This document shows positions 1 to 52,889 of a stretch of DNA of 52,889 nt, one piece after another. The notes beneath the pieces were generated by a model that was not told where the DNA came from, did not search any database, and was given only the letters and a program-made list of their open reading frames with translations. Each line of letters begins with the position of its first letter. Within the stretch, counting starts at the first letter, position 1. Source of the DNA: Bacteroidota bacterium (GTDB lineage: Bacteria > Bacteroidota > Bacteroidia > UKL13-3); assembly GCA_947507965.1 (NCBI GenBank), contig CANNQU010000015.1, positions 1-52,889 of the forward strand. The letters are read 5' to 3'. The translations under genes were made by a program, and so were the position numbers.

Positions 1-2
1 GC

Positions 3-131
3 GATAATGGTTTTGAACTCTTTGGGGGAGTTCAGAACCATATCGAATATTATCATCAGAAAACTCATCACACAACCAAACAAACCCCTAACAAAAAGTA
101 TGCTCAATCAATCCAAAGAAATGCCGCTTAA
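3..131 (+). CDS. Possible C-terminal end of an IS3/IS481-type transposase (5' end outside window)
   Basis: A 42-codon frame runs in from the left edge and stops at a TAA at 129-131. Its translation contains I-E-Y-Y-x(5)-H-x(5)-T-P-x(3)-Y, which resembles the end of the rve integrase core of IS3-like transposases (I-x-Y-Y/N ... H ... T/S-P ... Y). A second plus frame is also open across this stretch, so openness alone proves nothing. A 12-bp hairpin (arms 9-20 and 28-39) lies inside the frame and has no U-tract. The assignment rests on the short motif only; the rest of the gene would have to be seen to the left of the window. Confidence 0.3.
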   Translation, partial: DNGFELFGGVQNHIEYYHQKTHHTTKQTPNKKYAQSIQRNAA

Positions 132-197
132 TCTCTATTTATTTTAACTGTTATTTAACTTAACTTGCTGAACTTTTGGTACAACAAATGGGGAGTA

Positions 198-1661
198 TTA
201 CACCTTATCATAAACAAATGACACATCAAATTCAAAAACAGAAACAGAACCAAATAATTCCACATCAATTCTTAAAGGATACTCATTAAGCTTCACGGCA
301 TATTCACTAACGCTATTTGGAATATTAATTGGATTATGTAAGGTGAATTTAGGATGAAAATACATTGAATCATTAAAAGCAGATAAGTTATATAGATGAC
401 TGAAAGAACCTCCTTGATTAGTGTAACCGGTTATTTTAATATATAGACCTTGATTAATTAATTTAGCAGACCATTCATCAGGTACCACCCACTTAAAAAG
501 CGGAATAAGTATTATTTTTTTTACCTCAATAAACGAGGACGGGTTCGTTAATAAAAACTCCTTCTTTCTTTCTGAATTTGTAAGTTTGAACATGATGTCT
601 GTTTTAAGTGGACTAACTTTTTCAACCAAGTAGTTTGTTCCGGCTCCGATGCCATATTTTAAAACCAATTTATTTTCCGTCATACTTGTAAGCATTTTTT
701 TAACGGTTGACAAAGGGATGTTTAATTTCTCTGCGATTTCGCTTGACTTAGATCCAGGATGATTTTCAATAAAGGTAAGGATGTTCTTTTCCCTTGGGGC
801 AAGTTGGTTTGTAGTACTGGCTTTAGTTTCCAATTTTTTCATTAATTGATCTTGAATATGTAAAAGGCATCTCATAAAGAAACCAACCCATTCATCAACA
901 TTTTCATTTGGTCTCATCCTTTGCGTTTGCATCAACACTTCATAATATTCCGGTTTTCTGTTTTCAATTTCATGTTCAAAACTCACAAATTGAATCCACG
1001 AATAACCCTCTCTTAATAACAAAAGCGTACCTAATAATCTGCTTAAACGTCCGTTCCCATCCTGAAATGGATGAATACTCAGGAACTCATAAACAAACAA
1101 TGCAGCCCTTACAATAGGAATAGTATCTTTATCGGTATGATACCATTCAATCAGTTTTCTCATGATCTCTTCAGTTGCGATTCCCGGTTCTGTTGTTCTA
1201 AATATAATTTGTTTCGTTCCATTTGGATGATCAGCTTCAATTGAATTACTCAACTGCTTATAATTTCCTCTATGCCATTCATCTTTTTCAGAATAACTCA
1301 TCAGGATTTTATGAAGATTTTTAATATTAACCTCAGAAATTTCGATATCTCTATATGATTCTGAAATGGTATCCAATGTCTTAAAATATCCGGCTACTTC
1401 TTGCTCATCCCTTTCTTCTAATTTAGAGATTTTAAGATTTTCAATGAGCACTCTTACTTCTTCATCACTCATTTTTGATCCCTCAATACGTGTTGAAGCA
1501 CCAACACTACTTACAGTAGCAATTAATTTGAGTTGTTTAAGTGTTTGCCCTTCTCTTTTTTCGATTTGGGACCATGCAGCATCGAATCGATCAACCAGAC
1601 TGATTTTTTTCATCAGACTCATTGTCAATTCCAGAGAAAAGGAGTGTATTTTTTGTGACAT
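198..1661 (-). CDS. Fic family protein (class II, self-inhibited AMPylase) with C-terminal winged helix
   Basis: Fic enzymes transfer AMP from ATP to a hydroxyl group of a target protein. The signature HPFQDGNGR sits in the middle of the protein (catalytic His and the anion-binding Asp-Gly-Asn-Gly-Arg loop). Near residue 60 the motif S-T-R-I-E-G matches the (S/T)xxxE(G/N) inhibitory helix placed N-terminal to the Fic core, so activity is probably held off until the helix moves. Around residues 290-345 a winged-helix segment follows (APREKNILTFIE onward), then about 140 unassigned residues. I chose the ATG at 1661, giving 487 aa: the in-frame TTG at 1682 lies inside a -7 promoter box and the stretch between belongs to a repeated operator-like element. 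The wHTH suggests that the protein, or a partner, binds its own promoter. The AMPylation target cannot be read from sequence. Confidence 0.9.
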   Translation of the reverse strand: MSQKIHSFSLELTMSLMKKISLVDRFDAAWSQIEKREGQTLKQLKLIATVSSVGASTRIEGSKMSDEEVRVLIENLKISKLEERDEQEVAGYFKTLDTISESYRDIEISEVNIKNLHKILMSYSEKDEWHRGNYKQLSNSIEADHPNGTKQIIFRTTEPGIATEEIMRKLIEWYHTDKDTIPIVRAALFVYEFLSIHPFQDGNGRLSRLLGTLLLLREGYSWIQFVSFEHEIENRKPEYYEVLMQTQRMRPNENVDEWVGFFMRCLLHIQDQLMKKLETKASTTNQLAPREKNILTFIENHPGSKSSEIAEKLNIPLSTVKKMLTSMTENKLVLKYGIGAGTNYLVEKVSPLKTDIMFKLTNSERKKEFLLTNPSSFIEVKKIILIPLFKWVVPDEWSAKLINQGLYIKITGYTNQGGSFSHLYNLSAFNDSMYFHPKFTLHNPINIPNSVSEYAVKLNEYPLRIDVELFGSVSVFEFDVSFVYDKV

Positions 1662-1747
1662 TTGGTTCGGTATGGTTCGCAAATATACGCAAATATATTC
1701 TAAAAAAATAATAGTTGGTTCGGTATGGTTCGGAAATGTCCGGAAAT
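1662..1747 (-). promoter_or_regulatory. Fic promoter with iterated operator-like repeats
   Basis: An 18-bp element (TTGGTTCGGTATGGTTCG on the plus strand) occurs perfectly at 1662-1679 and 1715-1732, 53 bp apart. Each copy holds two TGGTTCG half-sites at a 10-bp period (1663, 1673, 1716, 1726). Between the copies a 10-bp tandem repeat CGCAAATATA (1678-1687 and 1688-1697) yields, on the minus strand, two TATATTTG boxes matching the Bacteroidota -7 consensus. Two further CGGAAAT repeats follow at 1731 and 1741. The near half of the element abuts the ATG at 1661. The layout suggests helical-phase binding of a regulator that occludes the promoter and start; which protein binds is unknown. Confidence 0.6.
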
Positions 1748-1944
1748 AATTCGAAGAACTACACTTTTATATTTGTTTAAATTCTCATTATTTTTTTTAC
1801 CGCGACACATTTTGGCGTTATTCGATATTAGTGCAAATAAAGACTAATACGAATGAACAACCTCAGAACAACAAACATAGGTAAAACTAGGGAAACGAAC
1901 ACTATACCGCCCTAATCAACCCCCATGAAAGCCGTATTAACAGC

Positions 1945-1969
1945 GAAACCCCGCCATTGGCGAGGTTTC
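1945..1969 (-). terminator. Hairpin downstream of tRNA-Arg
   Basis: On the minus strand GAAACCTCGCC-AAT-GGCGGGGTTTC forms an 11-bp stem with one G-U pair, starting five bases after the tRNA 3' end. The U-tract is weak. The same AACCTCG...CGAGGTT core recurs in the terminators at 7760 and 16307, which supports a terminator or RNA-processing role. Confidence 0.55.
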
Positions 1970-1974
1970 TAGAG

Positions 1975-2048
1975 TAGTCCCAACAGGGATCGAACCTGTA
2001 ACCCCTGGTTTAGAAAACCAGTGCTCTATCCAGTTGAGCTATGAGACC
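1975..2048 (-). tRNA. tRNA-Arg (anticodon UCU)
   Basis: The minus strand folds as a cloverleaf. The acceptor GGTCTCA pairs with TGGGACT (two G-U pairs) and is followed by discriminator A. The D arm is AGCTC...GAGC, the anticodon arm CTGGT-TTTCTAA-ACCAG puts TCT at the anticodon, and the T arm is ACAGG-TTCGATC-CCTGT. CCA is not encoded. This tRNA reads AGA/AGG arginine codons. Confidence 0.95.
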
Positions 2049-2059
2049 ATTGCGGTCTG

Positions 2060-2067
2060 CAAAAATA
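2060..2067 (-). promoter_or_regulatory. -7 box of the tRNA-Arg promoter
   Basis: TATTTTTG on the minus strand matches TAnnTTTG and ends 11 bases before the tRNA 5' end, so transcription would start just upstream of the mature tRNA. No clear -33 TTG is seen. Confidence 0.55.
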
Positions 2068-2089
2068 AGAAAAAAAAATGAACCGGATT

Positions 2090-2527
2090 TTAGTAGGATG
2101 AACCGGTAATATATTGGTGCAGCTCGCTGATGGTTTCTTGTTGCGATAGAATGGTTTCTTTTACTACGTCCATAATGCTTATCAATCCTACAATACTACT
2201 CCCCTTCATCACAGGCAAATAGCGTAGGTTATTATCGGTCATTAGCTGCATGCACTTCTCAACAGTGTCCTCTTCGATCAAAAGCGGGAAGTCGGTGGTC
2301 ATGATGTCGGAAACAGTAGTCTCCGCACTACTCTTGCCCTTGAGCATTACCTTTCGAGCATAATCACGTTCGGTTATTATTCCTAGATACTGTAGGTCAT
2401 CAGCAACAACAAGCGAACCGATGTTTTTATCGCTCATTATTTGTAACGCATCATGTACGCTTAATTGAGGGGCAATACTGATTACATTATTGCCTTTACG
2501 AGTTAAAATATGTATAATTTTTTTCAT
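2090..2527 (-). CDS. Two-CBS-domain protein
   Basis: A stand-alone pair of CBS domains of 145 aa. The first spans roughly residues 13-68 (VHDALQIMSDKNIGSLVV ... LGIITERDYARKV) and the second residues 75-135 (DIMTTDFPLLIEEDTVEKC ... LRYLPVMKGSSIVGLISIMD). Such Bateman modules bind adenine nucleotides and usually regulate a partner protein; no catalytic domain is attached here and the neighbours do not name a partner. The ATG at 2527 fits a promoter just upstream. The family assignment is secure; the ligand and partner are unknown. Confidence 0.9.
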   Translation of the reverse strand: MKKIIHILTRKGNNVISIAPQLSVHDALQIMSDKNIGSLVVADDLQYLGIITERDYARKVMLKGKSSAETTVSDIMTTDFPLLIEEDTVEKCMQLMTDNNLRYLPVMKGSSIVGLISIMDVVKETILSQQETISELHQYITGSSY

Positions 2528-2571
2528 GCGAGAATGGGGAAAGAGGGTAAAATTGCATTAGTGGTGTTATA

Positions 2572-2602
2572 CAAATATATAAAACATTAATTCATTAAAC
2601 AA
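2572..2602 (-). promoter_or_regulatory. Promoter of the CBS-domain gene (TTG-N20-TATATTTG)
   Basis: On the minus strand a TTG at 2602-2600 is followed after 20 bases by TATATTTG (2579-2572). This matches both elements of the Bacteroidota housekeeping promoter at standard spacing. The predicted 5' leader is about 38 bases. Confidence 0.6.
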
Positions 2603-2609
2603 GAAAAAT

Positions 2610-3725
2610 CTAGGTTCGAATAAAATAATTTCCAGGTAATGATTTTATTATTCCACTGAATTCTAAGTTCAAAAGCACAATGGCCAACTCGCTGTTAGGA
2701 ATCTTACAGGCATTCGTAAGTTCATCTACATGCATCTTGTTCGTTGCCGTGAGCTTTTCAATGATGAGCGTTTCGAGTGCGGTGAGGTTGAGTAATAGCA
2801 AAGACTGCCTGCTCTTCTTTTGAACTTTTTTCTGCTCCCACCCCATCAAATAAATCAAGTCATCGGAACTTTCAATTAATGAGGCCTTATTGGTCTTGAT
2901 CAATTTGTTGCAGCCTGCACTAAATTCATCGGTGCTTCTTCCAGGTAATGCAAATACATCCTTATTGTAGCTATTTCCATATTCGGCCGTTATTAAGGCC
3001 CCTCCTTTCAGCGCTGCTTCCACCACAATAATGGCATCACTCATGCCCGCAACGATGCGATTCCGCTCAGGAAAATGCTCGCGGTCGGGCTGGGTTTGAC
3101 TTATATATTCGCTCAACACCCCTCCGTTCGATAGCATTTTTATAGCCGTATTTTTATGCGCCGAAGGATATATTTTATCAAGCCCGTGTGCCAATACCCC
3201 GATCGTTGGCGTATTGTTCTTTAGGGCTGCCTTATGTGCAGCAATGTCGATACCATAAGCCAAGCCACTAATAACTAATACATTATGCGGCACCAGCTCT
3301 TCAACGAAACGCTGGCAGAAATGCTTCCCATATTCGGTGGCCTCTCGGGTACCCACCACACTAATAATCTTTTCATGATTTACATTGGCATTGCCTCGAT
3401 AATACAAGAGAAAAGGGGCATCACTAAGCTGCTTTAATCTTCTGGGATAGTTTTCATCAGCATAAAAAAAGACTTCAATTTTATGCTTCTTAATAAATTG
3501 CAACTCCTCTTCTGCTCGTTCAAAATTTTTGAAACTGCTGATATTGGAAGCAATAGCCTCCCCGATATAGGGAATTTTAAGCAGCTTGGCTCTTTTTTCC
3601 CTAAATACAGCAACCGCACTACCACAATAACTTACTAAGGCTTTGGCGCCAACATCACCTATCAACGGAACCATTTTTAAAGCGATACGCTTTATCTTTT
3701 CTTCCTCGGAAACTTCTTTATTCAT
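2610..3725 (-). CDS. dprA: DNA-processing protein DprA
   Basis: DprA binds single-stranded DNA that enters during transformation and loads RecA on it. The 371-aa protein has an N-terminal helix-hairpin-helix-like region (LKMVPLIGDVGAKAL and KIPYIGEAIA), the Rossmann core typical of the family (VVGTRE near residue 125, SGLAYGIDIAAHKAAL near 155, GGALITAEYG, FALPGR), and a C-terminal winged-helix segment (ALETLIIEKLTATNKMHVDELTNAC). I chose the ATG at 3725. An in-frame TTG at 3767 would add 14 basic residues, but it lies only four bases beyond the TATTTTTG box at 3771-3778, ahead of the expected transcript start. The gene is divergent from the TonB receptor. No other competence gene is in the window. 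Confidence 0.92.
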   Translation of the reverse strand: MNKEVSEEEKIKRIALKMVPLIGDVGAKALVSYCGSAVAVFREKRAKLLKIPYIGEAIASNISSFKNFERAEEELQFIKKHKIEVFFYADENYPRRLKQLSDAPFLLYYRGNANVNHEKIISVVGTREATEYGKHFCQRFVEELVPHNVLVISGLAYGIDIAAHKAALKNNTPTIGVLAHGLDKIYPSAHKNTAIKMLSNGGVLSEYISQTQPDREHFPERNRIVAGMSDAIIVVEAALKGGALITAEYGNSYNKDVFALPGRSTDEFSAGCNKLIKTNKASLIESSDDLIYLMGWEQKKVQKKSRQSLLLLNLTALETLIIEKLTATNKMHVDELTNACKIPNSELAIVLLNLEFSGIIKSLPGNYFIRT

Positions 3726-3770
3726 ATACTGTTTTACTTTTTCAATTCTTATCTTTACCTTTTTCAATCA

Positions 3771-3790
3771 CAAAAATATCTTTAGTTTTG
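3771..3790. promoter_or_regulatory. Divergent -7 boxes for dprA and the TonB receptor
   Basis: TATTTTTG reads on the minus strand at 3778-3771 (towards dprA) and TAGTTTTG on the plus strand at 3783-3790 (towards the receptor gene at 3820). They are only four bases apart, so both polymerase sites overlap and the two genes may compete for transcription. A convincing -33 TTG is not seen for either. Confidence 0.5.
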
Positions 3791-3819
3791 ACTTTTAAAA
3801 AATATTATTCAAGAATCAC

Positions 3820-6066
3820 ATGAGGAAATATCTACTTGTTCTTCTCTTTATCGTTTTTAAGACATCAATGGCACAGGATTATACCCTACGAGGCACGGTC
3901 ACTGATGCGACTACACGATTGCCTTTACAAGCTGTAATTGTTGGTGTTGGAAACAAAGGAACGATAACCGATGAACTCGGAAACTATAACTTGAAAATAA
4001 ATTTGAAGCCTTCTGTGGCCATTTTTAAGTTGATTAGCTATGAAACTAAATCCATCCCTATTGATTTTAGCAGTACCGATATGATCATTGATATACAACT
4101 AAAACCATCGAATAAAAGCCTTGACGAAGTAGTGGTAACCGCTTCGAAATTCGAACAGAAAATTGCGGAGGTAACCACCTCCATTGAAACACTAAAACCT
4201 AAATTAATAGAGGCTTCCGGTAATATAAATATGCAAACAGCAATAGAGCAGGTTTCGGGAGTAAACGTCGTAAAGGGGCAGGTAAACATTCGTGGCGGCA
4301 GCGGCTTCAGCTATGGTGCCGGCAGCCGTGTTTTAATGCTTATCGACGACTTGCCCATGCTTAGCCCCGATGCCGGAGATATTAAATGGGATTTCTTACC
4401 TACCGAAAATTTGCAGCAGGTAGAAATCATCAAAGGGGCTGCCTCTGCCTTGTTTGGCAGTAGTGCATTAGGCGGCGTTATCAATATGCGCACCGCCTAC
4501 GCGAAAGAAAAACCAGAAACTAAATTACGGTTTTTTACAGGGATGTTCGACAAGTACGAAAAGCCCTATTATAACTTCGCCTCTTCACCCCAATTTAATC
4601 ATGGTATTTATGCTTCACATAGCCGTAAAATAAAAAATCACGACTTCGTTTTTAGTGGCGCTCTCGTGTTGGATAATCAATACCATCAGGGAGAAAGCAC
4701 CAAGTATGGACGCTTCACCACAAATTATAAATATCATTTCAAAACAATTGAAGGATTAAGTGTTGGCACAAATCTCAATGTATATCGCCAACATGCAAAT
4801 ACCTTTTTAATATGGAAAAACGATAGCAATCCTCTTATTGCTGCCGATGGCACGCTAACGAATTCATTCAATAACCGCTTCTATATTGACCCCTTTGTTA
4901 CTTATCTTTCACCCAATGGACACCGACATTCTTTTAGAAACAGGTATTACTATAATGATAATAAGGGCATTGAAATTAAAAAGAATGACTACCAATCGAG
5001 CTTCATTTACAACGAATACCAATATCAAAAATCATTTGGCGATAGCTCCGGCAACGAGCTTAAATTTACTTTAGGTGCTGTAAGTACCTATTCTACCATT
5101 CGAAGCGATTCAATATATGGCAATAAGACCGCTGAAAATGCTGCCGCCTATATGCAAGCAGAATACAAGCTCAAAAATATCCTTTTTAGTTTCGGAACAC
5201 GAGCCGAATATTTTCACGTAGATACCTTACCCAAACGATTTATAAAGGTGTTGCGCGCTGGGGTTAATTGGCATATTGCCTCTGCAACGTATCTTCGAGC
5301 GAGTGTTGGGGAAGGCTACAGAATGCCTGCTGTCGCAGAGTTATATGCTTCAACCTCATCAGGATCCTTAAATATTTTTCCCAATCCAAACCTTCAACCA
5401 GAAAATGGATGGGGTACTGAAGTGGCTATAAAACAAGGATTCTTATGGGGCGCATGGAAGGGGATGGCCGATGTTGCGGCTTTTAGAACCCAGTATAAAA
5501 ACATGATAGAATTTATTTTCAATTACTACCCTCCCAATCCGAATTACCTTGGTAACCCTCTACCCTATTTGGGTTTTCAAGCTCAAAATTATACTACGGC
5601 ACGAATCACCGGCCTTGAAACATCATTCGCTGTTGAAGGAAAAATAAAGCATACCACCTTAATTATTACTGGAGGTTTTACTAAAATAAACCCGCTCAAC
5701 TTAGATTCCATTCATGCGCTGAATAAAAAGGACCGGTATCTGAAATATCGGAATAATGAATTACTCCGATTGAATACAGATTTCGAATTTAACGCCTTTT
5801 CCATTGGAACAACAATACGCTATAACAGCTTTATGACGGCTATTGATGATGCCTTTAATGACTTGATTCCAGGCGTTAAAGCGTATCGTGAAAAAAACAC
5901 GAAAGGCGATTGGATTTTTGATTTCAGAGCATCCTATAACATGGTTAAATTTAATTCAACGGTAGCTTTTATCATAAAAAATTTAACCAATCATGAGTAC
6001 CTGTTTGCTCCGGCTAATATAGGAGCCCCTAGGTATTTTATGATACAATATAGTGCCCAATTCTAA
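3820..6066 (+). CDS. TonB-dependent outer-membrane receptor
   Basis: This 748-aa outer-membrane receptor uses TonB energy to import a ligand. A signal peptide (MRKYLLVLLFIVFKTSMAQ) is followed by a carboxypeptidase-regulatory-like domain (about residues 22-95, TLRGTVTDATTRLPLQAVIVGV), a TonB-box-like stretch (LDEVVVTASK near 103), a plug domain (GVNVVKGQVNIRGGSGFSYG; VEIIKGAASALFGSSALGGVINM), and a long beta-barrel with a final aromatic residue (QYSAQF). The length fits siderophore, vitamin and metal receptors; it is shorter than SusC proteins and no SusD partner is adjacent. The ligand cannot be predicted. The next gene, mtgA, starts two bases after the stop, so they are probably co-transcribed. 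Confidence 0.92.
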   Translation: MRKYLLVLLFIVFKTSMAQDYTLRGTVTDATTRLPLQAVIVGVGNKGTITDELGNYNLKINLKPSVAIFKLISYETKSIPIDFSSTDMIIDIQLKPSNKSLDEVVVTASKFEQKIAEVTTSIETLKPKLIEASGNINMQTAIEQVSGVNVVKGQVNIRGGSGFSYGAGSRVLMLIDDLPMLSPDAGDIKWDFLPTENLQQVEIIKGAASALFGSSALGGVINMRTAYAKEKPETKLRFFTGMFDKYEKPYYNFASSPQFNHGIYASHSRKIKNHDFVFSGALVLDNQYHQGESTKYGRFTTNYKYHFKTIEGLSVGTNLNVYRQHANTFLIWKNDSNPLIAADGTLTNSFNNRFYIDPFVTYLSPNGHRHSFRNRYYYNDNKGIEIKKNDYQSSFIYNEYQYQKSFGDSSGNELKFTLGAVSTYSTIRSDSIYGNKTAENAAAYMQAEYKLKNILFSFGTRAEYFHVDTLPKRFIKVLRAGVNWHIASATYLRASVGEGYRMPAVAELYASTSSGSLNIFPNPNLQPENGWGTEVAIKQGFLWGAWKGMADVAAFRTQYKNMIEFIFNYYPPNPNYLGNPLPYLGFQAQNYTTARITGLETSFAVEGKIKHTTLIITGGFTKINPLNLDSIHALNKKDRYLKYRNNELLRLNTDFEFNAFSIGTTIRYNSFMTAIDDAFNDLIPGVKAYREKNTKGDWIFDFRASYNMVKFNSTVAFIIKNLTNHEYLFAPANIGAPRYFMIQYSAQF

Positions 6067-6068
6067 GC

Positions 6069-6737
6069 ATGAAGAAAATCTTAAAGTATCTCCAAGCGCT
6101 TCTTATTTCCATTGCATCCGTGTTTTTTTTCTCCACCCTGATGGTCGTACTGCTATACCGTATCGTACCGGTTAAAATTATTCCAATCATGGTTTATCGC
6201 TTAAAAATTCCAAAGCACGACTGGGTGTCTATCAAAAATATCAACCCCAATGTTTATTACTGTGCCATGGCTTCGGAAGATCCAAACTTCTTAATACATC
6301 ATGGCTTCGACTTCGAGGCCATTAAAAAAGCTTACTCTGAGAGTAAATACAAGAAAAGATTGAGAGGAGGAAGTGGCATTAGTCAGCAATGCGCGAAAAA
6401 TTTATACCTGTTGCCGGTGCGAAGTTGGGTGCGAAAAGTTTTAGAAACCTATTTCACCGTTATGATGGAAACGTTTTGGAATAAGAAACGAATAATGGAG
6501 GTTTACTTGAACATTATTGAGATGGGTGACGGCATTTATGGAATTGAGGCAGCCTCTCAAAGTTACTACCGAAAACCAAGCTCCAGGCTTACGTTAAGCG
6601 AAGCCGCAATGATTGTTTCTTGCTTTCCTAATCCACGAAAATTTACTCCGTTAAAACACCCGGCATGGATCAATGTAAAACAAAACACCTTAATTACTTT
6701 GGCCGGCTGGATGCCGCGGTTAAAATGGGATAAATAA
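6069..6737 (+). CDS. mtgA: Monofunctional biosynthetic peptidoglycan transglycosylase MtgA
   Basis: A GT51 glycosyltransferase that polymerises lipid II into glycan strands. The 222-aa protein has one N-terminal membrane segment (about residues 10-32) and the family motifs in order: ASEDPNFLIHHGFD (first catalytic Glu), GGSGISQQCAKNLYL, RSWVRKVLETYFTVMME (containing the second conserved acidic site), and KRIMEVYLNIIEMGDGIYGIEAAS. There is no transpeptidase domain, as expected for MtgA. It is coupled to the TonB receptor upstream by a two-base gap and converges on the ACMSD gene nine bases downstream, with no obvious terminator between them. Confidence 0.94.
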   Translation: MKKILKYLQALLISIASVFFFSTLMVVLLYRIVPVKIIPIMVYRLKIPKHDWVSIKNINPNVYYCAMASEDPNFLIHHGFDFEAIKKAYSESKYKKRLRGGSGISQQCAKNLYLLPVRSWVRKVLETYFTVMMETFWNKKRIMEVYLNIIEMGDGIYGIEAASQSYYRKPSSRLTLSEAAMIVSCFPNPRKFTPLKHPAWINVKQNTLITLAGWMPRLKWDK

Positions 6738-6746
6738 AGGTGGTGC

Positions 6747-7742
6747 CTAAAGTCTTAAAAAATCGATGGCCGTTTTACTTAATAGCTGCGCTTTGGTTTC
6801 ACTGCTTATTCCCTCCATTTGTTCAATAAATTTTCCATGCTCTAAATCGCCCAATGGAAAAGGGTAATCGGTGCCATAAGCAATTTTATCGGCACCTATA
6901 ACTTGTATTAAGAATTTCAGGGCCTCCTCGTCATGCGTAATTCCATCGATCCAAAATTTGCCTAAATAGGTTTTTGGATCTTTTATTTCATTTATATTGC
7001 ACAAGTCGGGACGAGCATGCCAACCATGACTAACGCGGCCCACCGTGAAAGGAAAAGAACCTCCACCATGAGCAAACATCACACGAAGCTTTGGGAAGGC
7101 ATCAAAAACGCCACCAAATAGCATACTGCAAATGGCTAAACTTGTTTCAGCTGGCATGCCTACCAACCAGGGCAAAAAATAATGCGGCATTTTTTCTTGC
7201 CCCATCATATCCCAAGGATGAACAAAGATCGCCACATCGAGTTCTTGTGCCGCCTCCCAGAGTGGGAAAAAAGTTTTACTATCTAAATTACGATCGCCAA
7301 TATGACTTCCTATCTCAAAGCCGCGAATTCCCAATTGCTCCTTACACCGTCTCATTTCAGCGATACTCAAGTCAATATCTTGCATTGGTAAGGTTCCTAA
7401 GGCGATGAAACGAGCTGGCTTGTTCTGTTGGATGCTTGCGATATGGTCATTTAAAAAACGACACCAATCGAGCCCATCAAGCGGTTTTATCCAGTAGTTA
7501 AATAAAACGGGGACGGTACAAAGCACCATTTTATCTACTTTAAATTTATCCATGTCGGCTTCGATAGCCTCCGGGTTCCAACAGTTTTCCTGTACTTCTC
7601 TAAAAAACTCACCGTTATCCTTCATCATTCGAGCACTGCCCGTTTTATGGTGGTCCATCCATATAAACCCTCCATACCCGTAACGGCTCTTTAAATCGGG
7701 CCATCTTTCGGGCAATATATGTGCATGTATATCGATCTTCAT
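6747..7742 (-). CDS. 2-amino-3-carboxymuconate-6-semialdehyde decarboxylase (ACMSD-type amidohydrolase)
   Basis: ACMSD removes the carboxylate from ACMS in the kynurenine route of tryptophan breakdown, diverting it from quinolinate/NAD formation. The 331-aa protein matches animal and Pseudomonas ACMSD along its length. Zinc ligands are visible as H6 and H8 (DIHAHILPERWPDL), H175 (FVHPWDM) and D292 (GTDYPFPLG), with the catalytic His at 225 (FAHGGG). The stretches CWNP, GTLPMQ, PWLVGMPAET and FTVGRVSHG are also characteristic. No other kynurenine-pathway gene is in the window, so the substrate is inferred from similarity. A related decarboxylase acting on a different acid is possible but less likely given the close match. 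Confidence 0.88.
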   Translation of the reverse strand: MKIDIHAHILPERWPDLKSRYGYGGFIWMDHHKTGSARMMKDNGEFFREVQENCWNPEAIEADMDKFKVDKMVLCTVPVLFNYWIKPLDGLDWCRFLNDHIASIQQNKPARFIALGTLPMQDIDLSIAEMRRCKEQLGIRGFEIGSHIGDRNLDSKTFFPLWEAAQELDVAIFVHPWDMMGQEKMPHYFLPWLVGMPAETSLAICSMLFGGVFDAFPKLRVMFAHGGGSFPFTVGRVSHGWHARPDLCNINEIKDPKTYLGKFWIDGITHDEEALKFLIQVIGADKIAYGTDYPFPLGDLEHGKFIEQMEGISSETKAQLLSKTAIDFLRL

Positions 7743-7759
7743 ATGCTAAAAAACACAAA

Positions 7760-7791
7760 AAACCTCGTAACCGAAAGGTGCTACGAGGTTT
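7760..7791 (-). terminator. Rho-independent terminator
   Basis: The minus strand forms AAACCTCGTA / TACGAGGTTT, a 10-bp stem with an inner ACC-TTTC-GGT stem-loop, followed by TTTTGTGTTTTTT. It ends the gene at 7815-8648. It shares the AACCTCG core with the hairpins at 1945 and 16307. Confidence 0.8.
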
Positions 7792-7814
7792 AATTTATAA
7801 AATAAAACTAAAAA

Positions 7815-8648
7815 TTATTTGCTCATCGTAAACTTACCGGTCTTCATCTCATCGGCACTTTTTATTTCGTAGAAATAAATCCCCGACTTTAAATTTTCGA
7901 AATCAAGTGATTCACTCTGCATCCCTGCATTTTTTTCAAACATAAAACGATGAACGACCTTACCCATAACATCGCTAATCGTGATGGTAACTTTTGAATC
8001 TACTTTTAACTCATACACCAAGGTAGCATTTGACTTCACCGGATTTGGATAAATACGTGTTATGTTATTTCTTGTCGAGGAAGGGGTGATACCTGCTGGC
8101 GCCTCAAAGGTAAAATTATCAATACTTAAAGTGGTATTCACGTTATAGCCGGCATTAACAGAAGAATTGATCGAAATAAAACAACTATCGGGAGATATGG
8201 TGCTATTAAAATAGGTAAATGGGTAGCTAAACGTTTGCCAAGAAAAATCAGTATAAACGCCATTCCTTATTATCCGAGCAAGAATTTCACGCGACGCTGT
8301 TCCTGTATTCCATCGGGTTAGCATGATGTCAATCACACAAGTATCGGCAGCATTGGCAGCACCTAATGTAAATTTATAATCAAAAAAAGCTCTTGGCACC
8401 TTTGCTGTAAATGGAAATGAGGTTACTAGCTTACCCGAAGAAGCTGCTTCATTTTTTACCGCTGCACCAAATGCTCCATTCTTTACATGCCCCACCTTTA
8501 AAATACTTCCCCCCAATAAATTCCAATTAGCAATGCTGGTGTTATTGGTCCAGATTTCCATTCCAGAGTTAGTAAAACCATAATATCCTTGAGCTTTAAC
8601 TAAAACGGTAGCTAATAAGCAGGTGACTAATGCAATGTGTTTCATCAT
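7815..8648 (-). CDS. Secreted protein with type IX secretion sorting domain
   Basis: I do not recognise the main domain. From the ATG at 8648 the product is 277 aa: a signal peptide (MMKHIALVTCLLATVLVKAQ), then about 175 residues of beta-rich sequence (NSGMEIWTNNTSIANWNLLGG; LSIDNFTFEAP) resembling the jelly-roll/carbohydrate-binding modules that precede sorting domains, then a Por-type tail from about residue 197 (RIYPNPVKSNATLVYEL ... SGIYFYEIKSADEMKTGKFTM). The tail directs export across the outer membrane by the type IX system. A further in-frame ATG 42 bases upstream would put extra residues before the signal peptide and is less likely. No catalytic motif was seen. Confidence 0.8.
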   Translation of the reverse strand: MMKHIALVTCLLATVLVKAQGYYGFTNSGMEIWTNNTSIANWNLLGGSILKVGHVKNGAFGAAVKNEAASSGKLVTSFPFTAKVPRAFFDYKFTLGAANAADTCVIDIMLTRWNTGTASREILARIIRNGVYTDFSWQTFSYPFTYFNSTISPDSCFISINSSVNAGYNVNTTLSIDNFTFEAPAGITPSSTRNNITRIYPNPVKSNATLVYELKVDSKVTITISDVMGKVVHRFMFEKNAGMQSESLDFENLKSGIYFYEIKSADEMKTGKFTMSK

Positions 8649-8894
8649 TTGTGCGTTAATGTAAAAGTTGCAAGTAAAGTAATATTTCACAGTTTTTCCT
8701 ATAAAGTAAAAAAAAAATAAAAATATACCTGCTAAAAAAGAAATAGGAATCGGCTAATTAGTATCCTTAAATATACAATGTGTGTGCAAAATTGTATTAT
8801 TTCTCAATAAAAAAGAATTTAAATAATTTGGAAATAATTTTTTGTTAGCCTATCTGTAGTATATTCTATCCATAATTGGGCAAAAAAACAACGA

Positions 8895-8909
8895 TTGGCA
8901 CAATATTTG
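8895..8909 (+). promoter_or_regulatory. Sigma-54-like promoter (TTGGCAC-N5-TTG)
   Basis: TTGGCAC at 8895-8901 is followed by TTG at 8907-8909, the GG/-12 spacing of sigma-54 promoters; the -12 element reads TTGTG instead of TTGCW. An alternative sigma-A reading is TTG at 8876 with AATATTTG at 8902-8909 (N23, one mismatch). Both readings point right, into a stretch without a gene. Confidence 0.35.
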
Positions 8910-8915
8910 TGAATT

Positions 8916-8976
8916 ACTTGCAAATAGTTTTTGTTTTCATAGTTTTTGTTCATTAAGGGGCTTTGGCCCCTTTTTG
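8916..8976 (+). ncRNA. Candidate small RNA between an orphan promoter and terminator
   Basis: A rightward promoter-like site (8895-8909) is followed about 60 bases later by a strong terminator, and the short interval has no reading frame. It contains an imperfect direct repeat, TAGTTTTTGTTTTCAT (8925-8940) and TAGTTTTTGTTCAT (8940-8953). Both flanking genes lie on the minus strand, so this terminator has no protein gene to serve on its own strand. Function unknown. The alternative is a terminator that merely shields selU from antisense transcription. Confidence 0.25.
8955..8976 (+). terminator. Rho-independent terminator, plus orientation
   Basis: AAGGGGC-TTTG-GCCCCTT forms a 7-bp GC-rich stem with a tetraloop, followed by TTTGTCTTTTT. 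The U-tract is on the plus strand, although selU ends nearby on the minus strand; a minus reading has only a mixed tail. Confidence 0.75.
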
Positions 8977-8981
8977 TCTTT

Positions 8982-9992
8982 TTACTCATTTAGCGACTGT
9001 AAAAAATTCGCCACACTAAATTTATTTTCTAAATTTATTTTCTTCCTTTTTATTGCCTCCCGTTTATCTTGTCCAAAAGCATAGTTCTTATCATAATAAT
9101 TCAACAACTCCATAGCCCATGATTTCATATCGCCATGATCTAGGAATTGAAGTATTTCAGAAAGCTTTTTATCTCCGAGTCGCTTTTTAAGTAAACTGGT
9201 TTTTTCTCTTAGTTTTTCTCTTGGCAGTTCGGTATACTCTTTCATAATTCGGTTCAACCGTTCGGCATAACTTAATTCGATCTCATAGAGCATGGAACTT
9301 CGCATCATATCCCATAGTTGCAATGGAATGCAAATATTCCCAATTCTTCGACTTTCATCTTCAATCCAAAAGGCTTCGTTTCGATCACCTTGGAGAATCA
9401 CTTGCGACAGATTGTTTTCAAATTGTTCTTGCGTGGGTTGAGGCCATTGTTCAATACCCCCAAAAGTCGACCCTTTATGGTTGGCCAGTCCTTCCAGGTC
9501 AATAATTTGACCGCCGGATGCTCGTAACAGATGCAACAGTTCCGTTTTACCACTACCAGTCAATCCTCCGATCACTTTTACAGCGAATGCCTCATCAAAA
9601 GATTTCAATACCCATTGCCGGTATTGTTTATACCCTCCTTGGATGATATAAACATCAAACCCCATATTCTCTAATAGCTGCCCTACAATCCTGCTTCTCA
9701 AGCCACCTCTCCAGCAATGCAGGGTGATTTTTTGGTGTGGAAAGAGCTGGCTTATTTCTCTTATGATAGAAGCGAACTTACCTCCAAGAAGTTCATATCC
9801 CAACAGCACCGCCGCCTTATTACCTTTTTGCTTATAACAAATTCCTACCTGCCTTCGCTCCTCATTATTAAGCAATGGAACATTCACCGCATTGGGGATA
9901 TGGCCTTGTAAAAACTCTCCTTCACTACGTACATCCAGGGGTGTAAAGTTGCCATTACCGGTAATAATATCTGCGATTTCAACAATGTGCAT
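8982..9992 (-). CDS. mnmH: tRNA 2-selenouridine synthase (SelU/MnmH)
   Basis: SelU geranylates and then selenates 2-thiouridine at the wobble position of tRNAs for Lys, Glu and Gln. The 336-aa protein has an N-terminal rhodanese domain (LDVRSEGEFLQGHIPNAVNVPL, active-site C93 in HCWRGGLRS) and a C-terminal P-loop domain (GLTGSGKT, residues 143-150; DLEGLANHKGSTFG after it). Length and motif order agree with the family. It is divergent from guaA across about 60 bases. No selD or other selenium gene is in the window, so whether selenium is actually incorporated, or only the geranyl step, cannot be said. Confidence 0.93.
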   Translation of the reverse strand: MHIVEIADIITGNGNFTPLDVRSEGEFLQGHIPNAVNVPLLNNEERRQVGICYKQKGNKAAVLLGYELLGGKFASIIREISQLFPHQKITLHCWRGGLRSRIVGQLLENMGFDVYIIQGGYKQYRQWVLKSFDEAFAVKVIGGLTGSGKTELLHLLRASGGQIIDLEGLANHKGSTFGGIEQWPQPTQEQFENNLSQVILQGDRNEAFWIEDESRRIGNICIPLQLWDMMRSSMLYEIELSYAERLNRIMKEYTELPREKLREKTSLLKKRLGDKKLSEILQFLDHGDMKSWAMELLNYYDKNYAFGQDKREAIKRKKINLENKFSVANFLQSLNE

Positions 9993-10011
9993 AGTTATAA
10001 CAAAAATTAAA

Positions 10012-10040
10012 TTGCTGTTCTTCTTTATTTTCTAATTTCG
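10012..10040 (+). promoter_or_regulatory. guaA promoter (TTG-N18-TAATTTCG)
   Basis: TTG at 10012-10014 and TAATTTCG at 10033-10040 are 18 bases apart. The -7 box differs from TAnnTTTG by one base (C for T). The expected start is a few bases before the ATG at 10054. Confidence 0.5.
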
Positions 10041-10053
10041 CATCCTAAATATT

Positions 10054-11592
10054 ATGGCGCATTCTAGTATTCTTATTTTCGATTTTGGTTCGCAATATAC
10101 GCAATTGATAGCCCGTTGTGTTCGCGAAATGCAAGTGTATTGTGAAATTTTACCTTGGACTAAAATCCATGAAATAAACTTTTCTGATGAAAACATCAAA
10201 GGAGTAATTTTATCCGGAAGCCCCTACTCGGTGAGGCAGGAAGATGCTCCAAAACCTGATCTATCAAAAATACAAGGAATTAAACCATTGCTCGGCATTT
10301 GTTATGGGGCACAATTACTCGCTCAAAATGCAGGAGGTGCCGTGTCGCCATCAAAGATGAGAGAATATGGAAGAGCCCAGATTGATTCCATTTCAGAGAA
10401 TGAACTTTTTAATGGACTAGATAATCCAACAGAAGTGTGGATGAGCCATGCAGATACCATCTCCGAAATTCCTTCCACGTTTGATTTGATAGCAAAAACG
10501 GCTTCTATTCCTGTGGCTGCCTTTAAAATCAAGAATGAAGCTACCTATGGCATTCAATTTCATCCGGAGGTAACGCATAGTAAGGAAGGGCGTACCTTAT
10601 TAAAAAACTTTTTACTCCCCATTTGCGGATGTGTACAAGATTTCACACCCGAACATTTTATCGATGAAACGATTATTGAACTCCAAAAGAAAGTAAAGCA
10701 AGATAACGTGGTAATGGCGTTGAGCGGTGGCGTCGACAGTACGGTGGCTGCCGTTTTGCTTCATCAGGCCATAGGCCATCAGTTGTATTGCATTGTCGTT
10801 GACAATGGGCTAATGCGTAAAGATGAGATGCATCAGGTAATCGAAAATTACAAGCATTTAGGACTGAACATCAAAGCGGTAGATGCGAAACAAAAATTTT
10901 ATACTGCGCTGATCGGAATATCCGATCCTGAACAAAAAAGAAAAATCATTGGTCGCACTTTTATTGAAATATTCGATGAGGAAGCTCAGAAACGATCCGA
11001 TATTAAATGGCTCGGTCAAGGAACAATATATCCCGATGTGATTGAATCGGTTTCTGTAAATGGCCCAAGTGCAACCATAAAATCACATCATAACGTGGGC
11101 GGGCTGCCTGAAAAAATGAAGATGAAGATTGTGGAGCCACTGCGCTTATTGTTTAAAGATGAGGTTCGTAAAGTTGGCGCTGCTTTGGGTATCGACCCGA
11201 ATTTATTAAAACGCCACCCTTTTCCCGGACCTGGATTTGGAGTTCGAATTTTAGGCGACATTACCGAAGCAAAAGTAAAAATCTTGCAAGAGGCCGACGC
11301 CATTTATATGGAAAACTTACTGGAAAGCGGTTGGTATGATAAGGTTTGGCAGGCCGGGGCCATACTTACACCGATAAAAAGTGTGGGTGTCATGGGCGAT
11401 GAACGAACCTATGAAAATGTGTTAGCCTTACGCGCCGTGCATAGCAGCGATGGAATGACCGCCGACTGGGTACATTTGCCTTATGAGTTACTCGCTAAAA
11501 TAAGCAGCGAAATTATTAACCGGGTAAAAGGAGTTAATCGAGTGGTTTATGATATTAGCTCAAAACCACCCGCAACCATAGAATGGGAATAA
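10054..11592 (+). CDS. guaA: GMP synthase (glutamine-hydrolysing)
   Basis: Converts XMP, ATP and glutamine to GMP, the last step of guanine nucleotide synthesis. The 512-aa protein is full length. An N-terminal class I glutaminase domain has the nucleophile C83 ([10 protein letters not shown]) and the H170/E172 pair (FHPEVTHS). The ATP-pyrophosphatase domain carries SGGVDST at residues 224-230. The C-terminal dimerisation domain contains [16 protein letters not shown] and ends in the typical KPPATIEWE. The binding-protein gene follows after 15 bases. Confidence 0.98.
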
Positions 11593-11607
11593 TTGAATAT
11601 AAAATAA

Positions 11608-12834
11608 ATGTCTCACATTAAAATAATGAATTCGTTTTTGGTCTTCGTTGCTTTGTCGTTAAGTACACGCTCCGAATTGAACGCGCAGATTTTACAACTA
11701 GAGCAGACACCGATTACAGCAGACTATGCTCCACAAAGCAGTACCAAACGTACTTCAGGTCGTATTTTTAAGGTGGGTTTATTCTTACCATTTTTTAAAG
11801 ATGGAGGAGATACAACCGCTTTACAACACGCCTTTGCTCTGTCGAGCCTAGATTATTTAGCGGGTGTAAGAGTGGCCATCGATTCGATTGAAAAAACAGG
11901 AGACGTAGCCATCGAATTTTATGTAGAAGACACCGAATTAGATAGCAGCATCGTGGAATCGCTGCTATGGAGAGATGATTATCGAGACCTCGATGTTTTA
12001 ATTGGTCCTATCTTTCAAAGCGGTATTGAGATGGCTCTGCCAATTATTCAAAAGCGAAAGACGGTGCTATACCTGCCTTTTGAAAAAGACTTTAAATTTA
12101 AAGACCTTCAACATTTTATTTCCTCCCAAAAGAACACCGCTGCATCTGCTGCCTATTTTTCGAGTTATTTTCTTAAAAATTTCAATGCGCAAAGAAAAAA
12201 CTTCATCCTGATTTATAACTCCAAAGAAGGAAAATATGGAAGAGAAGCTAGAGAAATGGATAGCCTGATTGGAGTTTCTTTGGCAAAAGAAGTAGATACG
12301 ACGAATATTAAAACAATAGACCTTTCACGGAAAGAAAACGAAAAGGCAATAGCAAAACTAAGCTCCACAAAAAAATACGTATTCTTTATCAACACCAAAA
12401 ACAGTTTCTATGCCAATGAAGCACTGGCTCAGATTAAACTTTTAAAGTCGAATGCTCCCGAAATCTACTGTTTCTTTGAAATTCTAGAATCAGAGATACC
12501 CGCTTACGAAACTTGGGATACGCTTAGCGTGAAGTTTTTTTCGCGATTTTTTGTAAACTTTGAAGATGTACCAACGGGGGCTTTGCGTAAAAAAATTATT
12601 AATTCATACAACCAAGACCCGGTAGAGTTTACGTATAAAGGGTATAACGATATTTGGTTTTTGGCACACGCTTTTGTCAATGGTGATAACTGGCTTCCAA
12701 AAAGTTTAGAAAACGAATACACCAATGAAGTCTCCGGGTATTATTATTATCAGGACTCTACTACAGGCGGAATTTATAATAGCTACCACGCCGTATGGCG
12801 GTATGAAAAACTAAAACTTTTTCGTCAATACTAA
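11608..12834 (+). CDS. Periplasmic-binding-fold protein (amino-acid-ABC/Leu-binding-like), exported
   Basis: The 408-aa protein has a signal peptide (LVFVALSLSTRSELNAQ) and then a type I periplasmic-binding-protein fold beginning FKVGLFLPFF, with ALSSLDYLAGVRVAIDSIEKTGDVAIEFYV, DVLIGPIFQSGIEMALPIIQ and KNFILIYNSKEGKYG. In Bacteroidota a protein of this type, often carrying LysM repeats, is commonly found next to guaA; no LysM is visible here. No transporter permease is adjacent, so it may have an envelope role unrelated to transport. The following methylase gene overlaps its stop codon by one base (TAATG), which indicates co-translation. ATG 11608 and ATG 11626 are both possible starts. Confidence 0.7.
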   Translation: MSHIKIMNSFLVFVALSLSTRSELNAQILQLEQTPITADYAPQSSTKRTSGRIFKVGLFLPFFKDGGDTTALQHAFALSSLDYLAGVRVAIDSIEKTGDVAIEFYVEDTELDSSIVESLLWRDDYRDLDVLIGPIFQSGIEMALPIIQKRKTVLYLPFEKDFKFKDLQHFISSQKNTAASAAYFSSYFLKNFNAQRKNFILIYNSKEGKYGREAREMDSLIGVSLAKEVDTTNIKTIDLSRKENEKAIAKLSSTKKYVFFINTKNSFYANEALAQIKLLKSNAPEIYCFFEILESEIPAYETWDTLSVKFFSRFFVNFEDVPTGALRKKIINSYNQDPVEFTYKGYNDIWFLAHAFVNGDNWLPKSLENEYTNEVSGYYYYQDSTTGGIYNSYHAVWRYEKLKLFRQY

Positions 12835-14024
12835 TGCGAGAAACGGTACAACTCGGTTATATAAAACAAATGCTTACCGAATATCCTGACGATATTCCAT
12901 TGCACTTTTTCTTAAAAGATTTTTACAGAAAACATCCCCAGTTTGGTTCTCGCGATAGGAAATTTTATAGTGAACTAATTTATAAATACTTTCGTTGCAA
13001 AACACTCTTTGAAAAATTGCCATTCGAAGAGAAGCTATGCTACAGCGGCTTTCTCACTTCTATTACACCAATTCCATTTTACCGCTATTTAATAACCCTT
13101 CAAAATGATGCCTTGCCGCTGTTAGAAAACTGGCATTTAACACGAGAAGAAAAAATTAAATTGCTCTCTTCTGCAGGAAAAATTTCCTGGTTACGGTACT
13201 TTCCCTCGAATCCATTAATAGACCGTGAATTAGATGTTGAAGGCTTTTTAAAATCACACCTAAAACAGCCTAAATTTTACATTCGTGTAAACCAAAAATG
13301 GACGCAACAAACAGAAAAGAAGCTGCGAGAACAAAATATTGAATTTGAGCAATCGAATGATACTTTTAGTTTTAAGGCAACCTTGGATATGGCAAAACTC
13401 CTACCCGAGAATAGTTATGAAGTGCAAGACCTTTCTTCCCAAAAAACGATATCGTTGATGGCGTTTGAAGGAAATGAAAATATTTGGGATTGCTGTGCTG
13501 GTGCTGGTGGTAAAAGCTTGATGATTCTGGATAAATACCCTGAGATAAAATTATTTTGCAGTGACAATCGAGCGACTATCATTTCCAATTTAAAGGTACG
13601 GTTCGCTAAAAACAATATAAAACCGCAAGGTGTGGATGTTTATGATGTTGTTAAAAAAAACAGCGCATTAACATTTAATGGCAACACCCTATCGGAATCC
13701 TTCTTCGACGTTATTATCGCCGACGTTCCATGTTCGGGAAGTGGTACCTGGGGACGCACTCCCGAGCGCTTAAGTCAATTTAAAGAGGAGGAAATTGAAC
13801 GATACGGTAACCTGCAAAAAAGCATTGTGAAAAACGTCCTTCCTTTCTTAAAGGTAGGAGGCAAATTAATATACATCACCTGCTCGGTATATGCCAGTGA
13901 GAATACCGAAAACATAAAATTAATGGAGCGCTTGGGGCTAGTCGTTAGTAGCAAAAATTATTTTGTGGGATACGATACAGGTGCCGACACCTTGTTTGGC
14001 ATGGTACTAAAGAAAATTTTTTAA
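12834..14024 (+). CDS. RsmB/NOP-family RNA (cytosine-5)-methyltransferase
   Basis: An m5C methyltransferase acting on RNA with SAM as donor. The 396-aa protein has an N-terminal helical region (residues 1-140, NusB-like but divergent) and a Rossmann methylase core: SAM-binding DCCAGAGGKS at 219-228, motif IV DVPCSGSGTWGRTPE with C300, and motif VI YITCS with the catalytic C350. Both cysteines of the m5C mechanism are therefore present. The C-terminus is compact. RsmB (16S rRNA C967) is the closest well-known relative, but the target base cannot be assigned here. Last gene of the guaA run. Confidence 0.88.
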   Translation: MRETVQLGYIKQMLTEYPDDIPLHFFLKDFYRKHPQFGSRDRKFYSELIYKYFRCKTLFEKLPFEEKLCYSGFLTSITPIPFYRYLITLQNDALPLLENWHLTREEKIKLLSSAGKISWLRYFPSNPLIDRELDVEGFLKSHLKQPKFYIRVNQKWTQQTEKKLREQNIEFEQSNDTFSFKATLDMAKLLPENSYEVQDLSSQKTISLMAFEGNENIWDCCAGAGGKSLMILDKYPEIKLFCSDNRATIISNLKVRFAKNNIKPQGVDVYDVVKKNSALTFNGNTLSESFFDVIIADVPCSGSGTWGRTPERLSQFKEEEIERYGNLQKSIVKNVLPFLKVGGKLIYITCSVYASENTENIKLMERLGLVVSSKNYFVGYDTGADTLFGMVLKKIF

Positions 14025-14063
14025 CGGCATCTTCGTAAAACGTTTGAAAAACATCCGAACTAT

Positions 14064-15047
14064 TTAAAATGCGGGCAATACCGGCTTATTTTGAAGTATG
14101 GCTTCGATTTTTTCCATTACCTCGGCCGTGAGCGTTGTATATTTTTCAATAGCCGTGAGGTTTTCCTCCAACTGAATCGCTTTTGTAGCACCTAAAATTA
14201 CGGTGCTGACATTGGTGTTTTTTAAGCACCAGGATAAAGCCAACACGGGCAATGACAAATTTAAATCCTTTGCTAAAGCTTGGAGTAAATTTATTTTATC
14301 GGTGCGCTCTTTGTTGATGGTACTGTCTTTCAACCACGCTAAATTCTCATCACCTAAGCGTGTATTAGCTGGCACTCCGTTATGATATTTGCCACTCAAA
14401 AGCCCTGATGCCAATGGACTCCATACCGTTGTTCCTAATCCTTTGTGCTTAAATAAATGGGAGAATTCATTTTCCATCTTACCTCGAACAAACATATTAT
14501 AATGTGGCTGCTCCACCATAGGTTTAATCAAATGATGTACCTCGCAAAGGAGATGGGCTTCCATGATCTCACTGGCACTCCACTCACTTGTACCCCAATA
14601 TAATATTTTACCCTGAGTAATCAAATTATGCATAGCCCAAACCGTTTCTTCTATTGGAACGGTCTTATCGGGTCGATGACAAAACATCAGGTCGATATAA
14701 TCGAGTTGAAGGCTTCGAAGTGATTTTTGGGTAGCCTCAAAGATATGCTTACGACTTAACCCCTTCTGATTCGGCTTCCCATCCTCATTACCCCAAAATA
14801 TTTTACTCGACACCAGATAGCTGCTCCTTGACCAGGTTTTTTGTTTTAGAATATTACCCATCACCACTTCGCTTTTCCCTCCCTGATAACTTTCTGCATT
14901 ATCAAAAAAATTAACGCCTGCATCGTAACTAATGCTCATTAACGTATCGGCCATCGTATCGTCAATATGCCCTCCAAAGGTAAGCCATGTGCCCAAGGAG
15001 AGCGCCGAAATTTGCAACCCTGAGTTGCCTAATCTTCTATATTCCAT
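14064..15047 (-). CDS. Aldo-keto reductase, Kv-channel-beta-like subfamily
   Basis: An NADPH-dependent carbonyl reductase of the AKR superfamily, 327 aa from the ATG at 15047. The catalytic tetrad is visible: D49 (FFDNAES), Y54 (YQGG), K82 (SSKIFW) and H124 (MFCHRPD). The sequences RLGNSGLQISALSLGTW and WSPLASGLLSGKY are typical of the branch that includes Kv-beta subunits and YghZ. A longer reading from a TTG at 15056 is rejected because that codon lies inside the TACCTTTG -7 box. The mRNA probably begins at or next to the ATG. Substrate unknown. Confidence 0.9.
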   Translation of the reverse strand: MEYRRLGNSGLQISALSLGTWLTFGGHIDDTMADTLMSISYDAGVNFFDNAESYQGGKSEVVMGNILKQKTWSRSSYLVSSKIFWGNEDGKPNQKGLSRKHIFEATQKSLRSLQLDYIDLMFCHRPDKTVPIEETVWAMHNLITQGKILYWGTSEWSASEIMEAHLLCEVHHLIKPMVEQPHYNMFVRGKMENEFSHLFKHKGLGTTVWSPLASGLLSGKYHNGVPANTRLGDENLAWLKDSTINKERTDKINLLQALAKDLNLSLPVLALSWCLKNTNVSTVILGATKAIQLEENLTAIEKYTTLTAEVMEKIEAILQNKPVLPAF

Positions 15048-15053
15048 AGACGG

Positions 15054-15061
15054 CAAAGGTA
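15054..15061 (-). promoter_or_regulatory. -7 box of the aldo-keto reductase gene
   Basis: TACCTTTG on the minus strand ends six bases before the ATG at 15047, so the transcript would be leaderless or nearly so. This decides the start codon. Confidence 0.6.
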
Positions 15062-15185
15062 TCTTTTTATTCTCATCATACCTTCATTTGGCAACTCCTG
15101 TTGGTTTACCTAAAGCTAAATTAAACCATTTCATTTTCTACCTGTCATAGCAGCTCATCCTATAACCTCTAAATTTATTTTTATT

Positions 15186-15623
15186 ATGAAAATTTTCAAA
15201 TCATTCGTGGTCATTTTTTTTCTCTTCACCACCCTTTCCAACCAAGCTCATGGTACACGTCTTTCTGCCGAAGAACGCGCCTTAGTTTTAACCTTCAGAA
15301 TGAGCAAATATTTGCAACTCACTGAATTACAGAAAACGGAAATTATGAAAATCCATCAGACATCCATTGAAACGTTAGATCAAGCCAAGCTACAATTCAG
15401 AGAGAATAAAGAAATGCTCAAAAAATCGATTAAAAAAATATACATCGAACAAAATGCAGAACTTCAAAAGATACTAACAAAAGAACAATTTGAAACCTAT
15501 AAGCTGAAACAAATTGCAGAACGCGATCGAATAAAAAAAGCACGTAAAACAATGCGCGAACAAAAGTGCGGAGATCAACCGACGACTGTGCCCGATCAAA
15601 ATCCAAATGTTCCGAAAAAGTAA
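15186..15623 (+). CDS. Small exported helical protein, Spy/CpxP-like
   Basis: The 145-aa product has a signal peptide (MKIFKSFVVIFFLFTTLSNQAHG) and then an all-helical, highly charged body: a pattern of LTELQKTEIMKIHQTS, a coiled segment, and LQKILTKEQFETYKLKQ. This resembles the LTxxQ-type repeats of periplasmic chaperones and stress sensors of the Spy/CpxP group, common in Bacteroidota. The C-terminus is proline-rich and hydrophilic. It is followed by frr after 66 bases. Role in envelope stress is inference from the repeat pattern alone. Confidence 0.6.
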   Translation: MKIFKSFVVIFFLFTTLSNQAHGTRLSAEERALVLTFRMSKYLQLTELQKTEIMKIHQTSIETLDQAKLQFRENKEMLKKSIKKIYIEQNAELQKILTKEQFETYKLKQIAERDRIKKARKTMREQKCGDQPTTVPDQNPNVPKK

Positions 15624-15656
15624 TTAGAGCAGCTATATTTTGGTAATCGTATTTAG

Positions 15657-15664
15657 TATATTTG
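15657..15664 (+). promoter_or_regulatory. -7 box of the frr promoter
   Basis: TATATTTG matches the Bacteroidota consensus and lies 25 bases before the frr ATG. A TTG at 15640 is only 14 bases upstream, shorter than usual. Confidence 0.5.
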
Positions 15665-15689
15665 CAGCCAAATTTAAAAAATTAGTATT

Positions 15690-16253
15690 ATGCAAGAACA
15701 AGCTAAAGCACTGCACGACGATACCAAAATCAAAATGGATAACGCCTACAACCATGCCACCGATCTTATTGCTAAGGTTCGTGCGGGTAAAGCCACCCCA
15801 GGAATGATGGATGTAGTAATGGTAGATTATTACGGAACCTTAACCCCTTTGAGTCAGGTAGCCAATGTAACCACTCCGGATGCCCGCACCATTCAAATAC
15901 AACCATGGGAAGCCAGCCTGATTGCAGAGATTGAGAAAGGGATAAGCAAAGCCAATTTAGGGCTCAACCCACAGAACGATGGAAAATTAGTACGCATTAC
16001 CGTTCCTCCGCTAACCGAAGAGCGCAGAAAAGATTTGGTGAAACAGGCGAAATCGGAAGCTGAAAATGGCAAGATTGCCATTCGAAATATTAGAAAAGAT
16101 TCAATGGAGAAGTCGAAAGCCCTTGTAAAGGCAGGGCTACCCCAAGATGATGGAAAAAAATTGGACGAACAAATCCAAAAACTTACAGATGCCGGCATTG
16201 TACAACTTGATAAAACCCTTGAACATAAAGAAAAAGAGATTTTAACCGTCTGA
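15690..16253 (+). CDS. frr: Ribosome recycling factor
   Basis: Works with EF-G to split the post-termination ribosome. The 187-aa length is standard. Typical segments are visible: LIAKVRAGKATPGMMD (family form of the RTGRASP motif), VDYYGTLTPLSQVANVTTPDART, QPWEASLIAEIEKGISKANLGLNPQNDGKLVRITVPPLTEERRKDL (shown in the order found) and the C-terminal helices. A strong bidirectional terminator follows at 16307. Confidence 0.97.
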   Translation: MQEQAKALHDDTKIKMDNAYNHATDLIAKVRAGKATPGMMDVVMVDYYGTLTPLSQVANVTTPDARTIQIQPWEASLIAEIEKGISKANLGLNPQNDGKLVRITVPPLTEERRKDLVKQAKSEAENGKIAIRNIRKDSMEKSKALVKAGLPQDDGKKLDEQIQKLTDAGIVQLDKTLEHKEKEILTV

Positions 16254-16306
16254 AATGGTTACGAAAAAAGAATCGATGAGGTAATTCAAAAAGAATTTCC
16301 ATCAAC

Positions 16307-16340
16307 AAAAAACCTCGCCAGTAAAATGACGAGGTTTTTT
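16307..16340. terminator. Bidirectional terminator between frr and the DUF5606 gene
   Basis: AAAAAACCTCG (16307-16317) pairs with CGAGGTTTTTT (16330-16340), an 11-bp stem with a 12-base loop. U-tracts are present in both directions, so it can end both convergent genes. Confidence 0.88.
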
Positions 16341-16359
16341 GCTGTACGGGTATAAAAAG

Positions 16360-16902
16360 CTAAACCGTTTTACGGTTAATGGCGGTCTTGCTTGCACTGC
16401 TTTTGCCTTTAGTATCAATTTTTGCTTGATGCTGACTCTTTATGACATTGCTTTTGGCTTCATGATGCTCAATTTTTGTTTCGTCCGTATCTTCTTCATC
16501 TTTGGCTTTACGCATCGCTTCAAAGTCCAAATCTTTTCCAATTAAAACATACCACTGAATGAGTCGTTTGATATCCGAATTATGCACACGCTCTTTATCG
16601 AAGTTAGGCAGTACCATTTCGAAAAACAGCTTCAATGCTTCGTCATTACTTTTAGCAGCGGGAAGTTCAGCTCCAGCAACGACAACATCGTTCAATTTAA
16701 CCATTACCTCACGTAATTTTATGTCTTCCTCTGTAGTAAACATAGAGATGTCATCAAGCACAGAGAACCGTTGTGAAACAGAAACAGAGGTACGTACTTT
16801 GGAAGCATCTAAACTCTCTACTACTAAATTAGCTTTACCGTGTGCTACAATTTTATATAATCCCGGCTTACCTGAAATGTGAACGATATCTTTTAACTCC
16901 AT
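16360..16902 (-). CDS. DUF5606 domain protein
   Basis: A 180-aa protein conserved in Bacteroidota with no known function. It begins with the typical MELKDIVHISGKPGLYKIV, followed by a beta-rich domain to about residue 125 (VESLDASKVRTSVSVSQRFS; DISMFTTEEDIKLREVM; FFEMVLPNFDKERVHNSDIKRLIQWYVLI), and a charged, probably disordered tail rich in Lys, Glu and Ser. There is no signal peptide or membrane segment, so it is probably cytoplasmic. It faces frr across the shared terminator and is divergent from the RmlD-like gene. Confidence 0.82.
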   Translation of the reverse strand: MELKDIVHISGKPGLYKIVAHGKANLVVESLDASKVRTSVSVSQRFSVLDDISMFTTEEDIKLREVMVKLNDVVVAGAELPAAKSNDEALKLFFEMVLPNFDKERVHNSDIKRLIQWYVLIGKDLDFEAMRKAKDEEDTDETKIEHHEAKSNVIKSQHQAKIDTKGKSSASKTAINRKTV

Positions 16903-17051
16903 AATTGGTTTGATTTTGTGTTTGTAAAAGTATAAAAAACTTAACGAATTATTAGTAACTGAATATGAACACAGAGAACTTTTAACTGAAATTTACAATA
17001 ATGCAATTCAAGAAACAGAATATCAAGTTCCTCAAATTTCCATTTTACGCT

Positions 17052-17059
17052 TAACTTTG
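17052..17059 (+). promoter_or_regulatory. -7 box of the RmlD-like reductase gene
   Basis: TAACTTTG ends six bases before the ATG at 17066. A TTG that would extend the frame upstream (17057) is part of this box, so it cannot be the start. Confidence 0.55.
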
Positions 17060-17065
17060 CCCGGC

Positions 17066-17998
17066 ATGAAGAGAAAAATCTTAATCACTGGCTGTAATGG
17101 CTTATTAGGGCAAAAGCTTTTAGAACAATTAGCGTTTCATCCTCTGTTCGATTTAATTGCCACGGCAAAAGGCCAAAATCGTTCGCCGATAAGTGAAGGC
17201 TATGTATTCGATACATTGGATATTGTAAACGAAGCGCAGGTAAAAACAGTTATTTCAAAACACCAACCACATATTATTATCAATACCGCTGCCATGACCA
17301 ACGTGGACGCCTGTGAAACTGAAAAAGAAAACTGTACTAGGGCTAATGTGGATGCCGTTAAATTTCTGGTAGAGGCGGCGAATAGCGTTGGTGCACACTT
17401 TATACAATTAAGCACCGATTTTATTTTCGATGGATTAGGCACGGGCATGTATGATGAGGAGGCTCAACCCAATCCACAAAGTTTCTATGCTGAGAGTAAA
17501 TTGAACGGAGAGCGAATGGTACAATTTTTCTCCAAGAAGTGGACCATTGTGCGCACCATTATTGTTTATGGGGTGGTAGCCGATATGAGCCGAAGTAACG
17601 TCATCCTCTGGGTTAAAAAAAATCTGGAAGAAGGCAAGAAAATTAACGTGGTTGATGATCAGTTTAGAACACCAACGTTAGCCGATGATTTAGCCAGGGG
17701 CTGTATTCTTATTGCAGAAAAAGAGGCAGAGGGGATTTTCAATATCTCAGGAAAGGATTTCATGAGTATTTACGCGTTGGCAATAAGCGTAGCCAATTTC
17801 TGGAATCTCGACTCCAGTTTAATCTCCCCATCCAAAAGCCATACCCTGAACCAACCGGCAAAACGCCCACCGGTAACCGGTTTAAGCATACTGAAGGCGC
17901 AACATAAATTAGGGTATAATCCGCTTAGTTTTCAAGAGGGATTGGCGGAAGTTGAGAAGCAGTTGAGAAAGATAGGATACGTTAATTCGAAAGATTAA
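17066..17998 (+). CDS. RmlD-like NAD(P)-dependent sugar-nucleotide reductase (extended SDR)
   Basis: The 310-aa protein starts with the dinucleotide-binding MKRKILITGCNGLLGQ (GxxGxxG at residues 9-15) and carries the active-site YAESK (YxxxK), STDFIFDG and FRTPTLADDLARGC that define dTDP-4-dehydrorhamnose reductases and close relatives. No rmlA, rmlB or rmlC neighbour is present, so the product may not be rhamnose; SDR family oxidoreductase is the safe name. Its promoter lies directly against the start codon. Confidence 0.85.
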   Translation: MKRKILITGCNGLLGQKLLEQLAFHPLFDLIATAKGQNRSPISEGYVFDTLDIVNEAQVKTVISKHQPHIIINTAAMTNVDACETEKENCTRANVDAVKFLVEAANSVGAHFIQLSTDFIFDGLGTGMYDEEAQPNPQSFYAESKLNGERMVQFFSKKWTIVRTIIVYGVVADMSRSNVILWVKKNLEEGKKINVVDDQFRTPTLADDLARGCILIAEKEAEGIFNISGKDFMSIYALAISVANFWNLDSSLISPSKSHTLNQPAKRPPVTGLSILKAQHKLGYNPLSFQEGLAEVEKQLRKIGYVNSKD

Positions 17999-18055
17999 AA
18001 TACAACGGCTCTAGTTATTAAAAAAATTAACCTTGTTGTATTCCCTTCATCGCAC

Positions 18056-19078
18056 CTACTCCACATCCAACGATCGACCCACCACATGAGCAATTGGCTT
18101 TAGTTTTTCCAGCATCGTATCAAATTGATCAGGAAATAACGATTGAGGGCCATCACTCAAGGCTTGTTCCGGGTTATGGTGCACTTCCACCATTAACCCA
18201 TCAGCACCAGCTGCAACCGACGCCAGTGCCATGGAAGTAACTCGATGACGCAATCCGGTGGCGTGACTAGGGTCGCTAAAAACAGGAAGATGACTTAACT
18301 CTTTTATTATAGGAAACGCGGCTACATCAAGGGTATTGCGAACACTATTATCAAAGGTTCGAATACCTCGTTCGCACAGAATCACCTTTTCATTACCACC
18401 ACTTAAAATATACTCTGCACTCATTAGCCATTCGGTAATTTTACTACTCATACCTCGTTTCAGCATAATGGGCTTATCTATTTTGCCAAGTTCGGTAAGC
18501 ATGAAAAAATTCATCATGTTACGTGTTCCAACTTGAAGTATGTCGGCATACTGATACACTTCATCCAATACACTTAAATCAATAATCTCTGTAACCACCC
18601 GAAGATTGTATTGGTCGGCGGCCTGTCGTAACAGTTGCAATCCTTCCACCGCCATGCCTTGGAAAGCATAAGGAGAGGTACGTGGTTTATAAGCACCGCC
18701 ACGGATAAATTTTACGCCATTTTTATGCAGTAGTTTGGCAATAGTAAAAATTTGTTCTTCACTTTCCACGGCACAAGGCCCTGCAATAATATTGATGGTA
18801 TTACCTCCCACACATACCCCACTTACATCAAAAGTGGTAGGGTCTTTTTTCCATGTGCGACTTGCCAGTTTATAAGGCTCGTTTACTTCGAAAACATCTT
18901 GAACACCTTCAAGCAATTTAATCCTACGGATATCAAAATCTTGAGGAAACTCACTTATTGCAACGATATTTCTATCATTTAAAGTCGCATTATGGATTTC
19001 TAGATTTAAATCGGATAGTTGACGAAGTACTTCGCCAACTTGTTTTTTAGAAAGACTGGTTTTTAAAACAACGATCAC
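18056..19078 (-). CDS. aroF: 3-deoxy-7-phosphoheptulonate (DAHP) synthase with N-terminal regulatory-type domain
   Basis: Condenses PEP with erythrose 4-phosphate, the first step of the shikimate pathway. Residues 1-70 form a ferredoxin-like/ACT-like domain (MIVVLKTSLSKKQVGEVLRQL) as in the Thermotoga/Bacillus type, which confers feedback control in characterised relatives. The barrel follows: IIAGPCAVES, GVKFIRGGAYKPRTSPYAFQG, VGTRNMMNFFML, MLKRGMSS, LCERGIRTF and FSDPSHATG. The start is a GTG at 19078, seven bases after the upstream stop. It is the last gene of a three-gene operon. The remaining steps aroB, aroA and aroC lie at 36082-39474. Confidence 0.95.
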   Translation of the reverse strand: MIVVLKTSLSKKQVGEVLRQLSDLNLEIHNATLNDRNIVAISEFPQDFDIRRIKLLEGVQDVFEVNEPYKLASRTWKKDPTTFDVSGVCVGGNTINIIAGPCAVESEEQIFTIAKLLHKNGVKFIRGGAYKPRTSPYAFQGMAVEGLQLLRQAADQYNLRVVTEIIDLSVLDEVYQYADILQVGTRNMMNFFMLTELGKIDKPIMLKRGMSSKITEWLMSAEYILSGGNEKVILCERGIRTFDNSVRNTLDVAAFPIIKELSHLPVFSDPSHATGLRHRVTSMALASVAAGADGLMVEVHHNPEQALSDGPQSLFPDQFDTMLEKLKPIAHVVGRSLDVE

Positions 19079-19084
19079 TGTTTC

Positions 19085-20488
19085 TTAATTTTGGATGGTA
19101 TAATAAACATTTAGCTTTATTCCGCCGTCGCCTTTAACATTTTTACGTGTATCGATCATTACCTGGCCAGCAGCGATTGGGTTATCGGTAGGAATGATTA
19201 AAAATAGTCCCCTATTTTTATCCGTATTGCCTGTACCCGAAAAATCATTGAACAATTCCTGTAAATAGAGCGTGAAATTAAATCGATACTCATTCTTGGT
19301 TATATTATAACTACCTCCATAATATGGATTTAAAGGAGAGCTACCGGCATAAAAAATATCTTTTATAAAATCATTTCTGCCGGTGGTGGCGTTGGGTTGC
19401 AATAAACGAAGACTGGAAGGTGCATAATAGTTAGCGGTTAATAAATTAGGATATGGTGTAACCACAAGCTCTGCTCTATGTATGGCGATCTTTTTCCCTT
19501 TCTGTGCCAACTCATAAAGATATGGAATTTGAATCTTTATTTTATATTTCCCCATCGTTTGTATAAAACCGGTATCGGCATTCGGATGGTTACCGAGGTT
19601 CGCATAGGTTTGTGGCAATGAAAAAGGAGGAGTGGTAGGAATAATATGGCTATAGGTGTTTACCCTTCTTGACGAAGTATTAACCGTAAAAGACACCACC
19701 TGGGAATCATTATAATAAACAACCAATGCAGCACCCGTGGAAGCATTCGATTTATTAACTGTCTTTAAGTTTACATAAACAAAACCGCCCGTACCCGTCG
19801 AGAGGCTCTCACTCGTAATGGCCAGCCCCTTAAAATAGTTTAAAAAATCAGCGTTGGTTGAAAATGCAGTGGTTGGAGCGTTGAATAATTTATTTTTAGC
19901 CCAGGTATCGTCTAACTTAAATCGTAAACAAGGAGGGATTTTAGTGGTCGATTTCCCTAAAACAATAGGGATACTGTCGGTTAGGTTTAGCTTACCATTA
20001 AAAGAGGCGATTGATAGCGCATCATAATTAATGAAACTATTATTATAATAGCTTCTTGTTGCATCCAATGCCCCGGTAAGCTCATGTACGTTAAATCGTT
20101 GTGGAGAGGTAATGTCTCCATAACTTCTATTCCCTTCCGAATTATCGGAGGCAAGAAATCCGACATACAAGACGGCCGAGTCGAACTTGGTTGCACCTCC
20201 AAACGAAAAATTATCACGAGGTAGGAAGTATTGAGCAGAAACCGTGGCATGGGTTACATCGAAAACACCATGCTCACTAGTACCCAGTACATTATACGAT
20301 AACTCAGAGGTAACAATAGAATCTTCCAGTACCGTACGTGTTAAAAGGGTCAACGTATCGGTAAACGCTATATTACTGCTCCTTGCATCAGGCACCAATC
20401 CATCGCCAACATTGTCTTTGCGTTTACACGAAACGGCGAAAAAAAACAAAATGATAAAAAACCCTACAAACTTCTTTTTATTTTCCAT
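19085..20488 (-). CDS. DUF4270 lipoprotein
   Basis: A Bacteroidota-specific surface or periplasmic lipoprotein of unknown function, 467 aa. A lipoprotein signal (IILFFFAVSC) places a lipidated Cys near residue 21, followed by the family features RKDNVGDGLVPD, TLTLLTRTVLEDSIVTS, YNVLGTSEHGVFDVTHATVSAQY, and a beta-rich body ending GGIKLNVYYTI. The ATG at 20488 overlaps the end of the GT5-like gene by 11 bases. The pairing of a DUF4270 gene with a short glycogen/starch-synthase-like gene recurs in Bacteroidota. The preceding in-frame TTG is not needed. Confidence 0.85.
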   Translation of the reverse strand: MENKKKFVGFFIILFFFAVSCKRKDNVGDGLVPDARSSNIAFTDTLTLLTRTVLEDSIVTSELSYNVLGTSEHGVFDVTHATVSAQYFLPRDNFSFGGATKFDSAVLYVGFLASDNSEGNRSYGDITSPQRFNVHELTGALDATRSYYNNSFINYDALSIASFNGKLNLTDSIPIVLGKSTTKIPPCLRFKLDDTWAKNKLFNAPTTAFSTNADFLNYFKGLAITSESLSTGTGGFVYVNLKTVNKSNASTGAALVVYYNDSQVVSFTVNTSSRRVNTYSHIIPTTPPFSLPQTYANLGNHPNADTGFIQTMGKYKIKIQIPYLYELAQKGKKIAIHRAELVVTPYPNLLTANYYAPSSLRLLQPNATTGRNDFIKDIFYAGSSPLNPYYGGSYNITKNEYRFNFTLYLQELFNDFSGTGNTDKNRGLFLIIPTDNPIAAGQVMIDTRKNVKGDGGIKLNVYYTIQN

Positions 20489-21299
20489 CAATCACTTTAC
20501 GGTAAAATTCCTCATAAATATCAATTAAATTTTCCGATTCCCCTTGTGGAGACTCCAATACCAATTTCTTCTTTTGCGAATCAATGAATTTATCCACTTT
20601 GGTATGAATGTTATCGGAGGCACGTATGATGGCATCAGAGTGGGCTATGGCACCCATATACATACTTGCACACTCCCCATTTTCATAAGGAGCAGTATGC
20701 TCTTGTTTAACGTGTTGCAGCGATGCTTTACGGATAAACTCCTTGCCTAACGAACTATTATACTGATTTTCAAAAACAGAGTAAACCACTTTCGACTTAC
20801 GGAAAATAGGGTCGTCTTTATACGTTGACTTAAGATACATCGGAATTAAGCTCGTCATCCATCCCTGACAATGAATTAAATCGGGGGGCCAACCTAGCTT
20901 CTTGCATGTTTCTAACACCCCTTTACAGAAAAAAATGGTGCGCTCGTCGTTGTCTTTGAAAAATTTGTCATTTTCATCGTTAAAGATAAATTTACGATGA
21001 AAATAATCTTCGTTATCTAAAAAATAGACTTGCAATTTCGCTTGCGGAAGAGAGGCTACTTTAATAGTCAATGGATAATCGGTATCATCAATATTAATAT
21101 TGATTCCCGACAAACGAACTACTTCATGCAACTTATTTCTACGTTCATTAATTACACCGAAACGAGGTATAAACACTCTAATTTCGGTGTTTCTCTCTTG
21201 AATGTGCTTAGGAAGACGTAGGGCTAAGTTTGCAATACCTGAAGTTTCTAAGAAAGGGCTCATTTCTGAGGAAACGAACATAATTCTTTTCTTCTGCAT
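20478..21299 (-). CDS. Truncated GT5 glycogen/starch-synthase-like protein (N-terminal domain only)
   Basis: The 273-aa product aligns with the N-terminal Rossmann domain of glycogen synthase (FVSSEMSPFLETSGIANLALRLPKH begins it; later VFIPRFGVINERR, VYFLDNEDYF, PDLIHCQGWMTSLIPMYLK). The ADP-glucose site K-x-G-G-L is replaced by E-T-S-G-I at residues 18-22 and the whole C-terminal GT domain is absent, so glucan synthesis is doubtful. Short forms like this are usual in Bacteroidota and are not a local truncation. It heads the operon with DUF4270 and aroF. A regulatory or structural role is possible but not shown by the sequence. Confidence 0.8.
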   Translation of the reverse strand: MQKKRIMFVSSEMSPFLETSGIANLALRLPKHIQERNTEIRVFIPRFGVINERRNKLHEVVRLSGININIDDTDYPLTIKVASLPQAKLQVYFLDNEDYFHRKFIFNDENDKFFKDNDERTIFFCKGVLETCKKLGWPPDLIHCQGWMTSLIPMYLKSTYKDDPIFRKSKVVYSVFENQYNSSLGKEFIRKASLQHVKQEHTAPYENGECASMYMGAIAHSDAIIRASDNIHTKVDKFIDSQKKKLVLESPQGESENLIDIYEEFYRKVIDGK

Positions 21300-21336
21300 A
21301 TTGAAATTGGGTTAATTTGTTAATCGAACTGTTTAG

Positions 21337-21344
21337 CAAATTTA
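21337..21344 (-). promoter_or_regulatory. -7 box of the GT5-like/DUF4270/aroF operon
   Basis: TAAATTTG on the minus strand is 37 bases before the ATG at 21299, giving a leader of about 30 bases. No matching -33 TTG at standard spacing. Confidence 0.45.
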
Positions 21345-21434
21345 AGCATAATTAGCCATAAAACACAGCATTATCAAGGATTGTCCGAAAATAAAGATTT
21401 GTTTTTTTGGCTTTTTTTGTGTAATGATAAGGTA

Positions 21435-22058
21435 TTAGAGAATTATGTTTTTTATTTCCCCTTTGCCCTCTCGTACCAAAAAAGGCACCTCTTCGCTACA
21501 ATCAATTACGGTGGATGGCTCATTATTTCCATAGCCGTCGCTCAACATGCAGTCAACTTTCTTTTCATAGAAACCAAAAATCTCATAGGGGTCGGTAATA
21601 TAATCTTCAATTTCGTTATGACTATGAATAGACTTCGACACCAGTGGATTTCCTAACTCCTGAACCAGCATCCTGGCTATATTATTATCAGGAACACGGA
21701 TTCCCACTGTTTTTTTCTTATTATGAAATATTTTGGTAACATTGGAATTGGCCTTTAAAATAAAGGTGTAAGGGCCAGGCAAGGTTTGTTTCATTAACTT
21801 AAATACCGGGGTATCAAATGGAGAGGTATAATCGGAGATGTTTTTCAAGTCGAAACAAATGAGCGACAAATTAGTTTGTTCGGGCTTGGATTTGAAGAGT
21901 TTACATAACCGATCCAAAGCCTTATAGTTCATCAGGTCGCATCCAATTGCATAAATCGTGTCGGTTGGGAATATAATAATGCCCCCTTCCTTTAGGAATT
22001 TCACGGCCTGCTTTATATATAAGACATTAGGATTACGTTCATTGACCTCCAAAAACAT
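21435..22058 (-). CDS. Sua5/YciO/YrdC-family protein, YciO-like
   Basis: The family makes threonylcarbamoyl-AMP for the t6A modification of tRNA. The 207-aa protein has the core GGIIIFPTDTIYAIGCD, SLICFDLKNISDYTSPF, LPGPYTFILKAN, TVGIRVPDN and GNPLVSKSI. It resembles the YciO branch more than TsaC: the KxR motif region reads KSKPEQTNLSL. YciO proteins do not always replace TsaC, so a role in t6A is likely but not certain. I set the start at the ATG 22058. A frame-compatible ATG at 22088 lies upstream of the TACTTTTG box at 22064-22071 and would precede the transcript start. Confidence 0.82.
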   Translation of the reverse strand: MFLEVNERNPNVLYIKQAVKFLKEGGIIIFPTDTIYAIGCDLMNYKALDRLCKLFKSKPEQTNLSLICFDLKNISDYTSPFDTPVFKLMKQTLPGPYTFILKANSNVTKIFHNKKKTVGIRVPDNNIARMLVQELGNPLVSKSIHSHNEIEDYITDPYEIFGFYEKKVDCMLSDGYGNNEPSTVIDCSEEVPFLVREGKGEIKNIIL

Positions 22059-22063
22059 ACTGG

Positions 22064-22071
22064 CAAAAGTA
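22064..22071 (-). promoter_or_regulatory. -7 box deciding the YciO-like start
   Basis: TACTTTTG on the minus strand ends five bases before the ATG at 22058, so the message would be leaderless or nearly so. Confidence 0.55.
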
Positions 22072-22139
22072 CATATTATAAATTTCAAGTGGATAATTCA
22101 AGCGCGACGGAGAAATACCGCCTTAACGCTGGAGTTGCC

Positions 22140-22877
22140 TCAGAGCTGATTTAGCACTCGAAGCAGATCGCTTGGGCTATCCACCGAAATGTTTTCAAAA
22201 TGGGTAAGGGCCGTTTGAATCTCATACCCATTCTCCAGCCAACGCAATTGCTCCAAACATTCGGCTTTTTCCAGCAACGATGGTAAAAGCTGTGTGACTT
22301 CTTTTAAAACCTCCGGGAGAAATCCATACAGCCCAATATGCTTATAAAAGGTTCGTTCCTCCGTTTCTTGCTGGCTCCTGTAAAAAGGAATCAGATGGCG
22401 AGAAAAATACAATGCTTTTAGCGCATTGTTAACAACACATTTTATGGTATTGGCCGATGCTAACTCTTGGGAATAAGCCATCGGCTTAATTAGCGTGGCT
22501 ATTTTTGTGCCGGGCTGAGTAAAACAACGAATCACTTGTAGTATTTGCTCCGGATGAATTAATGGCTCGTCGCCTTGTACATTGACCACGATATCATAGT
22601 TTTTATTCAATTTGGCTGCCACTTCGGCTATCCTATCGGTGCCACTTTCATGCGCTAAAGAGGTCATCACAACAGCACAATACGGCTTCACATGGTTAAC
22701 AATCCGTTCATCATCAGTAGCAACAACAACATCGATGGAATAATCGGTTAAATGCTGAACTTTTAAACATTGTTCCACCACACGTTGCACCATTGTTTTA
22801 CCTTTGATATCAACCAATGGCTTGCCTTCAAATCGGGAACTCCCGTACCGGGCCGGAATTGCCAGTAGAACATTCAT
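22140..22877 (-). CDS. kdsB: 3-deoxy-manno-octulosonate cytidylyltransferase
   Basis: Activates Kdo with CTP to CMP-Kdo for the LPS inner core. The 245-aa protein shows the nucleotide-binding AIPARYGSSRFEGKPL at residues 6-21, VVATDDERI, MTSLAHESGTDRIAEVA and VVNVQGDEPLIHPEQI, all diagnostic for KdsB, and YFSRHLIPFYR and KHIGLYGF in the second half. This confirms an LPS-type outer membrane. The TATTTTCG box at 22882-22889 (minus) ends four bases before the ATG. Confidence 0.96.
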   Translation of the reverse strand: MNVLLAIPARYGSSRFEGKPLVDIKGKTMVQRVVEQCLKVQHLTDYSIDVVVATDDERIVNHVKPYCAVVMTSLAHESGTDRIAEVAAKLNKNYDIVVNVQGDEPLIHPEQILQVIRCFTQPGTKIATLIKPMAYSQELASANTIKCVVNNALKALYFSRHLIPFYRSQQETEERTFYKHIGLYGFLPEVLKEVTQLLPSLLEKAECLEQLRWLENGYEIQTALTHFENISVDSPSDLLRVLNQL

Positions 22878-22881
22878 TTTG

Positions 22882-22889
22882 CGAAAATA
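22882..22889 (-). promoter_or_regulatory. -7-like box of kdsB (TATTTTCG)
   Basis: One base from TAnnTTTG, four bases before the start codon; predicts a leaderless or near-leaderless transcript. Confidence 0.4.
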
Positions 22890-22993
22890 GGGGTATTTAT
22901 TAATACTAAAGCACTAAGTTGAATACCGATCTTACATTTCTACACGATTTGTTCTTTCCTAACTTCCTACTCCAACGATAACTATTAAATTAC

Positions 22994-23001
22994 TATTTTC
23001 G
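22994..23001 (+). promoter_or_regulatory. -7-like box of tdk (TATTTTCG)
   Basis: Identical to the kdsB box and seven bases before the tdk ATG. No TTG at standard spacing upstream. Confidence 0.4.
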
Positions 23002-23008
23002 CCTTCGA

Positions 23009-23593
23009 ATGTTTTTAGAACCACGAAAAGCCGGACCTAAAGGATGGATAGAAGTTATCTGTGGATCGATGTTTTCAGGTAAAACGGAAGAACTCATTCG
23101 CCGTCTTAAACGCGCCCAGTATGCGAATTTGAAAGTCGAAATCTTTAAACCGGCACTTGATGTTCGGTACGATCAAGAACAGATTGTTTCTCACGACGCA
23201 AACAGTATCAAATCAACCCCTATAAACTCTTCTTCGAACTTGTTACTCATCTCCGCCAATGTTGATATTGTAGGTATTGATGAAGCTCAGTTTTTTGATC
23301 AGGGTTTGCCCGAGGTTTGTGAAATTCTAGCCAATAAAGGAATACGAGTAATTATTGCAGGCTTGGATATGGATTTTATGGGAAACCCATTCGGACCAAT
23401 GCCAGCTTTGCTTTCAAAGGCGGAATTTGTTACCAAAGTACACGCCATTTGTATGCGGTGTGGCGACTTTGCAACCCATTCTTTTCGGTTGGTAGAAAGC
23501 GAAATTACCGTACTCATAGGTGAAAAAGAAAGCTATGAACCTCGGTGCCGGAGCTGTTTTAATATAGGAATGAACGAAAGAAACGTAGTTTAA
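23009..23593 (+). CDS. tdk: Thymidine kinase (type II)
   Basis: Phosphorylates thymidine for salvage. The 194-aa protein has the P-loop GSMFSGKTE at residues 19-27, the DEAQFFD segment with the catalytic Glu, [18 protein letters not shown], the lid, and two zinc-binding pairs (CMRCGD and CRSC). Length and order match TK1-type enzymes. The glucosaminidase gene follows after 46 bases. Confidence 0.97.
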
Positions 23594-23639
23594 AAGAAGA
23601 TATAGTCGCTCGCTTTTCGGGAAGGCATTTTCTAATGAT

Positions 23640-24131
23640 ATGATTTATTCTAATACCATAAAATGGAGGTTATTGAAACAGTATTTACCTAAAGTACTTT
23701 TTTTTATCTCTTTTTTTGCTTTTCCCCAGAATAAAATCTATGCCCAAACAACTTCTACCAGAACCTTGCTTGATACCGTTTACGAATACCTCATTGCCCA
23801 GGAAATAAAACACCCTGATATTGTTTTACGACAGATTATTGTTGAAACGGGCTGGCTCAAATCACCCTATTTAATGACCAAACACAACCTTTTTGCCTTT
23901 AGAAATAGCAAGGGTTATATGAGCTTCCCTACTTGGCAGCATTCGGTGGAATTCTATAAAAAATGGCAGTCAACCTATTATCTGATGGAGAAGGAGGACT
24001 ATTACACCTTTTTAACCCGTATCAAATATGCCTCCTCACCTACCTATGCGGCATATCTTAAAAAAATTCAGCTACCTCAAAAATTCACACAACCAAAGGC
24101 ATTATTCGAAATGCCATCGCCCGAGCATTGA
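23640..24131 (+). CDS. Exported glucosaminidase-domain protein (peptidoglycan hydrolase)
   Basis: A 163-aa GH73-like N-acetylglucosaminidase. A signal or anchor segment (LPKVLFFISFFAFPQNKIYAQ, residues 16-36) precedes the domain. LRQIIVETGWLKSPYLMTKHNLFAF contains the catalytic Glu (E69) in the ETGW context, and a later YAAYLKKI segment is typical. Cell-wall turnover is likely. It is followed by 264 bases without a gene, in which I found only AT-rich sequence and two isolated AACCTCG stretches without pairing partners. Confidence 0.82.
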   Translation: MIYSNTIKWRLLKQYLPKVLFFISFFAFPQNKIYAQTTSTRTLLDTVYEYLIAQEIKHPDIVLRQIIVETGWLKSPYLMTKHNLFAFRNSKGYMSFPTWQHSVEFYKKWQSTYYLMEKEDYYTFLTRIKYASSPTYAAYLKKIQLPQKFTQPKALFEMPSPEH

Positions 24132-24395
24132 GTTCCTTATCGTCGTTTCGGGTCTTCCAAATTAATGTACTTAATGCACTACGAAAGGAAACTTAAAACC
24201 AATAGATGTTTAAAAATAGGCATTTTAGAAGTTTGAAGATGCTATACTTTTTAGTTAATTTGTTTCTACATTTTCCTTCTTCATTTGGATTCTTGTTTCG
24301 AACCTCGCCAGCAGCACCAAGGGTTTAAATGAAACGTCTCTAAAATAAAAAGAAGGGAACCTCGTTACCAATTTCAAATAGAGAAAACCCAATTA

Positions 24396-25877
24396 ATGAT
24401 TTCAAATCTTGCAGATAAAATAAAAGAGAACCGCATAAAAAATGCGTTCTATATTCAAAAGGTTTTCTACACTTATGCTAGCCTAGAAGAACGGGCGTTA
24501 TCGGTTGCAGCCTATTTATCAGTGCATAACGTGGGAAAATCTCCCGTAGGAATTATTGGCTATGATGCCTTTGAAACGTATGCTGCAATTATTGGAACCA
24601 TACTGGCCGGAACCCCCTTTGTACCCATTCACCCATCGAATCCAAAGGAAAGAAACGCAAGTATTATTGAACAGGCTGAGATCCAAATGGTACTCTGTGC
24701 AACCCCTGAAAACAACGTGGGAAACTTAGTAAATACGAACCTCGTTAAGGTAATATTGGTCTCCGAAATAGCATCGGAGTTAAACCCGCCCATCGCTGCC
24801 ATCAAGCCCAATGAGGTTGCCTATATACTCTTTACTTCGGGCAGTACCGGTGTTCCCAAAGGCGTTCCGATATCCTATGGAAACTTATCTGCCTTCCTCG
24901 ATTCCTTTTTTTCTATGGGTTACGAGATTGATTCAACTGACCGTTTTTTACAAATGTTCGACATCACGTTCGACCTTTCCATCATGTCCTATCTCGCGCC
25001 TTTGCTTCGAGGTGCCTGTGTTTATACGGTTCCTTTTAACGCCGTTAAATATATGTACATCTATGAATTGTTGGAGGAGCAGAAGCTCACCTTTACTCTT
25101 ATGGTGCCATCCATTTTATCCTATCTGCGCCCTTATTTCCCTGAAATAGAGTTGCCTCATCTAAAATATTCTCTGTTTTGTGGTGAAGCCCTTTATGTGG
25201 ATATTGCAAAAGAATGGAAACAATGTTTACCCCTTGCGAAACTTCAAAATGTATATGGCCCTACCGAAGCCACCATATTTTGCCTATCCTACGATTGCCT
25301 TGAGAACATAAAAGAAAACAATGGAATGATATGCATCGGTAAGCCGATGAAAAACTGCATTACGCTTATTGTGGACGACAACCATGAACCCACCAACGGC
25401 AAGGGGGAACTTTGCTTAGGAGGCCAGCAGGTAACTTCAGGATATATTAAAAACGAGGAGAAAAATAGTGATTCCTTCTTTTACTATAATAACGAACGAT
25501 ATTATAGAACCGGTGACCTCACGTTACAAGATGCTGATGGTGATATAATGTATGCCGGGAGAACTGACTATCAGGTAAAAGTAATGGGTGGCTTTAGGGT
25601 GGAATTAAATGAAATTGAACACCATGCCAGGGTGTGCACGGGGTTGGCCGGGGTTGCTGCCGTGGCTGTTCCTAACCATATCGGGATCTCGCAAATATAT
25701 TTGTTTTTGGAAGCTTTTGACGACGATGATTCGGTAGTTTTTAACTATCTCAGGCAGCAAATGCCGGAATATATGATTCCTAGCGCAATTTTTTCGATAC
25801 CCCAATTTCCACTCAATGCGAATGGTAAAATTGATCGTAAGAAATTGGAAGAAATGACGATTCAACAACAACGATAA
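24396..25877 (+). CDS. DltA-like amino-acid adenylating enzyme (D-alanine-carrier-protein ligase type)
   Basis: Activates an amino acid as its adenylate and loads it on a carrier protein. The 493-aa protein has every adenylation core motif: FTSGSTGVPKG (146-156), YGPTEAT (287-293), YRTGDL (370-375), GRTDYQVKVMGGFRVELNEIE (from 388) and NANGKID with the catalytic Lys at 478. FDLSIM (192-197) corresponds to FDLSVM of DltA, whose Asp binds the amino group. FCGEA (261-265) keeps the Cys that in DltA lines the D-alanine pocket. No condensation or carrier domain is fused. First gene of the envelope-acylation operon; the GNAT starts one base after its stop. D-Ala is the leading substrate guess; Gly or another small amino acid is possible. 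Confidence 0.85.
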   Translation: MISNLADKIKENRIKNAFYIQKVFYTYASLEERALSVAAYLSVHNVGKSPVGIIGYDAFETYAAIIGTILAGTPFVPIHPSNPKERNASIIEQAEIQMVLCATPENNVGNLVNTNLVKVILVSEIASELNPPIAAIKPNEVAYILFTSGSTGVPKGVPISYGNLSAFLDSFFSMGYEIDSTDRFLQMFDITFDLSIMSYLAPLLRGACVYTVPFNAVKYMYIYELLEEQKLTFTLMVPSILSYLRPYFPEIELPHLKYSLFCGEALYVDIAKEWKQCLPLAKLQNVYGPTEATIFCLSYDCLENIKENNGMICIGKPMKNCITLIVDDNHEPTNGKGELCLGGQQVTSGYIKNEEKNSDSFFYYNNERYYRTGDLTLQDADGDIMYAGRTDYQVKVMGGFRVELNEIEHHARVCTGLAGVAAVAVPNHIGISQIYLFLEAFDDDDSVVFNYLRQQMPEYMIPSAIFSIPQFPLNANGKIDRKKLEEMTIQQQR

Positions 25878-26531
25878 ATGAATTTTATAATAAAAGAAGC
25901 GACCGAAGAAGACCTCCCATTTCTTGTTGAAGCGATAATCAACGCTGAAAGAAGTGGAACCCAGACCTTGAGTTATGAGAAACTTTTTGAGTTAGATGAG
26001 CAACAGGTAATAAATAACCTAAGTAAAATTCTGGCAGAAGACATAACCGGTCAAGAACTTTGTATAAGCGATTTTCTAATTGCATGGTTCGATGAGGAGA
26101 GGGCCGCCGCTATCTGCAGCTGGATTGAAGGTGAAGAAGGAAGCAGCGCCATTTTGAAGTCGAATGTATTAATGTTCGGCTTTGGTAAAGAGGCCTTCGC
26201 AAGAGTACTCCATAAAGCGGCCCTATTGGAACCGTTGAATATGACTAGAGAAGCGGGTGCACTTCAGTTGGAATCGGTATATGTAACCAACAAATATAGA
26301 GGCCAGGGGGTAGTAAACCTCCTTATTCTCGCCCATATAAACAAACAACAATCGAGAAAGCGAAGGCTAAAAAAAGTACAAATTATTCTGGCAAAAGACA
26401 ATGAGAATGCATTAAAAGCTTATATTAAGGCCGGGTTTGCTACCGTGTTGGAAAAATATCAAACAAATGCAGAAGTTTTGAAATATCTTCCCACGCAAAC
26501 GAAAATCCTGATGGAGAAAAGTATATCGTAA
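25878..26531 (+). CDS. GNAT-family N-acyltransferase
   Basis: A 217-aa GNAT that would transfer an acyl group from CoA (or another carrier) to an amine. Motif A is clear: LESVYVTNKYRGQGVVNLLI at residues 131-150, with the R-G-Q-G-V acetyl-CoA loop, and motif B follows (LAKDNENALKAYIKAGF). The acidic N-terminal half (20-90) is less typical. Its ATG directly follows the TAA of the DltA-like gene, so it belongs to the operon. A canonical dlt operon has no GNAT. It might N-acylate the amino acid to be exported or act on another part of the system; the sequence does not decide. Confidence 0.82.
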   Translation: MNFIIKEATEEDLPFLVEAIINAERSGTQTLSYEKLFELDEQQVINNLSKILAEDITGQELCISDFLIAWFDEERAAAICSWIEGEEGSSAILKSNVLMFGFGKEAFARVLHKAALLEPLNMTREAGALQLESVYVTNKYRGQGVVNLLILAHINKQQSRKRRLKKVQIILAKDNENALKAYIKAGFATVLEKYQTNAEVLKYLPTQTKILMEKSIS

Positions 26532-26561
26532 ACGATTATAAGTAACCCTAAATTAAAAAAC

Positions 26562-26804
26562 ATGACAGCAGAAGAAATAAAAGAGAAAACCAATAGAATA
26601 TTTAGAAAAGTTTTTAATGACGACTCTTTGGTTATCTATAACGAGATGACCGCTAATGAGGTTGAAAAATGGGACTCCCTCAACCACCTGGTAATGATAA
26701 CTACTATAGAGGAGGAGTTTGGAATCAAGATAAAACTAAAAGAACTAATCGCGATGAAAAATGTAGGTCATCTTTTAGAAACCATTGCATCGAAACAACC
26801 ATGA
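26562..26804 (+). CDS. Acyl carrier protein (DltC-like)
   Basis: A stand-alone 80-aa carrier protein. The phosphopantetheine site is S39 in EKWDSLNHL, followed by the usual helix (VMITTIEEEFGIKIKLKEL) and a second helix pair. It is the natural acceptor for the amino acid activated by the enzyme two genes upstream. Its stop overlaps the start of the next gene by four bases (ATGA), a sign of translational coupling. It is not the fatty-acid AcpP: the site is WDSLNHL instead of DSLD, which is common in envelope-modification carriers. Confidence 0.88.
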   Translation: MTAEEIKEKTNRIFRKVFNDDSLVIYNEMTANEVEKWDSLNHLVMITTIEEEFGIKIKLKELIAMKNVGHLLETIASKQP

Positions 26805-28267
26805 AAAAATATGGATTTCAGGCTTTAATGATCCTTGTATTGCTTGATTTAGCCTTCGTGTTAATGGCAGCAGTAAACCCTAAGGTAAAATTATGGGGTA
26901 ACGAAGAGCACAGTGTAAATTTTCATTTCTTCAGCCTTCAAAATATGTTTTCCAGCGACACTACTTTAGTTTCGAATTTAAAAATAGATTTATTGGCCGA
27001 CAACCTGATTACGAATGACACGTTAAAAATTTACAAACTCAAAAACAATGCATTACTCGATTCTGCTTTTTTAGCACTACCCAATGACACCCTCAAAGAC
27101 ACTTCCTTTAACTGCATTATAAACCCAAATCATGACGGTGTTTTAGCTCTTGACAATTTTTTTAAAGCCTTAATTGACGAACGTAATTTGAAGCTAATAC
27201 GTATTGCACATTATGGCGATTCGCAACTGGAGGGTGATCGGATTACCTCTGAAATAAGAAAAAATATACAAGCAAAATTTGGAGGCTCCGGAACCGGGTA
27301 TATCCCCATTGACGACTTGGCTAGTTGTGCCAGTTATAGCAGAGAAAACTCCGATGGCTGGATTCGATATAATGTATTTAACAACAAATTTAAAAAGCAC
27401 AATTCGTACGGTATCAGTGGCAATACATTTCGTTTTTCAAGTGAGGAAGATGAATCGGGTAACACCCATAGCGCAACCGTTTCCTATGCTTTATCCAAGG
27501 GTGTTTCGTATCAAAAAATGACCTTGCTCTATGGCCGCGCTCCGAATGGCTTCACGGTAAAATGCTTTAACACGTCAAACAACAGTTTATTGTGTACCAT
27601 GAGCATACCTGCCACTGAATCTACCGGCCTAACAACGCTAAAATTAACATCGATTCCTTCGAATTTTAGACTTGAATTTACGTCAAGCAACGGCCCCGAC
27701 CTCTATGGCATTCAACTGGATAGTTATACCGGAATAACCATTGATAATTATGCTATCAGGGGACATTCGGGCGATGGACTTTTGCTTATCAATCAGAATT
27801 TCCTTTCGAAACAACTAAGAGAAACAAACACACGACTAATTATTTTTGAATTCGGCAATAATATGGTGCCGTATCTGAAATCGGAGAAGCAGTGCGAAAA
27901 ATATGAAGACCTCTTTTATAAACTCTTTAAGAAATTCAAAGAGGCTGCGCCAGAGGCAAGTGTTTTAGTTATAGGCAATGGCGACATGGGCTATCGGGCG
28001 GGTGGAGTGGCACAATCGTACAAGTATGTGAGAGGGTTAAACACCGTACTAAAAAATGCAGCGCTAAAGTCAAACAGCGCCTTTTGGAATTTACTTGATA
28101 ATATGGGTGGCGACAACTCCATTGTGATATGGAATAAAAAAGGGTTAGCTACCCTCGATGGGCATCTTACTCCGAAAGGTCAAAAGATCATGTCGAATCT
28201 AATATTTAAAGCTATTATGGTGGAATATAATAGCTTCGTTTTAAGAAATTTTTATACAAAAAAATAA
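26801..28267 (+). CDS. Membrane-anchored SGNH-fold protein (DltD/PatB-like role proposed)
   Basis: The 488-aa product starts at the ATG overlapping the carrier-protein stop. One N-terminal hydrophobic segment (residues 7-25) should anchor it in the inner membrane with the rest in the periplasm. The SGNH elements are visible: HYGDSQLEGDR with nucleophile S141, EFGNNM in the third block, and LDGHLTPKG near 452-460 supplying the Asp/His pair. A central beta-rich insertion (about 190-320) carries KMTLLYGRAPNGF. Such proteins work with MBOAT partners to place or remove acyl groups on envelope polymers. Acyltransferase versus esterase activity cannot be told apart from sequence. Confidence 0.75.
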   Translation: MKKYGFQALMILVLLDLAFVLMAAVNPKVKLWGNEEHSVNFHFFSLQNMFSSDTTLVSNLKIDLLADNLITNDTLKIYKLKNNALLDSAFLALPNDTLKDTSFNCIINPNHDGVLALDNFFKALIDERNLKLIRIAHYGDSQLEGDRITSEIRKNIQAKFGGSGTGYIPIDDLASCASYSRENSDGWIRYNVFNNKFKKHNSYGISGNTFRFSSEEDESGNTHSATVSYALSKGVSYQKMTLLYGRAPNGFTVKCFNTSNNSLLCTMSIPATESTGLTTLKLTSIPSNFRLEFTSSNGPDLYGIQLDSYTGITIDNYAIRGHSGDGLLLINQNFLSKQLRETNTRLIIFEFGNNMVPYLKSEKQCEKYEDLFYKLFKKFKEAAPEASVLVIGNGDMGYRAGGVAQSYKYVRGLNTVLKNAALKSNSAFWNLLDNMGGDNSIVIWNKKGLATLDGHLTPKGQKIMSNLIFKAIMVEYNSFVLRNFYTKK

Positions 28268-28331
28268 CAACCCATAATTTCCGAGATAGACGAAGGCATC
28301 CATCATTGGCAAGAAGAAAGAATAGCGTAAT

Positions 28332-30089
28332 ATGAGAAAATTAGCAGGTTTCCGTTTAATAATTATAGTACTTGCCTTATCTGCGGCATTCTCAGGCTTA
28401 TCACAAAGCAACAAGATAACGCCAAAAGACTCTGCCTACATAAAAAGTTCGATCCAATACAATAAATATTATCCTTTCATCGACTACAAAAACAATTTTG
28501 TGGAATGGTCAGACACCCTAGCAATAAATCACTTTTATGAATCTCTGAAAAATTCTGGAGAAAAAAAAGTACGTGTGCTTCATATCGGAGACTCCCATGT
28601 TCAAGCTGATATATTCACAGGCTATATTCGTGACCAAATTCAAAATATATTTGGTGCAGGAGGACGTGGCTTTATTTTCCCTTATGCTGCTGCTGGCACC
28701 CATTCGGCTTACGACTACCGCTCGTATTCCACTGGAAACTGGAATGGACTACGAAACATTCAGAACGAAGAATTACACGATATGGGTATAAGTGGGGCCA
28801 CCGTATGGACCGCTGATCCGAATGCTTCACTTCGATTTGTTTTTCAATATGAAACCTTAAAACCTTCCTTCCGTAAAGTAAAAATATGGTGCAAAAAAGG
28901 AGACGATGCTTTTGATCTTATCGTTCGTTATAGTTCCCTAGAAGAGGAGATTTTTGTAAAAACGAATACCGATAGCAACTTGTCGTATGTCAGCTTCTTA
29001 ATACCTGCAGCATCTGAGACTTTTGAAATCTCGATGTTTGCTTCCGACTCTTTACAAACTAATTTTGAATGTTATGGCGTTGAATTTGAAACCGACGAAG
29101 ACCACGGTATAGAATACAACAGTGTGGGAATTAACGGGGCTGGTTTCAACCATTTACTTCACGAAAATTTATTCGTAAAACAAATAAAAGATTTGAAACC
29201 CGACTTGGTGATTGTTGATATGGGAGCTAACGATTACTACCTGGGAAGTCTCGACTGGAATAGTTTTGAAACCAACCTCAACAAAATAGTGGATGAAATA
29301 AGAGAGGCCTCAGCTGAAACATCGATTATCTTATCGTGCTCACAGGATATCTATCGGAGGGGAATCAATGTAGTAGGAACACAGAATCACGCACAAATCA
29401 TAAAAAAAGTTGCCTATGAAAAAAGATGTGCCTATTATAACTATTTCAAAGTGGCCGGAGGGCAGTACTCCATGTATCAATGGCGTAAATATGGCCTCGC
29501 CAATAAAGACTTTGTGCATCTCGGTGCTGCTGGATATTATGTCAAAGGATCGCTTATTTTAAATGGGATATTAAATTCCTATGTTAAATACCTTGGCTCG
29601 AACAATCGCTCACTCAACACGGAAGATGGGGTTAACTATAATCTTACAGATTCGATATTTACCTACCGCGATTCTATTTTGGTAGAAACCTATTCGATAG
29701 AAAATGACAATACCAAGTTAAAAACTTTTTACAAAGTAAAGAAGGGAGAAACGGTAACCTCAATAGCTAAAAAATTCAAGGTTGCCGTAATAGAAATTAA
29801 AGATTGGAACGAGCTTAGTAGTAATTACTTGAAATATGGACAGTTATTGATTTTGTATGTAGATAAGCCCAAACCGGCTACCGTAAATAAGAATTCGGCT
29901 GCAATTAAATCATCCACTTCCGTTATTAAACACAAAGTAAAATACGGTGACACCATGTGGGGTATAGCTACCCATTATGGGGTTACCATGACACAGATAA
30001 GAGCCTGGAATGCCATGAAGAACAATACCATTAAGCCGGGAAAAATTTTAATCATAAAAGTACCTATTAAAAATAAAAAACACGGATGA
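28332..30089 (+). CDS. Exported SGNH-fold protein with two C-terminal LysM repeats
   Basis: The 585-aa product has a signal peptide (LIIIVLALSAAFSGLSQ), an SGNH domain (HIGDSHVQAD with S88; DMGANDYYLG at 296-305; KDFVHLG with D393 and H396) with a beta insertion at about 150-255, and two LysM repeats (about 467-511, FYKVKKGETVTSIAKKF; about 533-577, KHKVKYGDTMWGIATHYG). LysM binds N-acetylglucosamine polymers, so the active domain should be held on peptidoglycan. It resembles the preceding SGNH protein in layout, suggesting duplication with division of labour. Its stop overlaps the MBOAT start by four bases. Confidence 0.82.
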   Translation: MRKLAGFRLIIIVLALSAAFSGLSQSNKITPKDSAYIKSSIQYNKYYPFIDYKNNFVEWSDTLAINHFYESLKNSGEKKVRVLHIGDSHVQADIFTGYIRDQIQNIFGAGGRGFIFPYAAAGTHSAYDYRSYSTGNWNGLRNIQNEELHDMGISGATVWTADPNASLRFVFQYETLKPSFRKVKIWCKKGDDAFDLIVRYSSLEEEIFVKTNTDSNLSYVSFLIPAASETFEISMFASDSLQTNFECYGVEFETDEDHGIEYNSVGINGAGFNHLLHENLFVKQIKDLKPDLVIVDMGANDYYLGSLDWNSFETNLNKIVDEIREASAETSIILSCSQDIYRRGINVVGTQNHAQIIKKVAYEKRCAYYNYFKVAGGQYSMYQWRKYGLANKDFVHLGAAGYYVKGSLILNGILNSYVKYLGSNNRSLNTEDGVNYNLTDSIFTYRDSILVETYSIENDNTKLKTFYKVKKGETVTSIAKKFKVAVIEIKDWNELSSNYLKYGQLLILYVDKPKPATVNKNSAAIKSSTSVIKHKVKYGDTMWGIATHYGVTMTQIRAWNAMKNNTIKPGKILIIKVPIKNKKHG

Positions 30090-31570
30090 TGAATACTTTT
30101 ATTGAATATTTTAAATACTCCAAAGACCATCTCCTGGTCTATAACTCCGTGGCTTTCTTCGGCTTATTTACTTTTTTTTATTTGCTCTTTCTTCTGGCCT
30201 CAAAAAAAATACCTGTCCGGAATATTCTTTTGTTGGCATTCAGTCTCTTCTTTTATTACCGGTTAAGTGGGCTCTTTGTTGTTTTGATGTGTTTTATAGC
30301 TGCATCCGATTACGTAATTGGAAGAATAATACTTGCCACAAAAAATGAACGAGTGAAAGTCAGATTTCTTATGCTCTCCATTTTCATTAGTGTTGGAAGT
30401 TTACTTTACTTTAAATATACAGGATTTATTCTCGATTTGATAAATGCAATTTTCCAAACAGAAATAAAAGCACCGGCCTTCTCTTTGTTAATGCCCATTG
30501 GAATTTCTTTTTATGTTTTTAAAACCCTCTCTTATATCTTCGATTGTTATAATGAGGTGATTGAAAAACCGGAGAAAAACTATCTCACTTATTTATTGTA
30601 TGTTTCCTTTTTCCCTAACATTCTAGCCGGTCCTATTGCCAAAGCGCGCCACCTACTACCACAGTTTAATTCGCCTACACTGATTACAAAGGATTCGATG
30701 AGTAGAGGATTTTTCTTGATCATGCTTGGCATCGTTAAAAAATACCTTATAGCCGATTTTCTATGGAACAACTTCATTGAACGAGTTTTCAACGCTCCTA
30801 CCCTCTTCTCCGGATTGGAAAACTGGATAGCCATGTATATGGCTGCTATCCAGTTCTATTATGATTTTTCGGGTTATACCGACCTGGTTCTGGGCATTTC
30901 GTTGTTATTAGGATTCGAAATACAAAACAACTTCAATCGACCTTTTTTAGCTCAAAACGTAACCGACTTATGGAGGCGTTGGCATATCACACTCTCCACA
31001 TGGCTTAGCGAATATGTTTTTACGCCCCTCAATTATTCTTTAAGGAAATACAAAAAGCCAGGAGCCGTTTTTGCGAGCATTCTAACCTTTGTTATTTCAG
31101 GCCTTTGGCATGGCCCTAAACTAACCTACGTGCTCTGGGGAACCTTGCACGGAATGGCAATTGGCTGGGATGTAGCATCTCAGAACTGGCGTACCTATTG
31201 GAAAAAATTGATTCCCGCTTCGGGGTATAAATTCATCAGCATTTTTATAACATTTCATTTCATTGCTTTTACCATTGTACTTTTCGACGCAAAGGATATT
31301 CGTTACGCTTTCGATATGTATTCGATGATGTTCACCAAAACAGCGGTATCGTTATTTGGCCAGTGGCTTGGCGTTTATTGGAGTGAGTTCCTCATTTTTG
31401 CAGGGGCCTTGTTTATTCATTTTACACCTTCTTCATTTAAAGAAACACTCATCAAACGATTTCGCAATTTACATCTCCTGGCGAAAGCACTACTAATTTT
31501 CTTGGTTATTATTTTTGTTTTCCAATTTTATAGTGCCGAAACTCAGAATTTCATTTACTTGAAATTTTAA
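30086..31570 (+). CDS. MBOAT-family acyl exporter/transferase (AlgI/DltB/PatA type)
   Basis: A 494-aa polytopic membrane O-acyltransferase that passes an acyl group from a cytoplasmic carrier to the periplasmic face. Motifs: PIGISFYVFKTLSYI (137-151), FFPNILAGPIAKA (174-186), FNRPFLAQNVTDLWRRWHITL (from 283) and the catalytic H342 in ISGLWHG. About a dozen hydrophobic segments. The protein ends ETQNFIYLKF; the final F-I-Y-x-x-F resembles the C-terminal motif of DltX, whose Tyr accepts D-alanine in Gram-positive systems. Here the motif would be fused to the MBOAT. Last gene of the operon, 84 bases before cmk, which has its own promoter. Confidence 0.9.
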   Translation: MMNTFIEYFKYSKDHLLVYNSVAFFGLFTFFYLLFLLASKKIPVRNILLLAFSLFFYYRLSGLFVVLMCFIAASDYVIGRIILATKNERVKVRFLMLSIFISVGSLLYFKYTGFILDLINAIFQTEIKAPAFSLLMPIGISFYVFKTLSYIFDCYNEVIEKPEKNYLTYLLYVSFFPNILAGPIAKARHLLPQFNSPTLITKDSMSRGFFLIMLGIVKKYLIADFLWNNFIERVFNAPTLFSGLENWIAMYMAAIQFYYDFSGYTDLVLGISLLLGFEIQNNFNRPFLAQNVTDLWRRWHITLSTWLSEYVFTPLNYSLRKYKKPGAVFASILTFVISGLWHGPKLTYVLWGTLHGMAIGWDVASQNWRTYWKKLIPASGYKFISIFITFHFIAFTIVLFDAKDIRYAFDMYSMMFTKTAVSLFGQWLGVYWSEFLIFAGALFIHFTPSSFKETLIKRFRNLHLLAKALLIFLVIIFVFQFYSAETQNFIYLKF

Positions 31571-31615
31571 AAGATTTACGCCCTATCTTAAAGTCAATTG
31601 TTTCCATAATCTTTA

Positions 31616-31645
31616 TTGTACCAATTCCATTTTTTTTTATCTTCG
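31616..31645 (+). promoter_or_regulatory. cmk promoter (TTG-N19-TATCTTCG)
   Basis: TTG at 31616-31618 and TATCTTCG at 31638-31645 are 19 bases apart, standard spacing; the -7 box has C for T at one position. The expected start lies within a few bases of the cmk start codon at 31655. Confidence 0.55.
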
Positions 31646-31654
31646 TAGCCAAAG

Positions 31655-32356
31655 TTGAAATCAATAATTATAGCAATCGACGGATTTTCGGGCTGTGGTA
31701 AAAGCACCTTAGCGAAGGCTATGGCGGCAAGCCTTAACTACCGCCACATCGACACGGGTGCTATGTATAGAGCCGTGACTCTCTACTTTTTGGATAACGA
31801 CGTTGATATCGAAAACCAAAATGAAATCGCAGCTGCACTAAAAAACATTACCATCGAATTTAAACACAATCCGGAAACAAATCAAACCGATACTTTTTTA
31901 AACGGTGAAGACCGTGAAATAGCCATCCGCTCGTTACGGGTTGCTAATTTTGTAAGTCCGGTGAGTACGATTAGTTCGGTTCGTTCCTTTCTTGTTAAAC
32001 AGCAACAAAAAATGAATGACCACAGAGCCATTGTAATGGATGGAAGAGACATTGGCACCGTGGTATTTCCAGACGCTGAATTGAAAATATTCATGGTAGC
32101 TAATGATGAAATACGGATTCAGAGAAGGCTGGAAGAAATCCAATTGAAAGGACAGCTAGGAAACTACGATGAAGTAGCTCATAACCTGAAATCGCGCGAT
32201 CTAATAGATTCAACTCGCCTCGATAGTCCACTCAGAAAAGCTGACGATGCCATTGAAATTGATAACTCGATGCTTACCCGAGAGGAACAATTCAATATGG
32301 TGTATTTACTGGCCATGGAAAAAATTAATGAGAAAAGCAACTTGGAAAGTATTTAG
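31655..32356 (+). CDS. cmk: Cytidylate kinase (TTG start)
   Basis: Phosphorylates CMP and dCMP. The 233-aa protein shows IIIAIDGFSGCGKSTLAKAM (P-loop 10-18), YRHIDTGAMYRAVTLY, VMDGRDIGTVVFPDA and RRLEEIQLKGQ in the expected order. The start must be TTG at 31655: a TAG lies three codons upstream in frame, and the first ATG falls after the P-loop. The promoter immediately ahead supports this. A weak start together with a short leader may limit expression. Confidence 0.94.
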   Translation: MKSIIIAIDGFSGCGKSTLAKAMAASLNYRHIDTGAMYRAVTLYFLDNDVDIENQNEIAAALKNITIEFKHNPETNQTDTFLNGEDREIAIRSLRVANFVSPVSTISSVRSFLVKQQQKMNDHRAIVMDGRDIGTVVFPDAELKIFMVANDEIRIQRRLEEIQLKGQLGNYDEVAHNLKSRDLIDSTRLDSPLRKADDAIEIDNSMLTREEQFNMVYLLAMEKINEKSNLESI

Positions 32357-32474
32357 AAGCTCGAATTAAAATTACAGCATAAAGCTACTCTTTGTTAAAA
32401 AGAAAACAACCGGTAAAACATTCGTGTTACGGCGCTTTTACCCGAATCATTTCGCATTCTTTCTTGTTTGCCCT

Positions 32475-32482
32475 TATCTTTG
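32475..32482 (+). promoter_or_regulatory. -7 box of thiL
   Basis: TATCTTTG ends four bases before the ATG at 32487 and thus rules out the longer frame that starts upstream at 32424. Confidence 0.55.
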
Positions 32483-32486
32483 CTTC

Positions 32487-33524
32487 ATGTTTGAAAATAA
32501 TTCACGTACAGAAATCAATGAACTGGGCGAATTTGGTTTAATTAAGAAACTCACAGAAAACATCATACTAAAACACCAATCATCCATCCTGGGGGTGGGC
32601 GACGACTGTGCTGTAATTTCCGCAGAAGGTAGTTTTCGTAAGGTTATTACAACCGACATGCTAGTTGAAGGGGTTCATTTTGACCTAAGTTACACTCCCT
32701 TAAAACATTTAGGATATAAAGCCGTGGTGGCCAACTTAAGCGATATCTTTGCTATGAATGCCATACCCGAACAAATTACCGTGAGTGTGGCGATGAGTAA
32801 CCGTTTTAGTGTGGAAGCCTTGGAAGAATTATATGAAGGTATTTACTTAGCTTGCGATAAGTACAATATAGATTTAATAGGAGGTGATACCAGTAACAGC
32901 AAACAGAATTTAATACTCAGCATAACCGCTATTGGGGTTGCGCATGAAAATGAGTTGGTTTACCGAAACGGGGCAAAAGAAAACGATTTGATTTGTGTTA
33001 CCGGCGACCTCGGAGCAGCCTATATGGGTTTACAAATATTAGAACGAGAGAAGCGTATTTTTATTGAAAATCCTAATGTACAGCCCGATATTCAACACTA
33101 CGATTTTATCATCGGTAAGCAGCTAAAACCTGAATGTGCAAATAAAGAACTAGCCGCTCTCAAGCTCGCCGGGATTAAGCCAACAAGTCTTATTGATATA
33201 AGTGATGGGCTGGCATCTGAACTATTTCATCTCGCCGAACAATCGGGCGTAGGTGTTATTATCTATGAAGAAAAATTACCCATTGATCAACAAACCTTCG
33301 ATACAGCAATAGAACTAAATCTAAACCCTCCTACCGTTGCTTTTAGTGGAGGCGAAGATTACGAGCTCTTGTTCACCATCAAACAAGATGACTTTGAGAA
33401 AATTAAAGAAATAAAAGATATCCATGTTATTGGATATTGTACCCCGGCTGCCGAAGGGATGTTTAGTTACACCAAAAGTGGCACCAAATTAAGTCTGGAA
33501 AAACAAGGATATAAAGCATTCTAA
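32487..33524 (+). CDS. thiL: Thiamine-monophosphate kinase
   Basis: Makes thiamine diphosphate from the monophosphate. The 345-aa product contains GVGDDCAVISA, TTDMLVEGVHFDLSYTPLKHLGYKAVVANLSDI (family core, in order), DLIGGDTS, LIDISDGLASELFHLAEQSGVG and FSGGEDYELLFT. No TPP riboswitch fold was seen in the short upstream stretch. Its TAA overlaps the TAG of the convergent pabB by three bases. Confidence 0.95.
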   Translation: MFENNSRTEINELGEFGLIKKLTENIILKHQSSILGVGDDCAVISAEGSFRKVITTDMLVEGVHFDLSYTPLKHLGYKAVVANLSDIFAMNAIPEQITVSVAMSNRFSVEALEELYEGIYLACDKYNIDLIGGDTSNSKQNLILSITAIGVAHENELVYRNGAKENDLICVTGDLGAAYMGLQILEREKRIFIENPNVQPDIQHYDFIIGKQLKPECANKELAALKLAGIKPTSLIDISDGLASELFHLAEQSGVGVIIYEEKLPIDQQTFDTAIELNLNPPTVAFSGGEDYELLFTIKQDDFEKIKEIKDIHVIGYCTPAAEGMFSYTKSGTKLSLEKQGYKAF

Positions 33525-34780
33525 TGCGCTATCCCCAAGGCGCCAAACATGGTTCTCGTTTTTAGTAAACATTCATCATATTCCTGCTCCCCATTGGCAT
33601 CATACGTTATGGCGCTACCTACATGGCACGACAGATAATGCGTTTCTTTATTATAGACAATGCTTCGAATAACGACATTAAAATCAAAATCGTCGTCGGG
33701 TGAAATATATCCTACACTTCCACTAAACAATCCGCGGGCCACAGGCTCATAAGCATCAATATTTTGCATCACTTCGCGTTTAGGTGCTCCCGTCATGCTA
33801 CCCATGGGAAAGGTATGCGTAAATATTTCATCTATAGAAATATTTTTACGAAGCGTTGCGGTAACGGTAGAAATTAACTGGTGTACCGTTGCAAATGAAT
33901 AAACACCTAAAAGCTCTTGCGCTACAACGCTTCCAGTTTCGGCACATTGGGCCAAATCGTTCCGCATCAAATCAACAATCATAATATTTTCTGCTCGTTC
34001 CTTCTCACTTTGAAATAATGCTTCTTTTAAGGCCTCATCGTCCGTGGTATTCATTCCACGACGAATGGTTCCCTTCATCGGTTGAGCAATAATCGTATCC
34101 CCATTCTTTTTTAAAAAACGCTCTGGGCTTGCACACAATAAATAGTTCTGGCGATGCTTAAAATAAGAGGCAAATGGGGTAGGTGAAATGATAGTGAGTT
34201 GATGAAAAACTTGTGCAGCACTAATCTTCGCATTTTTATCAAAGAATTCCATGCAGTAGTTTAACTCATAGAAGTCGCCGTCTGTAATTTGTTTTTTTAT
34301 TTTTTCAACGTTGGAAAGATATTCCTTTCTTGACGTTACGGCTTCCATCTTTATTTCGGAATGGCTCTCTTCTCCTCTCTTATAATGTATGATCTCATAA
34401 ATTAAATCCTCGTCGCTACCGATAATTTCTATTTCAAAGGAATGGTTTTTAAGTAGAACCATAATTTGAGGTTCGAAAAAGAAACAACTTTCAAAATTGC
34501 TCCGCGATTTTTCAGTCTGCTTCATTCCAAAAAGCGAATGGTTGTAGTCGTAGCTAAAGTACCCAAGCTTCCAAGAACTTGAAGGCACCATCGAATTTAA
34601 ATGCGAATACGTTCGTGTCTTCCCATTAGACACCCCGACAATTAATTCATAGTTATCATATCCGCAGGCAGAGGCTAGGTTGTTGGAGTTTAAAATACAC
34701 GCATAATCAAACTGCTCACACCAAAAAGGAAGTGCCTCTTTTATCCGCTGAATTTGGGCTGCAGAGAATTCTTTTTTCAA
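33521..34780 (-). CDS. pabB: Aminodeoxychorismate synthase component I (PabB type), TTG start
   Basis: Turns chorismate and ammonia into 4-amino-4-deoxychorismate for folate. The 419-aa protein has the chorismate-binding core: DFYELNYCMEF, FASYFKH, SPERFL, QPMKGTIRRG (the PIKGT Lys, marking PabB over anthranilate synthase), IVDLMRNDL, HTFPMGSMTGAPK and GSAITYDANGEQE. TrpE and menaquinone isochorismate synthase are less likely. The N-terminal region needs a start near 34780, where the only candidate is TTG; it overlaps the PRODH stop as TTGA, analogous to ATGA coupling. Converges on thiL. Confidence 0.88.
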   Translation of the reverse strand: MKKEFSAAQIQRIKEALPFWCEQFDYACILNSNNLASACGYDNYELIVGVSNGKTRTYSHLNSMVPSSSWKLGYFSYDYNHSLFGMKQTEKSRSNFESCFFFEPQIMVLLKNHSFEIEIIGSDEDLIYEIIHYKRGEESHSEIKMEAVTSRKEYLSNVEKIKKQITDGDFYELNYCMEFFDKNAKISAAQVFHQLTIISPTPFASYFKHRQNYLLCASPERFLKKNGDTIIAQPMKGTIRRGMNTTDDEALKEALFQSEKERAENIMIVDLMRNDLAQCAETGSVVAQELLGVYSFATVHQLISTVTATLRKNISIDEIFTHTFPMGSMTGAPKREVMQNIDAYEPVARGLFSGSVGYISPDDDFDFNVVIRSIVYNKETHYLSCHVGSAITYDANGEQEYDECLLKTRTMFGALGIAH

Positions 34781-35997
34781 TTCTTTTTTCTGCGTTGCTG
34801 CTCTTGCTTTATTAATCCCAACTCACGCCCTACTTGTCCTTTAACGCTACTGTTTTCTTGAGCCCTCCGGGCTAGATAGGGCAGCACCGAAAGCACCGGC
34901 CCGTATGGCACATACTTGGCCACCTCATATCCTGAAGCGGCTAAATTGAAACTTAAATTATCACTCATGCCAAGCAATTGTGCAAAGAAAAAGCGAGCGT
35001 TACTTGGTGTGCAATTTTGTTCTTTCATCCATTGTGTCAATTTCAAGCTACTCTCTTCATTATGCGTTCCGGCGCAAATAGAAATCCGATCCGAAAGCAC
35101 ACAGAAATGCACCACATTATCATAATCTTTATCACAGCTTTCTTTGTCGATATGTATTGGCGAAGGATAATTCATGGCTATCGCTCGTTCACGTTCTTTC
35201 TCCATATAGGCTCCTCTCACGATTTTCAATCCAATATAAAAACTGTTTTCTTGAGCTATTTCTAGTAGCCGTTTCGTATAGGTAATCCGGTCATGACGAT
35301 ACATCTGAATCGTATTATAGATTACAGCCGATTCTTTATTGTGTTTTAGCATCATAGCTTCAGTCCAGGCATCCAAGGTATTTTGAATCCAGGTCTCCTC
35401 AGCATCAACAAAAAGTCGCACCTGTGCCGCTGCTGCCGTATCGCATAAATCGGTAAATCGCTTATAGGTTCTTTCTATTTCGGCAAACTCATCTGTTGTA
35501 AGCACCTCCCGCAATTCGCTCAGAGGCAAAAACTTCTTTTCATTTAAGGCCTTCCGATAAACTTCATCCACTTTTTCTAGTAAGGCAATACGTGCGATGC
35601 CGGTCGATTTAAATACACTGAAAGCAATGGATTTATTCGTTTTTGCTGCAGCAATGGTACGCAGAATCTCGTTTCGAGTGGCATCGAAGTTTGCTTCATT
35701 TTCTTCCCCTTCCACACTGTAATCTAATATCGATTTTATATTTGCTGTACTCAATTCTTTTACCACTTTCATGCTTTCATCTACCGTTTCTCCCCCACAA
35801 AACTGACTAAAAATTGTATTTCTTACCAAACGCCTCATAAAGGGCAAATGCCATTTCAAGGCCCATACCGCAATTAATGGCCCTTTTTCAACAATAAAAG
35901 GGTAATTAAAGCTTTTAAAAAGCCACGTTGCTTTTGTTAATGAACTGTTGCTTTTGTTTTTAAAAGCAATTTCGGTATCTGAGAAATTAAGTGCCAT
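34777..35997 (-). CDS. Proline dehydrogenase
   Basis: Oxidises proline to pyrroline-5-carboxylate with FAD. The 406-aa protein carries ILDYSVEGEE, SIAFSVFKSTGIARIALLEK, RLFVDAEETWIQ, IYNTIQMYRHD, LKIVRGAYMEKERERA, AGTHNEES and the terminal RAQENSSVKGQVGRELGLI, all typical of the short monofunctional PRODH of Bacteroidota. There is no P5C dehydrogenase in the window. It is co-transcribed with pabB and divergent from aroB, a gene pair often seen in this phylum. An 11-bp inverted repeat covers its -7 box. Confidence 0.94.
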   Translation of the reverse strand: MALNFSDTEIAFKNKSNSSLTKATWLFKSFNYPFIVEKGPLIAVWALKWHLPFMRRLVRNTIFSQFCGGETVDESMKVVKELSTANIKSILDYSVEGEENEANFDATRNEILRTIAAAKTNKSIAFSVFKSTGIARIALLEKVDEVYRKALNEKKFLPLSELREVLTTDEFAEIERTYKRFTDLCDTAAAAQVRLFVDAEETWIQNTLDAWTEAMMLKHNKESAVIYNTIQMYRHDRITYTKRLLEIAQENSFYIGLKIVRGAYMEKERERAIAMNYPSPIHIDKESCDKDYDNVVHFCVLSDRISICAGTHNEESSLKLTQWMKEQNCTPSNARFFFAQLLGMSDNLSFNLAASGYEVAKYVPYGPVLSVLPYLARRAQENSSVKGQVGRELGLIKQEQQRRKKN

Positions 35998-36002
35998 AAC
36001 CT

Positions 36003-36032
36003 ATAATTAAAGTGCAAAAGTACTTTAATTAT
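36003..36032. promoter_or_regulatory. Inverted-repeat operator over the PRODH -7 box
   Basis: ATAATTAAAGT (36003-36013) and ACTTTAATTAT (36022-36032) are perfect inverted arms of 11 bp with an 8-base spacer. The minus-strand TACTTTTG -7 box (36015-36022) fills the spacer and the first base of the right arm. A dimeric regulator bound here would block PRODH. AT-rich palindromes can arise by chance, but 11 matching pairs centred on the promoter suggest a function. Confidence 0.5.
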
Positions 36033-36060
36033 ATTTTTAAATCCAACATCATTTTTTGAT

Positions 36061-36068
36061 TAATTTTG
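36061..36068 (+). promoter_or_regulatory. -7 box of the aroBAC operon
   Basis: TAATTTTG lies 14 bases before the aroB ATG. It is 39 bases from the PRODH box on the other strand, with the inverted repeat between, so one regulator could affect both. Confidence 0.5.
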
Positions 36069-36081
36069 TTGCGCGTTTTAT

Positions 36082-37116
36082 ATGAGTACAGTCATAAAGT
36101 TTGGCTTAAATGCCTTGCCTCCATTTCTAAAATCCAGGAAGTATTCTACTCTTTTTGTTTTAGTTGATGAGAATTCAAAGAAGCATTGCCTCCCTTTGCT
36201 TAAGGCATTATTGCCTGCTCATCAGGTAGTAACGATTAAGAGTGGTGAAAGGAATAAAACATTGAAAACCTGCGAGTTTATTTGGGAAGTCTTGCTTAAA
36301 AAAAATGCCGATAGAAATTCTTTGATTCTTAATTTAGGAGGAGGCGTAATTACCGATATGGGGGCCTTTTGTGCAGCCACCTTCATGCGGGGCATTGATT
36401 TTGTTAACATTCCCACCTCCATGTTAGCCATGACCGATGCGGCAATTGGTGGTAAAACAGCCATTGACTTCCTGAATTACAAAAACATGATTGGCTCTTT
36501 TACGACACCACAACTGGTATGTATTGATACTCAATTTCTCAAAACCCTACCTACCAAGCATCTCGTTGCTTCATCATCCGAAATTTTTAAACATGCGTTA
36601 TTGCAAAATAAAAATGAAACGAATACATTACTCAAAAAACCGTTTCTGCTCTTTTCTGAAAGTGAAAAATTAGCCATCATCAAAAAATCGATTCGTTTTA
36701 AGATGTCGGTTGTTACACTCGATAGTTTAGATAAAAACCTTCGTAAACAATTAAATTTGGGGCACACCTTAGCCCATGCGTTGGAAAGTTATTTTATGCT
36801 TTATAAGAAAACCCTGTTTCATGGCGAAGCCGTTGCCTTAGGATTGATCGGCGAAGCCTATATCGCACATCGGTTTTATTCACTGCCTTATGATCTCTTT
36901 TTGTCGATCGTTTTTTGGTATGATCTAAACTTCCTTAAACCCAACATAAAGGAAATTAACTTTAACACCATGTTGAAACTAATGCACAAGGACAAAAAAA
37001 ATGATCCTTTAGCAATAAAGATGGTTCTACTCGAAAGCGAAGGCCACTTTGCCATTGACACTCGTGTAACGCATTCTCAAATAAAGGAGGCTCTAAAATT
37101 TATGTCCGATTTTTAA
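36082..37116 (+). CDS. aroB: 3-dehydroquinate synthase
   Basis: Cyclises DAHP to 3-dehydroquinate with NAD and a divalent metal. The 344-aa protein has SGERNKTLKTCEFIWEVLL, LGGGVITDMGAFCAATFMRGIDFVNIPTS (core, in order; the usual GGGV), DAAIGGKTAID, KNMIGSF, SSEIFKHALL, LNLGHTLAHALES and FHGEAVALGL (metal-binding His). Slightly divergent (MGAFCA for the common GFxA) but all ligands are present. First of three shikimate genes. Confidence 0.95.
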   Translation: MSTVIKFGLNALPPFLKSRKYSTLFVLVDENSKKHCLPLLKALLPAHQVVTIKSGERNKTLKTCEFIWEVLLKKNADRNSLILNLGGGVITDMGAFCAATFMRGIDFVNIPTSMLAMTDAAIGGKTAIDFLNYKNMIGSFTTPQLVCIDTQFLKTLPTKHLVASSSEIFKHALLQNKNETNTLLKKPFLLFSESEKLAIIKKSIRFKMSVVTLDSLDKNLRKQLNLGHTLAHALESYFMLYKKTLFHGEAVALGLIGEAYIAHRFYSLPYDLFLSIVFWYDLNFLKPNIKEINFNTMLKLMHKDKKNDPLAIKMVLLESEGHFAIDTRVTHSQIKEALKFMSDF

Positions 37117-37119
37117 GTA

Positions 37120-38322
37120 ATGGAAAACATATCCCTTCCGTTGAGCAAAAGCATTCTTAACCGATGCCTTATGCTATCGGCGATAAGCAAAACCCCTATT
37201 TATTATTTGCCACCGGAAGAGAACCTGCCAAATGATGTATTGGTGATGAAGCGATTACTATTCGAAAATACGAGCTCTGTTTTCGATGTTGAAGATGCCG
37301 GAACCGTTTTTCGTTTTCTTTCTGCCTATTTAGCCATAACCCCAGGCGAACACCGGTTATTGGGAACACCAAGGTTGAATTCGAGACCCATTGCACCTTT
37401 AGTGGACGCACTAAATAATTTAGGTGCTAAAATAATGTACTGCGGAAAACAAGGGGAGGCACCGCTCCAAATTATTGGGAAAAAAATAAGCGGGGGAGAA
37501 ATTACCCTTAATGCCTCAGCCAGCAGCCAATTTGTGAGTGCATTAATGCTTATTGCACCGCTATTTACCGCTGGCTTAAAAATAAAACTATCCGATGTTA
37601 CCTCCTTCCCTTACCTAGAAATCACAAGGAAATGTCTTGATTTTTTCGGAGTCGAATCATCCATACAGGGAAATGTCGTTCAGGTAGAATACACTCCTGA
37701 ATTTAAATTAAAAACCAACGAATTAAGGACACTGGAAACCGACTGGAGCAGTGCTGCTTTTTGGTACGCCTTATGTGCCGTTACCGGGAAAGCTTTTCGT
37801 TTCAAGAATTTATCAGGCAAAAGCATTCAAGGAGACTTCGTATGTGTTGAGCTTTTTAAAAGCTTAGGGGTAGAAACCACCATTGATGAAAATGAAATAC
37901 AAATTAAGGCCATCACGACTGAACATAACCAGCTAGAATTCGACCTTGGTGCATGCCCTGATATTGCTCCTGCACTAATTGTAGCCTGCGCACTAAAAAA
38001 TAAGTCAGCGAAATTTTATGGCCTGCATACCTTAGTTAACAAAGAGTCGAATCGGGTGGAAGTTTTACAAACAGAATTAAAAAAAATCAATATCAACTTC
38101 CTACAGGAAGACCTTTTTTGGACCTTAATTCCAAATACAGAAGTTGTATTTCATCCATCGGCACTGCCGGTTTGTCATTTGTTAACCTACAACGACCACC
38201 GCATAGCAATGGCATTCGCAAGTATAAAAGCACTAAACAACAAAATTGTTATTGAAAATCAGGAATGTGTAAAAAAATCATACCCACTTTTTTGGAACGA
38301 TTTTTTTAGAATATTTGGTTAA
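37120..38322 (+). CDS. aroA: 3-phosphoshikimate 1-carboxyvinyltransferase (EPSP synthase)
   Basis: Adds enolpyruvate to shikimate 3-phosphate. The 400-aa protein has LPLSKSILNR near the N-terminus, DAGTVFRFLSAYLA (the NAGT loop, with Asp for Asn), GTPRLNSRPIAPLVDAL, SASSQFVSALMLIAP, DWSSAAFW, CPDIAPALIVACA and TYNDHRIAMAFASIKA. It starts three bases after the aroB stop. The N-terminus is short compared with the enterobacterial enzyme, as usual in this phylum. Confidence 0.93.
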   Translation: MENISLPLSKSILNRCLMLSAISKTPIYYLPPEENLPNDVLVMKRLLFENTSSVFDVEDAGTVFRFLSAYLAITPGEHRLLGTPRLNSRPIAPLVDALNNLGAKIMYCGKQGEAPLQIIGKKISGGEITLNASASSQFVSALMLIAPLFTAGLKIKLSDVTSFPYLEITRKCLDFFGVESSIQGNVVQVEYTPEFKLKTNELRTLETDWSSAAFWYALCAVTGKAFRFKNLSGKSIQGDFVCVELFKSLGVETTIDENEIQIKAITTEHNQLEFDLGACPDIAPALIVACALKNKSAKFYGLHTLVNKESNRVEVLQTELKKININFLQEDLFWTLIPNTEVVFHPSALPVCHLLTYNDHRIAMAFASIKALNNKIVIENQECVKKSYPLFWNDFFRIFG

Positions 38323-38385
38323 CTCTTTTCTCACGAATAGCAACCATTAATTAAAATTACATCTCAAATCCCTACCTTGCACCCC

Positions 38386-39474
38386 ATGTCGTTTAACAGT
38401 ATAGGTTCCTTATTTAATGTAACAACATTTGGAGAAAGCCATGGAGAGGCCATTGGTGCTGTTATCGACGGTTGTCCGAGTAATATTGAAATAGATTTTA
38501 ATGCCATTCAACATCAGCTAAACCGGCGACGGCCAGGACAGTCTTCACTGAGCACTGCACGAAAGGAACCCGATTTATTTAAAATCATCAGTGGTATTTT
38601 TGACGGAAAAACAACGGGTGCACCCATTACGATAATCATAGAAAATGTAGATGCGAAAAGTACGGATTACGATTCCATTAAAGAATTCTACCGTCCTTCC
38701 CATGCCGATTTTGTGTACCATCAAAAATATGGCCATTATGACCCAAGAGGTGGAGGCCGCAGCAGTGCCCGAACAACTGCCGCAGTGGTTGCCGCAGGTG
38801 CCATCGCACAACAAATTCTTGGTACCAAAAATATTGAAATCCATAGTTATGTAAATAGCATTGGCGAAATCTCTGTGTCGAAAAAATACGATGAAGTTGA
38901 TTTAAGCAAAATTGATTCCAATAGTGTAAGATGCCCCGATGAGCTGGTGGCAAGGCTCATGGAAAAGTATATCCAAGATATAAAAGCAAAGGGCGATACC
39001 GTTGGCGGTACCATCCGATGCGTAATTCTTGGAGTGCCCGTAGGGCTTGGCGAGCCATTATTCGAAAAGCTAAACGCCAATCTAGCGAAAGCCATGTTTA
39101 GCATTAATGCCGTAAAAGGGGTTGCCTTTGGCGATGGATTCGAAGCCTCTAAAAGTTTAGGCTCATTACAAAACGATGTATTTGAAATGAAAGATGCCAA
39201 ATGGCATACGAAGACAAACCATAGTGGAGGAATTCAAGGTGGAATTAGTAATGGCATGGATATTTTTTTCGAGGTGGCTTTTAAACCCGTTGCAACCATT
39301 ATGCAGCCTCAAACGACCGCCGACAAAAATGGCGAACAACGAGTACTGGAGCCGGCCGGCCGACACGATTCCTGTGTTGTGCCAAGAGCAGTTCCTATCG
39401 TTGATGCCTTCGCTGCCATTGTTATTCTCAATCAATTGTTAATACAACAAGCGTTCTCAAAATTTAATAGTTGA
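38386..39474 (+). CDS. aroC: Chorismate synthase
   Basis: Makes chorismate from EPSP using reduced FMN. From the ATG at 38386 the product is 362 aa, with [76 protein letters not shown] (segments in order), [12 protein letters not shown] and [17 protein letters not shown]. The TTG three codons upstream belongs to a TACCTTG stretch that may be a weak promoter element, so it is not the start. Third shikimate gene, after a 63-base gap. Confidence 0.97.
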
Positions 39475-39481
39475 ATATAAT

Positions 39482-39489
39482 TATATTTG
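39482..39489 (+). promoter_or_regulatory. -7 box of the metalloprotease gene
   Basis: TATATTTG matches the consensus; the transcript would start near 39496, after the GTG at 39491 that opens the longest frame, and about 50 bases before the ATG at 39545. Confidence 0.5.
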
Positions 39490-39544
39490 CGTGTTTATTT
39501 TATACGCAACTATTCGGAGTCTCATTCGACTATACACACACCAC

Positions 39545-41632
39545 ATGAGGAATACTATTTTTACTGTTATCTTACTTTTTACCGTCTTTTTTGGATTTTC
39601 ACAAAAGTGCCTTACGGATTACCATTACGAACAATATCAAAAAGCACATCCCGAGCTTCAATACGAATTCGACAAGTTAGCCCATATTCAGGATTATGTA
39701 CCTCAACAAAAAACCAATGGTGTAACACGCATCATTCCTGTGGTTTTTCACGTTATACATGAATATGGCCCCGAAAATATAAGTAAAGCTCAGATTGATG
39801 ATGCCATTCGAATATTAAACGAAGACTATCGCAAGTTAAACCCGGATACGACCGATACTCGTGCCGTTTTCAAACCTTATGCTGCCGATTGTTCGATAGA
39901 ATTTCGATTAGCAAAAATAGACCCGAATGGAAATTGCACACAAGGTATTGATCGCATTTATAGCCCACTAACGAATGATGCCGGAGATAATGTGAAGGCT
40001 CTTTCGTGGTGGAACAATTCAAAATATTTGAATATCTGGACAGTTAAATCGATTGCAGGCTCAGGAAGTGGCACTATATTAGGCTACTCTCAGTTTCCCG
40101 GTGGAGGATCGGCAACAACCGATGGAATTATCGTACGTAACGACTGCGTTGGAAGAATTGGCACAGAACCCGGGAATGGATTTGGAGAGTACGGAAGGAC
40201 CTTAACCCACGAAATTGGACATTCTCTTGCGCTCTTTCATACCTTTCAAGGTTCTTGTAATGGAGGAGACCAGGTATCCGATACCCCGCCCGTCTCAACA
40301 GCAAATTACGGTTGTGTATTAACAACAAACTCGTGTACGAACTTCAGCTCTCCTTACCTTTACGATGTTCCCGACATGCTGGAGAATTATATGGATTATA
40401 CCAATGGCACATGTCAGAGTTTATTTACCGGCGGCCAAAAAACACGAATCGATGCCGCCCTCTCGCAATATCGGAGCAACCTTTATTCGGCAGCGAATTT
40501 AGCCAGTACCGGGGTCGATGGAAATGGTCCTATAAGTTGTACCCCAGTAGCCGATTTTATTGCTAATAAAATTATTGGTTGCTCCGGTACGAACTTTTCA
40601 TTTACTGATTTAAGTTATAATGGAACAATTACGAATTGGAACTGGACCTTTACAGGCGCCTCCACGCCGAATAGTACCGACCAAAATCCAAATACCATTT
40701 CATGGAGTACCGCCGGAACCTACAGTGTTTCGTTAACGGTATCCAACGCAGCAGGTAATAACACCAAAACACGAACAAGTTATATCACCATTTCAGCACT
40801 TCAGGCTACCAGTACCGTTCCCGTTGTACAAGGCTTCGAAAATGCAACGATCCAATCGGATGGCTGGACACTTGAAAATGGGGGGAATGCCACCACATGG
40901 CAACGTATCACTTCGTCCAAAAGAAGTGGCGCCGCTTGTTTCTACATCAACCACTATAATGCAACAGGCACAGCCAGTGGAGATGTTGACGCATTCTATA
41001 GCAAAAGTTACAGTTTAACCAATGTAACAAAACCAGTCATCAATTTCTATACAGCCTACGCACAAAGAATAAGTGGTGTAAACGATGTTTTAAAAATGTA
41101 TATTTCTATCGACTGTGGACAAACATGGCAAGTAAAAATTTCGAAGATAGGTAATACCCTTGCCGGTGGTGTGGCGATGAATGCGAATAGCTATGTGCCA
41201 CAAGCAACCGATTGGATCTTACAACAGTATGATTTAATTTCCTACGCCGGTATTCCAAATATCCGTTTCCGCTTTGAAACAACAAGCAGAGAAGGGAATA
41301 ATATCTACATCGATGATATTAATGTTGTAAATGCACAAGATGGTATAAACCAAACAGCGCCTACTTCCGACATCGGGCTCACATTAAATCCCAATCCGTT
41401 TACTCAAGAGGCCTCCATAACCTTTGTGCTGAATAAACCGTCCTTGGTATCCATTAAAATAATAGATATGTTGGGAAAGGAAATGATACGCTCCGAATTC
41501 GAAAAATTTGAAGCCGGAACTATTGCCATACCTATAAAAATGCAACATGTTGAAACACTGGCTGGAAGCGTTTATTTTGTTACCATAACGGTGGATGGAA
41601 TTACCTATTCGAGGAAACTTATTAGGTTATAA
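39545..41632 (+). CDS. M43-family (pappalysin-like) zinc metalloprotease with PKD and T9SS sorting domains
   Basis: Secreted protease of 695 aa. Signal peptide MRNTIFTVILLFTVFFGFSQ; M43 catalytic domain to about 310 (IPVVFHVIHEYGPENIS; zinc site THEIGHSLALFHTF with H222, E223, H226, H232; Met-turn ENYMDY); PKD-like domain about 355-430 (TFTGASTP, TAGTYSVSLTVSNAAG); a beta-rich MAM-like or jelly-roll domain (VQGFENATIQSDGWTLENGG); Por sorting tail from about 610 (LTLNPNPFTQEASITF ... GSVYFVTITVDG). In HExxHxxGxxH the Gly is replaced by Ala (A229). The ATG at 39545 is chosen because the signal peptide starts there. Confidence 0.9.
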   Translation: MRNTIFTVILLFTVFFGFSQKCLTDYHYEQYQKAHPELQYEFDKLAHIQDYVPQQKTNGVTRIIPVVFHVIHEYGPENISKAQIDDAIRILNEDYRKLNPDTTDTRAVFKPYAADCSIEFRLAKIDPNGNCTQGIDRIYSPLTNDAGDNVKALSWWNNSKYLNIWTVKSIAGSGSGTILGYSQFPGGGSATTDGIIVRNDCVGRIGTEPGNGFGEYGRTLTHEIGHSLALFHTFQGSCNGGDQVSDTPPVSTANYGCVLTTNSCTNFSSPYLYDVPDMLENYMDYTNGTCQSLFTGGQKTRIDAALSQYRSNLYSAANLASTGVDGNGPISCTPVADFIANKIIGCSGTNFSFTDLSYNGTITNWNWTFTGASTPNSTDQNPNTISWSTAGTYSVSLTVSNAAGNNTKTRTSYITISALQATSTVPVVQGFENATIQSDGWTLENGGNATTWQRITSSKRSGAACFYINHYNATGTASGDVDAFYSKSYSLTNVTKPVINFYTAYAQRISGVNDVLKMYISIDCGQTWQVKISKIGNTLAGGVAMNANSYVPQATDWILQQYDLISYAGIPNIRFRFETTSREGNNIYIDDINVVNAQDGINQTAPTSDIGLTLNPNPFTQEASITFVLNKPSLVSIKIIDMLGKEMIRSEFEKFEAGTIAIPIKMQHVETLAGSVYFVTITVDGITYSRKLIRL

Positions 41633-41646
41633 TGTACTGATATAAA

Positions 41647-41671
41647 GGGGGTAAACCAATTTGTTACCTCC
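41647..41671. terminator. Possible weak terminator hairpin between convergent genes
   Basis: GGGGGTAA (41647-41654) pairs with TTACCTCC (41664-41671), with one G-U pair on the plus strand and a 9-base loop. It lies between the metalloprotease stop and the pyrF stop. There is only a short U-rich tail on the minus side (TTTATAT), so its strength is doubtful. Confidence 0.35.
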
Positions 41672-41702
41672 TGTTCATTCTATATTAATTACCGTTCGCA
41701 GC

Positions 41703-42488
41703 TTAGTGTAAGTACTTTTTGGCTTCATCTCTTGCCTTCTCCGCAAAATCTTCGCCATTCGATGCATATAATATTTGTCGAGAGGAGTTGATTAAAAGCC
41801 CTACCTCATCTTTAATTGCTCCATATTTTAATACGTCCTGCAAATTACCTCCTTGTGCACCTACCCCAGGAATAAGCAAGAAATGATGGGGCACGATTTC
41901 TCGAATTGTCATCAAGGCTTCGGCTTTAGTGGCCCCTACTACATACATCATATTTTCTATCGTCCCCCATTGTTGCGAGGTGCTTAATACCTGTTCATAT
42001 AAGTACTTATCGCCCGTTTTTAACTGTTCAAAATCGGCACTTCCAACGTTACTTGTTAATGCTAACACGATGGTAACTTTATTTTTAAATTCTAAAAAAG
42101 GTTTTACACTATCACCACCCATATACGGAGAGACCGTAATGGCATCAAAATTTAATCGTTCAAAAAATGCTTTTGCATAACGCTCACTGGTGTTTCCGAT
42201 ATCGCCACGTTTGGCATCAGCAATCGTAAAAATGCCTTTTGGGATGTAACTCAACGTCTCCTCCATAATCTCCCAACCTGGGGCGCCTAAACACTCATAA
42301 AAGGCGGTATTAATTTTATAGGCAACACATAAATTAGCTGTCGCTTCAATAATTTGTTTGTTAAACTCCAAAATAGCGTTGGGCTTGCCTTTTAAATTCA
42401 ATGGCAATTTCGCGGCATCGGTATCCAATCCTACACAAAGGCAGGTGCCTTTTTGTTTTATTTGACGTATCAAATTCTCTCGTATCAT
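41703..42488 (-). CDS. pyrF: Orotidine-5'-phosphate decarboxylase (long form)
   Basis: Final step of UMP synthesis. The 261-aa protein belongs to the longer PyrF subfamily: CVGLDTD at the N-terminus, AYKINTAFYECLGAPGW, FTIADAKRGDIGNTSERYAKAFF with catalytic K93, VSPYMGGDSVKPFL, TSNVGS and LIPGVGAQGG. It lies 24 bases downstream of fadD and is likely on its transcript. Confidence 0.95.
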   Translation of the reverse strand: MIRENLIRQIKQKGTCLCVGLDTDAAKLPLNLKGKPNAILEFNKQIIEATANLCVAYKINTAFYECLGAPGWEIMEETLSYIPKGIFTIADAKRGDIGNTSERYAKAFFERLNFDAITVSPYMGGDSVKPFLEFKNKVTIVLALTSNVGSADFEQLKTGDKYLYEQVLSTSQQWGTIENMMYVVGATKAEALMTIREIVPHHFLLIPGVGAQGGNLQDVLKYGAIKDEVGLLINSSRQILYASNGEDFAEKARDEAKKYLH

Positions 42489-42512
42489 ATATTCTACCTA
42501 AAATAGCTTCAT

Positions 42513-44390
42513 TTAACCAACAAAGCTGTTGGCATACATCGCCTCGATTTCATCCTTGAATTTTGCTTCCACCACTTTTCGCTTCACTTTCAGGGTAAGC
42601 GTGTACTCCCCTTCTTCTATCGTAAATGGCTTGCGTTTAATGATGAAGTTTTTGATTCTCTCGAATTTAGATAATTCATTACTCAGCTTATTAATATCCT
42701 CTGCCATCCAGTCATGTATTTCCTTGTCGCTAATAAATTTTTCCTCCTCCTCAAAAAACGATTCGTTTTTGCCAAATTTCTCTTTAACTTCTTCCTTATT
42801 GGCAACAATAATAGCCGTTATATATTCTCGTTTATCACCAATAATAAATATTTGCTCTACCTTAGGGCTCTTACTATAACACGATTCGAGAGGTGTAGGA
42901 TAGATGTTTTTACCAAGACTATTCACAATCATATTTTTAATGCGATCGGTTATTTTCAGATATCCCTTATAGAACATCCCGATATCGCCTGTATGAAACC
43001 ATCCATCGGCATCCATAACCTCTTTTGTTGCCTCCGGCTTATTCCAATAACCCTGCATAACATTCGGACCCTTTATTAAAACTTCCCCTTCTTTACATTC
43101 AAAACTAGGATCAAAACTAGTATAGGTTTGTATGGTGATTATTTCCTTTGTTTCCGGGTTTTGGATCGCACATTGTTGTTCTATGGCAATTCGTCCAACG
43201 GTACCATATACCTGACGGTCAAATTCATTGATAGAGCAGAAAGGAGAGGTTTCGGTTAGGCCAAATCCTTCAATGACCGTTACGTCTAAATTTTTAAAGA
43301 AGATACCAATATGTGGTTGCATCGCCGCCCCACCGCTCACTACCAGTTTCATTCGACCTCCCATCTTTTCCTTTATTTTCTTAAATACAATAGCATCGGC
43401 TGCTTTCAATTTTAAAGAAAGTAATAGTCCTGGCTTTAAACCATCTTCATTTAAAATCCGCTTTTTATCGCCTTGGGCAAAAGCCCAATAAAATATTTTT
43501 GTTTTCAGCCCCCCTCCTGAGGTGGCTGTTTTAAATACTTTATCATGAATCTTCTCCAATAACCTTGGCACCGAAGCCATAACGGTTGGCCGCACCTCCA
43601 TAATATTTTTTCCGATCGTATCAATTCCTTGGGCAAAGGCAATGGTACTTCCTATATAAGTACTCAAATAGTAGGTCGCTAGTCGTTCATAAACATGGCA
43701 TAATGGAAGAAAAGAAAGAAAAACATCGTCCTTATCAATGGCACTAACCTGTGTTTTTGCAGCAATACTATTACTCATGAAATTACCATGGCTTAGCATC
43801 ACACCTTTTGGCACTCCGGTTGTTCCAGAGGTATATATTAAGGACGCTAAATCGGTTGACTGAACACCGTCTAATAGTACTGCAAGTTTGCTTTTGAGTT
43901 GCGGATATAATGCCTTTCCTTCCTGTAATACCTTGCTTAAAGCAATCGTTTTTGGATGCTCTTCCTTGGAATCAAAGACGGTAATTATTTTTATTAAGGA
44001 ACTTCCTTTAGCATCAATCTTCAAAATACGTTTGAGGAGGAATGGGGTACCTACAATAATGGCTTTGCTACCGCTATCTTTCAATATGTATTCCACCTCT
44101 CCTTCGGTAAGGGTGGGATAAATAGACGCATTGATGAGGCCCAGCTGCATGCATGCCTGATCAAAATAAATGTATTCGGGAGAGTTCTCGACAATGAAGG
44201 CCACCCGATCTCCTTTTTCTAGCCCTAGATTTAACAAGTAGCTACTTATTTCATTTATTTTTTCAGAGGTTTGAGCGTAGTCGATATCCGTATAAACACC
44301 ATCAACTTTATATTTCAAGAAAACATGTTCGGGCGAATGAATGTTATTGGCCGAATTTAAGTAGAAATGATGCAACGATTTTAGTTCCAT
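42513..44390 (-). CDS. Long-chain fatty-acid-CoA ligase (AMP-forming)
   Basis: Activates fatty acids as CoA thioesters. The 625-aa protein shows LIYTSGTTGVPKGVMLSHGN, SFLPLCHVYERLATYYL, VVSGGAAMQPHIGIFFKNLD, EGFGLTETSPF, GWFHTGDIG and ITDRIKNMIVNSLGKNI, and ends in the family's C-terminal Lys region (YTLTLKVKRKVV). It is the FadD15/long-chain type, cytoplasmic and membrane-associated. It is divergent from the alpha-oxoamine synthase gene; an AGTTTTG/CAAAACT inverted repeat (44423-44445) lies between them. Confidence 0.93.
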   Translation of the reverse strand: MELKSLHHFYLNSANNIHSPEHVFLKYKVDGVYTDIDYAQTSEKINEISSYLLNLGLEKGDRVAFIVENSPEYIYFDQACMQLGLINASIYPTLTEGEVEYILKDSGSKAIIVGTPFLLKRILKIDAKGSSLIKIITVFDSKEEHPKTIALSKVLQEGKALYPQLKSKLAVLLDGVQSTDLASLIYTSGTTGVPKGVMLSHGNFMSNSIAAKTQVSAIDKDDVFLSFLPLCHVYERLATYYLSTYIGSTIAFAQGIDTIGKNIMEVRPTVMASVPRLLEKIHDKVFKTATSGGGLKTKIFYWAFAQGDKKRILNEDGLKPGLLLSLKLKAADAIVFKKIKEKMGGRMKLVVSGGAAMQPHIGIFFKNLDVTVIEGFGLTETSPFCSINEFDRQVYGTVGRIAIEQQCAIQNPETKEIITIQTYTSFDPSFECKEGEVLIKGPNVMQGYWNKPEATKEVMDADGWFHTGDIGMFYKGYLKITDRIKNMIVNSLGKNIYPTPLESCYSKSPKVEQIFIIGDKREYITAIIVANKEEVKEKFGKNESFFEEEEKFISDKEIHDWMAEDINKLSNELSKFERIKNFIIKRKPFTIEEGEYTLTLKVKRKVVEAKFKDEIEAMYANSFVG

Positions 44391-44456
44391 AACATGACAT
44401 TTTTAAGAATTCAAATAAAATTAGTTTTGCAATATATACAAAACTGTTTTATGCAA

Positions 44457-44484
44457 TTGACTTGCTTATTTTTTGCTACTTTTG
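44457..44484 (+). promoter_or_regulatory. Promoter of the alpha-oxoamine synthase gene (TTG-N17-TACTTTTG)
   Basis: TTG at 44457-44459 and TACTTTTG at 44477-44484 are 17 bases apart. The box also rules out the upstream frame start at 44462. Confidence 0.6.
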
Positions 44485-44509
44485 CAAAAATATATATTAT
44501 ACAATAACG

Positions 44510-45766
44510 ATGGCCGATTTATTTGATAAAATAGCGAAGAATATGGGACCCATTGGGGAACACCACGAGGCGAGTCATGGATACTTTACGTTTCCAAAGC
44601 TGGAAGGAGAAATTGATACCTATATGGGATTTCGTGGAAAGAGTATGTTAAACTGGAGTTTAAACAATTATTTAGGATTGGCCAACCATCCCGAAGTGCG
44701 CAAAGCAGATGCCAAAGCCGCGGAGGAGTTTGGGTTAGCGCTGCCAATGGGCGCACGAATGATGAGCGGCAACAGTGATAACCACGAAGCCTTTGAAAAA
44801 GAACTAAGTGAATTTGAAAGCAAGGAAGCTACTTTTCTTTTAAACTTCGGATATCAAGGCGTATTAAGTGCTATTGACGCACTGGTAGATCGTAGGGATG
44901 TCATTGTTTACGATGCAGAAAGCCATGCCTGTATTATTGATGGCGTTCGTCTTCATCAAGGCAAGCGTTTTGTTTTTATCCATAATGATATGCTATCATT
45001 GGAAAAACAGTTACAACGTGCAACAAAAATGGTAGCGGATACGGGCGGTGCTATTTTGGTTATCACCGAAGGTGTTTTTGGAATGCGTGGCGATGTGGGT
45101 GCCTTGGATAAAATAGTGGCCTTAAAGGAGAAATATCAATTCAGATTTTTCGTTGATGATGCTCATGGTTTTGGAACCATGGGTAAAACGGGTGCCGGTA
45201 CAGGAGAGCATTTTGGTGTACAAGATGGCATCGACATCTATTTTGCTACGTTTGCAAAATCAATGGCCGGTATCGGAGCCTTTATCAGTAGTAAAAAGGA
45301 AATCATTACGTTCCTACAATACAATATGCGTTCTCAGATTTTTGCAAAATCGTTACCCATGCCGCTGGTGGTTGGTATGCGCAAGCGTTTGGAGCTAATA
45401 AAGAAAATGCCAGAGTTGAAAGAAAATCTCTGGAAAATTGTGCATGCCTTGCAAAATGGATTAAGAGAATATGGCCTGGAAATTGGCCCTACACAGTCGC
45501 CGGTGACTCCCGTTTATTTGAGTGGCAGCATACCCGAAGCAACACACATGGTTTATGATTTACGTGAGAACTACGGTATTTTTTGTTCGATGGTTACCTA
45601 TCCTGTCATTCCGAAAGGAATGATTATATTACGCTTAATACCTACTGCACTTCATACCCTTGACGATGTGACAAAAACATTGAATGCTTTTAAAATTGTG
45701 GCGGTAAAATTAAAAGCCGGAGAATATGCGAAGCACGATAAAATCGTAGAAGGAGTGGCACAATAA
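44510..45766 (+). CDS. PLP-dependent alpha-oxoamine synthase (serine palmitoyltransferase-like)
   Basis: Condenses an amino acid with an acyl-CoA or acyl-ACP. The 418-aa protein (ATG 44510) has NWSLNNYLGLANHPEVR, MGARMMSGNSDNHEAFEKEL, SHACIIDGVRLHQGKRF, VDDAHGFGTMGKTGAG (D217, H219) and the PLP lysine K250 in ATFAKSMAGIGAF. This form is common in Bacteroidota, where relatives make the long-chain base of sphingolipids (serine) or sulfonolipids (cysteate). Other family members make KAPA or 2-amino-3-ketobutyrate; no biotin or threonine genes are nearby. The divergent fadD fits lipid-base synthesis. Confidence 0.85.
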   Translation: MADLFDKIAKNMGPIGEHHEASHGYFTFPKLEGEIDTYMGFRGKSMLNWSLNNYLGLANHPEVRKADAKAAEEFGLALPMGARMMSGNSDNHEAFEKELSEFESKEATFLLNFGYQGVLSAIDALVDRRDVIVYDAESHACIIDGVRLHQGKRFVFIHNDMLSLEKQLQRATKMVADTGGAILVITEGVFGMRGDVGALDKIVALKEKYQFRFFVDDAHGFGTMGKTGAGTGEHFGVQDGIDIYFATFAKSMAGIGAFISSKKEIITFLQYNMRSQIFAKSLPMPLVVGMRKRLELIKKMPELKENLWKIVHALQNGLREYGLEIGPTQSPVTPVYLSGSIPEATHMVYDLRENYGIFCSMVTYPVIPKGMIILRLIPTALHTLDDVTKTLNAFKIVAVKLKAGEYAKHDKIVEGVAQ

Positions 45767-45794
45767 GATACTTCTTTTCGATAAAAATAATATG

Positions 45795-45826
45795 GCCTGG
45801 GGAGCTAAAGCTCCTTAGGCTTTTTT
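45795..45826 (+). terminator. Rho-independent terminator
   Basis: GCCTGGGGAGCT-AA-AGCTCCTTAGGC forms a 12-bp arm pairing (with two G-U pairs), then TTTTTT. It ends the alpha-oxoamine synthase transcript. Confidence 0.88.
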
Positions 45827-45867
45827 ATTTATTAATGAAACCCACAAATAATTTTACCGTTTTTTCT

Positions 45868-45899
45868 TTGCATATTTAATTTAAAAAAAGTTATTTTTG
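45868..45899 (+). promoter_or_regulatory. Promoter of the pRiA4b-like/miaA/terC operon (TTG-N21-TATTTTTG)
   Basis: TTG at 45868-45870 and TATTTTTG at 45892-45899 are 21 bases apart; the ATG follows 15 bases after the box. Confidence 0.55.
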
Positions 45900-45914
45900 T
45901 AACTGTAAATTTTT

Positions 45915-46517
45915 ATGGCTATTTATCGTTTTAAATGTTCAATTGATGACTGCGATGACCTCTATAGGTTTGTTGAAGTAAAGTCGGGTAGCACCTTTGA
46001 TTCATTGAAGAATATTATCCTGCAATCGTTTGGATTTGATACCATTCTTGACTGTTCGTTTTTTATGAGCGATGACCAATGGCGGATGAACAACGAAATT
46101 ACAAGTGGCAAAAAAACGTTAAAAGGAAAGCCATCGGAAGATAAAATACAAGATGCTAAGCTCTCGAAATTTGTATTTGATCCGCATCAAAAGATTTTAA
46201 TGGTTTATGATTACGAAAAAGAATGGACCTTTAAACTCGAAATGGTAAATATCAGTCCAACAGGAAAAGAAGGGGTTACCTATCCTTTCCTTTATAAGAG
46301 CATCGGACTAGCTCCTAAACAATATCCTATACTAGGCGTACCCAACACCAAAGTGGAAGAAGAAGATGAATTTGAGTTTATTAAAAACCAAATATTGGTT
46401 GCTGATGAGGAAGAACTGGGCGAAGATGGATTTAAAGAAACCAATGAAGACGGCGAAGAAGACGAAAATGAGGATGATGCACTTTCTGACAATAGCGAGG
46501 CAGAAGAGGATATTTGA
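45915..46517 (+). CDS. Plasmid pRiA4b ORF-3-like domain protein
   Basis: The 200-aa protein begins MAIYRFKCSIDDCDDLYR and includes FDSLKNIILQSFGFD, HQKILMVYDYEKEWTFKLEM and YPFLYKSIGLAPKQYP, the pattern of the pRiA4b ORF-3/IS1096-type domain family (a ubiquitin-like fold of unknown role). The last 50 residues are almost entirely acidic (EEDEF, EEELGEDG, EDENEDD). No transposon is nearby; in this phylum it appears as a normal chromosomal gene. It ends two bases before the miaA ATG. Confidence 0.8.
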   Translation: MAIYRFKCSIDDCDDLYRFVEVKSGSTFDSLKNIILQSFGFDTILDCSFFMSDDQWRMNNEITSGKKTLKGKPSEDKIQDAKLSKFVFDPHQKILMVYDYEKEWTFKLEMVNISPTGKEGVTYPFLYKSIGLAPKQYPILGVPNTKVEEEDEFEFIKNQILVADEEELGEDGFKETNEDGEEDENEDDALSDNSEAEEDI

Positions 46518-46519
46518 TA

Positions 46520-47434
46520 ATGGATTCAAAAAAAACACTCGTCTGCATCGTTGGACCAACAGCATCAGGAAAAACTACCCTAGCCATACAACTTGCACAA
46601 TACCTTCAAACGGAAATAGTTTCTGCCGATTCCAGGCAATTTTATAGGGAGTTATCTATTGGAACCGCCAAGCCAACACCAGAAGAATTATCGGCTGCAC
46701 CACATCATTTTATTAACACAAAAAGCATTGCTGAAACCTATAGTGCCGGTGATTTTGAAGTGGATGCCCTCAACGTCATAGATCAACTTTTTAAAACAAA
46801 GAATAGTGTAATTTTGGTGGGAGGAAGTGGAATGTACATCGACGCCGTATGCAAAGGATTTGATGCACTACCTAACGTAACCAAAAGTATAAGAGATGAA
46901 ATTATTGCGCGTTATAAAAAGGATGGCATTGCTTTTTTACAGGAAGAACTAAGGGCAAGCGACCCGGAGTATTTAACGATGGTTGACACCAAAAATCCTC
47001 AACGGCTCATGCGGGCAGTGGAAGTATTTCGTGAAACAGGAAAACCATTTTCACATTACTTAAAACACAAAACGGCGGTTCGAAACTTCCATAGTATTAC
47101 CATTGGAATTAAATGGGAACGAAGTGAACTATATGAAAGAATTAACACCAGAGTTGATGAAATGATACGAAATGGACTTGAAGAGGAAGCACGACAAAAT
47201 ATCCAGTACAAAGACAATTACGCGTTACGAACCGTTGGGTACAGTGAGTTCTACGACTATTTTGAAGGAAAACAAAATCTAGCAACAACCATTGATTTAA
47301 TTAAACAGCATTCGCGTAATTTCGCAAAAAGACAGCTTACCTGGTTTAAACGCGACCCTTCGATAACGTGGATTGATGCAAAAGAAAAAAACACGATATT
47401 TGCAATGCTAAAAAATCTAATTAAAGTAGAATGA
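46520..47434 (+). CDS. miaA: tRNA dimethylallyltransferase
   Basis: Adds the isopentenyl group to A37 of tRNAs that read UNN codons. The 304-aa protein has the P-loop GPTASGKT at 12-19, SADSRQFYRELSIGTAKPT, PHHFINTKSIAETYSAGDFE, VGGSGMYIDAVCKGFD and RNFAKRQLTWFKRDP. The start is ATG 46520; the frame's earlier TTG overlaps the previous stop. The terC start overlaps its stop by four bases. Confidence 0.96.
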   Translation: MDSKKTLVCIVGPTASGKTTLAIQLAQYLQTEIVSADSRQFYRELSIGTAKPTPEELSAAPHHFINTKSIAETYSAGDFEVDALNVIDQLFKTKNSVILVGGSGMYIDAVCKGFDALPNVTKSIRDEIIARYKKDGIAFLQEELRASDPEYLTMVDTKNPQRLMRAVEVFRETGKPFSHYLKHKTAVRNFHSITIGIKWERSELYERINTRVDEMIRNGLEEEARQNIQYKDNYALRTVGYSEFYDYFEGKQNLATTIDLIKQHSRNFAKRQLTWFKRDPSITWIDAKEKNTIFAMLKNLIKVE

Positions 47435-48165
47435 ATTTTACGAGTATAACCGACATCTTTACAACTACCAGTGGCTGGATTGGCTTAATTTCACTTACCT
47501 TTATGGAGGTGATTTTGGGTATCGATAATATTATTTTTGTTTCTATCATTACCAATAGAGCAGAAAAAAGGCATCAGAAAAAAGCCAGAAGTCTTGGGCT
47601 TCTTTTTGCGTTACTCATCAGGGTGGCCTTATTATTCTTAATTCAACTTATTCTAAAAGCAGAACATTATACCTTATTTGCCTTTAATCATCATGAGATT
47701 TCGATCAAGGATCTAATTCTCATTTTTGGCGGCTTATTCTTAATTTATAAAAGCACCACCGAAATCCATCATAAGTTTGATGTCGACGAGAAGATAGATA
47801 GCGAATCGAAATCAAAAATTGGTTTCGCTAATGTTGTGATGCAAATAATGGTGATCAACTTGGTTTTTTCACTCGACTCGATAATTACAGCGATTGGATT
47901 AACACAAAGCATCCCGGTGATGATGATTGCCGTTATTGTTTCCATGCTAATCATGATTGCGGTTACCGGATTTATTAGTGAATTCATTGAAAAACACCCC
48001 ACCATAAAGATGCTTGCGTTGTCGTTCTTATTAATGATTGGCTGCTTGCTCGTTGTGGAAGCGTTGGATGTGCATGTTGAAAAGAACTATATCTATTTTA
48101 CCATGGCGTTCTCCTTAGGAGTTGAAATGCTGAATATTCGGTTGCGTAAGAAACAAATAAAATAG
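47431..48165 (+). CDS. TerC-family integral membrane protein
   Basis: A 244-aa inner-membrane protein with seven or so hydrophobic segments. Family hallmarks are MEVILGIDNIIFVSIIT near the N-terminus and NLVFSLDSIITAIGLTQ in the middle, with the conserved membrane-embedded Asp residues. TerC proteins are linked to metal (manganese) efflux and tellurite resistance; the ion cannot be read here. Coupled to miaA by an ATGA overlap. Confidence 0.9.
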   Translation: MNFTSITDIFTTTSGWIGLISLTFMEVILGIDNIIFVSIITNRAEKRHQKKARSLGLLFALLIRVALLFLIQLILKAEHYTLFAFNHHEISIKDLILIFGGLFLIYKSTTEIHHKFDVDEKIDSESKSKIGFANVVMQIMVINLVFSLDSIITAIGLTQSIPVMMIAVIVSMLIMIAVTGFISEFIEKHPTIKMLALSFLLMIGCLLVVEALDVHVEKNYIYFTMAFSLGVEMLNIRLRKKQIK

Positions 48166-48185
48166 CCCATTGCTTATTTTTTAAA

Positions 48186-48207
48186 TGGAACTAGAAAAAT
48201 AGTTCCA
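48186..48207. other. Hairpin after terC without U-tract
   Basis: TGGAACTA (48186-48193) and TAGTTCCA (48200-48207) form an 8-bp stem with loop GAAAAA. The stem is 21 bases after the terC stop, in a 189-base gap. No T-run follows, so it may be a weak terminator or an mRNA-end stabiliser. Confidence 0.35.
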
Positions 48208-48354
48208 AAGAAGTCTCTACAAGCAGAACTTTAATTTTTAATTATACTTTTTATGGAATATTCGCGTTAAGACCATCATGGTATAAAATAGGCATGCAAC
48301 CGTTTACCTTATTTTATCGATTGTAATTAAAAAGGAAATAACCACTAGATATCC

Positions 48355-49806
48355 ATGAAAAAATTTCACGCCTTCTACATTTTATTACTTACCAGCATTC
48401 TTTTGAATGCCAATTCCCTTCAAATAAACGCTCCCGATGTTCCCTATACGATAGGATACAGCGAGCCGTGCTCACTATCTGAGACCCATGAAGTGGTTAA
48501 AACATTGGTAGAAGAAGGCAACCCGAAGGATCCCATCGAAATTGAAAAGAGTAGGAATGTTTTTTTGATTAACGAATTAAATACTTCCAACCAGGCGCAA
48601 TCTTATCCCTGGCTAAGCAACGATGCTTTAAGGGTTTATTACACACACGATAAAGAGATTTACACGGCTTCGCGAAGCAGTATCAATAGCAAATTTAGTA
48701 AAGGAAAATCAGTGATGCCTGATTTTAACGAAACCGTAATTTCTGGATGGCTAACAACCAACGAGTTGAGCATTTATATTGCCTCACAGTCAAGTAAATT
48801 ATACCACGCAACCCGTCCGTCAACCGATGAAAATTTCGGTTCGTTTGCCGAGGTGAAACTACGTAATGCTCCTCGTGGAAGTTTATTTGATGCCAGTTTC
48901 ACGCCTGATATGGAAGAATTGCTGATGTATAATAGCGACCGTCAGGAGCATATTGTTCGTTTTATAAAAACCGGTGATAATGAGTACACTTATTCAGAAG
49001 AAGTAGATCTATTGTCGAAACAAATACCCACCGGTGGTCAACTATCACGCGATGGGCTTCATTTTTATGTCCCCCTTAAAGGATTATCGGATGATGAGCA
49101 TCGCTCGATTTATATTCTAACCCGTACCTCCATGCATGGCAATTTCATTACGATTGAACATGTTAAAACAGCACAAGAACTTAATTTTTCCACCTACCAA
49201 CCATCGGTAAACGCCGATGAATCGCAAATGATTTTTGTATGTGGGACTGGCGATTTATGGGAGAATAATGATTTATGCGAAGTAACGCTGGTAAAAGAGA
49301 TTTTGGCCAATGAAGTAGTCGAAGTTAAAATTGATACCACCATAGACGATAAGACCTATACCATTGAATATAGAGGAGATAATAACAGTGGCCTTAGGCC
49401 GGAGACGTTCCTTTCGGTAAATCAACAGGTAATGCTTTTCGATTATACCGGAAACCGGGAGCCACCCGTTGGCTTCACTCGACTTGATAACGCATCAACA
49501 GTAAAAATAAATGACCATCAACAACGTGATATTGCCGTGCAAGTAGCAATGCACATTGCTCCAAATCCATTTAATGAGTGCACTCAAATAGAAATACTTA
49601 CGCCTGATGTAGGATATATGGTAGTGCAGGTTATTTCGATGGATGGCCAGCTTGTTACTTCACTGTTTGATGGTCAATGCGAAAAAGGAATTAATATTAT
49701 TAAATGGATTAAGAATGGCTTATCCAATGGCGTTTATACGGTAAAAACCGTGATCGGAAAAACGGTTATTACCAAGAGAGTTATTATTTGTGGTGGTACC
49801 GATTAG
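48355..49806 (+). CDS. Exported beta-propeller (PD40-like) protein with T9SS sorting domain
   Basis: A 483-aa protein. Signal peptide MKKFHAFYILLLTSILLNANS; from about 80 to 320 a series of propeller-like blades (WLSNDALRVYYTHDKEIYTA; SGWLTTNELSIYIASQSSKLY; LSRDGLHFYVPLKGLSDDEH; PSVNADESQMIFVCGTGDLW), each with the S/D-x-D-x-x-x-x-Y/F pattern of PD40 repeats; then a Por tail from about 398 (MHIAPNPFNECTQIEI ... LSNGVYTVKTVIG). Likely placed on the cell surface or released. No enzymatic motif. Confidence 0.8.
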   Translation: MKKFHAFYILLLTSILLNANSLQINAPDVPYTIGYSEPCSLSETHEVVKTLVEEGNPKDPIEIEKSRNVFLINELNTSNQAQSYPWLSNDALRVYYTHDKEIYTASRSSINSKFSKGKSVMPDFNETVISGWLTTNELSIYIASQSSKLYHATRPSTDENFGSFAEVKLRNAPRGSLFDASFTPDMEELLMYNSDRQEHIVRFIKTGDNEYTYSEEVDLLSKQIPTGGQLSRDGLHFYVPLKGLSDDEHRSIYILTRTSMHGNFITIEHVKTAQELNFSTYQPSVNADESQMIFVCGTGDLWENNDLCEVTLVKEILANEVVEVKIDTTIDDKTYTIEYRGDNNSGLRPETFLSVNQQVMLFDYTGNREPPVGFTRLDNASTVKINDHQQRDIAVQVAMHIAPNPFNECTQIEILTPDVGYMVVQVISMDGQLVTSLFDGQCEKGINIIKWIKNGLSNGVYTVKTVIGKTVITKRVIICGGTD

Positions 49807-49831
49807 GTTCGTTTGTTTTGATGAGAATGGT

Positions 49832-49868
49832 AACGTTTCGCTCTAGAAATATAGCGAAACGTTTTTTT
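49832..49868 (+). terminator. Rho-independent terminator
   Basis: AACGTTTCGCT (49832-49842) pairs with AGCGAAACGTT (49853-49863), an 11-bp stem with a 10-base loop, then TTTTTT. It ends the propeller gene. The rest of the 174-base gap is AT-rich with TTTATTTG at the end, a weak -7-like box for the next gene. Confidence 0.88.
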
Positions 49869-49980
49869 TATAAACGGCCAAGTTGCAGATTATGCAAATA
49901 ATAATCATCCTGTTGTAAATTTTAATTTGGTTTGAGAGCATTAGATTTACTTTATTTGCCAGTATTGATTTCGCAATGCA

Positions 49981-52488
49981 ATGAAAAATACTCAAATTCT
50001 TACCCTCATTTTATTTTTACTTTCTTCGGCGGTTAAAGCTCAGTCTCCTACACAAACAGTCAAAGGCAGAGTCGTAGAGAAAGAAACAAAGGCCCCCCTT
50101 GACGGGGCCATTATCATACTGCTGAAAGACAACCAACAAACACCGATAGGAGGAACCAGCGACCAAGGTGGTTACTTTAAGTTGGCCAATGTACCTGTAG
50201 GCAAGCAACATTTCAAGATTAAATATATCGGATATCAGGACGTGATACTTAACGAAATTATGGTAGGCAGTGGAAAAGAAGTATTTCTTACGATTGAGTT
50301 GCAGGAGAACATCAACAAAATAAATGAGGTGGAAGTGAAAGGCACTACAAAAGGCACGGTTCGTAATGAACTGGCAACGGTAAGTGCTCGAACTTTTGAT
50401 ATTGCAGAAACAGAACGCTATGCCGGCAGCAGACAAGATCCTGCCCGAATGGCTTCGAATTTTGCTGGTGCCCAAGGCACGAACGACACAAGAAATGATA
50501 TTGTAATTCGGGGCAATTCACCTTTAGGGGTAATCTGGCGAATGGACGATGCTACCATCCCCAACCCGAACCATTTTGCCATTGCGGGCACCACAGGGGG
50601 CCCCGTAAGTATTTTAAACAATAAGACCATCAGCAACTCCGACTTCTTAACAGGAGCATTCCCGGCAGAATATGGGAACGGTATAGCCGCAGTGTTCGAT
50701 TTGAAAATGCGTAACGGGAATCAGGAAAAATATGAAGGAACATTTCAGCTGGGTTTTTTAGGAACCGAAATGGCCATCGAAGGACCTATTAATCGGGCAC
50801 GACGGTCGTCGTTTTCAGCCACTTATCGTTATTCAACTTTGAAATTGTTCGAAGGGTTAAATATCAAATTAGGTACCGACGCGGTTCCAAATTATCAGGA
50901 TTACTCCTTTCGGTTTAATTTCCCTTTAAACAATAAAAGCAGTTTTGCCGTCTGGGGTATTGGGGGCAGCAGTAAAATCGATATTGTTTTTAGTGATATC
51001 GCCAATACAAAAGAAAAAAACAATGATAAATATGGGTTGAATGATAGAGACCAGTCTTTCAAAACAAGCATGTACACGTTTGCAGCTGCTTTCAACCATA
51101 CCTTCAACAATAAAACGTATCTGAAAATGGTGGTGTCGCAGTCCATGCAAAGAAATTCTGCCGTTCATTTGCTAACCCTACGTGACAGCGGCACCAATAA
51201 GTTGGCCGATTTCCCTTCTCTAGGGTACCGATTTATAACCAATACTACTGGATTTAATGGATTTATAAATCACAAATTTTCTTCTCAACTATCACTCAAA
51301 ACAGGAATAACCTTTGAATTTAATAACTATGATATGCTCGATTCAAGCATCGATGAACTGAAACTTAAAAGTTCATTTTATCCACTTTTGTACAACGGGC
51401 GATATAATTTAGGCGGGCCATATAATTTAACTCCAACACAAGAGTACCATACGAAATACAATACCAAACAAACCGCTTATATGATTCAACCCTATGCGCA
51501 ATTAAAGTATCGGTTTTCTGATGTTTTCTTTGTAACCGGCGGCTTGCACTTGCAATATTATAGCTTGAATAAGGATTTTGCGATAGAACCACGTTTGGGC
51601 CTTTCTTACAAAATTGGAAGCACCCAGAATATAAGTTTTGGTAGCGGCTTACACAGTCAAACCATTCCTTCGTATATGTTTTTTTACAAACTGCCTGGAG
51701 ATCCTCTTCATGATTATTTCACGAACGTTAAAAACACGAAAAGCTTCCAAAACGTGCTAAGTTATGACAACAACCTCAGTGAGCATACCCGGATTAAAAT
51801 AGAAGTATATGATCAGTATTTATACCATGTTCCGGTACTGGTAACCCCATCTAGTTTTTCCATGATAAACCAAGGCAGTGGCTTTACTAGAATTTACCCT
51901 GATACAACCATGCAGAATACCGGAACAGGAAGCAATATTGGCATGGAGTTTACACTCGAACGATTCTATTATAAAAATTATTACCTGATGACCACCATTT
52001 CTTTGTACGATAGTAAATACATTGGAAGTGATGGGAAAAAATATAACAGTGACTTCAATGGTAATTATGCCTTAAATTTATTAGGCGGTTATGAGTTAAA
52101 GTTAAAACCTACAAAACATGGAAGCGACCAAACCTTTATTTTTGGGGGGAAATTTACGTATGGTGGAGGAAAACGATATTCTTTGGCGGATACCTTACTA
52201 ACCATACAACGGGCAGAATATACCCCTTCCAGTGTCGATAGAAACAAGTTGCAATTTAAGCCCTATATGCGATTCGACTTAAAGCTTGGTTACAAAATCA
52301 ATACCCAGAAAATGACGCATGAATTTGCCTTAGATTTGGTAAATCTGCTAAACATTCAAAACTATCTAACCATGAGTTATAGTATAGATCCGAAAACGAG
52401 TGATTTAATTCTTTTTCCTGAAACACAATTAGGAAGGCTTACTTTATTTTATTATAAAGTGGAGTTTGGATTAAATAAAAAGAAATAA
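49981..52488 (+). CDS. TonB-receptor-like outer-membrane beta-barrel protein
   Basis: An 835-aa protein. Signal peptide MKNTQILTLILFLLSSAVKAQ; carboxypeptidase-regulatory-like domain about 27-108 (VKGRVVEKETKAPLDGAIIIL ... KIKYIGYQDV); a plug-like domain about 115-245 (ARTFDIAETERYAGSRQDPARMASNFAGAQGTNDTRNDIVIRGNSPLGV begins it; AEYGNGIAAVFDLKMRNG ends it); then a large barrel ending FGLNKKK. It matches the Bacteroidota class of TonB-dependent receptors with a plug starting RYAGSRQDPARM. There is no SusD partner. Ligand unknown. Confidence 0.85.
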   Translation: MKNTQILTLILFLLSSAVKAQSPTQTVKGRVVEKETKAPLDGAIIILLKDNQQTPIGGTSDQGGYFKLANVPVGKQHFKIKYIGYQDVILNEIMVGSGKEVFLTIELQENINKINEVEVKGTTKGTVRNELATVSARTFDIAETERYAGSRQDPARMASNFAGAQGTNDTRNDIVIRGNSPLGVIWRMDDATIPNPNHFAIAGTTGGPVSILNNKTISNSDFLTGAFPAEYGNGIAAVFDLKMRNGNQEKYEGTFQLGFLGTEMAIEGPINRARRSSFSATYRYSTLKLFEGLNIKLGTDAVPNYQDYSFRFNFPLNNKSSFAVWGIGGSSKIDIVFSDIANTKEKNNDKYGLNDRDQSFKTSMYTFAAAFNHTFNNKTYLKMVVSQSMQRNSAVHLLTLRDSGTNKLADFPSLGYRFITNTTGFNGFINHKFSSQLSLKTGITFEFNNYDMLDSSIDELKLKSSFYPLLYNGRYNLGGPYNLTPTQEYHTKYNTKQTAYMIQPYAQLKYRFSDVFFVTGGLHLQYYSLNKDFAIEPRLGLSYKIGSTQNISFGSGLHSQTIPSYMFFYKLPGDPLHDYFTNVKNTKSFQNVLSYDNNLSEHTRIKIEVYDQYLYHVPVLVTPSSFSMINQGSGFTRIYPDTTMQNTGTGSNIGMEFTLERFYYKNYYLMTTISLYDSKYIGSDGKKYNSDFNGNYALNLLGGYELKLKPTKHGSDQTFIFGGKFTYGGGKRYSLADTLLTIQRAEYTPSSVDRNKLQFKPYMRFDLKLGYKINTQKMTHEFALDLVNLLNIQNYLTMSYSIDPKTSDLILFPETQLGRLTLFYYKVEFGLNKKK

Positions 52489-52500
52489 ATACGATGGAAT

Positions 52501-52889
52501 TTAATATTCACTGTGATGTTTTGAGGAAATAACATTCAACTTCTCTTTCCAAGTTTGATTATGAAGCTCAAATACCATGACATCAGATGGCTTAAGTTCA
52601 ATTACCTTATGACTAAGGAAAGACACTACATCGGATAGGGCGGGGTTATGCCCAACAACTAACAAGGTATCCGGATTGTGATGCACCTGACGAACTGAAT
52701 TTAAAATTTCGGAAGCATCGGCGTGATAAAGAGAATCCAATAAATCTAAACTTCCTCCGCATATCTCTTTAACAATGGTGGCGGTATGTTGGGTTCGTAG
52801 AGCCGCACTTGCAATGATAGCATCAATTTTAAAATATTTCTTTTTAATCCACAATGCCATGAGGGCTGCATCTTTAAGTCCTTTATAAA
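52501..52889 (-). CDS. SixA-like histidine phosphatase (5' end outside window)
   Basis: The reading frame continues past the right edge (YKGLKDAALMALWIKKKYFKI at the edge), so the N-terminal RHG catalytic motif is missing from view. The remaining part has IIASAALRTQHTATIV (the ASxAxRTxxTA motif of SixA) and LLVVGHNPALSDVVSFL (second catalytic His). SixA removes phosphate from phosphohistidine on signalling or PTS proteins. It converges on the TonB-type gene with a 12-base gap. Confidence 0.82.
   Translation of the reverse strand, partial: YKGLKDAALMALWIKKKYFKIDAIIASAALRTQHTATIVKEICGGSLDLLDSLYHADASEILNSVRQVHHNPDTLLVVGHNPALSDVVSFLSHKVIELKPSDVMVFELHNQTWKEKLNVISSKHHSEY

Follow-up and report, generated by a model that had tools for sequence, protein, structure and literature searches.

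The Dlt system (DltXABCD) catalyzes the D-alanylation of teichoic acids in Gram-positive bacteria. In DltA, Cys269 lies at the base of the D-Ala-binding pocket (PMC4176424), and DltC docks on helix HC of the membrane-bound O-acyltransferase (MBOAT) DltB (PMC11035591). The acyl-shuttle hexapeptide FXYXXF is carried by DltX in the Dlt system and by the C-terminus of PatA-type MBOATs, FIYANF being the published NgPatA peptide (PMC12148441). In the published view, PatA-type MBOATs, which act in Gram-negative peptidoglycan O-acetylation together with PatB, take acyl-CoA and use no carrier protein. In Gram-negative bacteria, the dra locus of Bordetella pertussis transfers D-alanine onto an outer-membrane component (PMC4448142).

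Here we describe an operon in a freshwater Bacteroidota genome whose most likely role is to charge a carrier protein with a small amino acid, to transfer the aminoacyl group through the inner membrane and to attach it by an ester bond to an envelope polymer, the cell wall being the likeliest. It would combine the front half of the Dlt pathway with the later steps of Gram-negative wall acetylation. In the window (the whole stretch of DNA analysed, 52,889 nucleotides), six plus-strand genes at 24396-31570 are separated by 0, 30, -4, 64 and -4 bases, a layout given by a sequence-only reading of this DNA and borne out by the open reading frames and the Pfam and NCBIfam matches. The assignment to six families made in that reading also holds; it overlooked two LysM domains and a C-terminal FIYLKF peptide. 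A promoter and terminator scan of the operon yielded promoters at chance level and nothing decisive.

The sequence-only reading had staked itself on these genes being conserved together beyond this genome, and they are. The full operon occurs with identical gene order in two genus-mates (L042 and L043, ∼62-74% identity), a set of adenylating enzyme, GNAT, carrier and MBOAT occurs in four further genomes (L044-L047), and the combination of carrier, MBOAT and SGNH protein in many more families. The conserved order in the genus-mates and the recurrence of operon subsets in other families suggest more than a chance assembly. In one further locus (L048), the same four genes are present but convergent. 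SGNH2, used as a query in a genome-contig scan, matched in the two genus-mates only. Within one genus, three species have the full operon between TK and cmk, a fourth (L141) has a plain SGNH1-SGNH2-MBOAT module with an MBOAT spacing of 40 (see below) there, and a fifth (L228) has a single unrelated gene, suggesting that the six-gene set behaves as a single unit.

The first gene (24396..25877) encodes a DltA-like amino-acid adenylating enzyme of 493 aa (AMP-binding, 3.7e-62), which scores below the cut-offs of both DltA models (TIGR01734, 293.9 bits against 559.9; NF003417, 299.6 bits against 476). The enzyme is single-domain and the operon lacks a Pfam condensation domain, so it does not have the make-up of an NRPS assembly line. 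Alignments to solved structures are dominated by linear gramicidin synthase, and the DltA positions were assigned through motifs and the literature. The ten-residue pocket code is DLMLLCVIFK, in which the Asp and Lys suit an α-amino acid and the Cys (Cys262, 25179..25181, in an FCGE motif) sits at the DltA Cys269 motif. With regard to D-alanine specificity, the pocket has small residues and the FCGE Cys, and it differs from DltA at other positions. The code is identical in four relatives (L042, L044, L045 and L135b) with an overall identity of merely 44-66%, suggesting that the substrate is fixed as one small α-amino acid. It is probably of the Ala/Gly class, with D-Ala as the leading guess; Phe at pocket position 331 differs from what we take to be the DltA residue, and glycine would presumably suit equally well. 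A related enzyme in Segatella copri, encoded with a carrier, an AAC(3) protein and an alanine racemase (see below), agrees with such a substrate.

The second gene (25878..26531) encodes a GNAT acetyltransferase-fold protein of 217 aa (Pfam GNAT, 6e-5; AlphaFold pLDDT 91.3), which aligns in fold with the GNAT 4m85 (VIA-align Z 17.8). The fold search returned generic N-acetyltransferases, which do not fix the substrate. An RG.G loop is present in most members, with variation at the last Gly/Ala position. A profile search of 395 genomes of the phylum gave three positives including the host, suggesting that the amino-acid version of the system is rare and patchy, and a search against plasmids gave no match. 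In ten loci the GNAT gene lies directly 3' of the adenylating-enzyme gene, and in one (L046) GNAT and carrier form a single open frame. N-acylation, mentioned almost in passing in the sequence-only reading, thus becomes a serious possibility for the donor, the GNAT being part of the conserved core; we give even chances that it acylates the amine of the carrier-bound amino acid. In another locus (L134), tandem GNAT copies occur with an FkbH protein and no MBOAT nearby, an arrangement showing that the adenylating enzyme-GNAT-carrier module can serve another purpose, which counts against the transferase reading given below.

The acyl or aminoacyl carrier protein (80 aa, 26562..26804) has a PP-binding match of 0.001, just below the Pfam cut-off, and its attachment residue Ser39 (26676-26678) is invariant among relatives. 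It is followed by genes for two SGNH proteins, both with Pfam GDSL matches. SGNH1 (488 aa, 26801..28267) is a predicted membrane-anchored periplasmic protein with one N-terminal hydrophobic stretch and GDSQ, FGNNM and C-terminal His blocks; its mechanical open reading frame begins at 26669, and the likely start is 26801, giving a four-base overlap with the carrier stop. Its Asp140-Ser141 and His455 are invariant in carrier-linked and unlinked relatives. SGNH2 (585 aa, 28332..30089; Lipase_GDSL_2, 1.1e-12) also has an N-terminal hydrophobic stretch and is a predicted exported protein, with two C-terminal LysM domains at about residues 467-576 (29730..30059; Pfam LysM ×2, 2.7e-28). LysM is also present in SGNH2 of L042, L213, L137, L139 and L048. 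As a marker of the carrier type it was dropped, since L140 has LysM and an MBOAT unlinked to a carrier. Peptidoglycan, LPS or a surface glycan had been proposed as acceptor, and the LysM domains favor peptidoglycan among these, a choice to which we give about half of the weight.

The MBOAT (494 aa, 30086..31570; Pfam MBOAT, 2.5e-24; AlphaFold pLDDT 88) has invariant His300 and His342, and its closest solved relative by both sequence and fold is DltB. Its score against the LTA_dltB model TIGR04091 is 174.9 bits, below the cut-off of 375. Its C-terminus reads FIYLKF (31550..31567), which fits FXYXXF, and the shuttle residue Tyr491 is invariant in 23 relatives. With this C-terminal peptide and with SGNH1 and SGNH2 adjacent, the MBOAT is, by its sequence, not a plain DltB but a PatA type with a built-in shuttle.

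A second feature of the MBOAT relates to its acyl source. The segment between two Trp-His motifs (30983..31111), which overlaps DltB helix HC, has a spacing of 42 residues and lacks LGG[NS]. Among 69 MBOATs, the 31 beside a carrier gene all have a spacing of 42 and no LGG[NS], while 34 of the 38 unlinked ones have LGG with a spacing of 40 or 37. The remaining four fall in the operon MBOAT's own clade, and two of them have a strongly matching carrier gene elsewhere in the genome (G110, 107 bits; G101, 85 bits). The LGG[NS] of the unlinked MBOATs is also found, with a spacing of 40, in a Neisseria gonorrhoeae locus (L230) whose MBOAT ends in FIYANF. The same difference separates a sister pair (SH-aLRT 100), in which L048 has a carrier gene and no LGG, and L140 has LGG and no carrier gene. 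The difference falls where DltB binds DltC, and the signature independently suggests that the operon MBOAT is fed by a carrier, which we regard as very probable. The signature is not phylogenetically independent, since the majority of carrier-linked MBOATs group in a single clade and just four label changes suffice on the tree; and an MBOAT of a Metabacillus plasmid locus (L235, carrier - AMP-binding - MBOAT) lacks LGG but has a spacing of 40, so that spacing alone is not universal. Because the tree set the operon clade apart, the SGNH1-SGNH2-MBOAT modules were no longer regarded as all belonging to a single system.

Carrier-linked MBOATs also occur in operons of the type SGNH1 - fatty-acyl-AMP ligase - carrier - MBOAT, which are widespread in Bacteroidota families; where annotated, these lack a GNAT. 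Most carrier-linked relatives have such a fatty-acyl-AMP-ligase-like enzyme, and the idea that all of them load amino acids was dropped. In one family (f77), the fatty-acyl-AMP ligase is present in six genomes and missing from two (G373 and G459), and it is these two that have an adenylating enzyme plus GNAT, a swap of the loading enzyme.

The core of the sequence-only reading, namely activation of an amino acid, its export and its transfer to an envelope polymer, gains support from the conserved linkage and from the MBOAT signature. It is fairly likely that the operon encodes an MBOAT-SGNH transferase that is fed by a carrier, has a built-in shuttle and puts an aminoacyl group onto an envelope polymer. 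We infer the following steps. A small α-amino acid of the Ala or Gly class would be loaded onto the carrier by the adenylating enzyme and, once there, would be the substrate of the GNAT, whose most likely reaction is acylation of the free amine. The carrier would dock at the cytoplasmic face of the MBOAT, where the acyl group would pass, with use of His342, to Tyr491 of FIYLKF. The periplasmic SGNH proteins would move it from the tyrosine to their serine, and then esterify the envelope polymer. A more specific version, which we put forward tentatively and hold to be somewhat improbable as a whole, is that a Gram-negative envelope, probably its peptidoglycan, bears N-acyl amino acids in ester linkage, which would be products of a third MBOAT-SGNH class that is carrier-fed as in Dlt, self-shuttling as in PatA, and has a GNAT capping the amine on the carrier.

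An unlikely alternative is free aminoacylation as in Dlt, giving a positively charged D-alanyl or glycyl ester, with the GNAT in editing or in an unrelated role; the DltA-like enzyme with its Cys269-type motif and the closeness of the MBOAT to DltB suit it, but the position of the GNAT gene directly after that of the adenylating enzyme, its fusion to the carrier, and its absence from the annotated fatty-acyl-AMP-ligase operons speak against it. Still less probable are two unrelated modules, an adenylating enzyme-GNAT-carrier set making a cytoplasmic amide (e.g. an N-acylated amino sugar) beside an ordinary acetyl-CoA-dependent O-acetyltransferase SGNH1-SGNH2-MBOAT, for although carrier-free SGNH1-SGNH2-MBOAT modules are common in Bacteroidota, Segatella copri has adenylating enzyme, carrier and AAC(3) in a capsule locus, and L047 adjoins polysaccharide genes, the operon MBOAT lacks LGG and lies in a clade separate from the plain modules, the carrier adjoins the MBOAT in many families without a GNAT, and the loading enzyme is swapped in f77.

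Together with the related operons of many Bacteroidota families, the operon looks like a sequence-based counter-example to the carrier-free view of PatA-type MBOATs. The presence or absence of LGG[NS] in the helix-HC segment may predict whether CoA or a carrier supplies the acyl group of an uncharacterized MBOAT. If this is correct, many unannotated envelope modifications would become testable, including aminoacyl and N-acyl-aminoacyl esters in Gram-negative bacteria.

Among known systems, Dlt resembles the operon in its adenylating enzyme, the linkage of an MBOAT to a dedicated carrier and its loading enzyme, its SGNH protein, the kinship of the MBOAT to DltB among solved structures, and the acyl handover through the tyrosine of FXYXXF. 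The operon differs in its Gram-negative host, in family scores below the Dlt cut-offs, in an additional GNAT, in having two SGNH proteins and LysM domains, and in placing the shuttle at the MBOAT's own C-terminus with no separate DltX microprotein, for which the gaps of ≤64 bases are too small. Of the earlier label of a complete Dlt/Pat-like system, the loading enzyme, carrier, MBOAT and SGNH parts stand, but with no DltX and a PatA-type MBOAT it is not a complete Dlt. PatA/PatB shares the C-terminal FXYXXF shuttle and the SGNH protein, whereas PatA uses acetyl-CoA and has LGG in the segment where the operon MBOAT, accompanied by an adenylating enzyme and a carrier, has none. The B. pertussis dra locus is likened here by its described D-alanine modification in a Gram-negative bacterium. 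The S. copri capsule locus (L146) contains a related adenylating enzyme (39% identical), a carrier, an alanine racemase and an N-acetyltransferase-family gene, but there AAC(3) replaces the GNAT and no MBOAT or SGNH gene is adjacent. The fatty-acyl-AMP-ligase operons have a loading enzyme with HDMGL and YAMAE rather than one of the amino-acid type, have no GNAT and are predicted to transfer a fatty acyl group, but share with the operon the carrier gene adjoining the MBOAT, the 42-residue LGG-less segment, FXYXXF and a homologous SGNH1.

The six-gene set claimed by the sequence-only reading was found as six ORFs on the plus strand at window 24396-31570 (spacing 0, 30, -4, 64 and -4 bases), encoding in order an adenylating enzyme, a GNAT, a carrier protein, SGNH1, SGNH2 and an MBOAT. 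The labels given by that reading match the domain searches, which also give SGNH2 a C-terminal pair of LysM domains. A thymidine kinase-like gene lies upstream and a cytidylate kinase (cmk)-like gene 84 bases downstream, both named from reading of the sequence. The glucosaminidase-domain gene just upstream (23640-24131) is retained in both operon-bearing genus-mates and was not seen at the site in the two genus members without the operon.

The operon is real and conserved. In the co-occurrence search, two genus-mates (loci L042 and L043) proved to have the complete six-gene set, with gene order and site unchanged, and the adenylating enzyme, GNAT and carrier accompany a more distant MBOAT in four further loci (L044-L047). 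In a fourth genus member (L141) the site is occupied by SGNH1, SGNH2 and MBOAT genes alone, divergently oriented, and in a fifth (L228) by a single unrelated gene. The interval from the thymidine kinase-like gene to cmk (23009-33524 in the window; L042, L141 and L228 served for comparison) is an exchange site in the genus, with three contents among five species. In L048 the adenylating enzyme, GNAT and carrier are convergent with an MBOAT. In two genomes from another family of the phylum (G373, G459) the genes are split between two contigs, one with the adenylating enzyme and GNAT (L135, L134), the other with SGNH1-carrier-MBOAT (L136, L174). One of these loci (L134:8518-14848) is an operon that combines an adenylating enzyme and a carrier with four GNAT genes and an FkbH-like protein; no MBOAT is adjacent.

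A Dlt/Pat hybrid is the best explanation of the operon; the demonstrated part is comparative, and we infer the amino acid, the GNAT chemistry and the acceptor. The adenylating enzyme scores 293.9 bits against the DltA equivalog model, far under the cut-off, and 302.2 bits against the general amino-acid adenylation model, also under the cut-off. Motif-based placement of its ten specificity positions gives DLMLLCVIFK for the window enzyme and for L042, L044, L045 and L135b, with one site different in L046; outside this fixed pocket the window enzyme is 41-66% identical to these relatives. The Asp and Lys typical of alpha-amino-acid enzymes are retained, and the Cys of the FCGE motif is the counterpart, matched by motif, of Bacillus cereus DltA Cys269, which sits on the floor of the pocket for D-alanine (PMC4176424). 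Since the remaining positions are hydrophobic, the expected substrate is Ala or Gly, and not a charged or hydroxylated residue. In a Segatella copri capsule locus (L146:6938-10836), a DltA-like enzyme, 39% identical, adjoins a carrier, an AAC(3)-family protein and an alanine racemase, a neighbourhood that favours Ala for the enzyme group and is no proof for the window enzyme. The locus itself looks like a system for D-alanine addition to a capsule sugar.

The GNAT has a confidently predicted structure (pLDDT 91) with a plain GNAT fold (Z 17.8 to 4m85). Its gene comes after that of the adenylating enzyme at ten loci, and in one locus, L046, it is fused with the carrier gene in a single 299-aa open frame; the carrier-MBOAT operons with a fatty-acyl-AMP ligase that were annotated lack it. 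This distribution suggests that the GNAT works on the amine of an amino acid attached to the carrier. Conceivably, it could instead move the aminoacyl group to a different amine.

A phylum search with the MBOAT returned SGNH1-AMP-ligase-carrier-MBOAT operons in several families. All three AMP-ligases scanned from such operons group with fatty-acyl-AMP ligases, and eleven aligned ones share the motifs of these ligases and lack the amino-acid motifs. Six genomes of family f77 encode the fatty-acyl-AMP ligase; exactly two lack it, and these are the ones with the adenylating enzyme and GNAT. It appears, then, that the loading enzyme can be exchanged while carrier, MBOAT and SGNH remain, as a carrier-fed transferase predicts. 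The fatty-acyl type is widespread in other Bacteroidota families (L178-L203 and L205-L216, e.g. L208:5417-10245) and is apparently the counterpart of the window system.

A segment of the MBOAT between two Trp-His motifs overlaps DltB helix HC, which touches DltC (PMC11035591). In all 31 MBOATs whose gene adjoins a carrier gene, the spacing of these motifs is 42 and LGG[NS] is missing; the unlinked MBOATs with LGG[NS] have a spacing of 40 (31 proteins) or 37 (three). Four unlinked MBOATs, all within the window's clade, have the carrier-type segment, and two of their genomes hold a strongly matching carrier gene elsewhere. The signature was first noticed in the data and afterwards extended; its Fisher value of 1e-15 ignores relatedness and is therefore not to be taken as a probability, and the carrier label needs only four changes on the MBOAT tree (SH-aLRT support, without bootstrap). 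The sister pair L048/L140 is the most useful single contrast. Two loci outside the MBOAT set fit the LGG pattern: an N. gonorrhoeae locus has the LGG motif and its protein ends in FIYANF, the published NgPatA peptide, while a Metabacillus carrier-AMP-binding-MBOAT locus lacks LGG yet has a spacing of 40. The latter, on a plasmid and followed by a hypothetical gene (L235:1048-5376), places an LGG-less MBOAT beyond Bacteroidota.

The LysM domains of SGNH2 favour peptidoglycan as the putative acceptor. LysM also occurs in SGNH2 of several relatives, and it occurs in L140, where the MBOAT is not carrier-linked; it thus informs the destination of the transferred group, not its identity. Acceptors may differ between hosts, since L047 adjoins polysaccharide genes.

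In the open-access literature, with most subscription papers and all preprints outside the scope, no description was found of the six-gene set, of the fatty-acyl type of operon, or of an MBOAT that is fed by a carrier and has a built-in shuttle; earlier descriptions may exist elsewhere. D-Alanylation in a Gram-negative bacterium is known from Bordetella pertussis (PMC4448142). The closest solved structure to the MBOAT is DltB, both by sequence (1e-21) and by fold (TM 0.74 on target), and 23 relatives whose segment is of the carrier type all keep His300, His342 and Tyr491. Its last six residues, FIYLKF, fit the FXYXXF acyl-shuttle motif, which is carried by DltX in Dlt and by the MBOAT itself in PatA (PMC12148441). 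The window MBOAT, with the motif at its own C-terminus, differs in this respect from Dlt and resembles PatA.

Follow-up and report, generated by a model that had tools for sequence, protein, structure and literature searches.

The closest described systems are Dlt, PatA-PatB-Ape1 and the AlgI/WssH-type acetylation of polysaccharides. The available sections of PMC12148441 describe an FXYXXF motif that is borne by DltX in Dlt and that is fused to the C-terminus of PatA-type MBOATs, where DltX is absent. In PatA of C. jejuni the tyrosine of this motif is auto-acetylated from acetyl-CoA, and PatA of N. gonorrhoeae ends in FIYANF, its acetylated tail peptide being the donor for PatB (PMC12148441). 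The same sections state that non-Dlt MBOAT-SGNH pathways have no carrier protein because they use acyl-CoA (PMC12148441). Under the current scheme a fused shuttle is tied to acyl-CoA and a separate DltX to a carrier. We analysed a stretch of 52,889 nucleotides from an uncultured Bacteroidota bacterium (hereafter the window), in which these two traits appear to come apart.

The first-pass annotation of the window had proposed that an MBOAT carries a fused DltX-like acyl-shuttle tyrosine. This reading is sound in outline, as both the identity of the motif and the fusion hold, but it is not new: the available sections of PMC12148441 already describe the fused tyrosine shuttle, and the proposed mechanism is the published one. 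The annotation overlooked that a ligase, a GNAT and a carrier protein share the operon of the MBOAT, and a carrier-fed version of the relay is the part worth pursuing. In the literature searched we found no prior report of carrier-linked fused-tail MBOATs; Schultz et al. 2023 (Nature Microbiology), reportedly the original acyl-shuttle paper, might mention them.

The operon is a tight cluster on the forward strand, in the order DltA-like ligase, GNAT, carrier protein, SGNH1, SGNH2 and MBOAT. The amino-acid adenylating ligase (24396-25877, 493 aa) has 210.8 bits to Pfam AMP-binding and, among the named NCBIfam families, comes nearest to DltA (TIGR01734, 293.9 bits, below the cut-off of 559.85). 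The GNAT acetyltransferase (25878-26531, 217 aa) reaches 23.6 bits with Pfam Acetyltransf_1 (cut-off 20.7). Its family is rare, with members in 3 of 395 phylum genomes and at eight loci in wider genome contigs, several of which adjoin a ligase and a carrier, and the comparison with solved structures returned nothing useful (best E 0.034). The carrier protein (26562-26804, 80 aa) scores 25 bits with NCBIfam acyl carrier models, which is under the cut-off. It contains a WDSL motif, invariant in 5/5, with a phosphopantetheine-type Ser39, and is predicted to be a phosphopantetheine-serine carrier. The two SGNH genes, SGNH1 (26795-28267, 490 aa, with an N-terminal helix) and SGNH2 (28332-30089, 585 aa; Pfam Lipase_GDSL_2 49.3 bits), lie immediately upstream of the MBOAT. 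The last gene encodes the DltB-like MBOAT (30086-31570, 494 aa; Pfam MBOAT 86.6 bits), which scores 174.9 bits with the DltB equivalog TIGR04091, below its cut-off of 375.

We consider it probable that these genes encode a carrier-fed, DltX-less relay with a fused tyrosine tail. The conservation of the motif, the make-up of the operon, the absence of DltX, the predicted folds of the MBOAT and SGNH1 and the association between loop and carrier are results of this analysis; the chemical steps, docking, cargo and target would be as follows. The ligase would activate a small amino acid and load it on the carrier protein, where the GNAT may N-acetylate it. Docking of the loaded carrier would take place at the MBOAT, on the cytoplasmic helix found where CoA-type enzymes have their LGG[NS] loop. 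The MBOAT, with His342 as its putative catalytic residue by homology, would let the acyl group travel along its tunnel and reach Tyr491 in the FIYLKF tail that it carries. The next acceptor would be the serine of an SGNH protein, with SGNH2 and its LysM domains as the most likely partner, and this protein would form the ester on an envelope glycan, most likely peptidoglycan. SGNH1, with its Ape1 fold, may either share in the transfer or remove the ester.

Reading of the ORF confirmed that the MBOAT ends in FIYLKF. Its C-terminus is YSAETQNFIYLKF followed by the stop codon and closes with NFIYLKF. Bases 31529-31570 hold codons 482-494 and the stop, and the acyl-shuttle hexapeptide occupies 31550-31567 (forward strand), with Tyr491 as the acceptor proposed from the tail sequence and its conservation among relatives. 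As a bare pattern, F-x-Y-x-x-F before a stop is at background in the genome (58 + 53 matches versus 46 + 59 for the reversed control), so the evidence for the tail rests on position and conservation instead. Both argue for more than a chance motif.

The C-terminal motif ends both MBOATs of the genome (2/2). Of 106 distinct Bacteroidota MBOATs, drawn from relatives and the phylum, 105 terminate in the hexapeptide [FPN]-[IVL]-Y-x-[QKRE]-F; the remaining one (L168) is truncated where its sequence stretch stops. Tyr491 and Phe494 are invariant in the 105 complete relatives, and so are His342 and His300. Alignment of C-termini for F-x-Y-x-x-F, proposed earlier as a check, upheld the tyrosine and the last phenylalanine; the first is not universal, being Pro or Asn in 14/105. 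The last ten residues, whose variability had been named as an argument against the tail, divide into four that vary and six that are conserved. The mean frequency of the commonest residue is 0.92 in the six motif columns, 0.36 across residues 402-482 and 0.52 across the whole protein. A second set of MBOATs had the F-I-Y-x-x-F C-terminus in 41/41, and a third ended in Y-x-x-F in 26/29, the other three, all from one genus, having FIYT[DE]Y. Among the named MBOATs of a plasmid collection 16/20 carried the motif end, and the remaining four were two DltB, one protein with FLYYRY and one without a tail.

Two observations on tails stand by themselves. The three MBOATs ending in FIYT[DE]Y (L282, L284 and L285) are solitary and loop-less, and neither a carrier nor an SGNH relative was recognised near them. 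At L135 and L151 we noticed a tandem pair of loop-bearing MBOAT genes, each ending in DIQPFIYFQF.

The first-pass annotation had proposed that no separate DltX is needed. A search of the genome with PF12459 (DltX) gave no match, while the same search was positive in B. subtilis and L. lactis, which rules out a hidden separate DltX elsewhere in the genome. The largest intergenic gap in the operon is about 65 bp, so there is no room for a DltX gene.

Both the MBOAT fold and the conserved His are present in the product of 30086-31570. The AlphaFold2 model (pLDDT 90.1) matches DltB 6bug with a Z of 28.9 across model residues 5-417. Beyond this DltB-like core the model has two further helices (432-446 and 464-482), and the tail itself is modelled with low confidence (pLDDT 51-58). 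The net charge around the last helix is +3 before and -1 after it. The charge before exceeds that after in 68/105 relatives, which is a weak signal across the set, and the asymmetry in sequence would weakly favour an outside location of the tail. The other MBOAT in this genome (C6) belongs to the loop-bearing type and has another gene context, and an explanation through this paralogue was dropped for these reasons.

It could be argued that the MBOAT is an ordinary acetyl-CoA-fed enzyme of the PatA/AlgI type and that the ligase, GNAT and carrier serve an unrelated pathway next door. We regard this as improbable. Its motif and fold do match those of PatA-type MBOATs, and among relatives an SGNH-SGNH-MBOAT block free of ligase and carrier is the commoner arrangement. 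However, the carrier-less copies of this block keep the LGG[NS] loop, and the MBOAT of the window is without it. The full order of six genes is found not only at L031 and L032, in the genus of the window, but recurs at L281 and L283 in another Bacteroidota family (the carrier of L281 was missed among predicted ORFs and recovered by translating the gap). Furthermore, most carrier-type MBOATs have a carrier directly upstream, at 0-150 bp, alongside several different loading enzymes. A point on the acetyl-CoA side is L157, which lies close to the window's MBOAT in the tree and belongs to its sub-clade; it lacks the loop, and no carrier was recognised in the 40 kb around it.

The distribution of the loop supports a carrier-fed MBOAT in more detail. 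In carrier-less relatives [LIM]GG[NS] follows a WH...DYLY stretch, apart from the exceptions given below; at this position the carrier-type MBOATs of Bacteroidota have a glycine-free P-[LIVM]-x-x-x-x-R. Sequence comparisons of MBOATs place the replacement in the window at residues 313-325 (TPLNYSLRKYKKP; 31022-31060, forward strand), of which 313-320 align opposite residues 302-309 of the DltB helix HC. According to the available sections of PMC11035591, DltC in solved complexes contacts Met302, Val305, Ile306 and Met309 of this helix and forms salt bridges with Lys312 and Arg317.

A carrier was present in the operon for 42/48 loop-less MBOATs (33/35 in the first set, 4/7 in a later sample and 5/6 among named records), two DltB being counted as positive by the DltC annotated in their records, as the carrier HMM built here misses true DltC. 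None of 148 rows of loop-bearing MBOATs had its own carrier (0/71 within 4 kb, 0/41, 0/22 within 1.5 kb and 0/14). These rows include about ten repeats, with L273 and L276 from the 29-MBOAT sample duplicating loci of the 41-MBOAT set, and the lone carrier within 4 kb among the 71 belongs to a neighbouring operon. Two of the searches were queried with an alignment of carrier-type MBOATs, so the sampling favours the carrier class; the Pfam-family search listed mostly AlgI-like MBOATs, and 40 stretches were taken of many places. All rows besides the plasmid-collection records are from Bacteroidota.

The six exceptions, which lack the loop but also a nearby carrier, are L157, L175, L282, L284, L285 and Tistrella L307. 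The pairing is also seen outside Bacteroidota. In Sinorhizobium meliloti a loop-less MBOAT with the tail FLYQGF has a carrier 1.3 kb downstream, and in Nonomuraea a loop-less MBOAT with the tail FLYYRY has one next door. On a Sulfitobacter pontiacus plasmid (L306:3764-4843) we observed a loop-less MBOAT of 359 aa without the FXYXXF tail, situated beside a ligase-fused carrier domain; no ORF ending in FXYXXF was seen in this stretch.

Within Bacteroidota the carrier-type MBOATs do not form one group in the tree but occupy two or more positions. The first tree gave three independent pairs (p 0.5). The wider tree showed six loop changes and six independent pairs, of which about four were concordant, none opposed and two without difference (p 0.125). 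It took every second row of the 41-MBOAT set and omitted eight rows of the third set that were already in the first; the counts above are those before this thinning, and several long branches are unsure. Since p is 0.125 after tree correction, we do not claim the link between loop and carrier as statistically shown. The association is consistent and structurally sensible, but is not significant after tree correction and hence not statistically secured against shared descent. It also offers a rule open to testing, by which an LGG[NS] loop would indicate acyl-CoA as the donor and its replacement at the site where DltB binds DltC would indicate a carrier.

The system in the window is neither Dlt nor PatA, because ligase, GNAT and carrier share an operon with a fused-tail MBOAT. 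With PatA-PatB-Ape1, as presented in the available sections of PMC12148441, it has in common the fused C-terminal FXYXXF tail, extra C-terminal helices that the model predicts past the DltB fold, and SGNH partners including one with an Ape1-like fold. PatA uses acetyl-CoA and no carrier (PMC12148441), whereas here a ligase, a GNAT and a carrier are present and the loop is replaced. The PatA-like MBOAT of N. gonorrhoeae keeps an LGGS loop and has no carrier in a 9 kb stretch. With Dlt the operon shares a ligase, a carrier protein, a DltB-fold MBOAT without the LGG loop and an SGNH protein. It departs from Dlt in lacking DltX, in bearing the tyrosine tail on the MBOAT itself, in having SGNH proteins that are not DltD (neither matched the DltD family in the profile search), in the added GNAT, and in a ligase and an MBOAT that score under the DltA and DltB equivalog cut-offs. 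Dlt D-alanylates teichoic acid, which Bacteroidota are not known to make. The AlgI/WssH-type systems resemble it in the fused tail motif and the MBOAT fold, but no carrier lies beside any of the 14 loop-bearing plasmid-collection MBOATs (0/14), one of which adjoins an AlgF gene. The PatA/AlgI kind is marked by an acyl-CoA donor and no carrier; the operon of the window has a carrier and a ligase, and its MBOAT has no LGG loop.

Related loci differ mainly in how the carrier might be loaded. L060 and L071 have the order ligase, GNAT, carrier, MBOAT and SGNH. In many members of the phylum an AMP-ligase, usually preceded by SGNH1, stands directly upstream of carrier and MBOAT, and the two such ligases tested were fatty acyl-AMP ligase-like (e.g. 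PRK09192 299 bits, below the cut-off of 600). At L072, L174 and L289 an FkbH-like gene is found beside MBOAT and carrier. We tentatively suggest, as a possibility and no stronger than that, that bacteria outside Firmicutes add carrier-derived non-acetyl groups to peptidoglycan, or to some other glycan that LysM binds. In the system of the window the group would be an N-acetylated small amino acid, and relatives with FAAL-like or FkbH-like loaders would transfer fatty acyl or glyceryl groups. An exchangeable loading module would feed a common relay with fused tyrosine, and one cytoplasmic MBOAT loop would decide between CoA and carrier. If carrier-fed fused relays are real, a single MBOAT design could bring many different acyl groups from carriers to the cell surface, and the surface-ester chemistry of Bacteroidota would be wider than O-acetylation.

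Three loci with unusual gene content were also recorded. L280:5872-9684 has carrier, SGNH1, SGNH2 and MBOAT behind a flavin amine oxidoreductase and a thiamine-pyrophosphate enzyme, with no preceding ligase; these two enzymes are perhaps an alternative route to a carrier-bound acyl group. At L091:8517-14847 a carrier and an FkbH-like protein accompany DltA-like ligases and four members of the rare GNAT family, and L090:2504-9360 has two such GNATs with DltA-like ligases and a carrier; no MBOAT was seen among the mapped ORFs of either.

Regarding the cargo, the pocket of the ligase consists of D L M L L C V I F K, at positions tentatively assigned from the GrsA/DltA motifs. The pocket is identical in 8/12 ligases of this family, and all 12 have the Lys, the Cys and the Asp that is assigned to the amino group. 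This conservation points to a small alpha-amino acid as the predicted cargo. The GNAT gene has the ligase on one side and the carrier on the other, which suggests that acetylation of the amino group would take place on the carrier. It is rather unlikely, in our estimate, that a plain amino acid such as D-alanine is moved as in Dlt and that the GNAT acts elsewhere, e.g. in clearing mis-loaded carrier. DltA is the nearest named family to the ligase, and the ligases retain in 12/12 the Cys at the DltA C269 position, which according to the available sections of PMC4176424 favours D-alanine in DltA. However, the GNAT lies between ligase and carrier in the window and at L031, L032, L060, L071, L084, L281 and L283. 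Moreover, pocket positions 278, 299, 322, 330 and 331 are unlike the residues that we take DltA to have there.

Regarding the acceptor, peptidoglycan is the most likely candidate because SGNH1 has an Ape1 fold and SGNH2 has C-terminal LysM domains. The AlphaFold2 model of SGNH1 (pLDDT 82.4, residues 53-104 disordered) has as its best Foldseek hit 4k3u (TM 0.82 by target length), with 8gld at 0.73, that is the fold of the peptidoglycan O-acetylesterase Ape1. Pfam barely detects this protein. Ser143 and His457 are invariant in 24/24, with Asp455 as the partner acid (Glu in L031 and L032), and the catalytic residues together with the model make it a putative Ape1/PatB-type SGNH. SGNH2 carries two C-terminal LysM (98.1 bits), and two LysM are also found in SGNH2 of L031, L280, L281, L283 and L157. 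Of four carrier-less SGNH2 proteins three lack LysM, and the fourth shows just one weak match, located internally. That the target is an exopolysaccharide or outer-membrane glycan instead of peptidoglycan seems doubtful to us. LysM is also able to bind other GlcNAc polymers, which would allow such a target. Exopolysaccharides are moreover given in the available sections of PMC12148441 as substrates of AlgI-, WssH- and cellulose-type MBOAT-SGNH systems. Against this, the predicted fold nearest to SGNH1 is that of Ape1 and the LysM pair of SGNH2 is C-terminal. As a minor observation on SGNH1, the acid and the histidine at residues 455-457 are spaced as D-G-H (E-G-H in L031 and L032), compared with D-x-x-H in most other SGNH1 proteins.
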